From Cristatella mucedo (taxonomy: Eukaryota; Bryozoa; Phylactolaemata; Cristatellidae), in NCBI GenBank assembly GCA_009760855.2, contig WPIO01000001.1, positions 17,027,001 through 17,091,000 of the forward strand: a DNA stretch of 64,000 nt, given 5' to 3'. Below the pieces are notes generated by a model. That model was not told where the DNA came from. It searched no databases and saw nothing but the letters and a program-made list of their open reading frames with translations. Position numbers and translations under genes: made by a program. Below, piece after piece: positions 1-64,000 of this stretch (position 1 is the stretch's first letter; each line of letters begins with the position of its first letter).

Positions 1-1130
1 ACTCGGAGCCTGTTCACATCGACGAGAAATAGTGAGCTGTGGCAATTGCAATGCTCACGACATACATGCTTAGCTACAGAGTTTGGCAACAACTCTAAGC
101 GCCTAACTGCACAGGCCGGTAGACCGGCAAGCAGTAAGTTACAGAAGTACAGACAGGGTGTCACAAATGCATTGACCAAAATAAATGCGGTATCCCTGTC
201 TAAACAAGCCCGAATTTCAGAAATGTTATGTAGCTGGCAGTAGGAAAACTTTACTGAAGAGCTGATGAGGTTGCCTTTTGAAAGGTAACATTGGAAAATG
301 ACACCTAGATTTTGAGCATATTCAATGGGAAATAGGCTGGTAGAGTCCATTTTAAGCCTTAACCTTTCAAATTTATAAATCATACTTGATTTGCCGATAA
401 CCAGTAAGTTAGTTTTACCATCATTCAATCTAAGAAAATTTGCTTCCATTCATGTGCGAATGTCATCAATACATGCAGCAAGGGAGTTGAGATAATTCGA
501 CATTCTGGAAGGCAGGGAGGAATCAAAGCAAAGGTATAGCTGGGTGTCATCAGCATACAAGCGAAAGCCTAGATTTTGCCTCACAATGACATCGGCTAAA
601 GGGAGTTTATAAACAGTAAAAAGAACGGAACCGAGACCTAAGGTACCCCATATTTCAGAGTTTCCATGGATGATCTTTGTCCGTTCACCTCAATACTCTG
701 GAGTTTCCCACTGAGATAGAACCTGAACCATCCCAGTGCAGTGCCAGCAATGTCGAGGGATGATAAGAGGCGCTCAAGAAGGACATAGCTATCGATAGTA
801 TCAAAAGCTGCCGAAATATTGATTAAAACAAGCAGAGATATGCTACCCAAGTCTGCATTTCTTAGTAGTTTGTGATACACCCAACTTAATGTTGACTCCG
901 TGGAGTGATTAGCTCTAGAACCTGGCTGGAAGTTGCTAGCAATGTCCAAAGTTTTTATACATTAGTTCAGCTGGTCTGTCATCAATCGTTGCAGATTCTT
1001 CGATAGTAACGGTGATATTCAGAATGGGTCGAATTTGCTCAAGTTCTCTTAGTTTAGTGTTGCTTTCTTGAACCATGGCTTGGCGACAGGCTTTTGAAAG
1101 TGCTAGCACGTGACCTGATGCCAGTTTAAT
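1..1130 (-). mobile_element. LINE A (CR1/L2-type) reverse transcriptase fragment
   Basis: Reading the minus strand gives a non-LTR reverse transcriptase in broken frames. Near 950-640 lies LVLINISAAFDTIDS, then YLSGKLQSIEVNGQ. The catalytic LYADDTQLYL box is at about 546-557, and [15 protein letters not shown] lies near 120. The upstream linker is visible to about 1130 (SGHVLALSKACRQ, then FKKATLN). Stops and small shifts show it is dead. The 3' end lies beyond the left window edge, and LINE B abuts its 5' side. The order of motifs matches CR1/L2-type ORF2; the family name is mine. Confidence 0.85.
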
Positions 1131-1488
1131 CTCTCTCCGCCTGTAACTCTACAAAGCCACAAAGACTATGTGGGTGTTAGACAGTAGAGTTTTGTAAAGT
1201 TCACTCACAGCCTAAGCAGATTTCAATATCCATTCTGTATCCAACAGATTTTGTCTCACGCAAAAGAGAGAAAGTGAGAACCATAGCAGAGACAGCAGAG
1301 CAGTCAAGGTAGTGATTAGCAAGAAAGTAACAGCTCAGGACCGCTGGAAAGGATGTGTTATAGTCGGCAGTAGGAGATTAGTTGCCATTGCGTAAGAATT
1401 GTGGAAGTGAGTTTCACAGTTTAGAATATGCAGAGCTAAAGCTGCTGATGCCAACGATTTTTAAGCGGAGAAAAGAAACACCTGATTA

Positions 1489-1581
<93 letters not shown>

Positions 1582-4210
1582 GTAATACGGGATTAGAGGG
1601 CACAAGGAGAATGAAACTGGTGCAAAAGTTCAGCTAGGTATCGAGGAGCGAAGCCATGGTGGTTCTTGTGGGTCAGCGTGAGAACTTGGCTCTGTATACA
1701 TTGTTCAACCAGCAGCAACACCAGCTCATTTAACAGTGGAAACGGGTAGTCAAAACTCTGGGACTTGAAAACTAGCCGTGCAGCCCTATTCATAGCCAGC
1801 TGCAGTGGCCTAGTTGCTTTCTTGTAGCCCAACCAAAAGGGACTTATAAAAATCAAGCCAAGACAGAACTAAGGAGCTAGTTAAATTTTTGGAAGGTACC
1901 ATGGAAGAAAGCTCCGTTTCTCTTAAAGGAATAGGACGTGATAGCAAGCTGTAGAAGTAGTCTTCTGAATGAAGCTTTTAAAATTTAGGCAGCTGTCGAA
2001 AACGACACCTACATTTCGAGCACATAGTGATAGTCGCAAAACAGCACCATCTATTAGAAGAGCTAAGCCTTGTAATCCAGCCACAGGCTTAGGATGTCCT
2101 ATAGGCAGCAGTTCAGTTTAATCGTCGTTTAGTTTTAAGAAATTCTCCGACATCCATGATTAAATGTTGGCAAGGCATGCATTCACTTAAGCAGTTTCTG
2201 CAGCAGATTCCGTAGGTTTCAAAGACAAATACAGCCGAGTATCGTCAGCATAAAAGTGTTATCCTATTCAATGGGCCTTAATCACTTTTCCCGGAGGTCG
2301 AGTATGAATGGAGAACAGGAAAGGACTGAGGATAGACCCTTGAGGGATTCCACAGGTCATCGGTCTCATGGGTGACACCTGAATCCCAAAAGACGTGGCT
2401 TGAAAACTATCAGAAGAAAATATAATTGAAACCACACCAGTGCCTGGTCTGCCAGACCAATCATAGTTTTCAATCGTTCAAGTAGGACATCGTAATCAAT
2501 AGCATCGCAGGATCGATCTAGAAGGGCTGGGGCAGTGATATTCCAGTCATCGTTGCCGCACAGAATGTCACTGTTAAAGCGTAGGGAAGCAGTTTTAGTG
2601 GCGTTGTGCCTCTTGAGCCCCGATTGAAATGCTTCTGACAGTCCATTCTTTGCAATACGCTTTGCCAGCTGCTTAGCGACAATCTTTTCAAGATTCTTTT
2701 AAGCGAAAGGAGGAAGGGAAACTGGGCAATAATTCGCAAGGACACATGTGTCTAATCCTGGCTTTTTGAGTATCGGTCTAACGATTTCCGATTCGAAGGA
2801 CTTAATATGTTCCCTTTTTCTAAAGAAGTATTAAAAATATCGATTATGGCAGGGCTAAGTTGGTCGGCCAGTGAAGACCAGATAGATGATGGTATAGAGT
2901 CTTCAGATGACGAGCTCTTTTTACTAGACCTTATTAAGGTAGCCACATCGAACGCAAAAACCTAGGAAAATCTTTTAAGGAAGACCACAGGCTGCACTTC
3001 CACAATTGATGCACTCAGAGGGGCCTTTATGGATGAACAAATGTGTACAATGTTTAAGTAAAGAATGTTGAAAATATTTAGCTGAGCCGTTAATATCTAG
3101 GGAGTGAGACCTCTCAGCACTGGCCAGTAAATTATTTACCGTGTCATAACTCTGTTTTGGGTCTAACTGGCAGGACTTCAGTTTTCGAGTGAAAAAGGTA
3201 GTCCAGTGGTTTTAAGCTTTCTGATGAAAACTCGAAGGAAGTCTTTTAAATTGACTAGATCTGCATCAGACCCCGATTTCTTAACACGGTGTTCAAGCCA
3301 GCTCTTAACATGGTGCACTTTTTGAAGTTTTTGGTCAATCGAAAGGAATACCCACGACTCTGTACACGGATGGAATGAACGGGAGCTTTTCAAGAGCACT
3401 CGTAATTGCCGTGTTCACTGAATGAGTGAGGCGGTCTGGTCAAGTCTGGATGCAGATCGAAAAGATCTGCATCCCAAACATGTGACACAAATTTGTCTCT
3501 GTCAATGCTTTTTAAGTTACGTCGATGGACAAGTTCGACATTCCAATGCATGTACAAAAGAGCATTAACAGTTAACAAGACCGAACAATGATCCGAGAGG
3601 GTCAGCAGGCACACGACAAGGTCAGTGGGGTAGACACCCTTTGTGATCACGAGATCTAGGATGTGGCCTCCGACTTGGGTGGTATGATAACCGTGCTAGA
3701 CCAAGCCAAAATTCTCCAGACAGTAAATAAATGAGCGGACCTGGCTGTTGAAAAGGTTTTCAACGTGGAAATTGAAGTCTTTAGCTATCAGTAACGGCCA
3801 GTCACACGCAAGTAATTTAGCGAGGATCTCCAATAAATACTCTATAACCAAGTTAAGACAGCCAGCATGATGTCGGTATATCGCAACAGAGAGAGCCGCT
3901 GTGTTTGATGAGGACCTGATTGCAACTGATTCAAACGATGGCCCACGAGAAAATGGCAGATCTTATAATCAAACAACGCATGAAAAACTATTTCAAACCC
4001 TCCATCAACCTTGCCAGAACCAATGGACTGAAAGAATAAGAATCCGAGTGGGTGGTCTCAGATATAAAGCTACTGGAACAAGGCGTCGTGCAAGTTTTGG
4101 TAAGCAGACACGCATCTAGCTTCTTCTGAACAGCCTGATCGCGGATAGGTAACCTATTGGTTTATAGCGAGCATACATTTAGTAGGCGGAATCTAAGAGG
4201 CTGTCAAACA
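1131..4210 (-). mobile_element. LINE B (CR1/L2-type), long degraded copy with endonuclease and RT
   Basis: This is the most complete retroelement here. On the minus strand, from high to low coordinates, an apurinic-type endonuclease begins near 4200 (LLNVCSL, IRDQAVQKKLDACLLT). It continues with DFNFHVEN near 3770, GGHILDLVITKG near 3660 and LSDHCSVLLTVN near 3600. The RT follows, with FYADD at about 2241-2252 and FLKLNDD near 2130. The C-terminal part (RPLQLAMNRAARLVFKSQ, then LAELLHQF) spans 1856-1600. The 3' UTR runs to GGAGTTACAGGCGGAGAG at 1131. Many stops and frameshifts, and an expanded TA tract, interrupt it. The 5' limit is uncertain because sequence to the right is also LINE-like. 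Confidence 0.85.
1493..1578. repeat. (TA)n microsatellite, about 43 units
   Basis: Uninterrupted TA dinucleotides sit inside the C-terminal coding part of LINE B, replacing the stretch that in other copies encodes the DNKLAVPFL segment. The expansion came after insertion of the element. Confidence 0.97.
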
Positions 4211-5260
4211 ACTAGGAAATGCTGATTAAGAGGCTTGCATTCAAGTCGATGTGTTGCTGGCCTGGTAGACGCGGCCCCTTCGAATTTGAATTGGACGTTA
4301 GTAAAGGTCGCCGGTAGACGTTTCACAACATACTGAGGTACGGAAGATGAGCTACTACCACAATGAGTGCTATTAAGCGCTTTAAACTTACTGGTCGTGG
4401 GTTGATGGCCGATCTGTTGATTGGGCGAACGCAGGATGCGAGGAGGTTCTCACTGACCAGTTGAAGAAGGCCCGCCAGTACGTATCGACCAATGTCGACA
4501 TCGCACCCTATGCTAAGCCGCTCCCATTTTGTGAAGAAAATTCGAGGACAGCTCATAAATAGTCACAGCGAAGATAGCATCGGATACCCGAAGGTATGGC
4601 AGAGATATCAGATGGAAGTCCACATCAGGGTAGGGGTCGCCCGAGGCCGCTCTATAGCACTGAGAGGAAAAACATGACGAATAATGACAACATTCAGGAT
4701 GTTAGTTGTGAATGGCATCAGAAAATCCATGCATCGCAGAAGCAGGACAGTAGAAATAGGGTCCAGAGGACTAGTCGTCCAATTCGATTGGAATATGAAC
4801 TTCAGGGCGAGGTCACTAGTGACCTTGAATGCAGACATATAGGTTAGAGGTGCTACTCGGAATTTCGGAACATGATTCCAGAGGGGGATATGGCCACCCT
4901 ATGGGTGGGCTCCCTATGCTGTCAAAGATCTGGAGAAGCAATTGTCTATGTCATCACAAGGATCACTAGGTAAGGAGCTAGCCTGGGAATCGTTAAGGAG
5001 AAGGTTAATCGTAGACATCAGTATCTTTGGATTGTGAATCTGATTCAACAATATTTTTGTAGAAGCTAGACTTGGCGTTTGCTAGGATAGATTGGCATGA
5101 TCTACAGTAGTCCTCGTATGCCTGACGATGGAAAGTCAGTCATGATCTTACATGTGCTTTTCAAGCTTGTGCTTAGCTGAAGCTTGATTAATGTCTGCAC
5201 TAAATGACAGGTCGTCTGGGTGAGAACGCGCTGTGAGCTCAGTTAGAGATGCAAACTCAT
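4211..5260 (-). mobile_element. LINE fragment: linker and start of RT
   Basis: On the minus strand, 4820-4608 reads LDPISTVLLLRCMDFLMPF and then TNILNV, which matches the conserved pre-RT segment (DP.PT.LL...LD.LLP.IT.IVN) of CR1/L2 elements. Further right, 5130-4960 reads YEDYCRSCQSILANAKSSFY, the spacer that normally follows the endonuclease. The RT core is missing, so the copy is truncated where LINE B ends. It may be the upstream half of an element split by LINE B, or a separate copy. Confidence 0.6.
4972..5059. repeat. 88-bp direct repeat, left copy
   Basis: AAGGAGCTAGCCTGGGAATC at the start and AACAATATTTTTG at the end recur at 5771-5858 with one visible mismatch. The left copy lies inside LINE-derived sequence. 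Confidence 0.95.
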
Positions 5261-5770
5261 CAAGTAGGACATGATTCCGTCGTTTGTGACAGTCAAGGGT
5301 AGAGACATACGTGGCATCTAATGCTGTTGTCTTGCCTTTAGGGCCAGTGGGGGCGGGGCGGCGGCTAATTCCCTCTGTCCATCTCCTGGCTCAGCCACTG
5401 GATAAGGTGCCAGCCTTTGACAACTTAGGTCGTGAACTCCTGCGCACACAAAGTGCACGGATAGAGATTAAGGTGTCATCGGAAAATACACGAACTCATT
5501 GCAAATACCTTGCATCTTGCACGCGCTGGGCACTCTCTGGGCATGCACACGAAGGGTTGTAGCGGCTGACCCGGATCTAGCACTAAGCAAATGAACGATT
5601 AGCTAAAATCTTTCGAGGTTTCAGAGCGGGCCGGCGATGATTGATTTGAGATCGGCAGGATGCTGGCTGCAAGCCGAGGACCAACGAGTTCTTGGCATCT
5701 GCAGGTGCCACTCACACACTCGCTCGAGCATGCACGTGCACCGACTTACGATTACGGATTTATTGACGAC

Positions 5771-5858
5771 AAGGAGCTAGCCTGGGAGTCGTTAAGGAGA
5801 AGGTTAATCGTAGACATCAGTATCTTTGGATTGTGAATCTGATTCAACAATATTTTTG
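5771..5858. repeat. 88-bp direct repeat, right copy
   Basis: This is a near-perfect copy of 4972-5059, separated from it by 711 bp. The intervening DNA is GC-richer than its surroundings near 5340-5560. No LTR-like TG/CA ends or primer-binding site were seen. Confidence 0.95.
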
Positions 5859-6489
5859 ACTGGGACGGATATGTGCAAAACTATAAACAGGAGGCGTTAA
5901 AGGCCAGCAGCTGCAAGCCACTTTTATACAACTCATGGAGGACGATAAATAAGGGTAGAGCAAAAATTTTTGCTTTGCAAAAATCGCAGTCCGCTGCAAT
6001 GTCTGTGCACATAGGCGACCGACACTCATTAATTTGGTAGCTCAGAGCGACATGTAGAATCAGGCTGTAAAATAACTATGGAAATAAAGTTTTTAGGTGG
6101 CATGTAAAGCAATATATAAAAATTTATATCAACAATGGTGCTTTGCACCTCGTTGCAAGAGAGTCCACGGTAAAGGAATGATAACATCCAGCTCATCACG
6201 CTTACAATAGCATATACAAGTAGAAATGTATCATGCTTTGACAATCACTCTAAAGAAATAATGAAAATGCTCAGGGTCTCTTGTTATGAGGACCTCTGGC
6301 CAGTAACGTGCCCTTAAATCATGCACAGGTTAGTAAACGAAGCACTCGGAAACAAAAAAGAATAACAGGGATAGCTGATCGGAACAGACAAGCTTCTTTA
6401 GCTGATAGTTAAATGATGGAATGTCGATGGCTGTGGTGATATAGAAAACGTAAAAAGATTACAGGCTATTGGCTTTTACGAGCTAAGAG
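5859..6489. other. Unassigned stretch
   Basis: I recognise no gene or repeat here. Short open frames on the minus strand lack any motif I know. Confidence 0.6.
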
Positions 6490-6850
6490 CTAAGAGGCCC
6501 AATCTTAAAAGTATTTCAATTTAGCACAATAGAAGGCGAGGTGATTAAAGGACGCTGAAGAGCTAGTGGTGCGAGAACGAACTGGAGCGTCAAGTACGTT
6601 GGATATGAAGATTCGAGCTAGCGAGTGAAGTGGTTTGTAACTATGCCTGATAATCTTGAATTCGATTCGATGCTTTTTACGGAGCATGTGAAGATGGGAC
6701 AGAAGTAGAGTGATTTGGAAGGTAAGCAGCTGACAAAAAACAGACGAGCTTCTGAGTTGTATACTAATTCCGTGCGATTAAGGGTATTGTCACGGAGTCG
6801 TGAATAAAGATAATTGCAATAAAATAGACGAAATGTCATGAGTGATTTAA
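6490..6850 (-). mobile_element. LINE A-like C-terminal fragment, strongly decayed
   Basis: The minus strand reads LRKKHRIEFKIIRHSYKPLH then SLARIFISNVL, the counterpart of LINE A's [31 protein letters not shown]. Upstream, LYSRLRDNTLNRTELVYNSE corresponds to the [17 protein letters not shown] segment. Frames change between the parts. Confidence 0.65.
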
Positions 6851-6939
6851 ATAAATGGCATGTCTTACTCTTACCTCAGCAGTCCCAGATTTTAGTACTG
6901 CCGCCCTCGATTAACTGAATCCTAATTTAATATTTTAGT

Positions 6940-7110
6940 GAGCCGTTATGGCACACTAGGTAAGGCGGTTGCTTTTCACTACCTCTGTCCCGATGTCGTG
7001 GGTTCGAATCCTGCAGTGGGCGAATATTTATCGACAGTGCAAGTGGTGATGATAGCCGTAAAGGCTCTTCTGTCGAAATACAAAAGAGGCTGTTAAATCA
7101 GGTAGTATTT
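6940..7110 (+). mobile_element. tRNA-derived SINE head or tRNA pseudogene
   Basis: TGGCACACTAGGTAAGGCGG (6949-6968) resembles a pol III A box, and GGGTTCGAATCC (7000-7011) is a consensus-quality B box, at tRNA-like spacing. I could not form a convincing acceptor stem, so I call it a SINE or pseudogene, not a tRNA gene. The sequence that follows lacks the hairpin tail of the other SINEs here. Confidence 0.6.
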
Positions 7111-7665
7111 ACTTATTATCATTCATACTCGCGATTCTTGTCTGTTGAACAAATCTCTTCTGAAAATCAAAGTTCTTGCAAACATCGTGTACAGAAGGCA
7201 ATTTAACTTTGGTCGGTTTAATGCTTATCGGTTTATTTTTTTGACCGTGGCGCATTAGAACTTATGTGGCTGCGGACATGTAAACGCTTAATGTTTGGGC
7301 ACGGTCAAGTCCGCCAGGGGCTGCGTCATTAGATTCTCTGGCCGCTAGTTACCTCCCGATTAGGTACGAGTTTCCTTACTTATTATCGTTTCGTTTTCCA
7401 CATTCAAATGCATTACTACATGCGTTTCATATTGTTAAGATTAATTATTTATGAATTAAGAAATGATAAGCAACACCTAGCGTGCAGGGGAGGGCAGCGA
7501 CCGAATACCCGGCTCGTTTGGAATCCAAGCGTTGTCAAGATTCACCATGAGCGATCTCCCTCATTCAGGACTGTGGATGTCTCAAAGTTAGCGTTCAACG
7601 GGCTTGTTAAAACGCCAGTGGCCGAGCTTAATGATTGCCTTAAGAATCCTCGCTCAATGTTTAAT
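7111..7665. other. Unassigned stretch
   Basis: No gene, RNA or repeat recognised. An open frame begins near 7408 and runs into the SINE at its 3' end; it has no known motif. Confidence 0.55.
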
Positions 7666-7669
7666 ATAC

Positions 7670-7885
7670 CCATAATAATACTTGCCATATTTACTAATAT
7701 TGGACCTGTTCGCCCGGACCGAGACCTGGCCGAAATAGGTTGGTGGTTTGGTCCAGTGATTAAGGTGCTTGCCCCGACCAAGGTCTGGCTGAGGTCGTGG
7801 GCTTGAGCACCGAGGCGTATGTGAAGTGCCTGAATAGAGATTAAGTTCTCTTGGGGCGCTATACAAATGAATTATACAAGTGAAT
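7670..7885 (+). mobile_element. Hairpin-tailed SINE, with a partial second head
   Basis: TTTGGTCCAGTGATTAAGGT then GGTCGTGGGCTTGAGCACCG form a tRNA-like head at about 7747-7813. The body ends in AAGTGCCTGAATAGAGATTA then AGTTCTCTTGGGGCGCTATA, a hairpin shared with LINE A. Upstream, CTGTTCGCCCGGACCGAGAC (about 7708-7727) looks like another copy of the head, so the element may be a dimer. Related copies lie at 40821-40970 and 59250-59400. Confidence 0.75.
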
Positions 7886-7984
7886 AATATTTTAAACGTC
7901 TGACCATTAACGATGAAATCCCAACAGGCTCTTCTTCTCTTTCTTCCGAACTCGTGCATCTGTCAAAGCTGTTGGTGCAGTCTG

Positions 7985-9825
7985 CGTTACCGCACGCTTG
8001 TCCTTCAATTTCAAACCGCCTGTAGTTCCCTTCGAAGCAGTCTTTCGAATCAATTATTTGGAGCTCATCCGACAACAAGATGCCAATGGTAGCCGAAGCC
8101 TCTCTCCCCCATGTACCAAGTTCTCTTTATATCCGAGTTCTCTAATCTCATTTCAATTCTGCTTGCTGGAAATCAATATTTTCTCGTCATGGGTGATCAT
8201 AAAATTGATTTTAATAAATTATCTGACGCCTTCAGCACCAAATTTCCCGCACTGACTGACTCACTTTCTTTTGCAGTTCACGTGCATGGCCCTACTCAGG
8301 TCGAGAGTCACACACTCGCATAAATGTTCTCCTAAAACAGCAAGCTGTCATCACCTATCACTACCAAATTCTGCTTATCTGACGACATGTAAAAACTATT
8401 CAGCCTAAAGTGTGTGCCCTCTTCTGCACCAAATTAACCAGCGGTTCGCGAAACCTCCAGACCCTTAACATCGATGCTGTTCTCTTGAGAATGTCTTCTT
8501 CGACAATGCTATTCAATCCCACTTCCGACCTGTCATCAATAATATGATGCTTTAACACGACACTTACTGACATGCTCGACGATTTTAACCTCTGATATGG
8601 TTAAGTAACACCATTAATAGCCAATATGCTAGTAGCCTCAGGTCGTGTCCCAGCACCCCTCAAAAATGCTTTAGTCAGGCCAATACTGAAGAAATCAACC
8701 CTAAACCAAGCGAACTTGAGAAATATCTCCTGGTATCCTTCTACCGTTCCTATCAAAGACACTGGAACGAATCGTTGCAGACCAGTTAATATATTGAACT
8801 AATATATCGAAAATTCCCACTTGGCTAGTCAGTTTCGTTCTTTTTAGAGTTAATCTCTCAAATGAGTCAGCATTGCTTCAGGTTTAGAACAGCCTTCTTG
8901 GTAATGCAGACTTAGGTAGAGTCTCTCTGAATGTTTTGCTTGATCCATCGTGGGGTTTGGATTCTATTAATCACGAAGTCCTTCTTGTGTGCCTCTTATC
9001 TCGCCTGGGCATTCTTGATACTGCACTGTAATATTTCAGGTCCTATTTCAGTGGGAGACTTTAGAGTATTTCTTTGAACTGAGAAAGATTGTCTGAGAAA
9101 CCAATGAACTAGGAGTCACTTCATTGCTTTGTGCTAGGTTCGATTCTTTTCACGGTTCATACACTTTCTCGCCGATGTGATTGCAAGCCACAATCTAGGC
9201 TTTCATGTCTATGCCGCTAGTATTCAGTTGTGCAATTGCTTTGATCTTTCCAAGCATTCCAGCAGTCGCAGTTGTCACATTGCATGCAACTTATCTCCGA
9301 CCTGCGCTAGCTCCCAGTCAAGCAGCTCATCGACTTCAAGGTTCTTTCACTCACTTGTAGGTTCCTTCGTTCTTTGACTCCAGCCTACCTATCAGATCTA
9401 CTCACCCACCAGGCCAAAAATCTTACGACCCACTGTTCCGAATCCAATCGTTTACCTGCACCTCACACAAACCTAAAGTTTTTTGGAAGCTGTGCCTTTA
9501 GTTCGGATGCTCCCAAAGGTTGAAACTCCAACCGTCATGTCAGCCCCTGACTTGACATTTAAAAAGACGACAAAACACATATATACATTGCAGCATTTGT
9601 CTTTAGTTTGCTAGCGCGTGCTGACGCTGTGCATGCTGCCACTAACTATATTTGCATGCTGACCCTGTGCTTGTCACCTTTAATCACTTTTTGCTTGCTT
9701 GTTTTCATTGACCGTGCTAGCCCTAACCATTTGATCGTGATTCCCGTGCAGCAAATGCAAATTGCTTAAAAAGAGATTATGTTCTCTGTTCTTTAAAAAT
9801 ACACGATTGCTATTATTTTGCTGCA
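7985..9825 (+). mobile_element. LINE A with endonuclease remnant, internally deleted
   Basis: An endonuclease piece at 8111-8400 reads FLVMGDHKIDFNKLSDAFS, then HVHGPTQVESHTLA and KFCLSDD. These match GDFNIHFDK, HVSGPTHVEGHTLD and CLSDH, so key residues are mutated. RT pieces follow: ASGRVPAPLKNALVRPILKK (about 8638-8697), then WGLDSINHEVLLVCLLSRLG (about 8950). After SHNLGFHVYA the RT jumps to the C-terminal HWLP region, showing an internal deletion. The 3' end is a degraded hairpin (AAAAAGAGATTATGTTCTCT) near 9770. Confidence 0.8.
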
Positions 9826-11550
9826 GGAGAACTAGTCCGGTCATATTCAGTTATTACAAACATTTTAAACATTAAAAAAAATTAATGAGAAATTGTAAAA
9901 TTCAAGTACTTTCCTAGCCTAGTATAAAAGAAGAAACTAGGCTACCGTTGCTTAGGCTCAAGGAACGTGCAGCCGTACAACGACGAGATTGATTTTTCGC
10001 AAGTGGAGCTAGCCCAAAACAGCAGCTGATGTTTGCTGTTCCCGGACGTACTGAACTGATAAGCATGGATGCTTAAGGATGCCGAATGAGTAATGACTGC
10101 ACAGCGGGCTCTATCTCGTGACTAGCAAAGCTAATAAATGCCGCGAGTTGAGAGATAACAAAGACTCCCATATTGAATTATTAATATATCCAACGGTGAG
10201 GTATTGTCACCGCTTGTAATGTGTTATCAGTTTTTATAAGATCACAATTCCAGAAGTTTTCCAACCACGGCATGTCTCGTAAGCACACCCTTTGCTGATC
10301 ATCTGACAGCAGTTGTACTGTAAAGAGACGACTAGGTAAACTCCAACTCGGTCAGATGACTATTCTGGAGACTTATTGATTCTCGTAACGAGTTCTAATA
10401 TGACATGAAACTGGAGTCATTGCGTAAAAAGCGTATTCTGCTATAGATTTTTGGAAAACCCAGGTAAGTGATGGAACCATTTCCCCCTATCTTTTACCAT
10501 ATCTGCCTATGACTAGCTCAACGAACCTTACTTGAAGGCATACCGTCACAAGTCATGTTCTGGTCGAACATATGTGTGATCTAGTTTTTTTACCCGAAGG
10601 ACGAAAGTGGTAGCCTTTCTTTTCAAAAATAAAGATGCCTGCAGAGAGAAAATTAATTTCTTTTTCTCCTGGTTATTGCAGTGGGTAAACCACAAATTTA
10701 CGAAACGTAAGTATGTAGGGGACGCATTTTCAAAAGAATTTTGTACGTAGATTAGGTCTGAGATTGTCCAGTCGGCTTCTGTAGGATTGTTATGGACTTT
10801 GGCTCTGATTAATAAAATGCTACGGCTTATTTGTCTGTACAAAGTCAGAAGAAGTAGACACGTATATACTGTAAATAGTTTATAAGTAGACCGGCTAATC
10901 TGAAGAAAATTTTTCAAACAGACCGACTTGTAAAAAAAAATTGAATGAAAGTGTGTATACAGCTTATGAAAATTGGCAAGCGGCACAACGATAACGAGAT
11001 CACGCTCACCGAAACTTACGCTTTGTGAAAAAGATCTTTAATTGTAAACAAAGATCTATAATTGCTTATCTTAAATCAGAAACAGTTTACAAGGACTAGC
11101 TCTCTTCCAAATAACTTTAGGCTGCTAGACATAGATCCAACTTATTAATCTAATGATCGAAAAATCTGATGAGTGGCGAGTGTAGATTTTGTGCGTGTAG
11201 TTGATACTCAGAAGTTAAAACTGTTTGAGAATTTAATGTTGATTGAATTCATGAAAATCTTAAGAAAGAAGTGTAGACGTCAGCACACCAACAATTATTA
11301 TTAGCCATCACCGACTAGCTGCAGGATGTAGCTGCATGGAAGTACTACGAAAAGTAAGAGCTAATTAAAATGAAGTAAGAGCTGCACAGCTGATTAATTT
11401 AACATGTTACCGCATCAGCATATATCGGTCTGAAGATTCTTTAGTCGCAATAACTCGAAGATTGTTCGTCCCTCAAGACCGCCTGTCAACGACTCGGCAA
11501 TTAGCTATCTGTCAGTAACGCGGTTGTTGCTGTAGTGATGAGCGAAATTT
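9826..11550. other. Unassigned sequence upstream of lipase copy 1
   Basis: AT-rich with no recognisable gene. A 146-codon minus-strand open frame (10546-10986) has no motif I know and the composition of AT-rich noncoding DNA. The last about 100 bases resemble the proximal upstream region of lipase copies 2 and 3. Confidence 0.5.
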
Positions 11551-11556
11551 GGGGAG

Positions 11557-11588
11557 CTATTTTGCCCTTTACTTATCAGCCCAATAAA
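11557..11588 (+). promoter_or_regulatory. Decayed TATA and GATA sites of lipase copy 1
   Basis: TATTTTG at 11558-11564 sits where copies 2 and 3 have TATTTAAA or TATTTTAAA. CTTATCAGCCCAATAAA at 11572-11588 keeps the first half of the GATA palindrome seen in copies 2 and 3, but the second half is mutated (CTGATAA to CCAATAA). The start codon is about 140 bases downstream, as in the other copies. Confidence 0.5.
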
Positions 11589-11728
11589 ATAATACCACAG
11601 AAGATGCAGTTAATGGTAGCAGATATGATAGTTGTGTCAAAACCATGCCGTATGCTTGTGCACGTGAAAAGTAACCGTACAATACAAGCTACAGCTATCA
11701 GTCGTCACTCGGCTGGTTGCTATAGAAC

Positions 11729-11765
11729 ATGGCTACTCTATTGATGGTCATCGCTCTGTGCTATG
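11729..11765 (+). pseudogene. Lipase copy 1 exon 1 (signal peptide)
   Basis: ATG then ATLLMVIALCY, a short hydrophobic signal peptide. The exon is 37 nt, as in the other copies, and ends in G before GTCAGT (phase 1). Confidence 0.85.
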
Positions 11766-13928
11766 GTCAGTAGGAATCAATCAGGTTTAGGGGGTAGATA
11801 AATTATTTCCGTCAAAATAAAAAAATATATACACAAGTAAAATAAGTGTGCTGCTAGACTCCTATTAGGTTTTAAGATTTAATACTAGTTTAACGTTTTT
11901 TCTAAAATAAACCGCCGCCGTGTTCTATGAGTAATTTCTGGCAAATCATTTACTACCAAGTATAGTGCATGATTGTCTAATAGTGATGCGATCCACTTCG
12001 TGAGAGGACCTTTCGCTGAGCAATAGAAAAGCATTTTCGTGAGCTCTTCGTAAGAAGCATAGAATCGTACTTCTAGGCTTAGCAAACTCTGATGCAATTT
12101 TAAATCTTCTGCTGAGCGGGAATTTAAATTTATCAGGAATCTACTCTAAGCATGAGTGACAGGCGGTAACAGCAACACTCTTCAAAAATGGTTTGAAGTG
12201 AACCTTTTCCAGAAGACAAGCTAACCTGCCTGTATGCACTGTATTTGGTGCAGCACTGATTAGCTTCGTAGGTCGAGGATACATAAACAATACATGTTTA
12301 TGTAGGGCAGTGGCGAAAAGAAGTCTGAGTGTTTGGTACGTTTAGATCTTAGTCTATAGTTTAGGAAGGAGGCAAAGGGTCAGGGCAGTACTTGGCTTTA
12401 AACTGATCAAAATACTAACTTAAGTCGTGCGGAATTTGAAATTCAGGATCGAACATTCTGTGGTTGGCTGAATAACTGGTCATCAAGATCCGTTTCATGC
12501 TTTCCCAGTAGCCGAGACGCTTTTTAAAGTATTTACTCTTAGCCTTGCATTTTTCAGCAGCCTATGGAAGTATCACTTCAAGTGACTGCCTGATTTTCAT
12601 GCAAGTACATATAGATTAAAAATCAAGTTTTGTAATAACTTTCACTAAAGTTATCAAAAAATATTTTTAGTAGTTTCATCATATCGTGCCTTTCAATGCC
12701 ACGATCTCTTAGTTAAGTAATAGGAGTACACAAACTTAGCAGTATCGCACATCTGCAATTTCTTCTTTCAATCGCATGCCATTTCTGGGTTGCTGCAGAA
12801 ATTTCCGACCCTTAATATAGTAAACTATGAACACTTATAGAGACATTATTAAAATAAATCACGAGTAATATGGACACTGATAGAGACATGATTAAATATA
12901 TCACATGTAAGGTACAATAATAATTTTTCCCTTTACATACAACTTGGGGCAGTGCCATTAAGGGTCTGGTTCTTTAAAATTATTTTAATATCATTTAAAA
13001 ATATAAGAAAATTTGAGCAACTATCCTGCATTTGTAGATAAATTGAACAAATGAAAGGCGATAGGTAAATACATATAATCACCATCACGAGTGATAGTTA
13101 ACGGAAAAAATAAAGTTAAACATGACGTTATTCAACAGCTTATTTGGTCACCGTTGCTTTCAGTAGGCAGCAAGAGATCTCCCATTGCAGGACTCCTACT
13201 TATGACCAGAGTAATAAACAGTGAACACCTAACCTATATGGGAAATCCATCAGCCAATGTTTGCAATGGCGGAAGCCGACCACGTCACGCAATTAGTTGT
13301 TATGGAAAAAATAAAGCAATTTAAATGAGAAAGTCTGGGGCGGATTCAGTACCATTTTAGTGAAATAGTGCACAACAATTCAATCACAAAGCAAAGCCGT
13401 CACTGCAATGGAGGACTATACTGCGGCAAGTATACCAAGCCAGTCAAGCAGTATTAGCGGAAAGTGGACAAAAACGATGCTATTGCTCGGTAAAACCTCA
13501 AGACACTATGCGATGAAAATAGTATTAAAACTCGTGACGTTGATGTATGCGGCAAATCTCGAGAAAATCTATCGGATTCCCATGTCGAAAATACGATTCC
13601 GAATTAGCTTCTAAGGCGCTAGACAAACTGCGGGTTAGAAGGCGATAATGCCGCTCATGCGAGATGATGTGTCGATTTTATTTCATTCTATGTTAGAAAA
13701 GCTCAATCGGATAGGGGCTAGCCGAAGCTGACACTCAGGACAATAGTTCAGTGCTAACTTTGTTCTTTATTGCACCGCAAGAAAAAGAGCAAGATTTTTT
13801 TCTTTCAGACCCTCCTTTGCTCGTTCTTTCACCCTCACATTATAATTTTCCGGGGTCTTTTCTTGTTCCAGTCCATAAGTTATATCTCTCTAGCATAGTC
13901 TACCGGTTTTCATTTCTTGTTTTTATCT
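11766..13928. other. Lipase copy 1, intron 1 (left part)
   Basis: AT-rich intron about 1.1 kb longer than the equivalent introns of copies 2 and 3. I recognise no transposon motif. Small open frames at 11885-12097 (minus) and 13091-13614 (plus) carry no known domain. Confidence 0.5.
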
Positions 13929-13953
13929 TTCCCTCTCTCTCTCTCTCACCAAA

Positions 13954-13991
<38 letters not shown>

Positions 13992-14047
13992 CCTCTCTCT
14001 CTCTCCCTCTCTCCTCCTCCTCCTCTCTCTCTCCTTCTCTCTCTCCC

Positions 14048-14093
<46 letters not shown>

Positions 14094-14182
14094 TCTCTCT
14101 ATCTCTCTGTCTCTCTCTCTCTCCGTGTCCCTCTATGTCTTTCTGTGTCTCTCTGTGTCTCTCTGTGTATTTCTCTCTCTCC
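13929..14182. repeat. (CT)n-rich low-complexity tract
   Basis: About 250 bases of CT dinucleotides interrupted by CCTCC and GTGTCT steps, just before exon 2 of lipase copy 1. Copies 2 and 3 have much shorter CT-rich tracts at the same intronic position (about 42645-42720 and 62370-62410). Open frames across it only encode Leu/Ser or Arg/Glu repeats. Confidence 0.95.
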
Positions 14183-14340
14183 TTAGGGTGTATGGACCTA
14201 CAGAGAAAGCAGGTTTGGCTTTCTAATTGGGGTTGAATTGTCCACCCTGCTGTTATTGTTCTTATTTTCCAGATATCTGAGCTTTCGACAGAGTTAAACT
14301 TGAAGTGCCATATCAACTTCTGATTCTATTTATGTGGTAG

Positions 14341-14643
14341 GAGTAAGAACAGCTTCATGCGTGTGTTACGACAGCCTAGGCTGTTTCGACAATGCTTCAC
14401 CATTTAACAATGCCGGCAAGCAAGTGCCGAGTGCCCAACCAGAGCAAGTGAGCACGCAGGGTCTGCTGTACACGAGAGCCACTAAAAACGGGCCAGCAAA
14501 AGAGCTGTCATACGTGAATATGAATGTTGTTGAAAAAGTCGGATTTTGCTGCCAGCCTCCCGGCGAAGTTTACTGTTCATGGGTTCGGACAAAGCGAGAA
14601 CTCCGATTGGATGAAAAGCACACAAAATGCTCTTCTTTATTCG
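14341..14643 (+). pseudogene. Lipase copy 1 exon 2 (frameshifted N-terminal domain)
   Basis: Reads [18 protein letters not shown], then [17 protein letters not shown], in the copy 2 frame. A one-base insertion in GTTGTTGAAAAAGTCGGA (about 14525-14542) shifts the frame. [12 protein letters not shown], which carries the oxyanion-hole motif, continues in another frame. Flanked by TAG and GTAAGT. Confidence 0.9.
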
Positions 14644-14751
14644 GTAAGTTGCCGACGAGGCTGGGTACTTGTATTTGCTGACAGTAAATTTTGCTCTTGT
14701 CTGTGACACTCATTGACGTTTTGCTCATTGCTTTTTTTAAAATTTTAACAG

Positions 14752-14991
14752 CTCAACTGTAACGTAATAATCGTTGACTAGTCCAAAGGTCCAAGGAAGC
14801 GGCTCAGTCGACTTACAATACAGAAACTGCAAACTCGAGTCTAGTCGGCAGACAAATCGCCGCTCTCGTTCAGCTGCTGGCGGAGAGCGGCTCAAACCTT
14901 CAGAAAATGCACATTATTGGCCACAGTCTAGGTACCCAGAAAGCTGGCTACGCTTGGAGTGAATTCAAAAGTGGCGTACAGCGAATATCAG
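14752..14991 (+). pseudogene. Lipase copy 1 exon 3 (GHSLG exon)
   Basis: LNCNVIIVD is followed by an in-frame stop. Downstream, [16 protein letters not shown] keeps the nucleophile elbow. The exon is 8 nt longer than in copies 2 and 3. Acceptor AACAG and donor GGTACT are present. Confidence 0.9.
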
Positions 14992-16029
14992 GTACTCCCT
15001 AAAGCTTACTGACGACTTCTATTCTAAGGGAGAGCAGAGATAGACTATCGTCAGCTGCTTCTCTTAGGCATTGAAATGGATTTAAGGCAGCACCAAATTA
15101 CTTGCAAGAGCTAGAGTAACTTACAGGATCGCTGTCATGGTTGCTATCTTGCTCCAAGCGTGGAGAGCTTATTCTCCTTGGTACCCAACATACGGCCTAC
15201 CCCCCCCCCAGTGAGGGCTGCTATTTTAATCTAAAGTTTCTTTTCCGGAAGTAGTAACTCTCGTTGCCTTTTAGATGAATTGCTCGAATGTAATATTTCC
15301 ACAGACACCGACAAATTTGAGAATATGGAGGCTTTCATCAAACACATTAGCCCATGAGAAGTATACAATGATAACCAATATGACCTATTTTAACCGATTG
15401 TAATGAGTTTCGACATATGTTTTATCAATAGTTTAATATTACACAGGTTTCGTTTCCTAAATAGTGGAAGCACAAAGAAAGTAAAAATAGCAAAAATTAG
15501 CACCTAATGGTCTGGTGAGGAGGCCATATTAGCCAGATCTGATTTATTTAAAGCAATTATCTACTTATTTTACGGTACGATTACTTCCTAATTAAACTGC
15601 GTGATCAGTTGGAGGCTCAAGGACACTGAAGAAAGTGTCATGAGCTATAGTAAAAATGTACTTACCGGTCCGGTTTGAACGCTTGGCCTGTTGGTTACTC
15701 ACGTCAGTGACTCACGCTCATGACCAGCAAACCATCTCAGGTTCTGAAAGCACACGGCAGTAATTAATTCACCTACCCACGGACTATGAGCTTACCTGGA
15801 AATTCATAAGCAGATGGTTGATCCGTGACCTTGGGTTGTCATATGTCCTGAGAGTACTTGCAGAGAAGCTTGTGGTGCAGTATCTCCGGGTCGGTAGACA
15901 TAAATGGCAGCTACGCGTCTAATGCATAGCCAGGTAAACATTTTTAGTAGCACAACATCCACCAGTATGTGCGCGGCTCCCATGTTTCTTGGACGGGAGC
16001 TCTATTAAAAAGACTTAATTTCAGTTTTC
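14992..16029. other. Lipase copy 1, start of intron 3
   Basis: About 15300-15360 resembles intron 3 of copy 2 near 43790-43850, so it is ancestral intron sequence. About 15760-15890 resembles a stretch at 44930-45010 and may be an unclassified dispersed repeat. A run of ten C lies at 15200-15209. Confidence 0.5.
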
Positions 16030-17607
16030 AGACACTTCGGGTAAAAGTGATTAAGGCCCATGGAGTAGGATATCACTTTTATGCTGACGATACACAGTGG
16101 TACTTGTCATTCAAACCGTCGGAATCTGCTGCAGCAACTGAGATACTGAATGCTTGCCTTGCCGATATGGAATCCTGGATTTCGGAAAACTTCCTGAAAT
16201 TAAATGATGATACAACCGAACTGCTGCTCATAGGACACCCTAAGCGTGTGGCTGGAATAAAAGGCTTTGTAATTTATCTTCGCCTGTAACTCCACAAAGT
16301 CATAAAGACCATGTGGGTATTGCGCAGGAGAGTTTAGTATAGCTCACTCACGACCAAAGTGGTTTCGGTACACATTCGGTAGCCAACAGACTTCGTCTCA
16401 CGCAACAAAGAAAAAGTGGGAAGCACAGCAGAGTCAGGAGAGCAGTTGAGGTAGTGAGTAGCATGGAAGTAGCAGCTCAGGACCGCTGAAAAGGATGGTC
16501 GGCAGTAGGAGAGTAGTTGTCGTTGCTTAAGAATCGTGGAAGCAATTTCCACAGTCGAGGACCTGCAGAGCTAAAGCTTCTTTTGTCAATGGTCTTTAAG
16601 CGGAGGAATGGGACAGCTAATTTATTGTCCACACAGAACCCGAGGGCGCGAACAGGCTGAAACTGATGCAGCAGTTCAGCTAGGTATGAAGGAGCCAAGC
16701 CGTGGCGGGCCATGTGGGTCAGCGTAAGAACTTTGCTCTGTATAGCTTTGCTCATCTAATAGGGGACGCCATTGTGCGACCGTCACCTCGTGCTCGAAAT
16801 TTAGGCGTCGTTTTTGATGGCTGCCTCAATTTTAACAGCTTCATTCAGAAGACTGCTTCTACAGATAGCCATCACGTCCGATCCCTATCCAAGATCAGGA
16901 GCTGTCTCCCACAGTTTGTGCAAAAAAATTAACTAGCTCCTTAGTTCAGTCTCGGCTTGATTATTGTAATTCCCTTTTGGCTGAGCTACCAAAGAAAACT
17001 ATTAGGCCACTGCAGCTGACTATGAATATGGCTGTAAGGCTAGTCTTCAAGTCCCAGAAGTTTGAGCCCGTGTCTCCTTTGCTTAAAGAGCTAGGATGGA
17101 TGCCGGTTGAGCAACGGATACAGAGCAAAGTTTTTACGCTGACCCACACGGCCCGCCACGGCTTGGCTCCTTCGTACCTAGCTGAACTGCTGCATCAGTT
17201 TAAACCTGTTCGCGCCCTCAGGTCCCGTGTGGACAATAAATTAGCTGTTCCATTCCTCAGCTTAAAGACCGTTGGTAACAGAAACTTTAGTTAGCTCTGC
17301 AGGTCCTACACTGTGGAACTTGCTTCGACAGCTCTTAGGCAACGACAACTACTCTCATACTGCCGGCTATGGCTCATCCTTTCAGCGGTCCTGAGCTGCT
17401 ATTTCCATGCTACTCACTACCTCAACTGCTCTCCTGACTCTACTATGCTTCCCACTTTTTCTTTGTTGCGTGAGACGAAGTCTGTTGGCTACCGAATGCG
17501 TACCGAAACCGCTTTGGTCGTGAGTGAGCTATACTAAACTCTCCTGCGCAATACCCACATGGTCTTTATGACTTTGTGGAGTTACAAGCGAAGATACATT
17601 ACAAAGC
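16030..17607 (+). mobile_element. LINE B, RT to 3' end, interrupted by an inverted LINE B piece
   Basis: KVIKAHGVGYHFYADDTQWY begins near 16050, with FLKLNDDTTELLLIGHPK up to about 16250. After the 475-bp interruption the frame resumes as FAHLIGDAIVRPSPRARNLG at 16742. It then runs through the C-terminal [20 protein letters not shown] (17070-17130) and [13 protein letters not shown] to the 3' UTR. The 3' end is GGAGTTACAAGCGAAGATAC then ATTAC. Confidence 0.85.
16270..16744 (-). mobile_element. LINE B 3' piece in opposite orientation inside LINE B
   Basis: On the minus strand this encodes [20 protein letters not shown], then [12 protein letters not shown], followed by the LINE B 3' UTR. GCTTTG flanks it on both sides (16264-16269 and 16745-16750), which could be a short target-site duplication. 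It is also nearly the reverse complement of about 17115-17607. Confidence 0.85.
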
Positions 17608-18015
17608 CTTTTATTCCAGCCACACGCCCAGTGAAGTTCATGAGATGCTCCCTTAAACTGAAGTCACTGACGTCACGCTCATGCTGTACTCCTTGAGATA
17701 TTTGCAATATTGTGGTGTTACAAAACTGTCTCTTAAAAGTATCCTAGCAGGCAATTGTTAAGTGTATTTGCAGCTATAAAATGAATTATCATAGCTAAAA
17801 TTGACGCAGAATTGTGAATTGAAGTTTGAAATTTCTTAAAGTATTGATGAACAGACTTGTGTTAGTCGGTCTTCACTTAATTACACAAACCTAGCTGAGA
17901 ATGTTTCTCAGTTTACTAGATTAAAATAAAGAGCTGATCTGGTAAAGTCAGTCTTTGCATGGAGAAGTATTTAATCTGTGACTTTAACATCGAAGCAGTA
18001 AATGTTTGGCAAAAG

Positions 18016-18046
18016 AGTGAGTGAGAGAGAGAAAGAGAGAGAGAGA

Positions 18047-18130
<84 letters not shown>
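18016..18130. repeat. (GA)n microsatellite
   Basis: About 115 bases of nearly pure GA dinucleotides in intron 3 of lipase copy 1. Open frames on either strand encode only Arg/Glu or Ser/Leu runs. Confidence 0.97.
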
Positions 18131-18133
<3 letters not shown>

Positions 18134-18234
18134 CTTTGAACAGAAGACTGAAAGTTGGCAGGTCAATGTCACCCATTCGCTAATCAGATCATCGTTTCAC
18201 TAATATCTAAATTTAGAAGTTATTATGAAAGTGT

Positions 18235-18412
18235 ATTTGGTTTTTGAGCCTCCACATGATCCATGTAATCCATTATGTCATGGTGGTTGTCATTGAGCGT
18301 GCTACCACTAACCAATTGATCATGCTTCCTTTGCAGCAAATGTCAAGTGATTAGAAAGAGATTGAGTTCCCTGAGGGCGCTATGAAAAATTAATTACCAT
18401 TATTATTATTAC
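18235..18412 (+). mobile_element. LINE A 3' UTR fragment with hairpin tail
   Basis: Contains GAGCGTGCTACCACTAACCA and GCAGCAAATGTCAAGTGATT, then AGAAAGAGATTGAGTTCCCT and GAGGGCGCTAT, followed by an ATT-rich tail. No coding part remains. Confidence 0.75.
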
Positions 18413-18639
18413 CATCTCGTAGTTATTATCCTGATTGCATCAGCACTATATTTCCGGCATTTGGCCTGAGCTATCCCCTTGCCCGTCCATGGAACTGATT
18501 CCTTAAAATAACAAGCAAAAGTGATGAATTTGTCTGTTTCATAATTATATTATATTATAATTCCATCTATAAAAATGTAGCTAAGAGAAAAAATAACTTT
18601 TTATAGTAAAGAGTAAGCCATAATGAACTCAAAGACTGA

Positions 18640-18790
18640 GTGGCTTTGGCTTTCTGTTACCATACGATAGCCAAAAAATTGATCTTATGCAACAGAGAGA
18701 ACGCAAGAAGTATAGCTTAGTAAGTTTTGCAGTCAAAGAAGTGAATAAGGTAGAAGCTGCAGAGTAGGAAGGCTGGCAAGGGTTGCCTTG
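18640..18790 (-). mobile_element. LINE B 3' UTR fragment
   Basis: TTTGGCTTTCTGTTACCATA then CGATAGCCAAAAAATTGATC parallels the minus-strand LINE B 3' UTR at 16350-16400. Strongly diverged. Confidence 0.55.
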
Positions 18791-19207
18791 GTCGGACGCA
18801 GGAGGAAACGTGTCGTTGCATTTGAATTGCGAAACATTTTGCTAAAATTAATGATCTGTACATCAAAGGTTAATTTCGCCTATACGTCTGTAAGACGAGG
18901 AGTAGAATTGCTGATTTATCCTTCAAAGTGCAGCCGACGACACGGTGTGGCTAAAATTAGCAGCTGCTCAGATAGGTGTGAAAAAATTAAGGTCAAGCAC
19001 GCCTAGCCAGTCGCACCAAGAATTTTTATATTAACCAATTGATCAGCCGGAACCCATCATAGCTTCTTCTCTGAGAAAGAGAGATATGGCAGACAATTTT
19101 GGATTTTTTAACACTAATACGTTTCTATTGCACCTTCGGAGATCACAATTCATTTCTTGGCACTTTAAAATGCAAAAGCGTTCAAGAATACACTCAGGAC
19201 CACCGGT

Positions 19208-19509
19208 GTGCCAGGTCTCTGTTCAGTAGCATGCAGCCAAACATACACGGGCAAGTATGCTAGCACACCGGAGCGAAGAAGACAAGTCAACCGGAGCTCG
19301 GGGAAAGCTGAGAAGAACAGCTACAGCGTCTTAGGCTCAGACTTTCATGATGCAAAGTCATTGCATGTGATAGCACACGATGGAAACGAGTTTCAGACTT
19401 TCGGTGGATGCAAGATGAAGGCCCGATCACCAGCAGATTTTAATTCTGCGGGAGGATCGGCTAGACTACTACAAGTTGAGGAGTGAGTTCTGACAGCACA
19501 GTGGGGGAG
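19208..19509 (-). mobile_element. LINE A-like C-terminal fragment left of the 335-bp array
   Basis: The minus strand reads AVRTHSSTCSSLADPPAELK, then SAGDRAFILHPPKV. This is the counterpart of LINE A's [35 protein letters not shown]. It joins directly to the HWLPIKRRI segment that begins the tandem array. Confidence 0.65.
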
Positions 19510-20514
19510 CAAAAAGGTCGCATAGATAGGCTGCTGCAAGCAAGTGGCTACATCCAGACATAGAAACGTTTGGAAGTAAATTCGACGCTTGATGGGAAGC
19601 CAGTGAAGCTCACACAGACGTGGCACGATGTGGCAGCTACACCCACTGACGACAGACGCGCCAAGCTGCTGAGTTTTCCCCAAGTAACATACGATAACGG
19701 GAGCAGATCTGAAGTCCTAGCTATAGGTAATGATGCAGGATGATGCACAGGCTCTTGCTTAGCGACAGCAGTTATTGTGAGAAATGAGAATTCTGCGAAA
19801 CAGATTTCGCGAACTGAATCAGTGACAAGAACGACAACTCGTGGCAAAAAGGTCGCATAGATAGGCTGCTGCAAGCAAGTGGCTACATCCAGACAGAGAA
19901 ACGTTTGGAAGTAAATTCGACGCTTGATGGGAAGCCAGTGAAGCTCACACAGACGTGGCACGATGTGGCAGCTACACCCACTGACGACAGACGCGCCAAG
20001 CTGCTGAGTTTTCCCCAAGTAACATACGATAACGGGAGCAGATCTGAAGTCCTAGCTATAGGTAATGATGCAGGATGATGCACAGGCTCTTGCTTAGCGA
20101 CAGCAGTTATTGTGAGAAATGAGAATTCTGCGAAACAGATTTCGCGAACTGAATCAGTGACAAGAACGACAACTCGTGGCAAAAAGGTCGCATAGATAGG
20201 CTGCTGCAAGCAAGTGGCTACATCCAGACATAGAAACGTTTGGAAGTAAATTCGACGCTTGATGGGAAGCCAGTGAAGCTCACACAGACGTGGCACGATG
20301 TGGCAGCTACACCCATTGACGACAGACGCGCCAAGCTGCTGAGTTTTCCCCAAGTAACATACGATAACGGGAGCAGATCTGAAGTCCTAGCTATAGGTAA
20401 TGATGCAGGATGATGCACAGGCTCTTGCTTAGCGACAGCATTTATTGTGAGTAATGAGAATTCTGCGAAACAGATTTCGCGAACTGAATCAGTGACAAGA
20501 ACGACAACTCGTGG
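19510..20514. repeat. Tandem array, three copies of a 335-bp unit
   Basis: Units are 19510-19844, 19845-20179 and 20180-20514. The landmarks GGTCGCATAGATAGG and ACTCGTGG each recur exactly 335 bases apart. Only a few substitutions separate the units. On the minus strand each unit encodes CELHWLPIKRRIYFQTFLCL, a LINE C-terminal motif. The period is not a multiple of three, so open frames drift between units and are not genes. Confidence 0.97.
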
Positions 20515-22510
20515 TGTGTACCTCACATTGGACCACTTTCGGTGCTAAGTCTAGAATCTCCAGGCGAGCGGCAGCCCTCTTAGCCCTTCCATTAAAACAA
20601 CTAATGCTTGCTGGGTGTGATGGCACATTACAAGTCTTTTTTATGAAATAGTTCTGAGTAGTTACCACGGGAGTACCAATCACGTGATCGTAAAAAGGGT
20701 CTTTCACTAGCAGAAAGCCATCTAGCCTCGACGTATGGAGATGTACTCGCTTTTTGGCTGCTAAACCTTTGTAAACAATGTGAGCTGGATGGTGAGCAGG
20801 ATCATTCCAGTCATTCGGCACTCAAATCAGCAGGCAGCCCGGCATATTGAGATTCGCACGAGCTCGAATAGGCGCACAAACGTGTGCAAATGCATGCAGC
20901 TAGCACTCGACAGCGAACTCGCACACACGCAGGCATCCAGAAAGGTTATCCACAACAAAATTCTGGCTCTTGAAATCTGCAGTGAAGAAGGTGCAGGTTA
21001 GCTCAATAGTCCTACTCGGTGCTGCAGATGATGGCTGGAACCGTGTGACTTGCCAGGGCACAGCCTCCCCCACTTACTTGCTCAAGTTAGTTTCATCACA
21101 AACTATGTATCTGTATGCATTTTTGGCTGAATGGGTTCAGGAACTCTTTTCACTAGCCAAGATGCAGCTATATTAACTAGTTCATTATCTTCATTACTGT
21201 CGAGCTAGCAATATCTATAGCTGGCTGTCGTATTAGACAGCAATAAAAACCAAACAAGACGTGAACACGACGAAACGACAAGTTGCGAAAATTCTGGGTC
21301 TCTAAAGAATAATGAGTTAGAGCTAAGAGGTAATTCAAGACAATTGAATGCCATTTTCCGCCTGAGTGATTTTGAGTATGCATTTTATTTTTTTAAATTT
21401 GACTTTATTCCTCTTAATGCCAGTCAAATTTAAAATATGTCAGATATTAGCAATGAGCAATGATACAAGTTTTTTTCATGAATGCGATAATACATCATAT
21501 TTCAGACAACTATTGAATTTACGCTTAAAAATACTCGAGCTTAATGAATTTAGGTGAACTAGCCGATTTATATGATTATTAGAAGATTTTCCGAGTAATA
21601 GCTGCTATCAGTATAATGGCAAAATTTTAATTAATTGTTACATGAAAAATGTATTTCAAAGCATTTAAAATACCAGTTTGATTAGGATTAAATACCATTA
21701 ATTCATATGCCATTTCAAGTACCACTTTTAGCAAGAAGTCCTACTGTTGTTGTCTAGCCTAATTCCCTACATTAAACGTACCTGCAGGAATATATTCGCT
21801 GCATGCATCCTATGCCAATAAGAAATAAATCGCCTTAGACCATCTTGCTAATCTACTTTGTGTCAGCTGTGAAAAGCTGAAATACTAAATTGGTCTGATT
21901 TTTTATTTTGGAGAAAATTGCGGTCCTTAAACAGAATAATAAGGAAGCAGAAGTTATATAATCTGTAAGTTAAACTGAATACAAAACTATCCAGACTGAT
22001 TTTTTACTATTTATGCCAGGTGATTTTTGGTTATGCAAATATAGAACATTTGGACGTGAAATTTAAAACTCATAGCTATTAGAATTGTTACTAATGCATG
22101 GGCTTACGTGACTGCCATTGCAGTCTACTTCCATCACAGTATCTGTGTGCATCAATGCGTGCGGTGTGTTCAAGTCCTCCTCTGTGATTTGAGACTGAAA
22201 TAGTATCTTCCACTCTTCTGCAAGGAAAAGAACCTGTACGTATGCTGCCTCTGCAGCAACAGGCTTTAGATCATAAGCCTCCTAAGCACTTTAGAATCGA
22301 TACGCCGACCTGGTTTATCAGTTTTAATTGATGTTTCCGTGAGCCAGCAAAAAATATGCTGAACTTAGTTGACAGCTTATAGCTATCATTTTCTGGTATC
22401 TGCTGAAGGAAAGTTTTTTGAGAGCTTTCAGTTGTTTTGTTTTTAAATATTGCAGTCTTAATAAAAGATGATTAGCAAACTTGAAAAGACTCGTCATAAT
22501 ATTATTATAG
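20515..22510. other. Rest of intron 3 of lipase copy 1, unassigned
   Basis: 20489-20821 is open for 110 codons on the minus strand and GC-richer than its surroundings, but shows no motif I know. 20860-20940 is CA-rich with CGCACA words. From 21180 to 22500 the sequence is AT-rich and I see nothing in it. Confidence 0.5.
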
Positions 22511-22742
22511 GCTTGGATCCGGCTGGTCCAATTTGACAGTATAAATACACGCCTGCGATTGGACCCAAGCGACACGGTGTTCGTCAACGTAATTCACAGC
22601 AACGGGACACCTCTGCTGCAAGGGGTAGCCGGGATCGCCGTTGCATTTGGACACGTTGACTTTTTTCCCAACTGCGGTGTAACACAACCAGGATGCCCTG
22701 GCCTATTGAAAGGTTTACTGGGCTCGATATGCGATTTAGGAG
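22511..22742 (+). pseudogene. Lipase copy 1 exon 4 (catalytic Asp exon)
   Basis: GLDPAGP is intact directly after the acceptor ATTATAG. A 2-nt loss at GGTCCAATTTGACAG (copy 2 has GGTCCAAATTTTGACG) then shifts the frame. DPSDTVFVNVIHSNGTPLLQ and FGHVDFFPNCGV can still be read in the shifted frame. The exon is 8 nt shorter than in copies 2 and 3. Confidence 0.9.
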
Positions 22743-23349
22743 GTGAGGCAAATTGGAAAAAGCAACATTTCTATGATAGCAGTGGAAAATGTGATTGTCG
22801 GTTTTACTCATGTGAGATGTTAGGGTGACGTTGTAATAACTAGTTTTTCCCGAAGATTTATGTAATTTGCTAAAAGTAGGTTTTTAAATGCTCAGTGTTT
22901 TTCATTTAGTTAAATTTTTTAATTAGTCCACTTATGGTACAAACGACATCCGCCATAATCCTTTAAACTTGAGCAATCGTTGCGTACGTTTCCGTTCAAT
23001 TTTATTTCTGACGTTTACTTTGTCAATCAATTAGTTAGATGACATGGCATAAATAACTGGTGAGAGAACAAAGAGAATTGTAACTTAAAATATTGCTGAT
23101 TGTCGTGGGCAAAGCCCAGATGATAGTGCCCATGCAAGCAGTAAGAAGGAAAATGACAATATAATGTATATAAGGGTTGGATGAAGGTAGAACCCCCATT
23201 AGGGACAAAACTTTGTCATGTGATTGTCGGAAAAAAGCAAAGCTAAAAATTAAACTGAGCTATCAAATATTAAAAAAGTAGTGCCATAACTTTTCAAAGG
23301 GATGACGCTATGAAAAAGGCTTACTCGAGAACCCCCATAAACACTTATT

Positions 23350-23740
23350 CGAGCAATATCACCACCCACTGGCAGGCTCTCTGGTGCAGACACTTGCACG
23401 CCCCATCGACTCTGTTGCAGCCAGGTGCCACTCCCTTGCACCCACGAACACCCACTCACGCTTACTGCTAACACGCATATACATAGCATATACATATCCT
23501 GGCTTATGCTCACACTCACACCAATGTAAGCTCATACACTCAAACAATCCTGCTTACACTAATATACACTAGCACACACTCACATGCTCGCATAAGTTCG
23601 GGCTTCTTTAACGCCCTGCGGGACAGTGTGCGTTTGCAAGACTACTTCTTATTGGAAAAAGATATTTAAAAAATTCTAAAATGCATGTGCTAGTGACAGG
23701 TACGGTGCACAGTCAATAAATACCTCATGTTACCACATGA
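23350..23740. repeat. Degenerate CACTCA/ACACTC-rich minisatellite in intron 4
   Basis: Words such as CACTCACGC, ACACTCACA and CATACACTC recur irregularly. The right end (ATGCATGTGCTAGTGACAGG) aligns with the same position in intron 4 of copy 2 (about 50480-50900), so the repeat predates the gene duplication. Confidence 0.75.
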
Positions 23741-24556
23741 TGCATTCTCTGACGGTTTAAAGCAAGTCATTGTATGGCTGTGTGGGTCGTAGCCGTGTGG
23801 ATTGGGATCCTCTGTCAACTTGCCAAGGTTCTCCAATGCAGCTCTAGCTAGAATAGCTAGTGAAGTAGGGAGTCAATGACAGGAAAGACACCAAAGAAGA
23901 TAGCAGAGGCAGTGCGAAATATCAACACACAGTATGCAAGATATGAAGGGAAAATAAGGAACTTCGAAGAAGCTAATCGTAACGAAACCCTACCTACCAA
24001 TCAGGTTGTACTTTCAGTCATGACAACTTGGGCTATCCACTTCTGCACCGCTTGTCTATAGACAAATAGGGTTGTCATGTTGGGGAATTAAATTCTTAGG
24101 ATCCGTTAGTGGACAGCAATTGCGAGACTAAGCTAAAATATTCTGCACTAATATAAATGGCTGTATCCATAGGACGAAGGGTACGATCTGACGATGAAAC
24201 CCAATCGTTGGTTAAATATTATCGATATCTTTACTAAAGTCGTACGTTTCGCTAAAAATATTTGTATGAATCCAGTTAATGATGATTCAGTAGAATATAA
24301 AGAAAAGAGCTCAAAAGTTACAACTTGAAGGTCACTAAATTTGAGCGCAGTGAAGTTGCAGTATGATAAGCCTACACATGCTCGCTCTTGCTGTTAGCCT
24401 GCAACCTAAAGCTGACAGAAATGGTTCCACATCCAAGTCAATGCTGAATGTTAGGCAACTGTAGTAATTTTGGATGGTCACATGGGATCTGGCTAGAGCT
24501 GCTGACTAATAGCTCAGTGCATATTTCAGCTTGAATTATTTGCCATGTGCTTTTAG
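23741..24556. other. Lipase copy 1, rest of intron 4
   Basis: No element recognised. A 61-codon frame at 23876-24061 has no known motif. Confidence 0.5.
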
Positions 24557-24590
24557 GCGTCTTCCAGGTAGCGCCCTGCATGGCGGCTAT
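24557..24590 (+). pseudogene. Lipase copy 1 exon 5 remnant, catalytic His deleted
   Basis: Between acceptor TTTTAG and donor GTAAGT only 34 nt remain (GCGTCTTCCAGGTAGCGCCC, then TGCATGGCGGCTAT). The intact exon in copy 2 has 110 nt. Both ends match copy 2, so 76 nt were deleted inside the exon, removing SHGRAYDLF and shifting the frame. Confidence 0.9.
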
Positions 24591-26492
24591 GTAAGTTTCG
24601 CTCCGCATGCCTCATCGGTCTCGCCGAGCTAATAAGTACTTGGCTCCAAATGTGACTGTCGCGTCAGATTGGCAAAACCTACTGAGGCGACATCCACAGT
24701 GTGCTTCAATATGATGAATTTCAATGATGCCTCCTTAAAGACCACTTCGACTGCATTCACTGAATTCCGGGGACTGTATTAGCTCATTTTGCGGCTCCGA
24801 GAAATTCTTAATTATCCTTCAACTATTCAATGCCGTCTGCTAAACCTACCAACAGCATCTAAGTTCAATACGAGGCCTGCGATGGTAAAGCTAAAGCTAT
24901 GTAGCTGGAAGAAATTAGTCACCAGTCAGAGCTGCCGGTCTAGGGTTGCGCCAAAGAAGATACAGGATGGCATTGATGTAGTCTATATCAGCAAAAACCG
25001 GTGTTTGCTAATCTGCTTGTATAGCAAATGCCCTGAGAATGAATTCAGCTCGAATTTCCAAACTGTTTTGTGAAATGAACTAGTGCTTTTTTATGTAGTA
25101 CCCTTTCTTATGAAGATATTAAAGCGTCAATTAAAAACAATCTTCGTTGCATGCTTTTACATTGATTTTGTGACGTTAGTTTAAATAGAATATATCAAGT
25201 CCTTATTAGCACGTGCACGTGCGAGGCGTGCTTATTGAGGATATAAGTAGGTTGCAGTGCAAGGCTCTGCTTACATTTAGTACCGACGATATTTAAAATA
25301 AAGTAAATCCCACTGTAAAAAAGTGGTCTGTGCCTCAAAATCCAAAGTTTTGAAAATTTTACGGTCAGATTTTGGAGCACATAGCAAGCGAATGCTCACT
25401 TTATCAAACGAGGCTAGGGATTGGTTAGATCGAGGCCTTAGCAATGTCATGGCTAAACTTGGATCGACCTTTGTACCAGTAAGTCACGCTTATTACTGGG
25501 CAATTGCTCAGGTTCAGAAGCAAAATGTGTTGGTAGTTAGTTACCAAAGGTGTCTAAAAAGTAAGTAATAGTACAGCATACCTCTTTAAAATAGCAGCCC
25601 CAACCGGACATGACCATAAATCCATGTACCAATGGATCGGTGCCAGGACATTAGCCCCTTAAAAATTGGCGTACAAGATTTTTGAAAGCCCAAAGCATCA
25701 CTCCAAGGTTGTGCTTTCATTAAACCTCCGTAGAACGATATACATAGATTGCCCTCGGTACCTATTCTAAACTACCAAAGCCCTCTTGAAAAGCGATCAC
25801 TGATACAAAGCTGTAAGTCGAATGATTGCCTCACCAGTGATCGTCTTAGCTTCCACTAACAAAAATCCAAAATTTCTCTGGAGAAGTAACCACACTAAGC
25901 ACCACCCAACACGCCTCTACAGAAACTCTGTAACTCTGTAAGCTCCCAATAGCCCTCCGAGATGGGCAGCTTTCCGCATTTGGGCTAACTGGCCAATCAT
26001 TTTTCCTCACATCAATGTTCGTTTTATCTTTATATCTTATAAGTTAGATCTGACATCCCAACCAATCGAAATGTGGCGACATCAAATGACCTATCAATTA
26101 CATATCCAGTCAGAAACAGTGCGAAGACAAACTATGGGGTCATAATCGTCACGTCGTCAAAGATTTGACCTGCTCTAAGACTGTGACTGGCGAAGCAGGT
26201 CATAGCAGCCGGTTAACAAGTCATCTTGCCGATAGAAAACTTACTATGTGCTCACTATTTGACAATTAAAATAAAGCCTTTTAAAGCACACATAAAGTGC
26301 GTAGAAAGTGACTAGGTTCTCTGATGGCACCATCAAATGTATTATTGCTATAATTATTATTAACCATTTATCAATGTCAAAAAAAAGATGATTTGTCATA
26401 CGTATTTAGAGATTCTTCGATGAAATACTGCAGGCTTGATTATGTGAGCCACCGTTGATTGTTCTCTGATACAGCTTGCGTTTGTGTTATAG
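24591..26492. other. Lipase copy 1, intron 5
   Basis: Mostly unassigned. A LINE A 3' tip lies at about 26292-26360 (plus): AAAGTGCGTAGAAAGTGACT, then AGGTTCTCTGATGGCACC and an ATT-rich tail. The open frames at 24789-25073 and 25323-25568 have no motif I know. Confidence 0.5.
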
Positions 26493-26642
26493 TCCACCTA
26501 CAAAGCCGGAAAGTGTTCAAGCGGTGCAGCAGGATGCCCGGAAATGGGATACAATGCTGACAAGAGCTCTGCCAGAGGCTCCTTCTGCCCAATGACGTCA
26601 GCGACTGCTCCTATCTGCTCCAGTCAGCCAATTTTTGGATAA
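26493..26642 (+). pseudogene. Lipase copy 1 exon 6 (last exon, still open)
   Basis: Fifty codons from [20 protein letters not shown] to TAA at 26640-26642. The length and most residues match exon 6 of copy 2, including the [16 protein letters not shown] stretch. The exon itself is intact, but upstream damage makes it unreadable in frame. Confidence 0.9.
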
Positions 26643-26689
26643 GAATAATCATGCAATGCCATAGATTCGCATTTGTGGGAACCTTTTCG

Positions 26690-26695
26690 AATAAA
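26690..26695 (+). promoter_or_regulatory. Possible polyadenylation signal, lipase copy 1
   Basis: AATAAA lies 48 bases after the stop codon of exon 6. Plausible by position; AATAAA is common in AT-rich DNA. Confidence 0.45.
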
Positions 26696-26734
26696 ATAGC
26701 TTTTTTAGTAAAAAAGGTCATGTCTCACGCACGA

Positions 26735-27812
26735 GACGGGTCACCTGTGGAGTCTCTCAAGGGTCCGTCCTCGGTACCTTGCTGTTCTCAATTTATACTC
26801 AACCCCCGTGGAAAGTTATTAAGGCCCATGGAACAGGATATCACTTTTATGCTGACGATATTCAGCTGTATTTTTCATTCAAACCGTCGGAATCTGCTGC
26901 AGCAACTGAGAAACTGAATGCTTGCCTAGCCGAAATTAGATCCTGGATGTGGAAAAACTTCTTGAAACTAAATGACGATAAAACTGAACTGCTGCTTATA
27001 GGGCACTTTAAGCGTGGCTGGATTAGAAGGCTTTGCTCTTCTAATAAGTGATGCTGTTGTGCGACCTTCACCACATGCTCGTAATTTAATTGCCGTTGAC
27101 GACTGCAGCCTAAATTTTAAAAGCTTCGTTCAGAAGACTGTTTCTACAGCTAGCCATCATGTCCGATCCCTATCTAAAACTAAGAGCTGTTGTCCACTGT
27201 GGCTTGCACATAATTCAACCAGCACCTTAGTTCTGTCTCGGCTTGATTATTATGATTCCCTTTCGGTTGGGCTGTCAAAGAAAGCACCTAGGCCACTACA
27301 AACTGCTATCAATTTGACTGCAAGGCTAGTTTTTAAGTCCCAGAGGTTTGACCACGTGTCTCCTTTGCTAAAAGAGCTAATATGACTGCTAGTTGATCAA
27401 CGGATAAAGAGCAAAGTTCTTACGCTGACCCACAAGGCCCGCCACGGCATGGCCCCTTAGTACCTAGCTGAACTGCTGCACCATTTCCAGCCTCTTCGTA
27501 CCCTCAGGTCCTGTATGGACACTAAATTAGCCGTTCCATTCCTCCGCTTAAAGACCGTTGGCGACAGAAGCTTTAGCTCTGCAGGTCTTAGACTGTTGAA
27601 CTCGCTTCCAGTATTCTTAAGCAACAACAAATACTCCCGTGCTGCCGACTATGGCTCATCATTTTCAGCAGTGCTGAGCTGCTACTTCCATCTATCCACT
27701 ACCTCAAATGTTTTCCTGACTCTGCTATGCTTCCCACTTTCCCTTTGTTTCGTGAGATGAAGTCTGTTGGCTACCGAATGTGTACCAAAAGCCGCTTAAA
27801 CTGTGAATAGAG
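26735..27812 (+). mobile_element. LINE B, RT to C-terminus, 3' UTR cut short
   Basis: Starts near GTCACCTGTGGAGTCTCTCA (RT VTCGVPQGSVLGPL region). YHFYADDIQLYFSFKPSESA has YADD at 26848-26859. FLKLNDDKTELLLIGHFK and KTKSCCPLWLAHNSTSTLVL follow, then DTKLAVPFLRLKTVGDRSFS. It stops in the 3' UTR after GGCTACCGAATGTGTACC and meets an ATAC microsatellite. Confidence 0.85.
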
Positions 27813-27835
27813 CTAATGTCGGAGATATGCACTAA

Positions 27836-27893
27836 CATGCATGCATACATACATTCATACATATATACATACATACATACATTCATACATTCA
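27836..27893. repeat. (ATAC)n microsatellite with variants
   Basis: ACATGCATGCATACATACAT, then ATTCATACATATATACATAC and further units. Confidence 0.95.
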
Positions 27894-28129
27894 AGAAAAA
27901 AATGCTCGACTGAATAGCGCTTACCAATATGAAAAAGAAAAGAACGAAAAACGCCAACCAATAAAAAAATTTCTTTTATAGCGTTTTAGGGAAATTTAAT
28001 GCATATTCAATCACTTTTAGGGCACTGCTAGAAAGCATGTCAAGTGGTAAGGTATACCTTAAATATTGTGTGCAGGCATGAGAAAAAAGTATTTATTCAC
28101 CAAAACTCAGACAACTCGAGAAAATGGTG

Positions 28130-29230
28130 GGTTTTAAGCTGCTTTTAAAATGTTTGCATACAATATTCGACTGTACCATTATGGGGTGAATTCCAAGCTT
28201 TAGTGGCATACAAACTAAAAGCATGATCTGAAGAAGGTTAGATATATTTTAAAGCGGGCCTAAAGGGCTCGAGTTATAAGAGGAGATGGTAAGGTGACTG
28301 GCTTCATCGAGAAATAGCTCAGGCGATAAGTTGCCCGAGTAAGAGCATACAGAAACATAAAAATTAATGAAAAACCCTTTAGCTTGAAATTAGTACGCTG
28401 CTTGATGGGTAGCTGTAGCACGGAGATGAAAAAGTGGGGAAATATGGCTACTGTGACGTTCACAAAAGACAAAATGTGCTACAGCATTTTAAACCAGCTG
28501 TAAGTGTCTCATTGCACAAGCCGGAAGAACTATGTGTATTAAGCTACTCAATTCAAGACAAGATTTATAAAAATATATCCACTTGCTTCGCTTTGGTATG
28601 GTAATTCTTGTCCAAAAAAGCCAAGCATGTTCTGCACTGGAATTTAAGTAAAAGTTGCTATACTTCACCATATAGCTGATGTGGTTGAATACTTAAAAAT
28701 TCACTTTGAACTACGATATCCAGATATAATACAGATGCTCCGATATATATATACACTTTATTGCTCATTTTGAAGATGATGCTTGAAAATGTATGTGCAA
28801 GCTAAGTCTGTGCATACCTCTAATGAAGGTTTTACATTCCAATTATTAAAGAACGTTTTCCCCAATCCAAGTGTGAATGTCAGCGATCCATGCTACTACG
28901 GGCCTATTTATGTTCAAAGTGCAGGAAAGTATGGGGCATTGAAGCTCAGGTGCCAAACGATTTGTCATCTTCATAAAAGTGAAAGTTAGGATTGTGCGTG
29001 CATGATTTAACGGGCAAGAGGGAGAGTATAAATGGCGAGCAGAAGTGGACCAAGCAAAGACAGTCAAGGATCATGCACTTGAAAGTGTCGTCAGATGAAT
29101 TCGGCATGTTGATTGAAACTCTCTGGGGCCTCATTTTGAGGTAAGAGATGTAAAACTTCCGTGCAGAGCCAGTGACAAAAAGGTACAAAAAAGCCATAAA
29201 GAAGGCACTGATTCGTCCCCAGAATGGTTC
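28130..29230 (-). mobile_element. LINE A-like element, old copy with YEDD in place of YADD
   Basis: On the minus strand, CTHNPNFHFYEDDKSFGT (near 28990-28946) corresponds to SHNLGFHVYADDTQLY, with Ala changed to Glu. IADIHTWIGENVL follows. VLPACAMRHLQLV (near 28530-28490) and LPIKQRTNFKLKGFSLIFMF (near 28410) match the C-terminal region. Several frames are involved. Confidence 0.7.
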
Positions 29231-29524
29231 TCATCCTCTAGTGGTTCGAAATCCTATTAGTGTATTTCCGTTTGGCATTATGAAAACAAATTTAATGGGC
29301 GAACAATCCGGGCAAAAACTATGGAAAGGTGTTCCAAAATAAAAAAGTAGATACAAGTCTTACCAGTTTTTTAAATACTCTTCATCAAGTGTAAATACCG
29401 AAACCTATCAAAATCTGACTCTTTCAGTGTTGTGGTGAATTGTTAGCTCCTTTGGGGCTCTATTTAATGCCATATACATTGGCATGACTTATTTTTCCCC
29501 AAGGATCTTGTTTAATATAATAAT

Positions 29525-30524
29525 AATAATGCACTTTATAAAGCGCCCTCAGAGAACACAATCTCTTTCTAGGTGCTTTAGATTTGCAGCAAAGAGAAAT
29601 GCAATTGAATGGTGAGTAATATCATGCTTGATAAACCAACAACATGGGTAAGATGGTTAGAAGTGACATGCACAGGGTCAGCATGCAAATGTGGTTAGTG
29701 GCAGCATGCACAGTGTCAGCACTCATAAGCACATAAAGAACGAATCACAGGGGCCTAATAAATGCTATCCTAAATATGTGTGTTTTTAAGTTCTTCTTAA
29801 ATGTTTTCAAGTCGGGGGATGCTCTGACGCAAGTCGGGAGGGATTTCCAGGCTTTGGGAGCATACAAACTAAATGCGCGGTCTCCAAAGGATTTGAGATT
29901 TGTACGAGGTATTGGTAAACTGTAGGATTCTGAAAAGCGGATGCTACGATGCTTGGCCTAGTGGGGGAGAAGATCTAAGAGATATACTGGAGCCAAAGAA
30001 TGAAGTGACCTAAAAGTGAGCGACAAAACCTTGAATTAAAATCCGTTGCTTGACTGGTAGCCAGTGCAGGTCAGCGATAAATGGTGTGATGTGGCAACTG
30101 AGATGCTCACGACAGACATCCCTAGCTGCAGAGTTTTGCACCAGCTGCAATCGCCTGATCGCACATGCCAGTAGGCCAGTAAGCAGTGAGTTGCAGAAGT
30201 CGAGACGGGATGTCACGAATGCATGGACTAACTTAGACGTGGTATCTTTATCTAAAAAAAAACGAATTTTAGCAATTTTATGTAGCTGAAAGTAGGCAGA
30301 TTTGACTGCAGAGCTGATGCGGTCGTCTAACGAGAGGTCACTGTGGAACATGACACCTAGATTTTGAACTGATTCAACAGAAGATTTGCTGGCAGAGCCA
30401 ATTTTGAGCGTCAGCTTTATCAATTTGTGAATCACGCTGGGTTTGCCCATAACTAGTTAGTCTGATTATCGTTTAGTTTTAGAAGATTTGCCGCCATCCA
30501 TGTGCGGATGTCATCAATGCATGC
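29525..30524 (-). mobile_element. LINE A, RT C-terminal half with complete 3' end
   Basis: A 146-codon open frame at 30010-30450 (minus) reads VQNLGVMFHSDLSLDDRI, then FVTSRLDFCNSLLTGLLACA and [14 protein letters not shown]. The 3' UTR leads to the hairpin at about 29541-29580 and an AAT-rich tail at the left end. It meets an oppositely oriented LINE A at 30524/30525. Confidence 0.88.
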
Positions 30525-31040
30525 ACATTGACATTTTAGGTCTCTTCATTCTATGGCTCCAGCCTATCTTTCAGATATACTACCCCATCAGGCAAAGCAT
30601 CGTACCACTCGCTTTTCGGAATCCAACAGTCTAGAAATACCTCGTACAAACCTTAAATCCTTTGGAGACCGTGCATTTAGCTCGTATGCTCCCACAGCCT
30701 GGAACTCCCTCCCGACCTGCATCAGAACATCCCCTGACCTGACCACATTTAAAAGAAACTTAAAAACATACCTATTTAGGACAGCATTTAGTGGGTCCTT
30801 GTGATTCGTCCTCGATGTGCTTATGCGTGCTGACACTGTTCATGCTGCCACTAACCACATTTGCATGCTGACCCAGTGCATGTAACCCCTAACCATGTTA
30901 TTCATTTTGTTTGTTTTTCAAGCATGATTTTACTTACTATTCTATTGCGTATCACTTTGCAGCAAATGTAAAGCGCCTAGAAAGAGATTAAGTTCTCTGA
31001 GGGCGCTTTATCAAGTGCAATATTATTATTATTATTATGC
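30525..31040 (+). mobile_element. LINE A, 5'-truncated, well-preserved 3' end
   Basis: An 83-codon frame from 30553 reads MAPAYLSDILPHQAKHRTTR, then [20 protein letters not shown], ending in [18 protein letters not shown]. The hairpin at 30970-31009 (AAAGCGCC ... GGGCGCTTT) precedes (ATT)n. This is the best reference for the LINE A tail in the window. Confidence 0.92.
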
Positions 31041-31094
31041 AGCAAATTCGCTGAGAGATATTGAGGTGTTCGAATGCTGGGAGGGGTAAAAGGA

Positions 31095-31765
31095 AAATAT
31101 GAGCTTTCTTCAACGTGGCTTGCAAAAGATTAAACTGGCTCCTTAGTTCTGTCTCGGCTAGATTATTGTAATTTTTTTTAATGGGCTACCAAAACAGAAA
31201 CTAGGCGACTGCAGATGGCTACGAATATGCCTGCAAAGCTAGTTTTCAAGTTTCAGAGGTTTGACAACGTATCTCCTTTGCTAAAAGAGTCAGGAGGCTG
31301 CTGGTTGATCAACGGATACACAGCAAAGTTCCTGTGCCGATCCACAAGGCCCGCCACGGCTTGGCTCTTCCATACATAGCTGAACTGCTGCACCAATTTC
31401 AACTTCTTCATGCTGCATTCAAGTGATGCATGGACAATAAATTAGCTTTTCCATTTCTCCACTTAAAGACAGTTCGCGACAGAAGCTTTAGCTCTGCAGG
31501 CCCTAGACTGTGGAACTCGCTTCCACAATTCTTACACACTGACGACTACTCTCCTGGTGCCGACTATGGCTCATTTTTTTCAAGTGGTCCTGCTCTTTGA
31601 TGCATGAGAAGAAGTCTGTTGGCTACCGAATGCATACCGAAAGCCCCTTTGGCTGTGATTTTTTGCTATGCAGAACTCTCCTGCTTAACACCTAACATAG
31701 TCTTCATAACTTTGTTGAGTTCAGACAGAGATACATTACATTAAATTACATTACTGCTACAATAT
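31095..31765 (+). mobile_element. LINE B, C-terminal part and 3' end
   Basis: Starts in the segment before AACTGGCTCCTTAGTTCTGT, continues through GGCCCGCCACGGCTTGGCTC, and ends in AGAGATACATTACATTAAAT. Contains stops. The tail shows the ACATT repeats typical of LINE B. Confidence 0.8.
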
Positions 31766-31969
31766 TTCATACAGTCTTTTGAAAATTAAATGCAAATAGT
31801 TACCCTTACTTAAGATACGCAACGGAGGGATGACAGCCAGCAGAAGATACAAAGATTACTGGTTATGTGGTAGGTGTGAAGAAAATGACTACAGACCCTG
31901 GAAAATTTTTCCGTACACCTACTGTATACACGGAGCAGGTCATACTCCTGGACGACAACTTTTCGTCAA

Positions 31970-32045
31970 TTATAAAAATAATAATAATAATGCATTTGAC
32001 ATAGCATCCTCAGAGAACTTAATCTCTTTTTAGGCACTTTAAATT
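31970..32045 (-). mobile_element. LINE A 3' tip (hairpin only)
   Basis: AATAATAATAATGCATTTGA, then TCCTCAGAGAACTTAATCTC and TTTTTAGGCACTTTAAA. This is the terminal hairpin and tail of LINE A with almost nothing upstream. Confidence 0.75.
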
Positions 32046-32584
32046 CGCTCGTGCAAGTTTGCTTAGGCGTGCAACTGTTCTGGAAGCAGCCGGTCCTGCA
32101 GGCGAGCACGATTTTGACGGTCCTCGCATCACGTGAGAAGAGTGCAGCACTTGAATCGCCCTGGTGCTTGTGCTGCCATCGCTAAAGCGCGCTTCCGAAT
32201 GTTATGGCTTCCTATCGTCGGTAACCCATTTAAAAACCCCACCGCCATTCTGTCTTTTCGTAGGCATTGGTCCTGCAAACTGGGCCTGCTACCAGGTTTA
32301 CAACTGTTGACCAAGGCTGTTTTTGGTTAACCTAATAATACTCTTTGGTAGCTATTAAGCTTTGCAATGCTGTGCGATAAATGTTCTGAGCTATCTACAT
32401 TCCAAGTATTTGAGATTTTCGCAAATTATAGTGATGCTGATTTCACAATTTTGCAGAGCCGCTACCTAACAAAATTTTATGAAGCTCGCGGCAGGCAGGT
32501 CCAATGGTTAGTCAGTCAAGTCTAACAGTATTATGCCTGATGACATTGCGAATTTTACCATTAGTGATTTATTCGAGCTTTCTC
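32046..32584. other. Unassigned stretch
   Basis: 32070-32330 is GC-richer and open for 65 codons on plus and 61 on minus, without a known motif. I cannot assign it. Confidence 0.5.
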
Positions 32585-32668
32585 TACATTACCTGTAAAA
32601 CACCTTGAAAGAGATTCGGTTCTGTGAGCGTGCTAAATAAGTATAGTATTATTATTATTATTGTTATT
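32585..32668 (+). mobile_element. LINE A 3' tip (hairpin only)
   Basis: AACACCTTGAAAGAGATTCG, then GTTCTGTGAGCGTGCTAAAT and ATTATTATTATTATTG. A diverged terminal hairpin plus tail. Confidence 0.65.
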
Positions 32669-33299
32669 GGCACAGAGATGTCAGCAAATCAGTCCAGAGT
32701 GGTGCAAAAGGAAGCAGCTGCATCATTAGGCATGGCTGTCTTTTAGGAACGGAGCTCTACCCTCGTGGTTCCTAGCAGGCTACAGCCATATTAAAACACA
32801 AATTTCGCTGTCAGAAATCCTTGGCAGCAGTTAAGGCCAAAATGCTCAAGGTTATTAATGGGAGCGTGCATTAAGATTGAGAATCGGCTGAATCAGGTAA
32901 GATTGAGCCGATGAAGTTAAAAAAATAATAGTGAAACTGGAAAACTGCCGCCATCATGCAACTGTGTCATCTCACCTCCTTGCCTTTAAAAAGACCATTC
33001 AAGCTCCAGTGTCTGGCTACATGACCGGTCTCACATATAGCCGATTCATTCAGCCGCACTGCACATTTGAAAGCCTCTTTTGTATAGCGGTAGATGATCC
33101 TTACTGCCAGTCAACGCTGCTTTTAGTTGGCAATTAAGGATCGCCCACTAAAGGATTTTAACCCATGACCTGCCAAGAGCGAGCACGCAACGTCTTTGCC
33201 TAATACGGCCCAAAAGAAATGCTATTGCTGAATCCAAAGGATTCGCCGTGGCGTCTAAAGCTCACGTTCATGTATCTTCTGCTATTACCACCAACTATT
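32669..33299. other. Unassigned stretch
   Basis: No gene or repeat recognised. The frame at 32931-33137 has no known motif. Confidence 0.5.
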
Positions 33300-33390
33300 A
33301 TATCGCGTGACCTTTGCAGCAAATGTAAAGCACCTCGAAAGAGTTCTCTGAGGGCACTTTATAAAGCTTATTATTATTATTATTATTATC
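33300..33390 (+). mobile_element. LINE A 3' tip (hairpin only)
   Basis: TTTGCAGCAAATGTAAAGCA, then CCTCGAAAGAGTTCTCTGAG, GGCACTTTATAAAGC and (ATT)n. The inner hairpin has lost several bases. Confidence 0.8.
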
Positions 33391-33392
33391 AC

Positions 33393-33560
33393 CTGCGGAG
33401 CGAAAGCTTTTGTTGCCAACGGTTTTTAAAATGAGGAATGAAAAAGCTGAAAGTTTTATCGTCCATGCAGGACATGAGAGCACGTAGAGGCGGAAAGTGA
33501 TGCACCAGTTAAAATAGGTACGAGGGAGCCAAGGCGTGGGTCAGCGAAAGAGATTTACTC
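33393..33560 (-). mobile_element. LINE B C-terminal fragment
   Basis: The minus strand reads ALAPSYLF, then LRALMSCMDDKTFSFFIPHF, the counterpart of [13 protein letters not shown]...[14 protein letters not shown]. It abuts the LINE A tip. Confidence 0.65.
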
Positions 33561-36500
33561 TCATCAGTCATATAGGGCTCGCACCTTAACTCCAGCCTGT
33601 TTCTGTTGTCTATTCGTGTCGCACGTGAGATAATCGCTCAGCTGGCAGAGCACGAAGTCTTTTCCAGTGGCGAATCTAGATACTCGCACGATGCTTGAGG
33701 CAATGTTCGTTGAATTTCAGAAGCGCGACACAGGCTGGCTTGCTAATCTGTCTTTTTTTATCTATATCATTCGTAGAAAAGTTCGTTTATTCTGCTCGAT
33801 TTAATCCCTAATATTCCAGGTCCACTGCTGTGACGGACTCACCTAACCACAGTAGCTGGAGGAAACCAAGCGTTTGATTTGGAAATTCAGTACCTGATTG
33901 GTAGTGCTTCTAAGCTATTTGAAAACATTGACGGTAATAGTCATATGATATTACTGCCTTTAGCCATAATCCCAACGAAAGAACTAACTGTTATAAGATA
34001 GGTAGACTTTCCTAATAAATCTTTTAGTGACTTCTATTCACCAGACGCATTAACGTACGAACATTTAAAGTTATGTTAGGTTGATTAGGCCTTGTTTTTT
34101 TCTGTAAGATGCCCAAGTAAGGTCTACAGAGTTCTCGCAAGATTATTATCGCCTTTTCCAATGTTCAAATTATAATTTAAGGACCTCATTGCACCTAAAC
34201 GATATGAATTTAAGCAATACATAGATTTATTGTAAAATGTGGGTCAACATTACGCAAATTTAAATAAAAACAACTGTGCCAAATTCTAAATAGTATTGCA
34301 TTAAAAAATCTCAATCACGATTTGAAAAAATACTTGTTAATTATGGCAGATGTTTCACTTAATTCCTGAGTTTTCCGAGATCAAGTTTTTGCACCAGAAT
34401 CGCCAGCATGTCATCAGCGAAAATATGTGCATTTCTGAAATACAGAAACATAATTTCAGCGCTGCACATTTTTGGTGCTATCTCTCGGGACAAAACAGCC
34501 TCTTCCATGGAGAATGCTTAAGTGGTAGCCACTATTTGCATCGCATTTAATTAGCATGGGATTTCAATTAAGAAGCGTGTTTACATACTGCTGCTGCTTA
34601 TGGATAATTCTTACACTTCCTTTTGCAGGCGATCAGAGGGAGAATCCTGTATGCGCTGGAGAATTAGAATGTGTCATTACTGAGACCGGCAAATTAGTAG
34701 CACATTCTCATGCGAGTCTCTAGTGGAATTTATAACTAAAGTGATTGACTCTTCTCTGTATGCAATTGAAAAAACGCAAATGCGCACTCACCTTTTGTTA
34801 GCTTTCAGCATCAATTTTCTTAGGTTTCCACGTTAACGCCTAGCACTAAGTTCAATAGTGTGGGTTAGGCCGCAATATCTATCATAAATTATGTCCATAC
34901 CTTTAATGCATTGCATTTGAATAGTCATTGAAAGCATATTTGTCGCAATATGTATCAAAGAATATTTGTCGCATTATATATATATCAACTTTGACTTTTG
35001 TGCTAAAAAGTGAGCTAATTTTAGTCAAAAAAGGAAATAATAACGGAAAATAAACAATTTGAATCAAAAGAATTTTATGAATACTGATATTCGCTGCATG
35101 CAAAAATTTCCGCATTCTTGAGATAAACTCAAATATGAAATACTGCGCAGGTTTGAAATTCTGCGGTGTTGTGCAAAAACGATGTCCAATAAATGACAAA
35201 TGCAAGATAGAATTTATTTAGACAAGCAATGCAAGTAGCAATTTATGAATACTGCCACTGTACACGCTCTACTGTGTGCAAATTTACTTGCTCAGTGGTT
35301 TCTTGAAGGTTCTGAAACACTTGCAGTTTTTTAATGAAAGTGTTAAATAGGACAATCAGAACACCATACACTGAAATATATTGATATGTCGGTAACTTCT
35401 CCGTTGGAAAATTTATCTCAGCGACTACGTTTGCCACAGATTTTGGAATTCTCCAGGTTTGGGTGGCATCCGTTCTTGCACATGCGCAGACGTAAGCCAG
35501 AGCTGAGTCGAGACTATCCCAAAAATTGGTAGTTAAGCTAGAGCACAAAATCAGCCAAACACGTTTACTGACGATAAAAGAGCTTTAAGGAAAGATCAAA
35601 TCTGCTTTAAAAGTCTTGGAAAACCTTTAATCAGCCAAAACCTTGGTGCGCTACATGCATTACAATTTTGTTGTTTACATTAATACCAGGAGGTTTTATG
35701 TAATAGATTCATTTAAAAATTGAGAAAGTAAAGTTCCATGTGATAATTTAAAATATTTCTTCAATTCCTTCTTCATTAGATAACTTTTTTGTATAACGCT
35801 TCTGTATGACACTGTTGTATGGCACTTTAAAAAGTATTCTCCAAACGCTCACGGAAAGCTCAAAAAAATGCCGTGTGAGGTTGTTGTACTACATTTGTAG
35901 CGATGTGATCCTTGGTACGTCTAGGAAATCTTACTTAAAGTTGGTTCGATCGCACTAGAAAAATGATATTCTTCGGAAAATCTGATTAGGTCAAAAAAGA
36001 GATATAAGCCAGACAACGCTAAGATATGTTCATTGGGCATATTTTGCGGAAGGAAATTCCCTTAGTAGCCTGAATGATAATAGGCTCGGTAGAGGTTTTG
36101 GGTGCCAGCATTCCGTAAAATACCAAAACATCATATCTGAGGGCAACTCTCGATTTCCTGGATGCCCAGGTTTTTTGAGCCATCGCTGTCTATCGAGTAA
36201 ACATTTATTTGTATTTGTTGACACATTTCTAGTTCTGACTGGCACGCACGAACTTTGCAGAACCAGCAGATATGCGAGTAAATAAAGCTCAAGTAAATTA
36301 AAAGTTTTGATATGGCATACTCAACCTCAAGTGGCTCCACGAGTTCAAGCATCACTATGTTGTTTCAGGAGTTCAATTATCGCAATCTTACTATGCTACA
36401 ACGGGGTATTTATGATAATAGTCATGCTTAGTAACTACTTTGTCTGTAAACTAGTCAAGCATATTAAAAGCGCAGTCAATTTGCTATTAGAAAATCAATC

Positions 36501-38035
36501 ACGAAATATGCATCAGTTTTAATATTATTTAATAGTATTTATTATTGTTGATATGAGGCTGTTGTCTAACCTGCCAGTACATTTTCGTAACATCGCGCTT
36601 ATAAAACCTCAATATTGTGTTAGCTGGACCCATTCAAATACAATTTTATGTAAAAAAAGAGCAAGGTTGGTCTTTTATTGATACCGCAGTAATTCCAGCA
36701 CATCAACTTGACAAGTATTATTCAAATTAACTAAATGCTCTACTAAATGCAACTTATCCGAAATGCTGAACCGTCTATAAGCGGGATAAACTACAGCAAT
36801 GATAACTATAAGATGCTTATTTGTGAAAAGAACTAGTAGCAAAGTTTTCAATTTTAGGTTTTTCACATAATGGCATTTTTATTAATCTTATGGTGTGGAG
36901 ACCTAAGCGTAACTCCTCGGCTTGTCCTGTCCTTAATTGTCCTTTTTGTAATACATCAAGGTCGAAATTAAGTGGGCTTTGAAAAATCACGTTTTCTTAA
37001 TTCTGGAGCCTAATATTTTAAAAAGATGCAACATAAAATTGCTAAAGTCACAGGGGTCACCTAAATATTTACACCTAATTATATACACATACAGCTGCTT
37101 CCAAGTATCGTACGAAACTGAAATACAGTCTGGAAAACCCAAACAATTAGCTTGGTTAGCAACTTGCTTGGTATACAACTTGGAAAGTTACTGATAAAAG
37201 AGGTGTTCGCTTATATGGGCTGCACACTTTTGGCTTCAACGAGTAGTGGGAATACTTTAATAACTCTTTTCACAATTTTACCATACACTTTAAGTGGTAG
37301 ACATAAAATAGGGTTGTGCTTTAGATTAGGAATCGCGATCAGCACCGGTATTGGTCACGCTCAATTTGACGCTTTTTCACAGGCATTGATGGGGATTGCC
37401 TAGCTTCTTAGTGAGTAGACCCGGCTGTAATATAGCTATAAGGAAGTATCGTAACGCTATTTTCCGGAGAAGAGGTCGAGGTCCTCAAGTCTACCACGTG
37501 GAAATTGCGAGTTATGTTATTCCAAAATGGTTGGATGGCTTAATGATATCGTTCAAGAAGAATCACCTTAGTAACTTCTTGCTCTCCATTAAAATAAATT
37601 GAAACAATCATTATGGAACTAGATTTTCAAGCATGACATTTCGAAACTCAATTATTAGGTAAAATAACCACAAATAATGCATTCAAAAGCACAGGCGTAG
37701 TTAAAATTAGTCAAAATGTATCTAAAATTTGAAAACTGTACAGGTTTTATTGGTTTTATAGTGTGACTTAAGATAGGATACCATAACTTCTTGCCATTTT
37801 TATATTTGCATCTATCTTTTGGTACACAGTCATTTCAGAAAGTCTTTATAAAAATTATTGTGGATACTGACTTCATGAGATTGCTAGACCCAGAAAGCAG
37901 GAGAGTATCCCAAACAGCGATCATGTGAATTGTAAGGAAATTTCAATAAGTCCAAAGGAGAATCCGAAGAAATGCTCAGGAACTAATATATCAGGATTGT
38001 CCAAGAGTATCTTAATTCATTGAGAGATTTAAAAC
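33561..38035. other. About 4.5 kb with no recognised gene or element
   Basis: AT-rich single-copy-looking DNA between lipase copies 1 and 2. 33628-33665 has a tRNA-like A-box word (GCTCAGCTGGCAGAGC) without a matching B box. The minus-strand frame at 35243-35548 (101 codons) is among the longer open ones, but I see no motif I can name. Confidence 0.5.
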
Positions 38036-38039
38036 AATG

Positions 38040-38330
38040 AGCGTGGACGAGGGAGGCTCGTGCTAGCGATTGCAATGGCCTGTTAACCAAACTGAGAATC
38101 TTATAGTTGATTCCGTGGTTTTTAGGGAGCCAGTAAAGCTTAAACCAATATTAGTGACGTGGAACCCCAGCCTCTGACAAAATACTTGACTAGCTGGTAA
38201 GTTTTTACAAGTTTGTGCAAATTAAGGGCACTATCGGGAGTCTTGACTACATGGAATTGAAGTAATATATAGACGAAATGTCACAAACGCATGAACTAGT
38301 TAAGCTGACGTACTCGTAACTAAGCGTACC
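38040..38330 (-). mobile_element. Possible ancient LINE A-like fragment
   Basis: GTTTTTAGGGAGCCAGTAAA aligns with the antisense of the HWLPVKQRI region, and ATATAGACGAAATGTCACAA with the antisense of the FVTSRLDFCN region, in the right order. Very diverged. Confidence 0.4.
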
Positions 38331-38789
38331 CTGTTTTTACTAACTCTCCACTGGTGACCCACATCCCAGACTATCTGACTACAAGCCCATTCATATTCAG
38401 CTAACATCAGGAATTGAGCTATTTAGTTCAAATGATTAACAAGACACCGTTAAAGAATAGGCAATCGTCAAATGCAAAGCAGTGATGTTTAATCAAATAA
38501 ATTTGAACAGATTTTCTCACCAGCAAACAGTATTGCTCGCAAGGACAATCATCTACGGATTCTGCACTCCAATCGGCCCAGCTCTGGACATGCATGCACG
38601 AGTTCCTACGACGAATGCGGCAGCCATTTAATGGTTGCGTTTGTAATCAGCTGCTAATGGATCAAAAAAAGTATTTCAAGTTTTGTTGGCACCTAGTGCT
38701 TATAATCACGGAAGACGAATTGGTACTGCTACTTCCCAAAAGCTAAGGAACCTGTCATGAAGTTACTCAGCCACGTGCTCACTTTATTT

Positions 38790-38940
38790 TTGTCGTGGGA
38801 GACGAAGTCTATTGGCTACTGCATGTGTGCCAAAAAGTCGCTTAGATTTTGAGCATGATTTTGAGCATTAGAAAACTCTCCAGAGTAACTCACACTTAAT
38901 CTTTGTGGCTTTATGATTTTGGAAACAGAGATACATTAAA
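38790..38940 (+). mobile_element. LINE B 3' UTR fragment
   Basis: GTGGGAGACGAAGTCTATTG, then GCTACTGCATGTGTGCC, GAAAACTCTCC and ACAGAGATACATTAAAT. This is the LINE B 3' UTR without any coding part. Confidence 0.75.
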
Positions 38941-40389
38941 TTTTACAGTGAATCAATGGATTTCTTATAAAAGGATTGATTCACAACCAGCCAGCTGATT
39001 GCAGGTCCAGCTGATGAGAAACGCTTGTCGAAGGCTTGATGTCGCAATTGCATGCTTAATCTCATGACAAACAAAATTAATAAACACTGTGAGTGGATAG
39101 CTAGTGGAGATTGCTTAACTAAATTTGCGATAGGTTCAACGGTGAAACAGTACTTGAAGTTTTGTAATATATTTTCTTAAAATTGAAACTGTTGTTATCA
39201 ACTTACCTTTTGCACCAGTTATTGATTATTTTTCAGGAGCTACACTATCGAGATATAAACTCGGGAAAAGAGTTATTCTCAGTTAAATTCAGGCTCATTG
39301 ATTGTCATTAAAGTTTCTAAGCTGAAATGAAATTGCGTCGCACATAAAAATCTAAATAAATACCGAAACCATGCATTTGGTGAACAGGCTAAATATTTAA
39401 AGAAAATAGCTCAGTAATATAAATGAACATTAACTAAGAAAGCACATCAAAAAGCCATTTGCAATAAAGAGTGTGCTCTAAAATATAAATGATGCCCACA
39501 AAGAATACGCCAATGCAAATGCTTGCTCATAGTTTGAAATACCTACCATGGCTCCAAAACAATCGGAATACATATTTGAAGCTTATTTTATGAACTGCTA
39601 TGTTTCATTGTTCTTTTACTAATATTTAAGTATGGGACGAACTTTCCCCAAGGTTGCTCGAAAAACCGTCCAATCTACTGACCCAACTTGTGTGCTTATA
39701 GTTTTGGTTCTAACCTAGGTCCAATCATGTAGCAACCATTATGTCAACTAATTTGCGACCAAAGCACGAGAATCACTCTCAACTGACGTCATGGCATTCC
39801 TTGACTTGACGACAGAAGAAAAAATGCTTAATACCTACCATTTTTTCACATAGTTTATATTGACGGTTGGAATTTTCCAACAAGTGCTTATGCGCGCTGA
39901 AGCTGTGCGTTCTAATACTAAAACGTTATGTTATTCCTTATGATATATATACAACTCCAATAAAATATTTAATAACCGCTATTTGCTATAGAAATTTCTT
40001 ATTAATATTCTTTGAATACTCTATTGTTAGTTTTTCAAACTTTATATGCCATAAATGTGCATGGTTTTGAATGCTTTTCTCACTTTCGTTCTCCATTTGT
40101 TACTTTTAAAGTACCCTATATTCAAAATTTTGGAATTTGACCAATTTTGCCTTTATTTTAAATAAGTTTTAATTTGTAAAGATGAAACATATTTCACCAA
40201 CTGCATTAATTTTTGCACATGGCTCTCTTTCCACCTGTCAGTTCAGTGAGTAAACTAGCAATGACTTTCAAAACGTAGCTTCTGTAGGTATTGGACCCAT
40301 ATTCCAAAAATGTGTTGCAATTAAGTTTTCAGACTCGGTTGGCTCTAAAAAGATTTCTACTGACTCAGTTAGATAGGGATAATAAAATT
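38941..40389. other. Unassigned stretch upstream of lipase copy 2
   Basis: AT-rich with no gene or repeat recognised. The frame at 39867-40070 has no known motif. Confidence 0.5.
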
Positions 40390-41248
40390 GCAGCTACTTC
40401 CGTTTTCTAGACGTACTCTGAAGACACAGACTCGTATATGAATCGTTCACAGTTAGACTGGTAATAAAGCTGGACTTTGTGACCGGTGGCCTGTGAAATC
40501 GATTGAGGAAAGAAATTCAAAGCTTGTCGTGGGTGGCACACTCCAGAGTTTTAAAAGAATCACATTTACCGAAGCTTGCTATTGTTGAGCCAAAATGAGG
40601 TGTGTTGCGTTGATATTACATCGTCAAGAGCGAGTCACCCGCGAGCACTGCTTCCTCTTTTAAACAGCTTTAAGCTATTAGGCGGGAATCCTCATTGATT
40701 GATTAAGCTCTCAGGACTCGGGTGAGTGCCGTTTGCAGCAGTTGTCAATCCCGAAGCCCAAAGATTACTATTGCAACGCATTGAATAATAATGAATTTAG
40801 CCATAGTATAATAAAAGTAGCTAGTTTGGTCCAGCTGTTAAGTTGCTCGCCCCGACCTAGATCTGGCTGAGGTCGCGGGCTCAAGCGCCGAGTCGTAGGT
40901 GAAGCGCCTGAATATAGATTAAGTTGTCATGGAGAGCTATACAAATGAATTATATTTTCTTATTTTATTTTAAAAGTAGATTCGATGCATCAAAATCTGA
41001 AAGATCCTTATCAAATGGCGGCATGGCATGGGTGGCAGGATGTAATACGGAAAAAAGAGCCGATATTCGGCATCGCAATAATAATTAACTAATAATGTTC
41101 GTTTATAAATTATTCCAAAGCTTCTAAGTAATTTTGCCACAATGGCAGTTGGTCAATGGAGGCTACCAGTCAGCTGCAGGGCACTTAGCTGGTTCTATGT
41201 ACGTCACGCTGCTGTTGCCGCGCCCTCGAGCAAAAATAGATGGACGGC
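40390..41248 (+). promoter_or_regulatory. Duplicated upstream region of lipase copy 2
   Basis: Matches the region about 60150-60930 upstream of copy 3 in order. Examples are GGGTGGCACAC at 40529, TTTACCGAAGCTTGC at 40566 and CACTGCTTCCTCTTTTAAAC at 40648. The likeness extends about 1 kb above the start codon, apart from a SINE inserted only in copy 2. This shows block duplication including the 5' flank; which parts are regulatory is not known. Confidence 0.7.
40821..40970 (+). mobile_element. Hairpin-tailed SINE with clear target-site duplication
   Basis: A 150-bp element with head AGTTTGGTCCAGCTGTTAAG and body GGTCGCGGGCTCAAGCGCCG. The hairpin is AAGCGCCTGAATATAGATTA then AGTTGTCATGGAGAGCTATA. 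TAAAAGTAG flanks it on both sides (40812-40820 and 40971-40979). Copy 3 lacks it at the equivalent place. Confidence 0.9.
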
Positions 41249-41278
41249 TATTTAAATGGTGCTTATCAGCCTGATAAG
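41249..41278 (+). promoter_or_regulatory. TATA-like box and palindromic GATA site of lipase copy 2
   Basis: TATTTAAAT (41249-41257) is followed by CTTATCAGCCTGATAAG (41262-41278). This is two WGATAR sites in inverted order around a single C. The arrangement, spacing and distance to the ATG (about 131 nt) are the same in copy 3. GATA factors drive gut genes in several animals; their action here is inferred. Confidence 0.6.
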
Positions 41279-41408
41279 TTAACCACAGAAGATGCAGTAA
41301 ATGGCTGTGTTTAAGATAATCTGATGATTTGCCATATGCTTTTTCACGGGATAAATTCTCATTTATCTGCCATCGCTTGCTACCACTCACTTCGCTTTCC
41401 AGCGGAAC

Positions 41409-41445
41409 ATGGCTCTACTGTTGCTGGTCATCGCACTGTGCTCAG
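41409..41445 (+). CDS. Lipase copy 2 exon 1 (signal peptide)
   Basis: ATG then [11 protein letters not shown] plus one base of the next codon. Donor GTCAGT. The start is the only ATG in this conserved 37-nt exon, and copy 3 has the same one. Confidence 0.9.
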
Positions 41446-44400
41446 GTCAGTGCGAATTATTTTAAATAGCTGTGAGCTGAAAGGTTTTCTCTGCGAAAAT
41501 GGAAGCGATTTGGATGAGCGGAGTGATTGCAGTGCAGGACCAAGATTTGCATCTATGATATACCAATCGCTCGATTGTTCGCTCATACATTACCACCGTT
41601 GCGAGCCACGAGTAATGTATCTTTAGTCATTCTTTTGATTAGCTTTTGCTAAACCTTTTTATCTAAGAATGGCTCAAAAACCTTGAGCAGTTGCATCACC
41701 TTTTTCCTTCTTGACCGCTGACGCGTAATTAAGGGTCAAACGATAATTGGCACAGCAGGCTCTCAACGCTTCTGTATCATGGCGCTTCCCGCCTCGTGCC
41801 ACTGTGCAGTTGCCACAGCAACTACTTGTGCACGGCCAGTGACAGAGGCGTTGTGAAGAGTGAATACTATACAATGATTTTGCACTCCACGGGGCGCAGG
41901 TGTAGGTCAATGCTATTAGTAGCTAATTTCATGAAAATTATTGTATCATCAGCTAGTAGATGTTATAAAAATATGAGCACATGCACATTTACTTGAGGAG
42001 TAGAGTTGTTGAACAACCGGACGGGTACACATAAATGTCTCAACCACAGAGAGCACAATTTCGCTGGCTAGATAATTAACAGCTCATCTTTATTAGCTGG
42101 GGAAATTGTATAGGAGCTCATGGAGTGAGTCCGGCATGAATTCAGTATCCACCCTTCATGGCGTGTGTTCTTGCCGCTGCAATGACGACACAGCTGTTGT
42201 GGATCACACTGTTATAAGTAAACATATCTAGGCGAGTGGTAACGTATGGGAATTGACTGAGATTGTTGCAGTTTCTAGTAATTAACCTAAAGATTGGATA
42301 CAATTAGTACTAAAAATTGTGACATTTAAATGTGAGGCGAAATATTCATGGTCGACTATAGCAAATCTGCTTGAGATCTTTTTCCAGACAACGTACACCT
42401 ACCTTGCGTCTGAGCTGGCGATGACGACTAGCTAATGAAAGTCGATAGTTCGATTTTAGGATGCTCAATTTTACAAATCCACTTGGTCAAGATTGGTAAG
42501 CTTCGATATCACGGTGAAACGGAGAGCGCCAACTTTTTTGAATATTTGCCGGGTTTAAACAAATATTTGTATTATGGTCTTCTATTACTTGCTCTGCCGC
42601 TTTTTCCCTGTTATCCTACAGGGTATATCATGCATTTTTCTGTGCACACACTCTCTCTAAATAATTATCAATCGATTCTCTCTTCTTTTTATTCAGTACT
42701 CTCTCTCTCTCTCTTCTCGTGGTGTTTGTGCACACAGCAAGTGCAGATGCTACAAAATGGTAGATCACGGTTACTTTGCTTCCCAGCTTTGCCCGTGCTC
42801 ACGCGTCTGAGCTTTTGATCGAGCTCGAATAGAATTGCCACGTCAAATTTCAAATTTAATCTTGTGATAGGAGTGAGAACAGCGTCATGCGTGTGCTATG
42901 GAAATCTGGGCTGTTTCGAAAATGCGCCACCATTTGACAACGCCGGCAAAGAGGTTCCGAGTTCACCTGACCAAGTAGGCACGCGATTCCTGCTGTACAC
43001 GAGGGCTACAAAAAATGGCCCGGCCAAAGAGCTTTCATACACTGACGCGAACGTCGTGAGAACTTCGGGTTTTGCTGCCAACCTTCCGGTGAAGCTTATC
43101 GTTCATGGGTTCGGACAAAGCGAGAACGCCGGTTGGATGAATAGCATGAAAGATTCTCTTCTCAATTCGGTAAGTTACTGTTACTGACGACGCGGGGTAC
43201 TTACGTTGGCCGAGAATAAATTCTGCCCTGGCCTGTGGGACTCTTAACTTGTTTGCTCGTCTATGTTTTTAATTTATCAGCTCAACTGTAACGTGATAAT
43301 CGTCGGCTGGGCCGTCGGGGCGGCTCAGCCGGCGTACAATAAAGCAACCGCCAACACCCGTCTAGTCGGCAGACAAATCGCCGCTCTCGTTCAGCGGCTG
43401 GTGGAGAGTGGCTCCAGCCTGCAGAAAGTGCACATCATAGGCCACAGCCTAGGCGCCCATACGGCAGGCTACGCTGGAAGCGAACTGAAAGGTGGACTAC
43501 AGAGAATAACAGGTATTCCTCAAAGATTTTCAATGATTTGCTGACATAAGCGAGAACACCAGTGAGCGGCCATTTTACGTTTCTTCTGAGAATGCACATT
43601 TATTATAGGCGGAAAAGGATTTCGGAAAACAGCTAGACTAACATAAATAGTCGCTGTCGCTGTTTTTCTGTATATCCGAGTGTGCACAGCATACCCTCAA
43701 TAGCAATTACCTTATTAATTGCTTTTCGCTGATAAAAGCAGCTAGTTTAAAACGACGTTGTCCGAACGTAATCTGCAAATGGGTATCGACAACCTTGAGT
43801 ATTTAGAAGGTTTCATCGAAGAGATTAGCCCTTGAGGCATACAAATCTTTTGGAGAAAATCAGAGCTGTTTATATCTCTACCAACGTCCAAGGAATTGCG
43901 ATTTATCAGACCCTCTAGTTTGAAATTAATAAAGCTTCTGCTGCTTTACTGGCGGATGCACTTAGCAAAAGTTGTCGCTGTAGCCCTACTTGCTTTTTTA
44001 GTCACTTTACACGTATTCTATGTTATGAATAATTATTGTTGCTATTGCATGATTAGTTGGTGATTCAAGTATGCTAAATAAAGTGCAGTTAGTACTTTTC
44101 ATCACTGACCTACTTCAGGTCTATTTGGTGCGTGTTTATTCTTGGTTCTTCAATTCGGAGACCCGTGGCCATGGCGTATTAATAATAATAATACAAATAA
44201 TAACAATAATAATGCACTTGATAAAGTTCCCTTAGAGAACTCAATCTCTTCTTCGGCACTTTACATTAGCCGCAAAGATAAACGCGATTGAGTGGTGAGT
44301 AATATCATGCTTGATAATTAACATGAATAACATGGTTAGGGATGACATGCACAGGGTCACAATGCAAGTGCCGTTAGTGGCAGCCTGCACAGTGTCAGCA

Positions 44401-47400
44401 CGCATAAGCACACGAAGGACGAATCACAGGGACCCACTAAATGCTGTCCTAAATAAGTGTGTCTTCCAGTTCTATTTAAATGCGGTCAAGTTAGGATATG
44501 TCATGACTCAAGTCGGGAGTGAGTTCCAGGCTTTGGGAGCATACGAACTAAATGCACGGTCTCCAAAGGTATTGTGGTTTTTACTAGGTATTGGTAAACT
44601 GTTCGTTTTCGTAAAGCGGTTGGTACGATGCTTGGTCTAGTGGGGGAGTACACCTGAGAGATAGGCTGGAGCCAAAGAATGAAGTGAGCTAAAAGTCAGC
44701 GACAAAACCTTGAAGTCGATCTGCTGCTTGACTGGGAGCCAGTGCAGGTCGGCGAGAAGTGTTGTGATGTGGCAACTGTGTCGCTCACGATAAGCAGGCC
44801 TAGCTGCAGAGTTTTGCACCAGCTGTAATCGCCTGATTGCACATGCCGGTAGGCCAGCAAGCAGTGAGTTGCAGAAATTAAGACGGGATGTGCAATTAAT
44901 TGCAAGTTATATAACCATGCTGCAGTCCATAGGTGATCCTCAGCCATTAGCTTGCCCTGGAAGTTATTATCAGGAAGGGTCGATCCGCGGCCTTTGCTGG
45001 TCCGATGTTTAGAAAGAGCAAGGCCAAGCAGCGTGTGGCCTAGCAAGTCCCTTAGGGTGAACAAAGCGGAAGCTTCGCGCCCGATAAGAAGCGTGGCAAG
45101 TGTGTAACTGTAACAGACAGGTCGTGGACCAGTGCTGTACACAGTATAGTTAATCTCTCGCCTTTTTTAAGGCCACTCGATTGCTTGTTTTTGCCTTGGC
45201 TTCTTCGTTGCTCTGCAGTTCCTCGACTGTATAAGTCAATCCGCAAATCTTATGCAACGACGTCTACTCTCCTACGGCAGACTATGGCAAATCCTTTCTA
45301 ATTATCCTGAGCTGCAACTTCCGTGCTACTCACTACCTCGACGGCTCTACTTACTCAGCTATGCTTTCATCTTTCTCTTGTTGCTTGAGATGAAGTCTGC
45401 TGGCTACCGATTGTGTACCGAAAGCCGCATAGCTTTGGGAGTGCCATAGAAAACTCTCATGCGTAAAGCTCACTGTTTTTGGCTTTGTGGAGTTACTGAA
45501 GATTATAAATAACATTAACTTCTTGGCCAAGACTGAGGCAAGTCTGAAAAAGGACTAATCATGAGCGCCATTAAGGGAACGCCATAGCATGGGAAAGCTT
45601 GGTGGATGACATGACCGGACATTTATCGAATCTTTCAACCAGAGTCCCTGCGTATGGGACACTAGGAGCTCGTCATGCAGGAGTCAGATCATGAGGTAGC
45701 AGGCGAAAAGGTAAACTCGGTAGACTCCAATACACTTGGAGATGCCTCACTGAGGGTCGTTTCCTAGTTTTCTAAACAAAGCAATTTTAGCATGGTCACT
45801 TAGGGGGTCAAGCAAATAGGAGTCAGGATTTATGGAAAATGACCTTGTAAAGTTTATGGAATAAATATGACCAAAGAAGAAGAAAAGGAGGACAGACACA
45901 AGACTGTGTACAGTGTACACTTGGCTTTAGACTTTTGGCCGGAGGGGCGGCATAGCTGCAGGAAGGGAGACTCTCTTACACTGAGTGCAACTAGGCAACT
46001 GCCTCTCTTTCTGACTAGGAGGTAAATACATAGAGCGTTCATTGTATGCATTTTCTGAGCAGCCGCGAGTGAGATGGAAATATGAAGCCATATCGAGGTC
46101 CGTAAACGCATTACTTCCGTGAATCTTGCATTTCGCCTCTCCCGTAATTTAGGCTACTACTACGACGATACTGTTACGATAAGAGACACGTCTAATGGAT
46201 CGGAGGAGCCGAATTATTAATTTCACCTAATGCTACAACATAACCTCTCATCAGGGTAAATGTGACGGTGAATTGTGCGTTGAATTATGATATAGTTATG
46301 TGCAGGCTTTGTATAGCTTTAACGTAAGTACCTATGCAAGACGTGATTATTCGTTCGCTTAGCAGACAGGAAGGATGATCTCAATCTGAGGGGATCAATC
46401 TCAGACTAAGAATTAGTCTAAGCACTAGACCAAGAATAGTTTCACTTGTGACTTTAAGGTCCAAGGAGTATGTATTTGTCAAGCCAGCTAGCTTTCGGTG
46501 GCACATTAAACGCCACTTGTTTTATGACAGCAATTACCTACTCAGGTAATCGCTTTGCTAATATATACATTTTTAGGATGTACTTTATCTAGACCATAAT
46601 TCCAAACTATCTTGAAACTGTGTCAGATTTGCGACCATCCTCATGATAAATTGTATCCTGAGTTGCATTAAAAACAGATTTTCACCATTTACCGTAAGCT
46701 CTACAGGCTTACCCATAAATGAGAGATAACTCATTTATATGATGCACAAGGACAAAGAGTTTTTAGATCAAAATAATATCACGTATTATATCTCTGTTCG
46801 CCAGTCAAAAATGGCATGACGACTAAGGTGTGTTCGAACAGATAGTTTGCTGAAGTGTGCAAACAGCTCTATTGGCCTCTGGTGCGTATGCTGTAACCTA
46901 TTAACTTCCTTTCACACAACAAAGAGAAAGTGAGAAGGGTAGCTAAAGCAGGAAGGCAGTCGGAAACTGGAATATCATAGAAGTTGGAGCGACGGAGATT
47001 GGTAAGGGTATGCCAGTTGGCTGAGAGAGAGATGACGCCATTGCTGTTGAATCACAAAGATGAGCTCCGTAGTTTAGGATATGCTGTCAGTAAGCTAATG
47101 ACAGGAACAGCTGACTTGTTATTCACAGAAATCCTAAAGGCACGAGTAGGTTATAACTTCTGAAATAGTTCAACTAGGTATGATATAATTGAGTTATTGC
47201 AGGCCCCTGTGTCAGAGAAAGAATTTTTCTATTTACCGTTGATTAACCATTAGCCAACATAGCTTCCATCATTAAGGACACACATGGCAGAACCTACTTG
47301 ATATGTTGACCAGCTAAGAAGCAATATTAATTGCCAGATGCACGGTTTGATGGATTTTTTAGTAAAAGCCTAAAAATACTTTACTAGCTCATTATAGATA

Positions 47401-50400
47401 AAACAATGGAAAAATAATTTATTGGTACAGTGCCCTAAGAGTTACATATGCCACAGGGCTCGAGCCAACGACCTCTGTCCAAATGCATTTACCTAGACCT
47501 TGGTTGAGAAGGGCCAAACACTTGGCAAAACTAGTTTCCGCTTGCCATTGATGTGGATAGCTATAACATGAAATTGGCCGTTTAAAGATAAACATATAAA
47601 ATGCAAGACGTAAGAACCTACAATAATAAATGACTTTTGGCAAAAAAGGCTATTTTCCTGTTTTCAAATTTTCTCTTACAAGCCATCCGAGTAAAAATAA
47701 GCAAATACTAACTTTGATGAATAGCATGATTTTTCTTCCAGAACGTGGTCATTTAAAGATGCTAATATACCTATCCGAAATTAGCTAAAACACTTATCAC
47801 CCACGTGATTGATTAGGCTAGCTAAGGTAAAGGTTAAGGTCAGCTGATCTATCGTACGCCTCGTTGGTTAAGCAGAGTAGCCTCAGCAGCTATCAAGCAG
47901 CTGGCCGCAGGCAGTACAAGATTATCCGCTGCTAGACTTATGCAACACGACCTGGATCGCAAATTGCAAGCACCCCACTACTTAGTTAACACCTAGGGGC
48001 AGGAAGAGTCATCCAATAGGACCGATTCGAATCTTTCGCGAGAGATAGAAAATAGATGTACTCGCTTGAATTTTTGTTCTAGCCGCCTCACGCGATTTGA
48101 ACTTAGTTTGCCACTTTCTAAACTGGCATTTGAAATACCAGTTAGATAAGGGTTACAATACCTGTAATTATTATCTCATTCCAAATATCATATGAACCAG
48201 GCATCATTGTTTTTATTGTATTGGTTGCTTCTCCAGAATTAATGCACGTGCAGTAATGTATTCCATGTATGCATTCAAACCAGCAAGAAAAAAATCTTCG
48301 GGTTACAGTCGGTACACCATTCACCCAGGAACAAGTGGTTCTGATTACAAACTGCACAGAAGTTTAGTAGTTGCATGGTTGCTAAGCTGTAAAAATTCCA
48401 CCAAGCTTTTGTGCTGCAGCTCTGACTAAGAGTCAGTCTCAGCTTAAGCCAACGAAACAGCACACACATCAAATGACGAATTTGTTTACTCTATGATAAC
48501 GATCAAAAACTTGTCTTGCTACTCAAGAGTTAACCTATGAGAGTAAACGTTTGGCTCATGAGTAAGGTGGTCGCCTTTAACGACTAAGGTCACGGGTCGA
48601 GCAATGTTGCACATTTAAAGCAGATGAATAAAGAGCTCTACGAACGGAGTGTTTTTTGTAAAATAAAAACGGCCGTATTCTAATCAAAGCTGCTCTGGTA
48701 ACGTTTTCCTAAGCAACAGAATGACAGCCGCCTTACTCGAGTTATCAACAACGATGCTGAAAACCCATTTAACTTACGGCATTAGCTCCTCCTGCTTAAA
48801 GTTAGCTCCTCCTGCTTCAAGTGCCGACCGTGTCTTCACCTAAGACGGCATTCTAATTGTCTCCAGTAAGTGTAATGTAATTAGAAATGCATTCGTTTCA
48901 TGTACAAACTGAGGTATGGTGTGGAGCTGAATCTCTCTGATTATGACGATGCTAGAGATGAATAGTGTTCCAATAATTATTTAAAGTCTTATCTGTCGTG
49001 AGCCTCGCAGTTTCCAGATCAAGGCACCTCTAGCTTACCTGCAGTGGCTCTCAGTAAAGCAGCTCATTGAATTCAAGATCCTATAACTCACATTTACTTC
49101 CTCCTATCTTTTTACTCCAGCTTATCCATCAGATATACGCCCCAATAGGCTAAGTATCATACTGCACGCCTTTCTGAAGCAAATCGTTGACCTATACCTT
49201 GTACGATTCTCAGATCCTTTGGAGACCGTGCCCCTAGTTCGTATGCTCACAAAGCCTACAAATTACCTCCAAACGGCGCCACGACGTCCCTGTGTTGACG
49301 CCATTTAAAAAGAAACTAAAAACATTCATTTATCATAAGACTTCATAGCTCAATGTGATTCTTCCTCTGTGTGCTTGGCATGCTGACACTCTGCATGCTG
49401 CAGCTATCCGTATCCGCTTGCTGACCCTATGCTTGGCACTCTGACCATGTTGTACTTGTTGACATTGAGCATGCTACCATTAAGGAAGCTCTCACAAAAA
49501 TTCTGATGATAGTATGTTGTGTGTTACATTTTTTAAATATTGAACCTTTGGTCGAAAGAGATTCGCACAAATAAAGCAACACTACATGCTTTTACTGTAG
49601 GCTTGGATCCGGCTGGTCCAAATTTTGACGGTAAAGATGCACGTGTGCGATTGGACCCAAGTGACGCTTTGTTCGTTGACGTAATTCACAGCAACGGGGC
49701 ACCTCTGCTGCAAGGTGGAGCCGGGATCGCGGCGGCTTGTGGACACGTTGACTTCTATCCCAACGGCGGCGTAGCTCAACCAGGATGCCCTCCTGTACTG
49801 AAAGCTTCGATCGACGCCATCCTGAAAGGGGATATCAAAGGTGAGGAATAACGATAGACACAAAACTCCTACGGAAGCTGCTGGAACAGTAATTTCTGAG
49901 ATAACTCATGAAAGATGGTAATGTAGTGCTTAGCAAACTGGTTGCTCCCGAAGGTTACCTTAACTAAATTGGATTGGATTTCAAACTCGTAAGCTTTAGA
50001 CCATGGGCTACATTTTCTACCTACCTATTTATTATAAAGAACAAACCTAACACTTTAGAATTTAAACAATATTTTTTATGAAGTTTAATTGAAGTTGATT
50101 GATTAATTCAATACTAATAATCATGAATTTGAACAACATAAAATAAGAAAATTACTAGAGAGAGAACAAAGATAACATCAACTTCATTGTCTGCATTAGG
50201 AAAAGTGGTAGCAGTAGGACAAACGTACGAAGCACTTAGAATTATGAAAATAATTCATATCTTATGAATTCTGAATAAGGCTAGAGACTGCTATTGAGCA
50301 AGATACATTGCAATGTCAAGACTTGAAGAACATAGCATGGCTTCACCCGAACCGCCATATCTGTACCTTTTTGACATTAGCAAACAACTGTTTAACGTAC

Positions 50401-51072
50401 CGGCGCAATTACTTTTCAAGTCAGAGGGGAGACTATTGTTATGAAACACCACACTACCACATGCGTACACGCAGAGATCTCACTCGCGCACAAGCATTCA
50501 TATTCTCTTGGAGCCACACACGCAAGCATACCTGTACACGTGCAAGCCCTCATGCACTTACGCTCGCTCTCGCTCATGCACGCACATAAGCATGAAATCA
50601 CGCATGTGAGCTTCACACACCCTCACACGAGCTCATGCAGGCTTATAATACGTTAACATGTAAGCACATACAGCTCATACGATTACACAAACAAGCACAG
50701 GCTTACATTCACACCAACACCTATTCACTCACTCATATGCACACTCACGTACACCCGCACACACTCATACACCCGAACAAGCTCTGATGCTTCAATATCA
50801 TTTGGAATGCATGTGTCGGTTAGAGCAGCTCTCGTCAGAAAAATAGGTTCGAAAATCACAAAATGTGTACACAAGTGACTGCTACGATCCACAGTCAAAA
50901 ATGGCCCCCACGATCACAGAAAATAAGTAAACAGACGTAGGACAACGTAGAACATGTTCGGCAATTTTTTTAAGTTCTTTAAATTAGCGTTAGCTAATTA
51001 GAAGACCAAGAAAAGAAGAGAGTTGATGACGCGAGAATAGCAGACAGAGAAAGCTGTAAAAGCACAAACGAG

Positions 51073-51120
<48 letters not shown>

Positions 51121-54100
51121 ACACACACACACACATACACACACAGACACACACATACACGGAGAAATATATACATAGAGGGCGAAACAGATAAGTTGAA
51201 AAATTCAAACTATAAGGTTATCCTACTTACCAATGTGGTGATACTTCCACCCACGATCACTTACACCACATACTTCGGCAATGCTTGACGCTAGATAGAT
51301 ATTGGTTGCCATGTTAGGTGTTGATTATGTTGGCTCAAGATTAAAATAAGGAACTCATGAGAGGCACACTTTTGCAAAACCTGAGCTAAAATATAGTTGA
51401 TTTATATTAATGACTCTTTGACGAGGAAGGCATGTATGACCTGGTCATGAAAGCTAATCGAGGGTAAAATTGTGCTGTCACCTTTATAATTCCTTCATAT
51501 TCTAGAGTAGTTTAATATACGTTCAAAATTTTAATTGGTTGAGTAAAATATGAGTCAGCTGGCTCAAGGGATGAAGTGCAAATGTCATCAAAGAAGAACG
51601 TTATCAAGTCACAGTGCTTATAACCTATGCATGCTCATTAACATTTTTAGTATAATGGATAAAGCTTATAGAAAGAGTTCTAGCCTCACGTAGACCGTAA
51701 CGTTTATTTATACAAAGATCGGTTGGATAGTCAATTATAATCGAGCTTGACCTGTAAGCGAATATTGTGACATTGAGTAGTTCAGCGTGCAATGGTCATT
51801 TATTTGTAGGTGTCTTCCAGGTGGCGTCCTGCAGCCACGGGAGAGCTTATGATCTATTTATAGAATCGATAGTGCCAGCCCAGTGCACGTTTAAAGCCTA
51901 CAGCTGTGCAGGCGGCTACGTAAGTTTCGCCAAGCAAGCATCCTGGTGCCTCCTGAGCTTGCATGTAGCTTGTATGTAGCTGGCTCTTAAAGTAACTTTC
52001 TTGTAGGATTTAAAAAACCAGCTTAGAAAGCGTGCAAAGTGCGCTATAAACGTCGAATTGCTCATCACGATATTTTGCCTGCACTTTCTGAATGCTAGCG
52101 TGTGAGTTCGCGTCAAACAGACCCATTGTGTGACTCTGTAAAACACAATCTTATCCTTGATTCATGTTTTGTCCTTATCTAAACCTGCCGCCTCCTTTCT
52201 GATTTTGATGCGACCTCTGGTTGTGGTCACAAATAGAATGCACTTGAATACGTCAGAAATATTCGAAACATTTGCTAGCCAAATTGACTAAACAATTACA
52301 AGTAATCATATCTTCATTCATTTCATTCTTGCTTGGGCGCTTCGTGCAGTTGTGCTTGGTTGAAACATCGTAAGGCTTGAATGTACAGCGTGCCGTGCAC
52401 GTGCATAATGCATTTCAAAACCTGCATCAAATATTTGAAAACCTTATTTCAATACTTTTCCCTGCTGAGCTTTTCCACCAGGTGCTGCACCTCCGGGCTT
52501 TACGACGTCAACTGTGCATCATGCACAGCTGAATTCTTTTACCTTGCCTGGTCATCCGAAAATGCCACTGTCGATGCAAATCCGTAGCCAAGAAAATACA
52601 CTGCTGCCAAAACGTCACCATAGCCTATGGTTGTAGTAAATAAGAAGTCATTAAAGTTTTGTCTTCGCAAGGCAAGGATCCTAATTTTCTGTACTCAAAG
52701 TTTAACCAATGAGTCTCTATCTCAGTCTTGTTGTCATTTTCTCGCACTTAACGCCCCAGATCCAAGCTTAACGTCCTGGGCAGGAAATTATTTAAACATA
52801 GCTATTATAAGATATTTATCGAACGCCTTAAGAGAACGAAATCGTCTTCCACGACAGTTTACCAATCTCTCAATGGAAGCATATCTACGAGTTCATTGTG
52901 CACTGCAAGCGGGATGATATGCAAAGTAATGTAATTAAAGGCAATATAGTGCAATATAATGTACCTCTCTGTAACTCCAAAAAGCAGCGAACCCTAAGCT
53001 GGGGTTCTGCAGGAGAGTTTGATATAGCACACACAAAGCCCAAGAGGCTTTTGGTTCACATTTAGTGGCCGAAAGGCTATTTGATAAGGCCGAGAGTCAG
53101 CTGTTTAGTAGTTAAATGAGGCTGTGTTAATTACTCTACTGTAGTTAAAAGAGAAACAATTACTTTCTACTGCACACTCAAAAAGTTTCATTTGCAGCTA
53201 CGCTTCGAGCAAGAAAAATGAGCTTCACTTACTGACTGCTCTCGCCGAAGTATCGCCATGTATTTGTGTATACAAAGTTATTTAGACAAGAATATGTAGC
53301 TGTGAAAATTTGACGAGCGACTTATCTAGCTCATTGAAAATGAATGCAAGTTTTTTTTTCTCGAACCGCTGGGCGAGGCCGGAGCCTGAGGCCGGAGCTC
53401 CAGGACTGAGCGCTGCGCTGGACATGAGCTGGATCAGGCTGGCAGACCTGCCGCTCGGTTGGCTCCCGCTGGCTGCGCCAGCTACTGGGTAGTAGAACGG
53501 GCTGCAATGCTGAATAGGTTCGCAGTGATTAGCCGGAGCGCTCTGGGAAGCCTGTTCGTTAAGAAATTGACGGGGGCCGCAAGAAGTATGAGTGACAGAA
53601 CTCCAGCACACACGTCTCCAAAGCAGCTCTCCTTGCTGTCGGTAAACCGTCCACGATTGGTAGCCCTCCATGATGGCTAGCTGGCCTCACTGGGAAAGCA
53701 AACCGAACACCGGTTGGAGCAAAACGGGGTGTCGAGAGTCGCAGACTGTCTTGCTGGTTGTTGACTTTCAGAGGACTCGGGCTCTCTCTCCTACCTCTAA
53801 CCTGTGCCAGGCTCCGCGGCTCTGGCTGGTTCTAAGCAGCAAGTATGTCTCGCTTCGGTATCTACAATTCGTCTCGCTTCGGTACTTACAATTCTCTATA
53901 AGCCACATATAAATGCTGCCGCCGATCGTTGGTACCCTATACCCTAGTGATTTAGGCAAAGTAATGATGGAAACGCATTAATAGCCGAGCCGATTCCGTC
54001 AGTTAGTGACTGACCCAGTGACTGAACCTCTGGCAGACTGAAGCGCATTTGTTGAGGCGTGCATATACTTTAATAATATTGCACTTGATAATACTTTGAC

Positions 54101-55261
54101 TATTGTCTGGGCACCGGCTTGGCTATGATCGTTATGCATTACATTCAATCTTTTTGCTATTTTGAGCTTCTACGGCGGTCCAAAAGAATGGTAGTCGCAT
54201 TTGGAACAAACGTCAGCTTAAACGCTTTGCAAAAGTGAACACTGCTGAGTTGGGATTTTTCGAGTACAAAAAACCAAGACTTCATTCTATCTAACGTAAT
54301 AAAATTTGAGGGTAGCGAATTTAACTGTCTCATTTATGTAGCAGTAGAAAAGCAACAGCAGCTATCACTCCGGGTTACTCTGGTCAGTAAGAGATTGTGA
54401 AGTGCAAAGAAGTCACCCATAGGGTGGAAGCAGTGGCATTTTTAGGCTTCCGTTCCTCAATAGGCACTGAGTGAGTCACTATTAGGCAAAACTTTCTCCT
54501 TTATTTTCAGCCCTTACTTATTCATCGTTAGCCCGGAAATAGCTAGCCGTAAGAAGGCTAATTTGCACACACTCTTTTGGAAATACCTGTTCAGAGTAAC
54601 AGAATAGACAACGACAACAACGTGTTAACATATAACTAAGTAATAATAGTTTATGCTGAGTGTATATCTAAACGGTCGACTCTCGTCTTCGGAATAAAGC
54701 ATTTGATTTTGGAGCACAACCTGGCCAAATAATTTATATAAAGCTACGAAGTTTCTTTATTGTTTTGAAATGCTCTACCACTTATATAACTGCCGGTTCA
54801 GCTAGAGGTTTGTATTTATAAAAAATACAAAATTAATAAAAGGTTATCCGACGAGGGATAGCTTGGTCCCAAGCAGCACATTTTGCGGCAGCTCCTCGCT
54901 CATCTGGCTGGTGCTATGAAATTTGAGCTAACCGCACTGCCTTCGTCAGTTTTCACAGTCAGTACGTCACTTGCATTAAATGAGTGGTCTTGTTTTTTGC
55001 ATGAGCTTTATTGTGTTGCACTGCTTAAACTCCGGACCCAAAACCTTTCTTCGAGTTGAATGCCGTGCCAACCTTGGTCTCTGATTAATCAAGCATATGT
55101 CTGTATTACAGTCCGCCTTCAAGCTTGGAAGTTGTTCAAGCTGCGCAGCAGGATGCCCGGAAATGGGATACAACGCTGACAAGAGCTCTGCCAGAGGCTC
55201 TTTCTATCTAACGACGTCAGCGGCAGCTCCTTTCTGCTCCAGTCAGCCTATTGTCGGGTAG
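41409..55261 (+). CDS. Lipase copy 2: secreted pancreatic-lipase-family enzyme, six exons
   Basis: Exons 41409-41445, 42871-43169, 43281-43512, 49601-49840, 51810-51919 and 55112-55261 join in frame to 1068 nt: 355 residues plus stop. A signal peptide ([11 protein letters not shown]) is followed by [10 protein letters not shown] and TRFLLYT, as in vertebrate pancreatic lipases. HGFGQ supplies the oxyanion hole. Catalytic residues are Ser168 (GHSLG), Asp192 (GLDPAGP) and His279 (SCSHG). Gaps of 24 and 87 residues equal those between Ser152, Asp176 and His263 of human pancreatic lipase. A lid-like loop of about 25 residues lies between PGC and ASC. The protein stops after the catalytic domain, so no PLAT domain. 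Likely an extracellular acyl-lipid hydrolase; triglyceride versus phospholipid or galactolipid preference cannot be read. All splice sites are GT-AG. Confidence 0.92.
42871..43169 (+). CDS. Lipase copy 2 exon 2 (N-terminal fold, oxyanion hole)
   Basis: Acceptor GTGATAG, donor GTAAGT. Starts [18 protein letters not shown], has [20 protein letters not shown], and ends with [18 protein letters not shown] region. Same 299-nt length as copy 3. Confidence 0.93.
43281..43512 (+). CDS. Lipase copy 2 exon 3 (nucleophile exon)
   Basis: Acceptor TTTATCAG, donor [26 protein letters not shown] leads to [20 protein letters not shown], the nucleophile elbow. 232 nt, identical in length to copy 3. Confidence 0.93.
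44190..44893 (-). mobile_element. LINE A 3' part in lipase copy 2 intron 3
   Basis: Starts at the left with an AAT-rich tail and the hairpin (AAAGTTCCCTTAGAGAACTC, then AATCTCTTCTTCGGCACTTT). The minus strand then reads the 3' UTR and [20 protein letters not shown] (near 44780). It ends near GACGGGATGT, inside the FVTSRLDFCN region. Confidence 0.85.
44930..45249. other. Unclassified dispersed sequence
   Basis: 44930-45010 resembles 15760-15890 in another lipase intron. A 148-codon minus frame at 44696-45142 crosses from LINE A into this DNA and has no domain of its own. Confidence 0.4.
45250..45515 (+). mobile_element. LINE B 3' end
   Basis: ATGCAACGACGTCTACTCTC, then CTGGCTACCGATTGTGTACC, GAAAACTCTCATGCG and TGGCTTTGTGGAGTTACTGA. 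The coding end and 3' UTR of LINE B. Confidence 0.8.
45516..46849. other. Unassigned intron 3 sequence, lipase copy 2
   Basis: No gene or repeat recognised. Minus-strand frames near 45854-46111 have no known motif. Confidence 0.5.
46850..47240 (-). mobile_element. LINE B C-terminal and 3' UTR fragment, decayed
   Basis: CCTATTAACTTCCTTTCACA, then CAACAAAGAGAAAGTGAGAA parallels the antisense LINE B 3' UTR. Further right, AGTTCAACTAGGTATGATAT is the antisense of the YLAELLHQF coding region. Confidence 0.65.
47405..47560 (-). mobile_element. Hairpin-tailed SINE, decayed
   Basis: The minus strand reads CCAAGGTCTAGGTAAATGCA, then GTCGTTGGCTCGAGCCCTGT and TAACTCTTAGGGCACTGTAC. This is the head and tail order of the SINE at 40821-40970, with many changes. 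Confidence 0.5.
47690..47870. other. Intron 3 segment conserved between lipase copies 2 and 3
   Basis: Shared words with 63429-63600 include AGCATGATTTTTC / AACATGATTTTCC, TCATTTAAAGAT and AAGGTTAAGGTCAGCTGATC. It marks ancestral intron sequence. Confidence 0.75.
48540..48665 (+). mobile_element. SINE-like tRNA-derived fragment
   Basis: TTTGGCTCATGAGTAAGGTG then GTCACGGGTCGAGCAATGTT resemble A-box and B-box regions. The downstream hairpin is not clear (AATAAAGAGCTCTACGAACG). Confidence 0.4.
48666..48989. other. Unassigned stretch
   Basis: Contains a short direct repeat (TTAGCTCCTCCTGCTTAAAG and TTAGCTCCTCCTGCTTCAAG, 48782-48820). Nothing else recognised. Confidence 0.5.
48990..49495 (+). 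mobile_element. LINE A C-terminal part and 3' UTR
   Basis: TTACCTGCAGTGGCTCTCAG is the HWLPVKQ region. CAGATCCTTTGGAGACCGTG is the SFGDRAF region. GGCATGCTGACACTCTGCAT is in the 3' UTR. The hairpin tail is missing. Its right end lies about 100 bases before lipase exon 4. Confidence 0.75.
49601..49840 (+). CDS. Lipase copy 2 exon 4 (catalytic Asp and lid)
   Basis: Acceptor TTACTGTAG, donor GTGAGG. Begins with [20 protein letters not shown], where the second residue is the catalytic Asp. Then [33 protein letters not shown], and the start of the lid ([17 protein letters not shown]). Confidence 0.93.
49841..50479. other. Lipase copy 2, start of intron 4
   Basis: AT-rich; no element recognised. 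Confidence 0.5.
50480..50900. repeat. Degenerate CACTCA-rich minisatellite in intron 4
   Basis: Irregular CACTCA/ACACGC/CATGCA words. The end (AAATGTGTACACAAGTGACT, then CCACAGTCAAAAATGGCC) aligns with that of the similar repeat in copy 1 at about 23690-23730. Confidence 0.75.
51074..51162. repeat. (CA)n microsatellite
   Basis: About 43 bases of pure CA, then interrupted CACAGA/CATA units. Cys/Val frames on the minus strand are artefacts. Confidence 0.97.
51163..51809. other. Lipase copy 2, end of intron 4
   Basis: AT-rich intron; nothing recognised. Confidence 0.5.
51810..51919 (+). CDS. Lipase copy 2 exon 5 (catalytic His)
   Basis: Acceptor TTATTTGTAG, donor GTAAGT. With the split Gly codon from exon 4 it reads [20 protein letters not shown], then [18 protein letters not shown] second AG (after GTCTTCC) would put the next codons out of frame, so the upstream acceptor is chosen. 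The His of SCSHG completes the triad. Confidence 0.92.
51920..52729. other. Lipase copy 2, start of intron 5
   Basis: No element recognised; short frames have no known motif. Confidence 0.5.
52730..52915 (+). mobile_element. Possible C-terminal tail of another LINE type
   Basis: [20 protein letters not shown] then [11 protein letters not shown] resembles the F.PRTIRDWN.LP...V....L..F...L tail found at the end of many non-LTR ORF2 proteins. Unlike LINE A or B, so it would be a third family. Confidence 0.45.
52955..53080 (-). mobile_element. LINE B 3' UTR tip
   Basis: AATGTACCTCTCTGTAACTC, then CTGCAGGAGAGTTTGATATA and TTTTGGTTCACATTTAGTGG. The antisense of the LINE B 3' end. Confidence 0.6.
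53282..53671 (-). CDS. Hypothetical 129-codon frame in a GC-rich island, intron 5 of lipase copy 2
   Basis: Starts [20 protein letters not shown] in a good initiation context (TAGCCATCATGG). It continues with [20 protein letters not shown], then [20 protein letters not shown] and an A9 run (FEKKKL). It is clearly GC-richer than the neighbouring intron. I do not recognise the protein. It could be a nested gene's first exon, a retrocopied exon or a chance frame in GC-rich DNA; overlapping plus-strand frames favour caution. Confidence 0.25.
   Translation of the reverse strand: MEGYQSWTVYRQQGELLWRRVCWSSVTHTSCGPRQFLNEQASQSAPANHCEPIQHCSPFYYPVAGAASGSQPSGRSASLIQLMSSAALSPGAPASGSGLAQRFEKKKLAFIFNELDKSLVKFSQLHILV
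53847..53894. repeat. 24-bp tandem duplication
   Basis: GTCTCGCTTCGGTATCTACA ATTC is followed directly by a second copy with CT for TC in the middle. It lies just upstream (minus sense) of the GC-rich frame. Confidence 0.95.
53895..55111. other. Lipase copy 2, rest of intron 5
   Basis: 54068-54100 may be a worn LINE A tip (AATAATATTGCACTTGATAA). Otherwise nothing recognised. Confidence 0.45.
55112..55261 (+). CDS. Lipase copy 2 exon 6 (C-terminus and stop)
   Basis: Acceptor TATTACAG. Reads [20 protein letters not shown], then [20 protein letters not shown] and ends PIVG-TAG (55259-55261). CPEMGYNAD matches the CPQMGHYAD segment that precedes the PLAT domain in vertebrate lipases. Here the protein ends. 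Confidence 0.92.
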   Translation, partial: SAFKLGSCSSCAAGCPEMGYNADKSSARGSFYLTTSAAAPFCSSQPIVG

Positions 55262-55799
55262 CAATAGCCAGTGGCTTACCGTATACAATTCATGTGCAGC
55301 GAATTGCTTTATATAAAAAGAAGCCTGCCTTACCTTCATCGAGAACATGTATATAAGGAAAATGCCAGTCCAATTACATCACCGTGTGTTTAAACATTTT
55401 GCACTTTTGATGGTTAGTTTGATAGTTTTAGGTATTCAACAACGTTGATGACCGAAATGCAAATTACCATTATTGTAGTTTTTGTTTCGAAAGATAAAGC
55501 GTTCAGGCAAAGTTTTAGTAATCAATTTGTAGCAAAAACGGCACAATCTCTGTACTGGTATCCATTCATCAACATCAAGCTATAAATGACAGAATTAAAG
55601 GTCTTGCTCTGATAAAGTGTCAGCTTCAAAGGAAATATATCTTCCTATTATAAGCTTAGTATAAACGCTTGGTGGGGAGAAACGTCAGAACCAAGATAAA
55701 AATGTGTTCACTTGATCGAATTCCGCCAAGCTTAAAAGAAAGGCCGATGATAACCATAATAAAAAAATTAAGCACCCTAAGCTGTTTTAGCACGTCAAG
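55262..55799. other. Unassigned 3' flank of lipase copy 2
   Basis: No clear AATAAA is seen close to the stop. No element recognised. Confidence 0.5.
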
Positions 55800-55895
55800 T
55801 AAAGAGATATAGTGACCCTAGTTAACGATGTATTCTAGGCTTTAGGAGCATACAATATAAAGGCATGATCCCCAAAACGAGGATGTTAAGAACCA
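55800..55895 (-). mobile_element. LINE A fragment
   Basis: TTCTAGGCTTTAGGAGCATA, then AAGGCATGATCCCCAAAA is the antisense of the [17 protein letters not shown] coding region. Confidence 0.6.
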
Positions 55896-55899
55896 CGAT

Positions 55900-57575
55900 C
55901 GGTCAAGCAGATGAGGCACTGGCTTGGTTTAAATCGTATTAGTTTGATCGTGTTCAATCCATGTCGTGTAGGGGTCAGGATTAACCCATGAAACGGTTCA
56001 CCTGTGGATTCCCCAAGGGTCCGTCCTCGGTCCCTTGCTGTTCTACATTTATACTCAACCCGTGGGGAAAGTTATTAAGGCCCGTGGAACAGAATATCAC
56101 TTTTATGCTGACGATATTCAGCTGTATTTTTAGTAATATAAATAATAATAATTCACTTGATAAAGCGCCCTCAGAGAACTTAATCTCTCTCTAGGCGCTT
56201 TACATTTGCTGTAAAGTGAAATGCAATTGAATGGTAAGTAAAATCATGCTTGACAAAACAAACGAAATGAATAATATGGTTAGGGGTGACATGCACAGGG
56301 TCAGCATGCAAACGTGGTGAGTGGCAGCATGCACAGTGTCAGCACGCATAAGCACATCAAGGACGAATCACGGGGACCCACTAAATGCTGTCCTAAATAG
56401 GTGTGTTTTTAGGTTCCTTTTAAATGTGGTCAGGTCAGGGGATGTTCTGACGCAGGTCGGGAGGGAGTTCCAGGCTTTGGGAGCATATGAACTAAATGCA
56501 CGGTCTCCAAAGTATTTAAGGTTTGTATGAGGTATTTTTCATTCTAACCGTCGGAATCTGCTGCAGCAACTGAGAAACTGAATGCTTCCCTTGCCGACAT
56601 TTGATCCTGGAAGTCGAAAACCTCTTGAAACTAAATGACGATAAAACCTACCCGTCTCTCATAGGACACCCGAAGCTTGTGGCTGAATTAAAAGGCTTTG
56701 CTTTTCTACTAGGTGATGCTGTCGTGCGAACATCACCACGTGCTCGAAACTTAGGTGCAGTTTTCGACAGCTGCCTAAATTTTAAGAGCTTCATTCAGAA
56801 GACTGCTTCTACAGCCAGCCATCACGTCCTATCCCTATCTAAGATTAGGAGCAGTCTTCCGTGGTGGCTTTTAAAAAATTAAACTAGCTCTTCAGTTCGT
56901 TCTCGGCTTGATTATTATAATTCTCTTTTAACTATTTATACTCTATACTTTGGGCTAGAAAAAAAGAAACTAGGTCACTAAATATTTCTATGAATTTTGC
57001 TGCAAGGCTAGTTTTCATTTTCCAGATGTTTGACCACGTTACTCCTTTGCTAAAAGAGCTAGGATGGCTGCCGGTCTGTCAACGGATACCGAGAAAAGTT
57101 CTTACGCCAACCCACATGGCCCGCCACGTCTAGGCTCATATATACCTGGCTGAACTGTTGTACCAGTTTCACCCTTCTCGCTCTCCCATATCCTGTATGG
57201 ACAATAAATTAGCTGTTCCATTCCTCCGCTTAAAAACCCTTGGTAACAGAAGCTTTAGCTCTGCAGTTCCTAGACTGTTGAACTCGCTTCTACTATTCTT
57301 ATGCAACGACAACTACTCTCCTGCTTCCGACTATAGCTCATCATTTTCCGTGGTCCTGAGCTGCTACCTCCATGCCACTCGCTAACTCAACTGCTCTCCT
57401 GACTCTGCTATGCTTCCCACTTTCTCTTTGTTGCGTGAGACGAAGTCTGTTGGCTACCGAATGCGTACCGAAAGCCACTTTGGCTGTGAGTGCGCTACAC
57501 AAAACACTCCTGTGTAGCAGCCACATAGTCTTTGTGTCTTTGTAGAGTTACATACGGAGATACATTATTTTACAA
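55900..57575 (+). mobile_element. LINE B, RT to 3' end, split by a nested LINE A
   Basis: DEALAWFKSY starts near 55909, YADD is at about 56104-56115. The frame resumes after the nested element with TCATTCTAACCGTCGGAATC. AVVRTSPRARNLGAVFDSCL (near 56720), [20 protein letters not shown] (near 57200) and the 3' UTR end in TACGGAGATACATTATTTTA. Confidence 0.88.
56132..56531 (-). mobile_element. LINE A 3' end nested in LINE B, with target-site duplication
   Basis: A 400-bp, 5'-truncated LINE A with hairpin (about 56163-56202) and AAT tail on its left. GTATTTTT occurs at both borders (56124-56131 and 56532-56539), while undisturbed LINE B copies have it once. Confidence 0.92.
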
Positions 57576-57599
57576 GACAAAAATTTTGATACAGCTTAG

Positions 57600-58545
57600 A
57601 GGTACGGTTGAACGACTTCAGTGGGAAGAGCTGGTGTACAGCGTTGAGCTTCATCAGGAAATAGCATGAATCAGTAGCCTGGAGTAAGAGAATTATTGAG
57701 CTTAAATTGCTTAGAAAAACCACCAGTTAAGATATTCATTCGAGACTAGATCTGGAGCCAGAGCATATCGGTGAGAAGTAACGTAATGCGGCAGTTGTGA
57801 CGTTCATGGCTAGCAAGATTAAATGTAAGTTTATCCGTTGTTGAAATAGTGTTCTAGGAGAGGCCAGAAGACCTGGAGCAGTTAGTTAAAGAATTAAAGA
57901 CAGGATGACACAAATGCCTAGACTAGCTTGGCTGCCTTACTCTTGTCTAAGACATGCCAATAATTTTCTTTAATGGCAGATAAATGAAACTAAGAAGTCT
58001 TTGCTGTGGAGCTGATGTGGTTATCTATTGAAAGTAAACTTAGTGAAAAGGACACCCTGGTTGGCTACAGATGCTTCAGGGAATGTTCCGGCGTACCCAT
58101 TTTGAAAGTTAGGCTTTGCAATTTATGACTAACGTCAAGTCTGCCCCTCGCTAGTAATATGGATTCCTAGTTAATCAATGAGAACGTTGCTGCAATCCAA
58201 GATAGAATGTCAGTAATACATGTTGCAAGGAAATTGAGATAGTTAAACTAACTAGAAAACTGGGATTTATAAAAATAGGTGTGTCTGCCTGTCATCTTGG
58301 TAAAAGTGAAAACTAAAGTGATTATATAGGCGAGGAGAGTTTAAATTGCAAAATTTGCACCGTGCACAGGCACCCAGGGTCCTCCTCTATTAAAGTGCTT
58401 TCGAATGAATTTTATCCGTTTTCGCACGTTGCCGTGAATCACCCAGCAGTGAGTTGAGGTATGTGGCATTGGAGTGCAAAGCCACTGATAACCAGGCAAA
58501 TAAAGAGCGCTCAAGAAAGACTAGGATCAATTTATTTTATTATAT
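57600..58545 (-). mobile_element. LINE A-like element, old decayed copy
   Basis: On the minus strand, VFTFTKMTGRHTYFY (near 58300) stands where YHFYADDTQLYL is expected. AAKLVAFVSSCLFFN (near 57910) corresponds to SKLVHAFVTSRLDFCN. Many stops. Confidence 0.55.
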
Positions 58546-58560
58546 TAGACGTTGGTAAAT

Positions 58561-58765
58561 GATCTAGCCAAGCTATCAGAGTGGCTACATAAATTAGGAT
58601 CTCCACCAAGGTCGGTGTACGATCATTGAAGTCTTGATTCTGAGTGCATTCATACTTTATAGAGTCTGAATGCATCAAGACTCAAGACTTCTACGATCGT
58701 ACACCAACTTTGGCTGAGATCCCGATTTTGGCAGCCAGTCTAATAGCTCAGCTATATCTAGATCT
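58561..58765. repeat. Imperfect palindrome with arms of about 100 bp
   Basis: GGTGTACGATCATTGAAGTC (58614-58633) pairs with GACTTCTACGATCGTACACC (58685-58704). TGCATTCA/TGAATGCA lies near the centre, and GGATCTC/GAGATCC further out. Pairing continues to AGCTATCAGAGTGGCT / GGCAGCCAGTCTAATAGCT. It resembles a foldback or MITE-like element; no coding capacity. Confidence 0.9.
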
Positions 58766-58768
58766 AGA

Positions 58769-58953
58769 GCTAGTTTCCAACCTTCCTAATTGGGCGACCC
58801 TTTAATACAGTTCCTCATGTTGTGGTGACCACCAAACATTAAAATATTGTGTACAAAATGTGGAAATACGTGTATTCCGATGGTCTAAGGCGACCCGTGT
58901 AAAAGGGTCGCTCGACCCCCAAAGGGGTCGCGAACCTCAGGATGAGAACCACG
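58769..58953 (-). mobile_element. hAT non-autonomous element, URR1/SPIN type
   Basis: Contains CCAACCTTCCTAATTGGGCG, then ACCCTTTAATACAGTTCCTC and ATGTTGTGGTGACCACCAAA. After a diverged middle comes TTCCGATGGTCTAAGGCGAC, then AAAGGGTCGCTCGACCCCCA and AAGGGGTCGCGAACCTCAGG, ending GATGAGAACCAC. These blocks and their order match, from memory, the URR1/SPIN-type hAT-Charlie consensus in reverse orientation, including the terminal GAGAACC repeat. About 185 bp, so non-autonomous. Confidence 0.75.
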
Positions 58954-58954
58954 A

Positions 58955-59025
58955 CAAATAAAAAAATCAAGCTGCAAAAAGACTTTAGAATCTAGAGTCT
59001 TTTTGGAGCTTGATTTTTTTATTTG
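58955..59025. repeat. Near-perfect 71-bp hairpin
   Basis: CAAATAAAAAAATCAAGCT (58955-58973) pairs exactly with AGCTTGATTTTTTTATTTG (59007-59025). AAAAAGACT pairs with AGTCTTTTT further in, around a TAGAATCTA-like centre. It starts directly after the hAT element. Confidence 0.95.
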
Positions 59026-59249
59026 CTGACTCTGTACTTGATCTAGTGCACTGCGATTTCTTTCAGTGTAGGGATAGCATAGCAAATTGCTATTAACTAT
59101 TGCTGTAGATTATGTAGCATGCAGGCTGGCATTCCACAGTCTGCACAGACAGAAAGAATCAGTTAAAATAGGCAGTCGCACTTCCTCACAGCGAATTTCC
59201 ACGGATATCACTACGTACATTCTTTAGCACTCAAACTCCAAAAAACCGT

Positions 59250-59390
59250 GCTGGTTTGAACAAGTGGGTAAGGAGCTTGCCTCCAAGAAAGGTAAAGATG
59301 AATGTGTCTGTCCACCGAGGTCGTGGCTGGAGTAACTTTCAGACATGAAGCGCCTGAATAGAGATTAATTTCTCTTAAGTTGCAATAGAA

Positions 59391-59400
<10 letters not shown>
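59250..59400 (+). mobile_element. Hairpin-tailed SINE
   Basis: Head GGTTTGAACAAGTGGGTAAG, body CCACCGAGGTCGTGGCTGGA, then GAAGCGCCTGAATAGAGATT and AATTTCTCTTAAGTTGCAAT. Same family as 40821-40970, followed by a TA tract. Confidence 0.75.
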
Positions 59401-59428
<28 letters not shown>

Positions 59429-59434
59429 TATATA
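59396..59434. repeat. (TA)n microsatellite at the SINE tail
   Basis: TA dinucleotides interrupted once by GC (ATATGCATATATA). Confidence 0.95.
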
Positions 59435-60149
59435 ATACATTCTTGCAAAATTGAATTTTTAATGATGAATTCATAAACCAAGCAACTACTACGCAAACTG
59501 TTTAAAAATTTAGCTAACGCTTAGGAAGATGTAGATTCGTCAATAGGAAAGAAGTTGTTTTGGCTAAAGTTAGGCTGAACTCCGATGCTGGGGCATATGG
59601 AAAGGATATGATATTAAAATTTTCTGGAACTCATTCCCCTCCCGGCAGTTGGACTCTGGTATCAGTTAATTATCATCGCCAACTTTCTATAACACTGTGG
59701 TGCTGCTGAATTCTCCTTGAAGCATGTCTATTACAAAACGGTATGGCTGGCTCTAAAAGCAAAATTTCCCTTAGACTACTGTGAGGCTAAATCATTAGCG
59801 TAGCATCTCTAACATATACTGGTATGGCTGGATTCGCAATCCACTTAGCTTATCTATTTTGGGCTACACGGCCAGTTTATCATTTTATTCAGACAATGGA
59901 GGAAGATTGCCACAATGGAGCCTCAAGTCATTGCCAAGCATAGGCAAAGATATTTACAACAGGTAAGACTTTTTATTTCAAGTTTGTTTTGCGGATGATG
60001 TAAGTAAGAGTAATTTATAATAGCGCAATAAACAATCAATTTTCTGATTGCCATTACTGTCTCTCCTTAAAAAGAAAGAAGCCAGTAAAGCTTTCCGAGT
60101 CGGTCAGTGTATCGAATATTAAATCATCTGAATTATAGAAAAGCGCTAA
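59435..60149. other. Unassigned stretch
   Basis: AT-rich; nothing recognised. Confidence 0.5.
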
Positions 60150-60931
60150 AACAGCCAAAGCCTCGCAGACAAAGTAAATTAGCCTTAGTAAATCATCCCT
60201 AAGATTGGGGTAATTACATGGCTGTGGCTTCTTTAAACTTGCCCTGAAGACGCAGAATCGTGTATACACTATTCATGATTAGGCTGGTAATATGGCATAG
60301 CACTTAGTGAGAGGTTTTGCCTGTGAAACCGATTGAGTGAAAGTGCATTCGAAGCTTATCTTGGGTGGCACACACCATAGTTGTAACAGAATTCCATTTA
60401 CCGAAGCTTGCCTATAGTGAGCCTGAATAAGGAGGGTTTCGTTGATATGACACCATCAAGTGTTACACCCGTGAGCGCTGCTTCCTCTCTCAAACCGCTT
60501 TAAGCTACTATCCAGGCACAGATCCTCGTTGATCAATTAAGCAGCCAGGTCTTGGACGAGTGCCATGAGCATTGAGCAGCGGTTGTCCTCTTCCCGATGG
60601 CCGGAAATTACAACCTCGAGGAACTGAATAGTGAGAGCGTCGGTCCGAGTATTATGAAAGAAGGCTCGCTGTATCTCAATCCTAGCGACCATAGCCAGCT
60701 AGTGGCAAGGCATGAGTGCCAGGATTCACTGCAAGAAATAGAAGCCAGCCATTCGGCCTCGCTTGAGTAACTAAGTAGTATTGTTCTTTAAGGCATAGTT
60801 CCAAAGCATCTTTAGTCACTTTGCCTCGATGCTATTTGGTCCATCAAGGCCACCAGTCAGCAGCAGAGCACTCAGCCGGCTCTACGTCATGCTACTGGTT
60901 CAACGGCCTAGTGCAAAAATAAATGGACGGC
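60150..60931 (+). promoter_or_regulatory. Duplicated upstream region of lipase copy 3
   Basis: Parallels 40390-41248, for example GGGTGGCACACACCATAGTT, TTTACCGAAGCTTGCCTATA and GCTGCTTCCTCTCTCAAACC. It lacks the SINE present in copy 2. Confidence 0.7.
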
Positions 60932-60962
60932 TATTTTAAACGGTGCTTATCAGCCTGATAAA
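60932..60962 (+). promoter_or_regulatory. TATA-like box and palindromic GATA site of lipase copy 3
   Basis: TATTTTAAA (60932-60940), then CTTATCAGCCTGATAAA (60946-60962). Same order and spacing as copy 2, 132 nt before the ATG. The last base of the palindrome differs (A for G), but both WGATAR cores are kept. Confidence 0.6.
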
Positions 60963-61093
60963 TTAGCCAACGAAGATGCGAAAATGGTTGTGGATGCGAT
61001 AGTCTCGTGCCTTGCCGTATGCTTGTTCACGTGATAAGTTTATTTTAGCAGTTGCCACTGCTTGCTTCAAATCACTTGGCTTAGCTGTGGAGC

Positions 61094-61130
61094 ATGGCTT
61101 TCCTGCTGCTGGTCATCGCCCTGTGCTCAG
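61094..61130 (+). CDS. Lipase copy 3 exon 1 (signal peptide)
   Basis: ATG then [11 protein letters not shown], 37 nt, donor GTCAGT. The first about 110 bases of the intron also match copy 2. Confidence 0.9.
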
Positions 61131-63967
61131 GTCAGTGCGACACGTTTCAATTCATTTTTTTGAAGGCTTTGTCTGCGAATATGGACAAGATTTGGATAAT
61201 CTTAGTTATTGCAGTGCTAGAAAAACATTTGCATCTATGATATAGTATTGGCTTGCTTATTTTTTTACGCATTAATGCCGCAGTGATCCACCAGTAACTT
61301 CTTTTTAGCCATTTGTGGCTTAATTCTTTTTTGCTGTACTTTTAACTGGGAATGTCTAAACTTACTTTAGTAGTGGCATAACCCTGTCTATGCCTCGACG
61401 GCTGGCTCGTAATTAAGGGTTAAACGTTAAAGCGTACAGTGTGCTGTCTACGCTTCTGTACCGCCGTGACGTTCCTAGCCTCGTGCCTCTGTGTAGTTGC
61501 TACAGCAATACGTTGTGCACGACCAGCGATGAAGGCATGAAAAAATGCATCAAGATTGAACACCAATACAAAGACTGTGCACTTCACAAGGCAGAATCCT
61601 AGGTCAAAGCTAAAAGAAGCTTAGTTTAGATAAAAGTTATTATAGTGTCAGGTAGAGAATATCATTAAAATGTGTGCACATGCACATTTACTTTGGGAGC
61701 ATAGGCATTCAAAAATTGAAAGAGGATTAATGCATATTGAAACCACTTTGAGCATTAGCTCGTTAGCTATTTATTTAGTTTCACTCATATTTGCGATGGA
61801 AATAATATAGCATTTCATCAAGCCATTCGGCCATGAATTCAGTGGCATCCGCATGGTACATGCCAGTACCATGGTATGGTTGACTCACTAACATGGTATG
61901 GTCGACTCAGTACCATGGTATGGCCGACGAAGCTGTGGATAACACTGTTAGAAGTATACAATTTCAAGCTGGCGGTGATGCATGGAGTTTATTTAAAAAG
62001 GTTACGCTTGTTAGAAGATAATGTCAAGAAAATAATTGGATGCAGTTATTACTAAAAATTGTGACGTTTAAACTTGAGGCGAAACACTCTTACAAAGCTA
62101 TTTATTGCTTCGCCACGCGAGTAGTTATCTGAAACTATGCAATCATATACGGCGTCTGAGCAGGCGAAGATACTCAGATAATGAACATCGATGCGCCGAT
62201 TTTAGGCTGCTCAATATAACCAACCCTATCACGTCAAGACTGGCAAGATCAGATATCACTACGGAAAGTCCAACGCCACTTTCTTCGTATATATGTGTGG
62301 CTGGCAACAACACATTTCATTTTTGGCTTTCCAGTACTCGCTCTCACCTATCTTTACGAACCCAGGCTGATGTTCATGAGTTTCTCCTACAATCTCCTTC
62401 GCTCTCATTATCGATTGGTTTTCACTTTGTTATCCACTACTCTCTGCTCATAGTGTCTTTGAGCAGAGTCAGTGTAGACCAAGCTTGAATCGAAGTGCTG
62501 AGTCAAATTTCAATCTTATTCTCTTGGCAGGAGTGAGAACAGCGTCATGCGTGTGCTACGGAGACCTGGGCTGCTTCGAAAATGCACCACCATTTGACAA
62601 CGCCGGCAAAGAGGTTCCGAGTTCACCTGACCAAGTAGGCACGCGATTCCTGCTGTACACGAGGGCTACTAAAAATGGCCCGGCCAAAGAGCTTTCATAC
62701 ACTGACACGAGCGTTGTGAGAACTTCGGGTTTTGCTGCCAACCTTCCGGTGAAGCTTATCGTTCATGGGTTCGGACAAAGCGAGAACTCTGATTGGCTGA
62801 ATAGCATAAAAAATGCTCTTCTCGATTCGGTATGTCACGGTTACGGACGAAGCGTGGTACTTCCGTTGGCTGATAATACATTCTGCCTTATCCTGAGGCA
62901 CCTAATTATTTGCTCGCCCATTTACTTCATTTTATCAGCTCGACTGTAATGTGATAATCGTCGGTTGGGCTAATGGAGCCGCTTCGCCGGTGTACAATAA
63001 AGCGGCTGCCAACGCGCGTCTAGTCGGCAGACAAATCGCCGCTCTCGTTCAGCTGCTGGTGGATAACGGCTCCAGCCTGCAGAAAGTGCACATTATAGGC
63101 CACAGCCTAGGCGCCCACACAGCAGGCTACGCTGGAAGCGAATTGAAAGGTGGACTACAGAGAATATCAGGTATGCCTCACAGTTTGTCAATCATTTTCA
63201 ATTTGAAGCTACCACAGCAGTGGTCAGTCAAGTGCGGTTCTTTATGAGAGCGCATGTTTATTTCAAAAAGCACCAGAGTCCCAAAAAGAGCTAGTCTAAC
63301 TAAAATACTCGCTGTCACTGTCTTATCCTAATCTGAGGGTGCATAGCTTACCCTCAATATTACCATAGTGATTGCCTTTCGCCGCTAGAGGCAGCTATTG
63401 GTTGGTTTGATCATTCTCATCTGAGCCAACCAAGGAAAAATAAGAAAATTCTAGCTTTGACGAATAACATGATTTTCCTCTCTGAACGTGATCATTTAAA
63501 GATTTTCGTATGCCTATCTAATGAAAGCATAAAAGCACGTCGCCCGCATCCTTGATTAAGCCAGCCAAGGCAAAGGTTAAGGTCAGCTGATCCCTCCATT
63601 AGCCTGGCAAACTGTAAATTGGTGGACTTGGTAATGCGTCATCGGCTTACTCGAGTGCATGATGGGCTGCCATGTTGTAGTGGTCATATTTGTGGGTATC
63701 AGTGTGGAAGACGTGCTCTCATTATAGGCTTGGATCCGGCTGGTCCAAACTTCGAAGGTAAAGATGCACGTGTGCGATTGGACCCAAGTGATGCCGTGTT
63801 CGTCGACGTAATTCACAGTAACGGGGCACCTCTGCTGCAAGGGGGAGCCGGGATCGCGGCTGCTTGTGGACACGTTGACTTCTATCCCAACGGCGGCGTA
63901 GCTCAACCAGGATGTCCTCCCGTGCTGAAAGCTTCACTCAGCGCCATCTTAAAAGGAGATATTCAAG
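61094..63967 (+). CDS. Lipase copy 3: pancreatic-lipase-family gene, first four exons
   Basis: Exons 61094-61130, 62531-62829, 62939-63170 and 63728-63967 join in frame with the same lengths (37, 299, 232, 240 nt) and phases as copy 2. The signal peptide is [21 protein letters not shown] and GLDPAGP are intact, so the Ser and Asp of the triad are present. Exons 5 (His) and 6 must lie beyond the right edge. Very close to copy 2 in sequence, including synonymous regions, so the duplication is fairly recent or the copies are homogenised. Intron 3 is only 557 bp, against about 6 kb in copy 2. Likely function as for copy 2: a secreted single-domain lipase. Confidence 0.9.
61131..62530. other. Lipase copy 3, intron 1
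   Basis: About the same length as intron 1 of copy 2 (1.4 kb) and similar along much of it. A 127-codon frame at 62105-62488 is not shared with copy 2 in frame and is not taken as a gene. Confidence 0.7.
61865..61928. repeat. Short tandem repeat containing TACCATGGTA palindromes
   Basis: Three irregular units of about 22-25 bp: AGTACCATGGTATGGTTGAC, AACATGGTATGGTCGACTCA and GTACCATGGTATGGCCGACG. Confidence 0.9.
62531..62829 (+). CDS. Lipase copy 3 exon 2 (N-terminal fold)
   Basis: Acceptor CTTGGCAG, donor GTATGT. Starts [18 protein letters not shown]; has [17 protein letters not shown] before the donor. Confidence 0.92.
62939..63170 (+). CDS. Lipase copy 3 exon 3 (nucleophile exon)
   Basis: Acceptor TTTATCAG, donor [26 protein letters not shown], then [20 protein letters not shown]. 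Confidence 0.92.
63429..63600. other. Intron 3 segment conserved with lipase copy 2
   Basis: Counterpart of 47690-47870. In copy 3 it lies in a 557-bp intron with none of the transposons found in copy 2. Confidence 0.75.
63728..63967 (+). CDS. Lipase copy 3 exon 4 (catalytic Asp and lid)
   Basis: Acceptor CATTATAG, donor [26 protein letters not shown], then [15 protein letters not shown] and the lid start PPVLKASLSAILKGDIQ. The window ends 33 bases after the donor. Confidence 0.92.
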
Positions 63968-64000
63968 GTGAGGCGCAACGGTAGAGACGACATACCTACG

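Follow-up and report, generated by a model that had tools for sequence, protein, structure and literature searches.

The question raised by this locus is whether a short, decayed repeat in the window, i.e., the whole 64,000-nucleotide stretch of DNA analyzed here, is a copy of a hAT transposon of the URR1/SPIN type, and whether such an element reached its host by horizontal transfer, as a first-pass annotation had proposed. SPIN elements are a textbook example of transposons that have moved between distantly related animals; further papers on them are those of Pace (2008) and Gilbert (2012), and Gilbert is said to have placed SPIN in Lymnaea in 2010. We found that this repeat is very probably an old insertion of a non-autonomous, miniature hAT element of the SPIN/URR1 kind, from a family that probably arrived by horizontal transfer.

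To place the repeat among its relatives, window positions 58700-59050 were used as a query against the same organism's assembly (572 Mb, 688 contigs). A first look gave 1,947 candidates, a figure that is not a copy number, and among the 40 of these that were scored, at least 39 other copies were found with 83-87% identity to the query; all counts are lower bounds. The 41 matches of this search corresponded to the window itself, the 39 copies, and an adjoining palindrome that matched itself. Alignment of 40 copies, the one in the window included, generated a sharp consensus of 187 bp, whose termini begin with CAG and are inverted, with 15 of 16 bases complementary. The 8-bp flanks agreed at 7 or 8 of the eight positions in 24 of the 40 copies, and shuffling of the right flanks in 2,000 rounds gave a mean of 1.39 such copies and at most 7. 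The observed number is a low count because some copies scored as mismatching, e.g., L014 and L021, carry the target duplication shifted by one base. In both flanks, the most frequent bases of the inner six positions read TCTAGA, giving a target of the form nTCTAGAn. Inverted ends with 8-bp target duplications are the anatomy of a hAT MITE. Seven CGACCC/GGGTCG motifs were counted by eye in the 187-bp consensus. Within the 39 copies, substitutions affected 12.1% of bases at CpG columns versus 5.0% elsewhere. Having been picked up as the closest hits of the window copy, these copies form a biased set from which the age of the family cannot be read.

The element and its surroundings in the window are as follows.

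58762..58769, no strand: ATCTAGAG, which has the nTCTAGAn form and is the target copy on the left side (from the window letters and the preference seen in other copies)
58770..58954, plus strand: hAT MITE of the SPIN/URR1 type (consensus 187 bp), present as a decayed copy that runs in the same direction as the consensus, CAGTGGTTCTCAACC...GAGAACCGCTG
58770..58784, plus strand: left terminal inverted repeat, decayed (window letters against the consensus)
58939..58954, plus strand: right terminal inverted repeat, with its last bases decayed (window letters against the consensus)
58955..59025, no strand: 71-bp palindrome directly to the right of the element, with two 35-bp arms that are 94% complementary and a 1-base spacer
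58990..58997, no strand: a second ATCTAGAG, 35 bp beyond the right end of the element (from the window letters)

The evidence for the element copy is the match of the consensus to window positions 58778-58950 and the alignment of the 40 copies. Over 58778-58950, the consensus and the window shared 155 of 173 bases (89.6%, E 1.45e-63), and the local alignment score was 257, a value to be compared with the 28 or less obtained with 300 mononucleotide shuffles of the stretch. When 3 mismatches at most were tolerated, the 23-mer TTAATACAGTTCCTCATGTTGTG was found once in the window and never in 100 dinucleotide shuffles. The rest of the window gave a single further match to the consensus, 17 bases long, at a chance-like E of 0.11. 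The outermost bases have decayed on both sides, with CTAGTTTCCAACC instead of CAGTGGTTCTCAACC on the left and GAGAACCACGA instead of GAGAACCGCTG on the right. Measured over 187 columns, the window copy is 14.4% away from the consensus, and the other 39 copies are 3.2-8.6% away (median 5.9%). It is a nearly full-length, decayed member of a family with many copies in the genome; it has no coding capacity and would have been unable to transpose on its own. The old insertion suspected at the outset fits this divergence. The coordinates first given, 58769..58953, were each one base off, the likely ends being 58770 and 58954. The sequence blocks then named were found where they had been placed, with CATGAGGAACTGTATTAAAGGGTCGC exact on the minus strand, except that two of them are altered in this copy: CCGATGGTCTTAGG reads CCGATGGTCTAAGG there, and GGGTCGCGACC reads GGGTCGCGAACC.

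No 8-bp duplication stands directly beside the window copy, as the 8 bp immediately to its right are CAAATAAA, which do not match the left ATCTAGAG. The right-hand ATCTAGAG stands across the center of the 71-bp palindrome and is possibly the right target copy, displaced; we suggest, as one reading, that an inverted duplication of 35 bp came to lie between this target copy and the element. The palindrome had no match among 89 other loci of the same genome (281,644 bases). A separate foldback of 198 bp adjoins the left side of the element at 58561-58758, with two 99-bp arms that are 78% complementary and no spacer, and it also had no match among the 89 other loci.

The identity of the family was approached through its ends. 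SPIN elements prefer nTCTAGAn as a target, and this preference was present in the flanks of the aligned copies; the inverted ends and the 8-bp nTCTAGAn duplications are of the hAT/SPIN type. When the 187-bp consensus was aligned to what we take to be the URR1 consensus, whose letters serve as a lead only, 2 of 81 bases differed on the left and 1 of 85 on the right; the middle was unlike, and overall 176 of 187 aligned bases agreed. In addition, short strings of the element were searched in the full-text literature, where they led to printed primers and genomic sites. The strings also led to three papers that supplied none of the oligos (PMC10096830, PMC12151471, and PMC3226686), whose titles concern a plant virus, Tetrahymena, and bacteria or fungi. 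The oligo matches were picked through seeds of 14-16 bases, and only the bases outside the seeds and, above all, the way in which the Kcnq1ot1 primers are ordered and oriented are independent of that choice. Five oligos printed in the passages retrieved, for Kcnq1ot1, Fem1b, and Wee1, matched the consensus at 75-95%. The Kcnq1ot1 pair fell at consensus positions 14-33 (15/20) and 109-128 (19/20) on opposite strands, spanning the element, and its forward primer was not a seed match. A Kcnq1ot1 RACE primer from a passage of a separate paper (20/25) overlaps the primer site at 14-33, and the left end of the consensus was matched by printed genotyping primers for Fem1b (20/23) and Wee1 (18/21). 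For comparison, 29 oligos, a selection from passages of five of the six oligo papers rather than every oligo there, reached at best 64% and on average 55%. Against the assignment, two printed Pqbp1 sites matched only weakly, at 23/35 and 17/30, and shuffles reached 22 and 19, respectively. A printed Vps18 primer, which probably lies in an ordinary gene, matched at 17/21, probably by chance. The unlike middle and the non-matching 8-bp flanks of the window copy also count against it. In the passages retrieved, mouse is stated as the source in PMC11021458, PMC12319709, and PMC3713010, and was taken from the gene names for the oligos of PMC6221546, PMC3447949, and PMC3418201. The URR1/SPIN-type reading of the first-pass annotation is supported by these printed mouse-locus oligos, which match the termini, and by the inverted ends and nTCTAGAn duplications.

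The source of the transposase was sought with a profile search of the same genome for PF05699, which gave 138 matches from the 150 scored of 766 candidates. Among the 50 of these matches that were checked, none had SPIN-type element ends, and no autonomous relative was found there. Thirty of the 50 (L044-L073) form a hAT family with PF05699 at the C-terminus and open frames of up to about 640 residues. In this family, 28 of the 29 other loci share 99% identity or more with L055 over a best piece of 1.3-2.2 kb, suggesting a very recent burst unrelated to SPIN-type ends. This family was rejected as the mobilizing partner, with SPIN-type ends absent from its 1.5-kb flanks (best 11 bases, E 7.1), and so were twenty weaker hAT matches with flanks of about 3 kb, whose best end-like matches were 17 and 23 bases long (E 0.21 and 0.75).

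These results bear on the possibility that a hAT family of the host lineage resembles SPIN only at its ends, either by convergence or as hAT ends are alike. The middle of the element, which is unlike that of the presumed URR1, would fit such an origin, and so would the lack of a SPIN transposase among the 50 checked of the 138 PF05699 matches. However, about 166 of the 187 bases belong to the similar region, which differs from the presumed URR1 at 3 positions and reaches far beyond the terminal repeats, and the mouse oligos printed in the retrieved passages match inside it. We consider a resemblance restricted to the ends improbable, and keep the SPIN/URR1 assignment.

As judged from sequence comparison, horizontal transfer is the best explanation for non-coding outer parts that are nearly identical in a rodent element and in one from a probable invertebrate; such likeness, in copies only a few percent from their consensus, is expected under transfer and hard to obtain by descent. 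An ancient family inherited vertically, and retained both in mouse and in the present lineage, would account for the presence in both lineages and for nothing further. Against it, the 39 non-coding copies, although a biased sample, are just 3.2-8.6% from their own consensus, and the ends of this consensus are close to those we assume for URR1, a likeness that neutral decay over hundreds of millions of years would erase; descent is hence very improbable. Contamination of the assembly by vertebrate DNA, in favor of which nothing was found, is the least probable of the explanations weighed here, its probability being close to negligible: the 40 copies are spread over 32 contigs, six of them longer than 10 Mb, their flanks differ and carry duplications of their own, and the middle is unlike that presumed for mouse URR1. 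Searches outside the genome gave nothing that resembles the element, as viral contigs had no matches to its 30-base and 20-base patterns, prokaryote contigs had none to a 22-base pattern, and plasmids, phages, and E. coli genomes showed no blastn match. Three viral contigs (L001-L003) found with a 19-base pattern were discarded as chance, as their likeness is to one another and not to the element, with which they have little more than the string in common.

A jump between phyla would not be needed if the host itself were a vertebrate, for instance a fish with a small genome, and the window context is informative here. Five pieces from the 133 open frames of at least 75 residues in the window were tested for domains. 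Pfam PF00151 was detected in all 3 pieces tried from pancreatic-lipase-like exons, and PF00078, found in 1 of 2 pieces, marks a reverse-transcriptase remnant. In the PDB, where most lipases are from vertebrates, the lipase exons have vertebrate enzymes as their best matches, and this would be in line with a vertebrate host. The joined lipase pieces, however, can be aligned with mammalian lipases along about 215 residues and have clearly diverged from them, and the CpG observed/expected ratio of the window is 0.76, which is high for a vertebrate. A vertebrate host is accordingly unlikely, even if it is the least improbable of the alternatives. The host is an animal, and transfer into a probable invertebrate remains our reading. 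The window also has the following features.

14304-22825, 42819-49848, and 62380-63981, plus strand: three sets of pancreatic-lipase-like exon pieces (Pfam applied to three pieces of the last set), an arrangement that suggests a tandem gene array
19509-20514: a 335-bp unit in three tandem copies, 99% alike
7822-7876, 40900-40954, 59346-59400, and six further places: a 55-bp retrotransposon-tail-like motif (GAAGCGCCTGAATAGAGATTAAGTTCTC...), with 9 copies in the window that are 60-100% alike

No Rfam match above the gathering score and no tRNA gene was detected in the window.

Under the proposed mechanism, a SPIN-type hAT transposase made elsewhere would have bound the element ends, with the seven CGACCC/GGGTCG motifs as putative binding sites, and would have excised the element and reinserted it at TCTAGA-like sites. 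Horizontal transfer, with vertebrates or a source common to both as the donor, would have brought the family into this lineage; the 187-bp form, carrying an internal deletion, would then have amplified, and its copies would have decayed since. A more specific scenario is that the host is an invertebrate lineage with no SPIN report and that the 187-bp form, with its own middle, originated there once the lineage had been invaded from the source that also reached murid rodents. We offer it tentatively, as a possibility that falls short of likely. If it is true, the 187-bp form in a new lineage would be one more independent event on the map of SPIN spread. A SPIN family of many copies, with ends like those in mouse, adds a probable invertebrate to the hosts as well as a burst that can be dated, and with its distinctive middle, trees would be able to distinguish a source common with the murid elements from a separate invasion. 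Were the host a pulmonate snail, the family would chiefly bear out what has been published.

The literature searched, which covers few subscription journals, gave no description of the 187-bp form. The family is not unprecedented, and it is a new member of a well-known kind, or possibly one from a host already reported. The element to which it is closest is URR1 of mouse and rat, a hAT-Charlie element that we take to be the murid SPIN, and the outer parts of the two, 81 and 85 bases long, differ at 3 positions when the presumed URR1 letters are used. It differs from URR1, presumably 225 bp long, in its unlike middle and its length of 187 bp. Other relatives can be compared by description only. 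According to the passages available of the Biomphalaria glabrata genome paper, a SPIN-like hAT is present in this snail in about 1,000 copies, and for its DNA elements "no intact transposases were detected" (PMC5440852); the likeness to our family lies in the high number of copies of such an element. The claim that such an element is notable in an invertebrate, made when a pond snail had already been named, was toned down in view of this report. The passages available on Rhodnius prolixus describe SPIN_NA_12_RP and SPIN_NA_13_RP, non-autonomous elements ascribed to horizontal transfer (PMC11614815), and the likeness here is that of a non-autonomous SPIN in an invertebrate.
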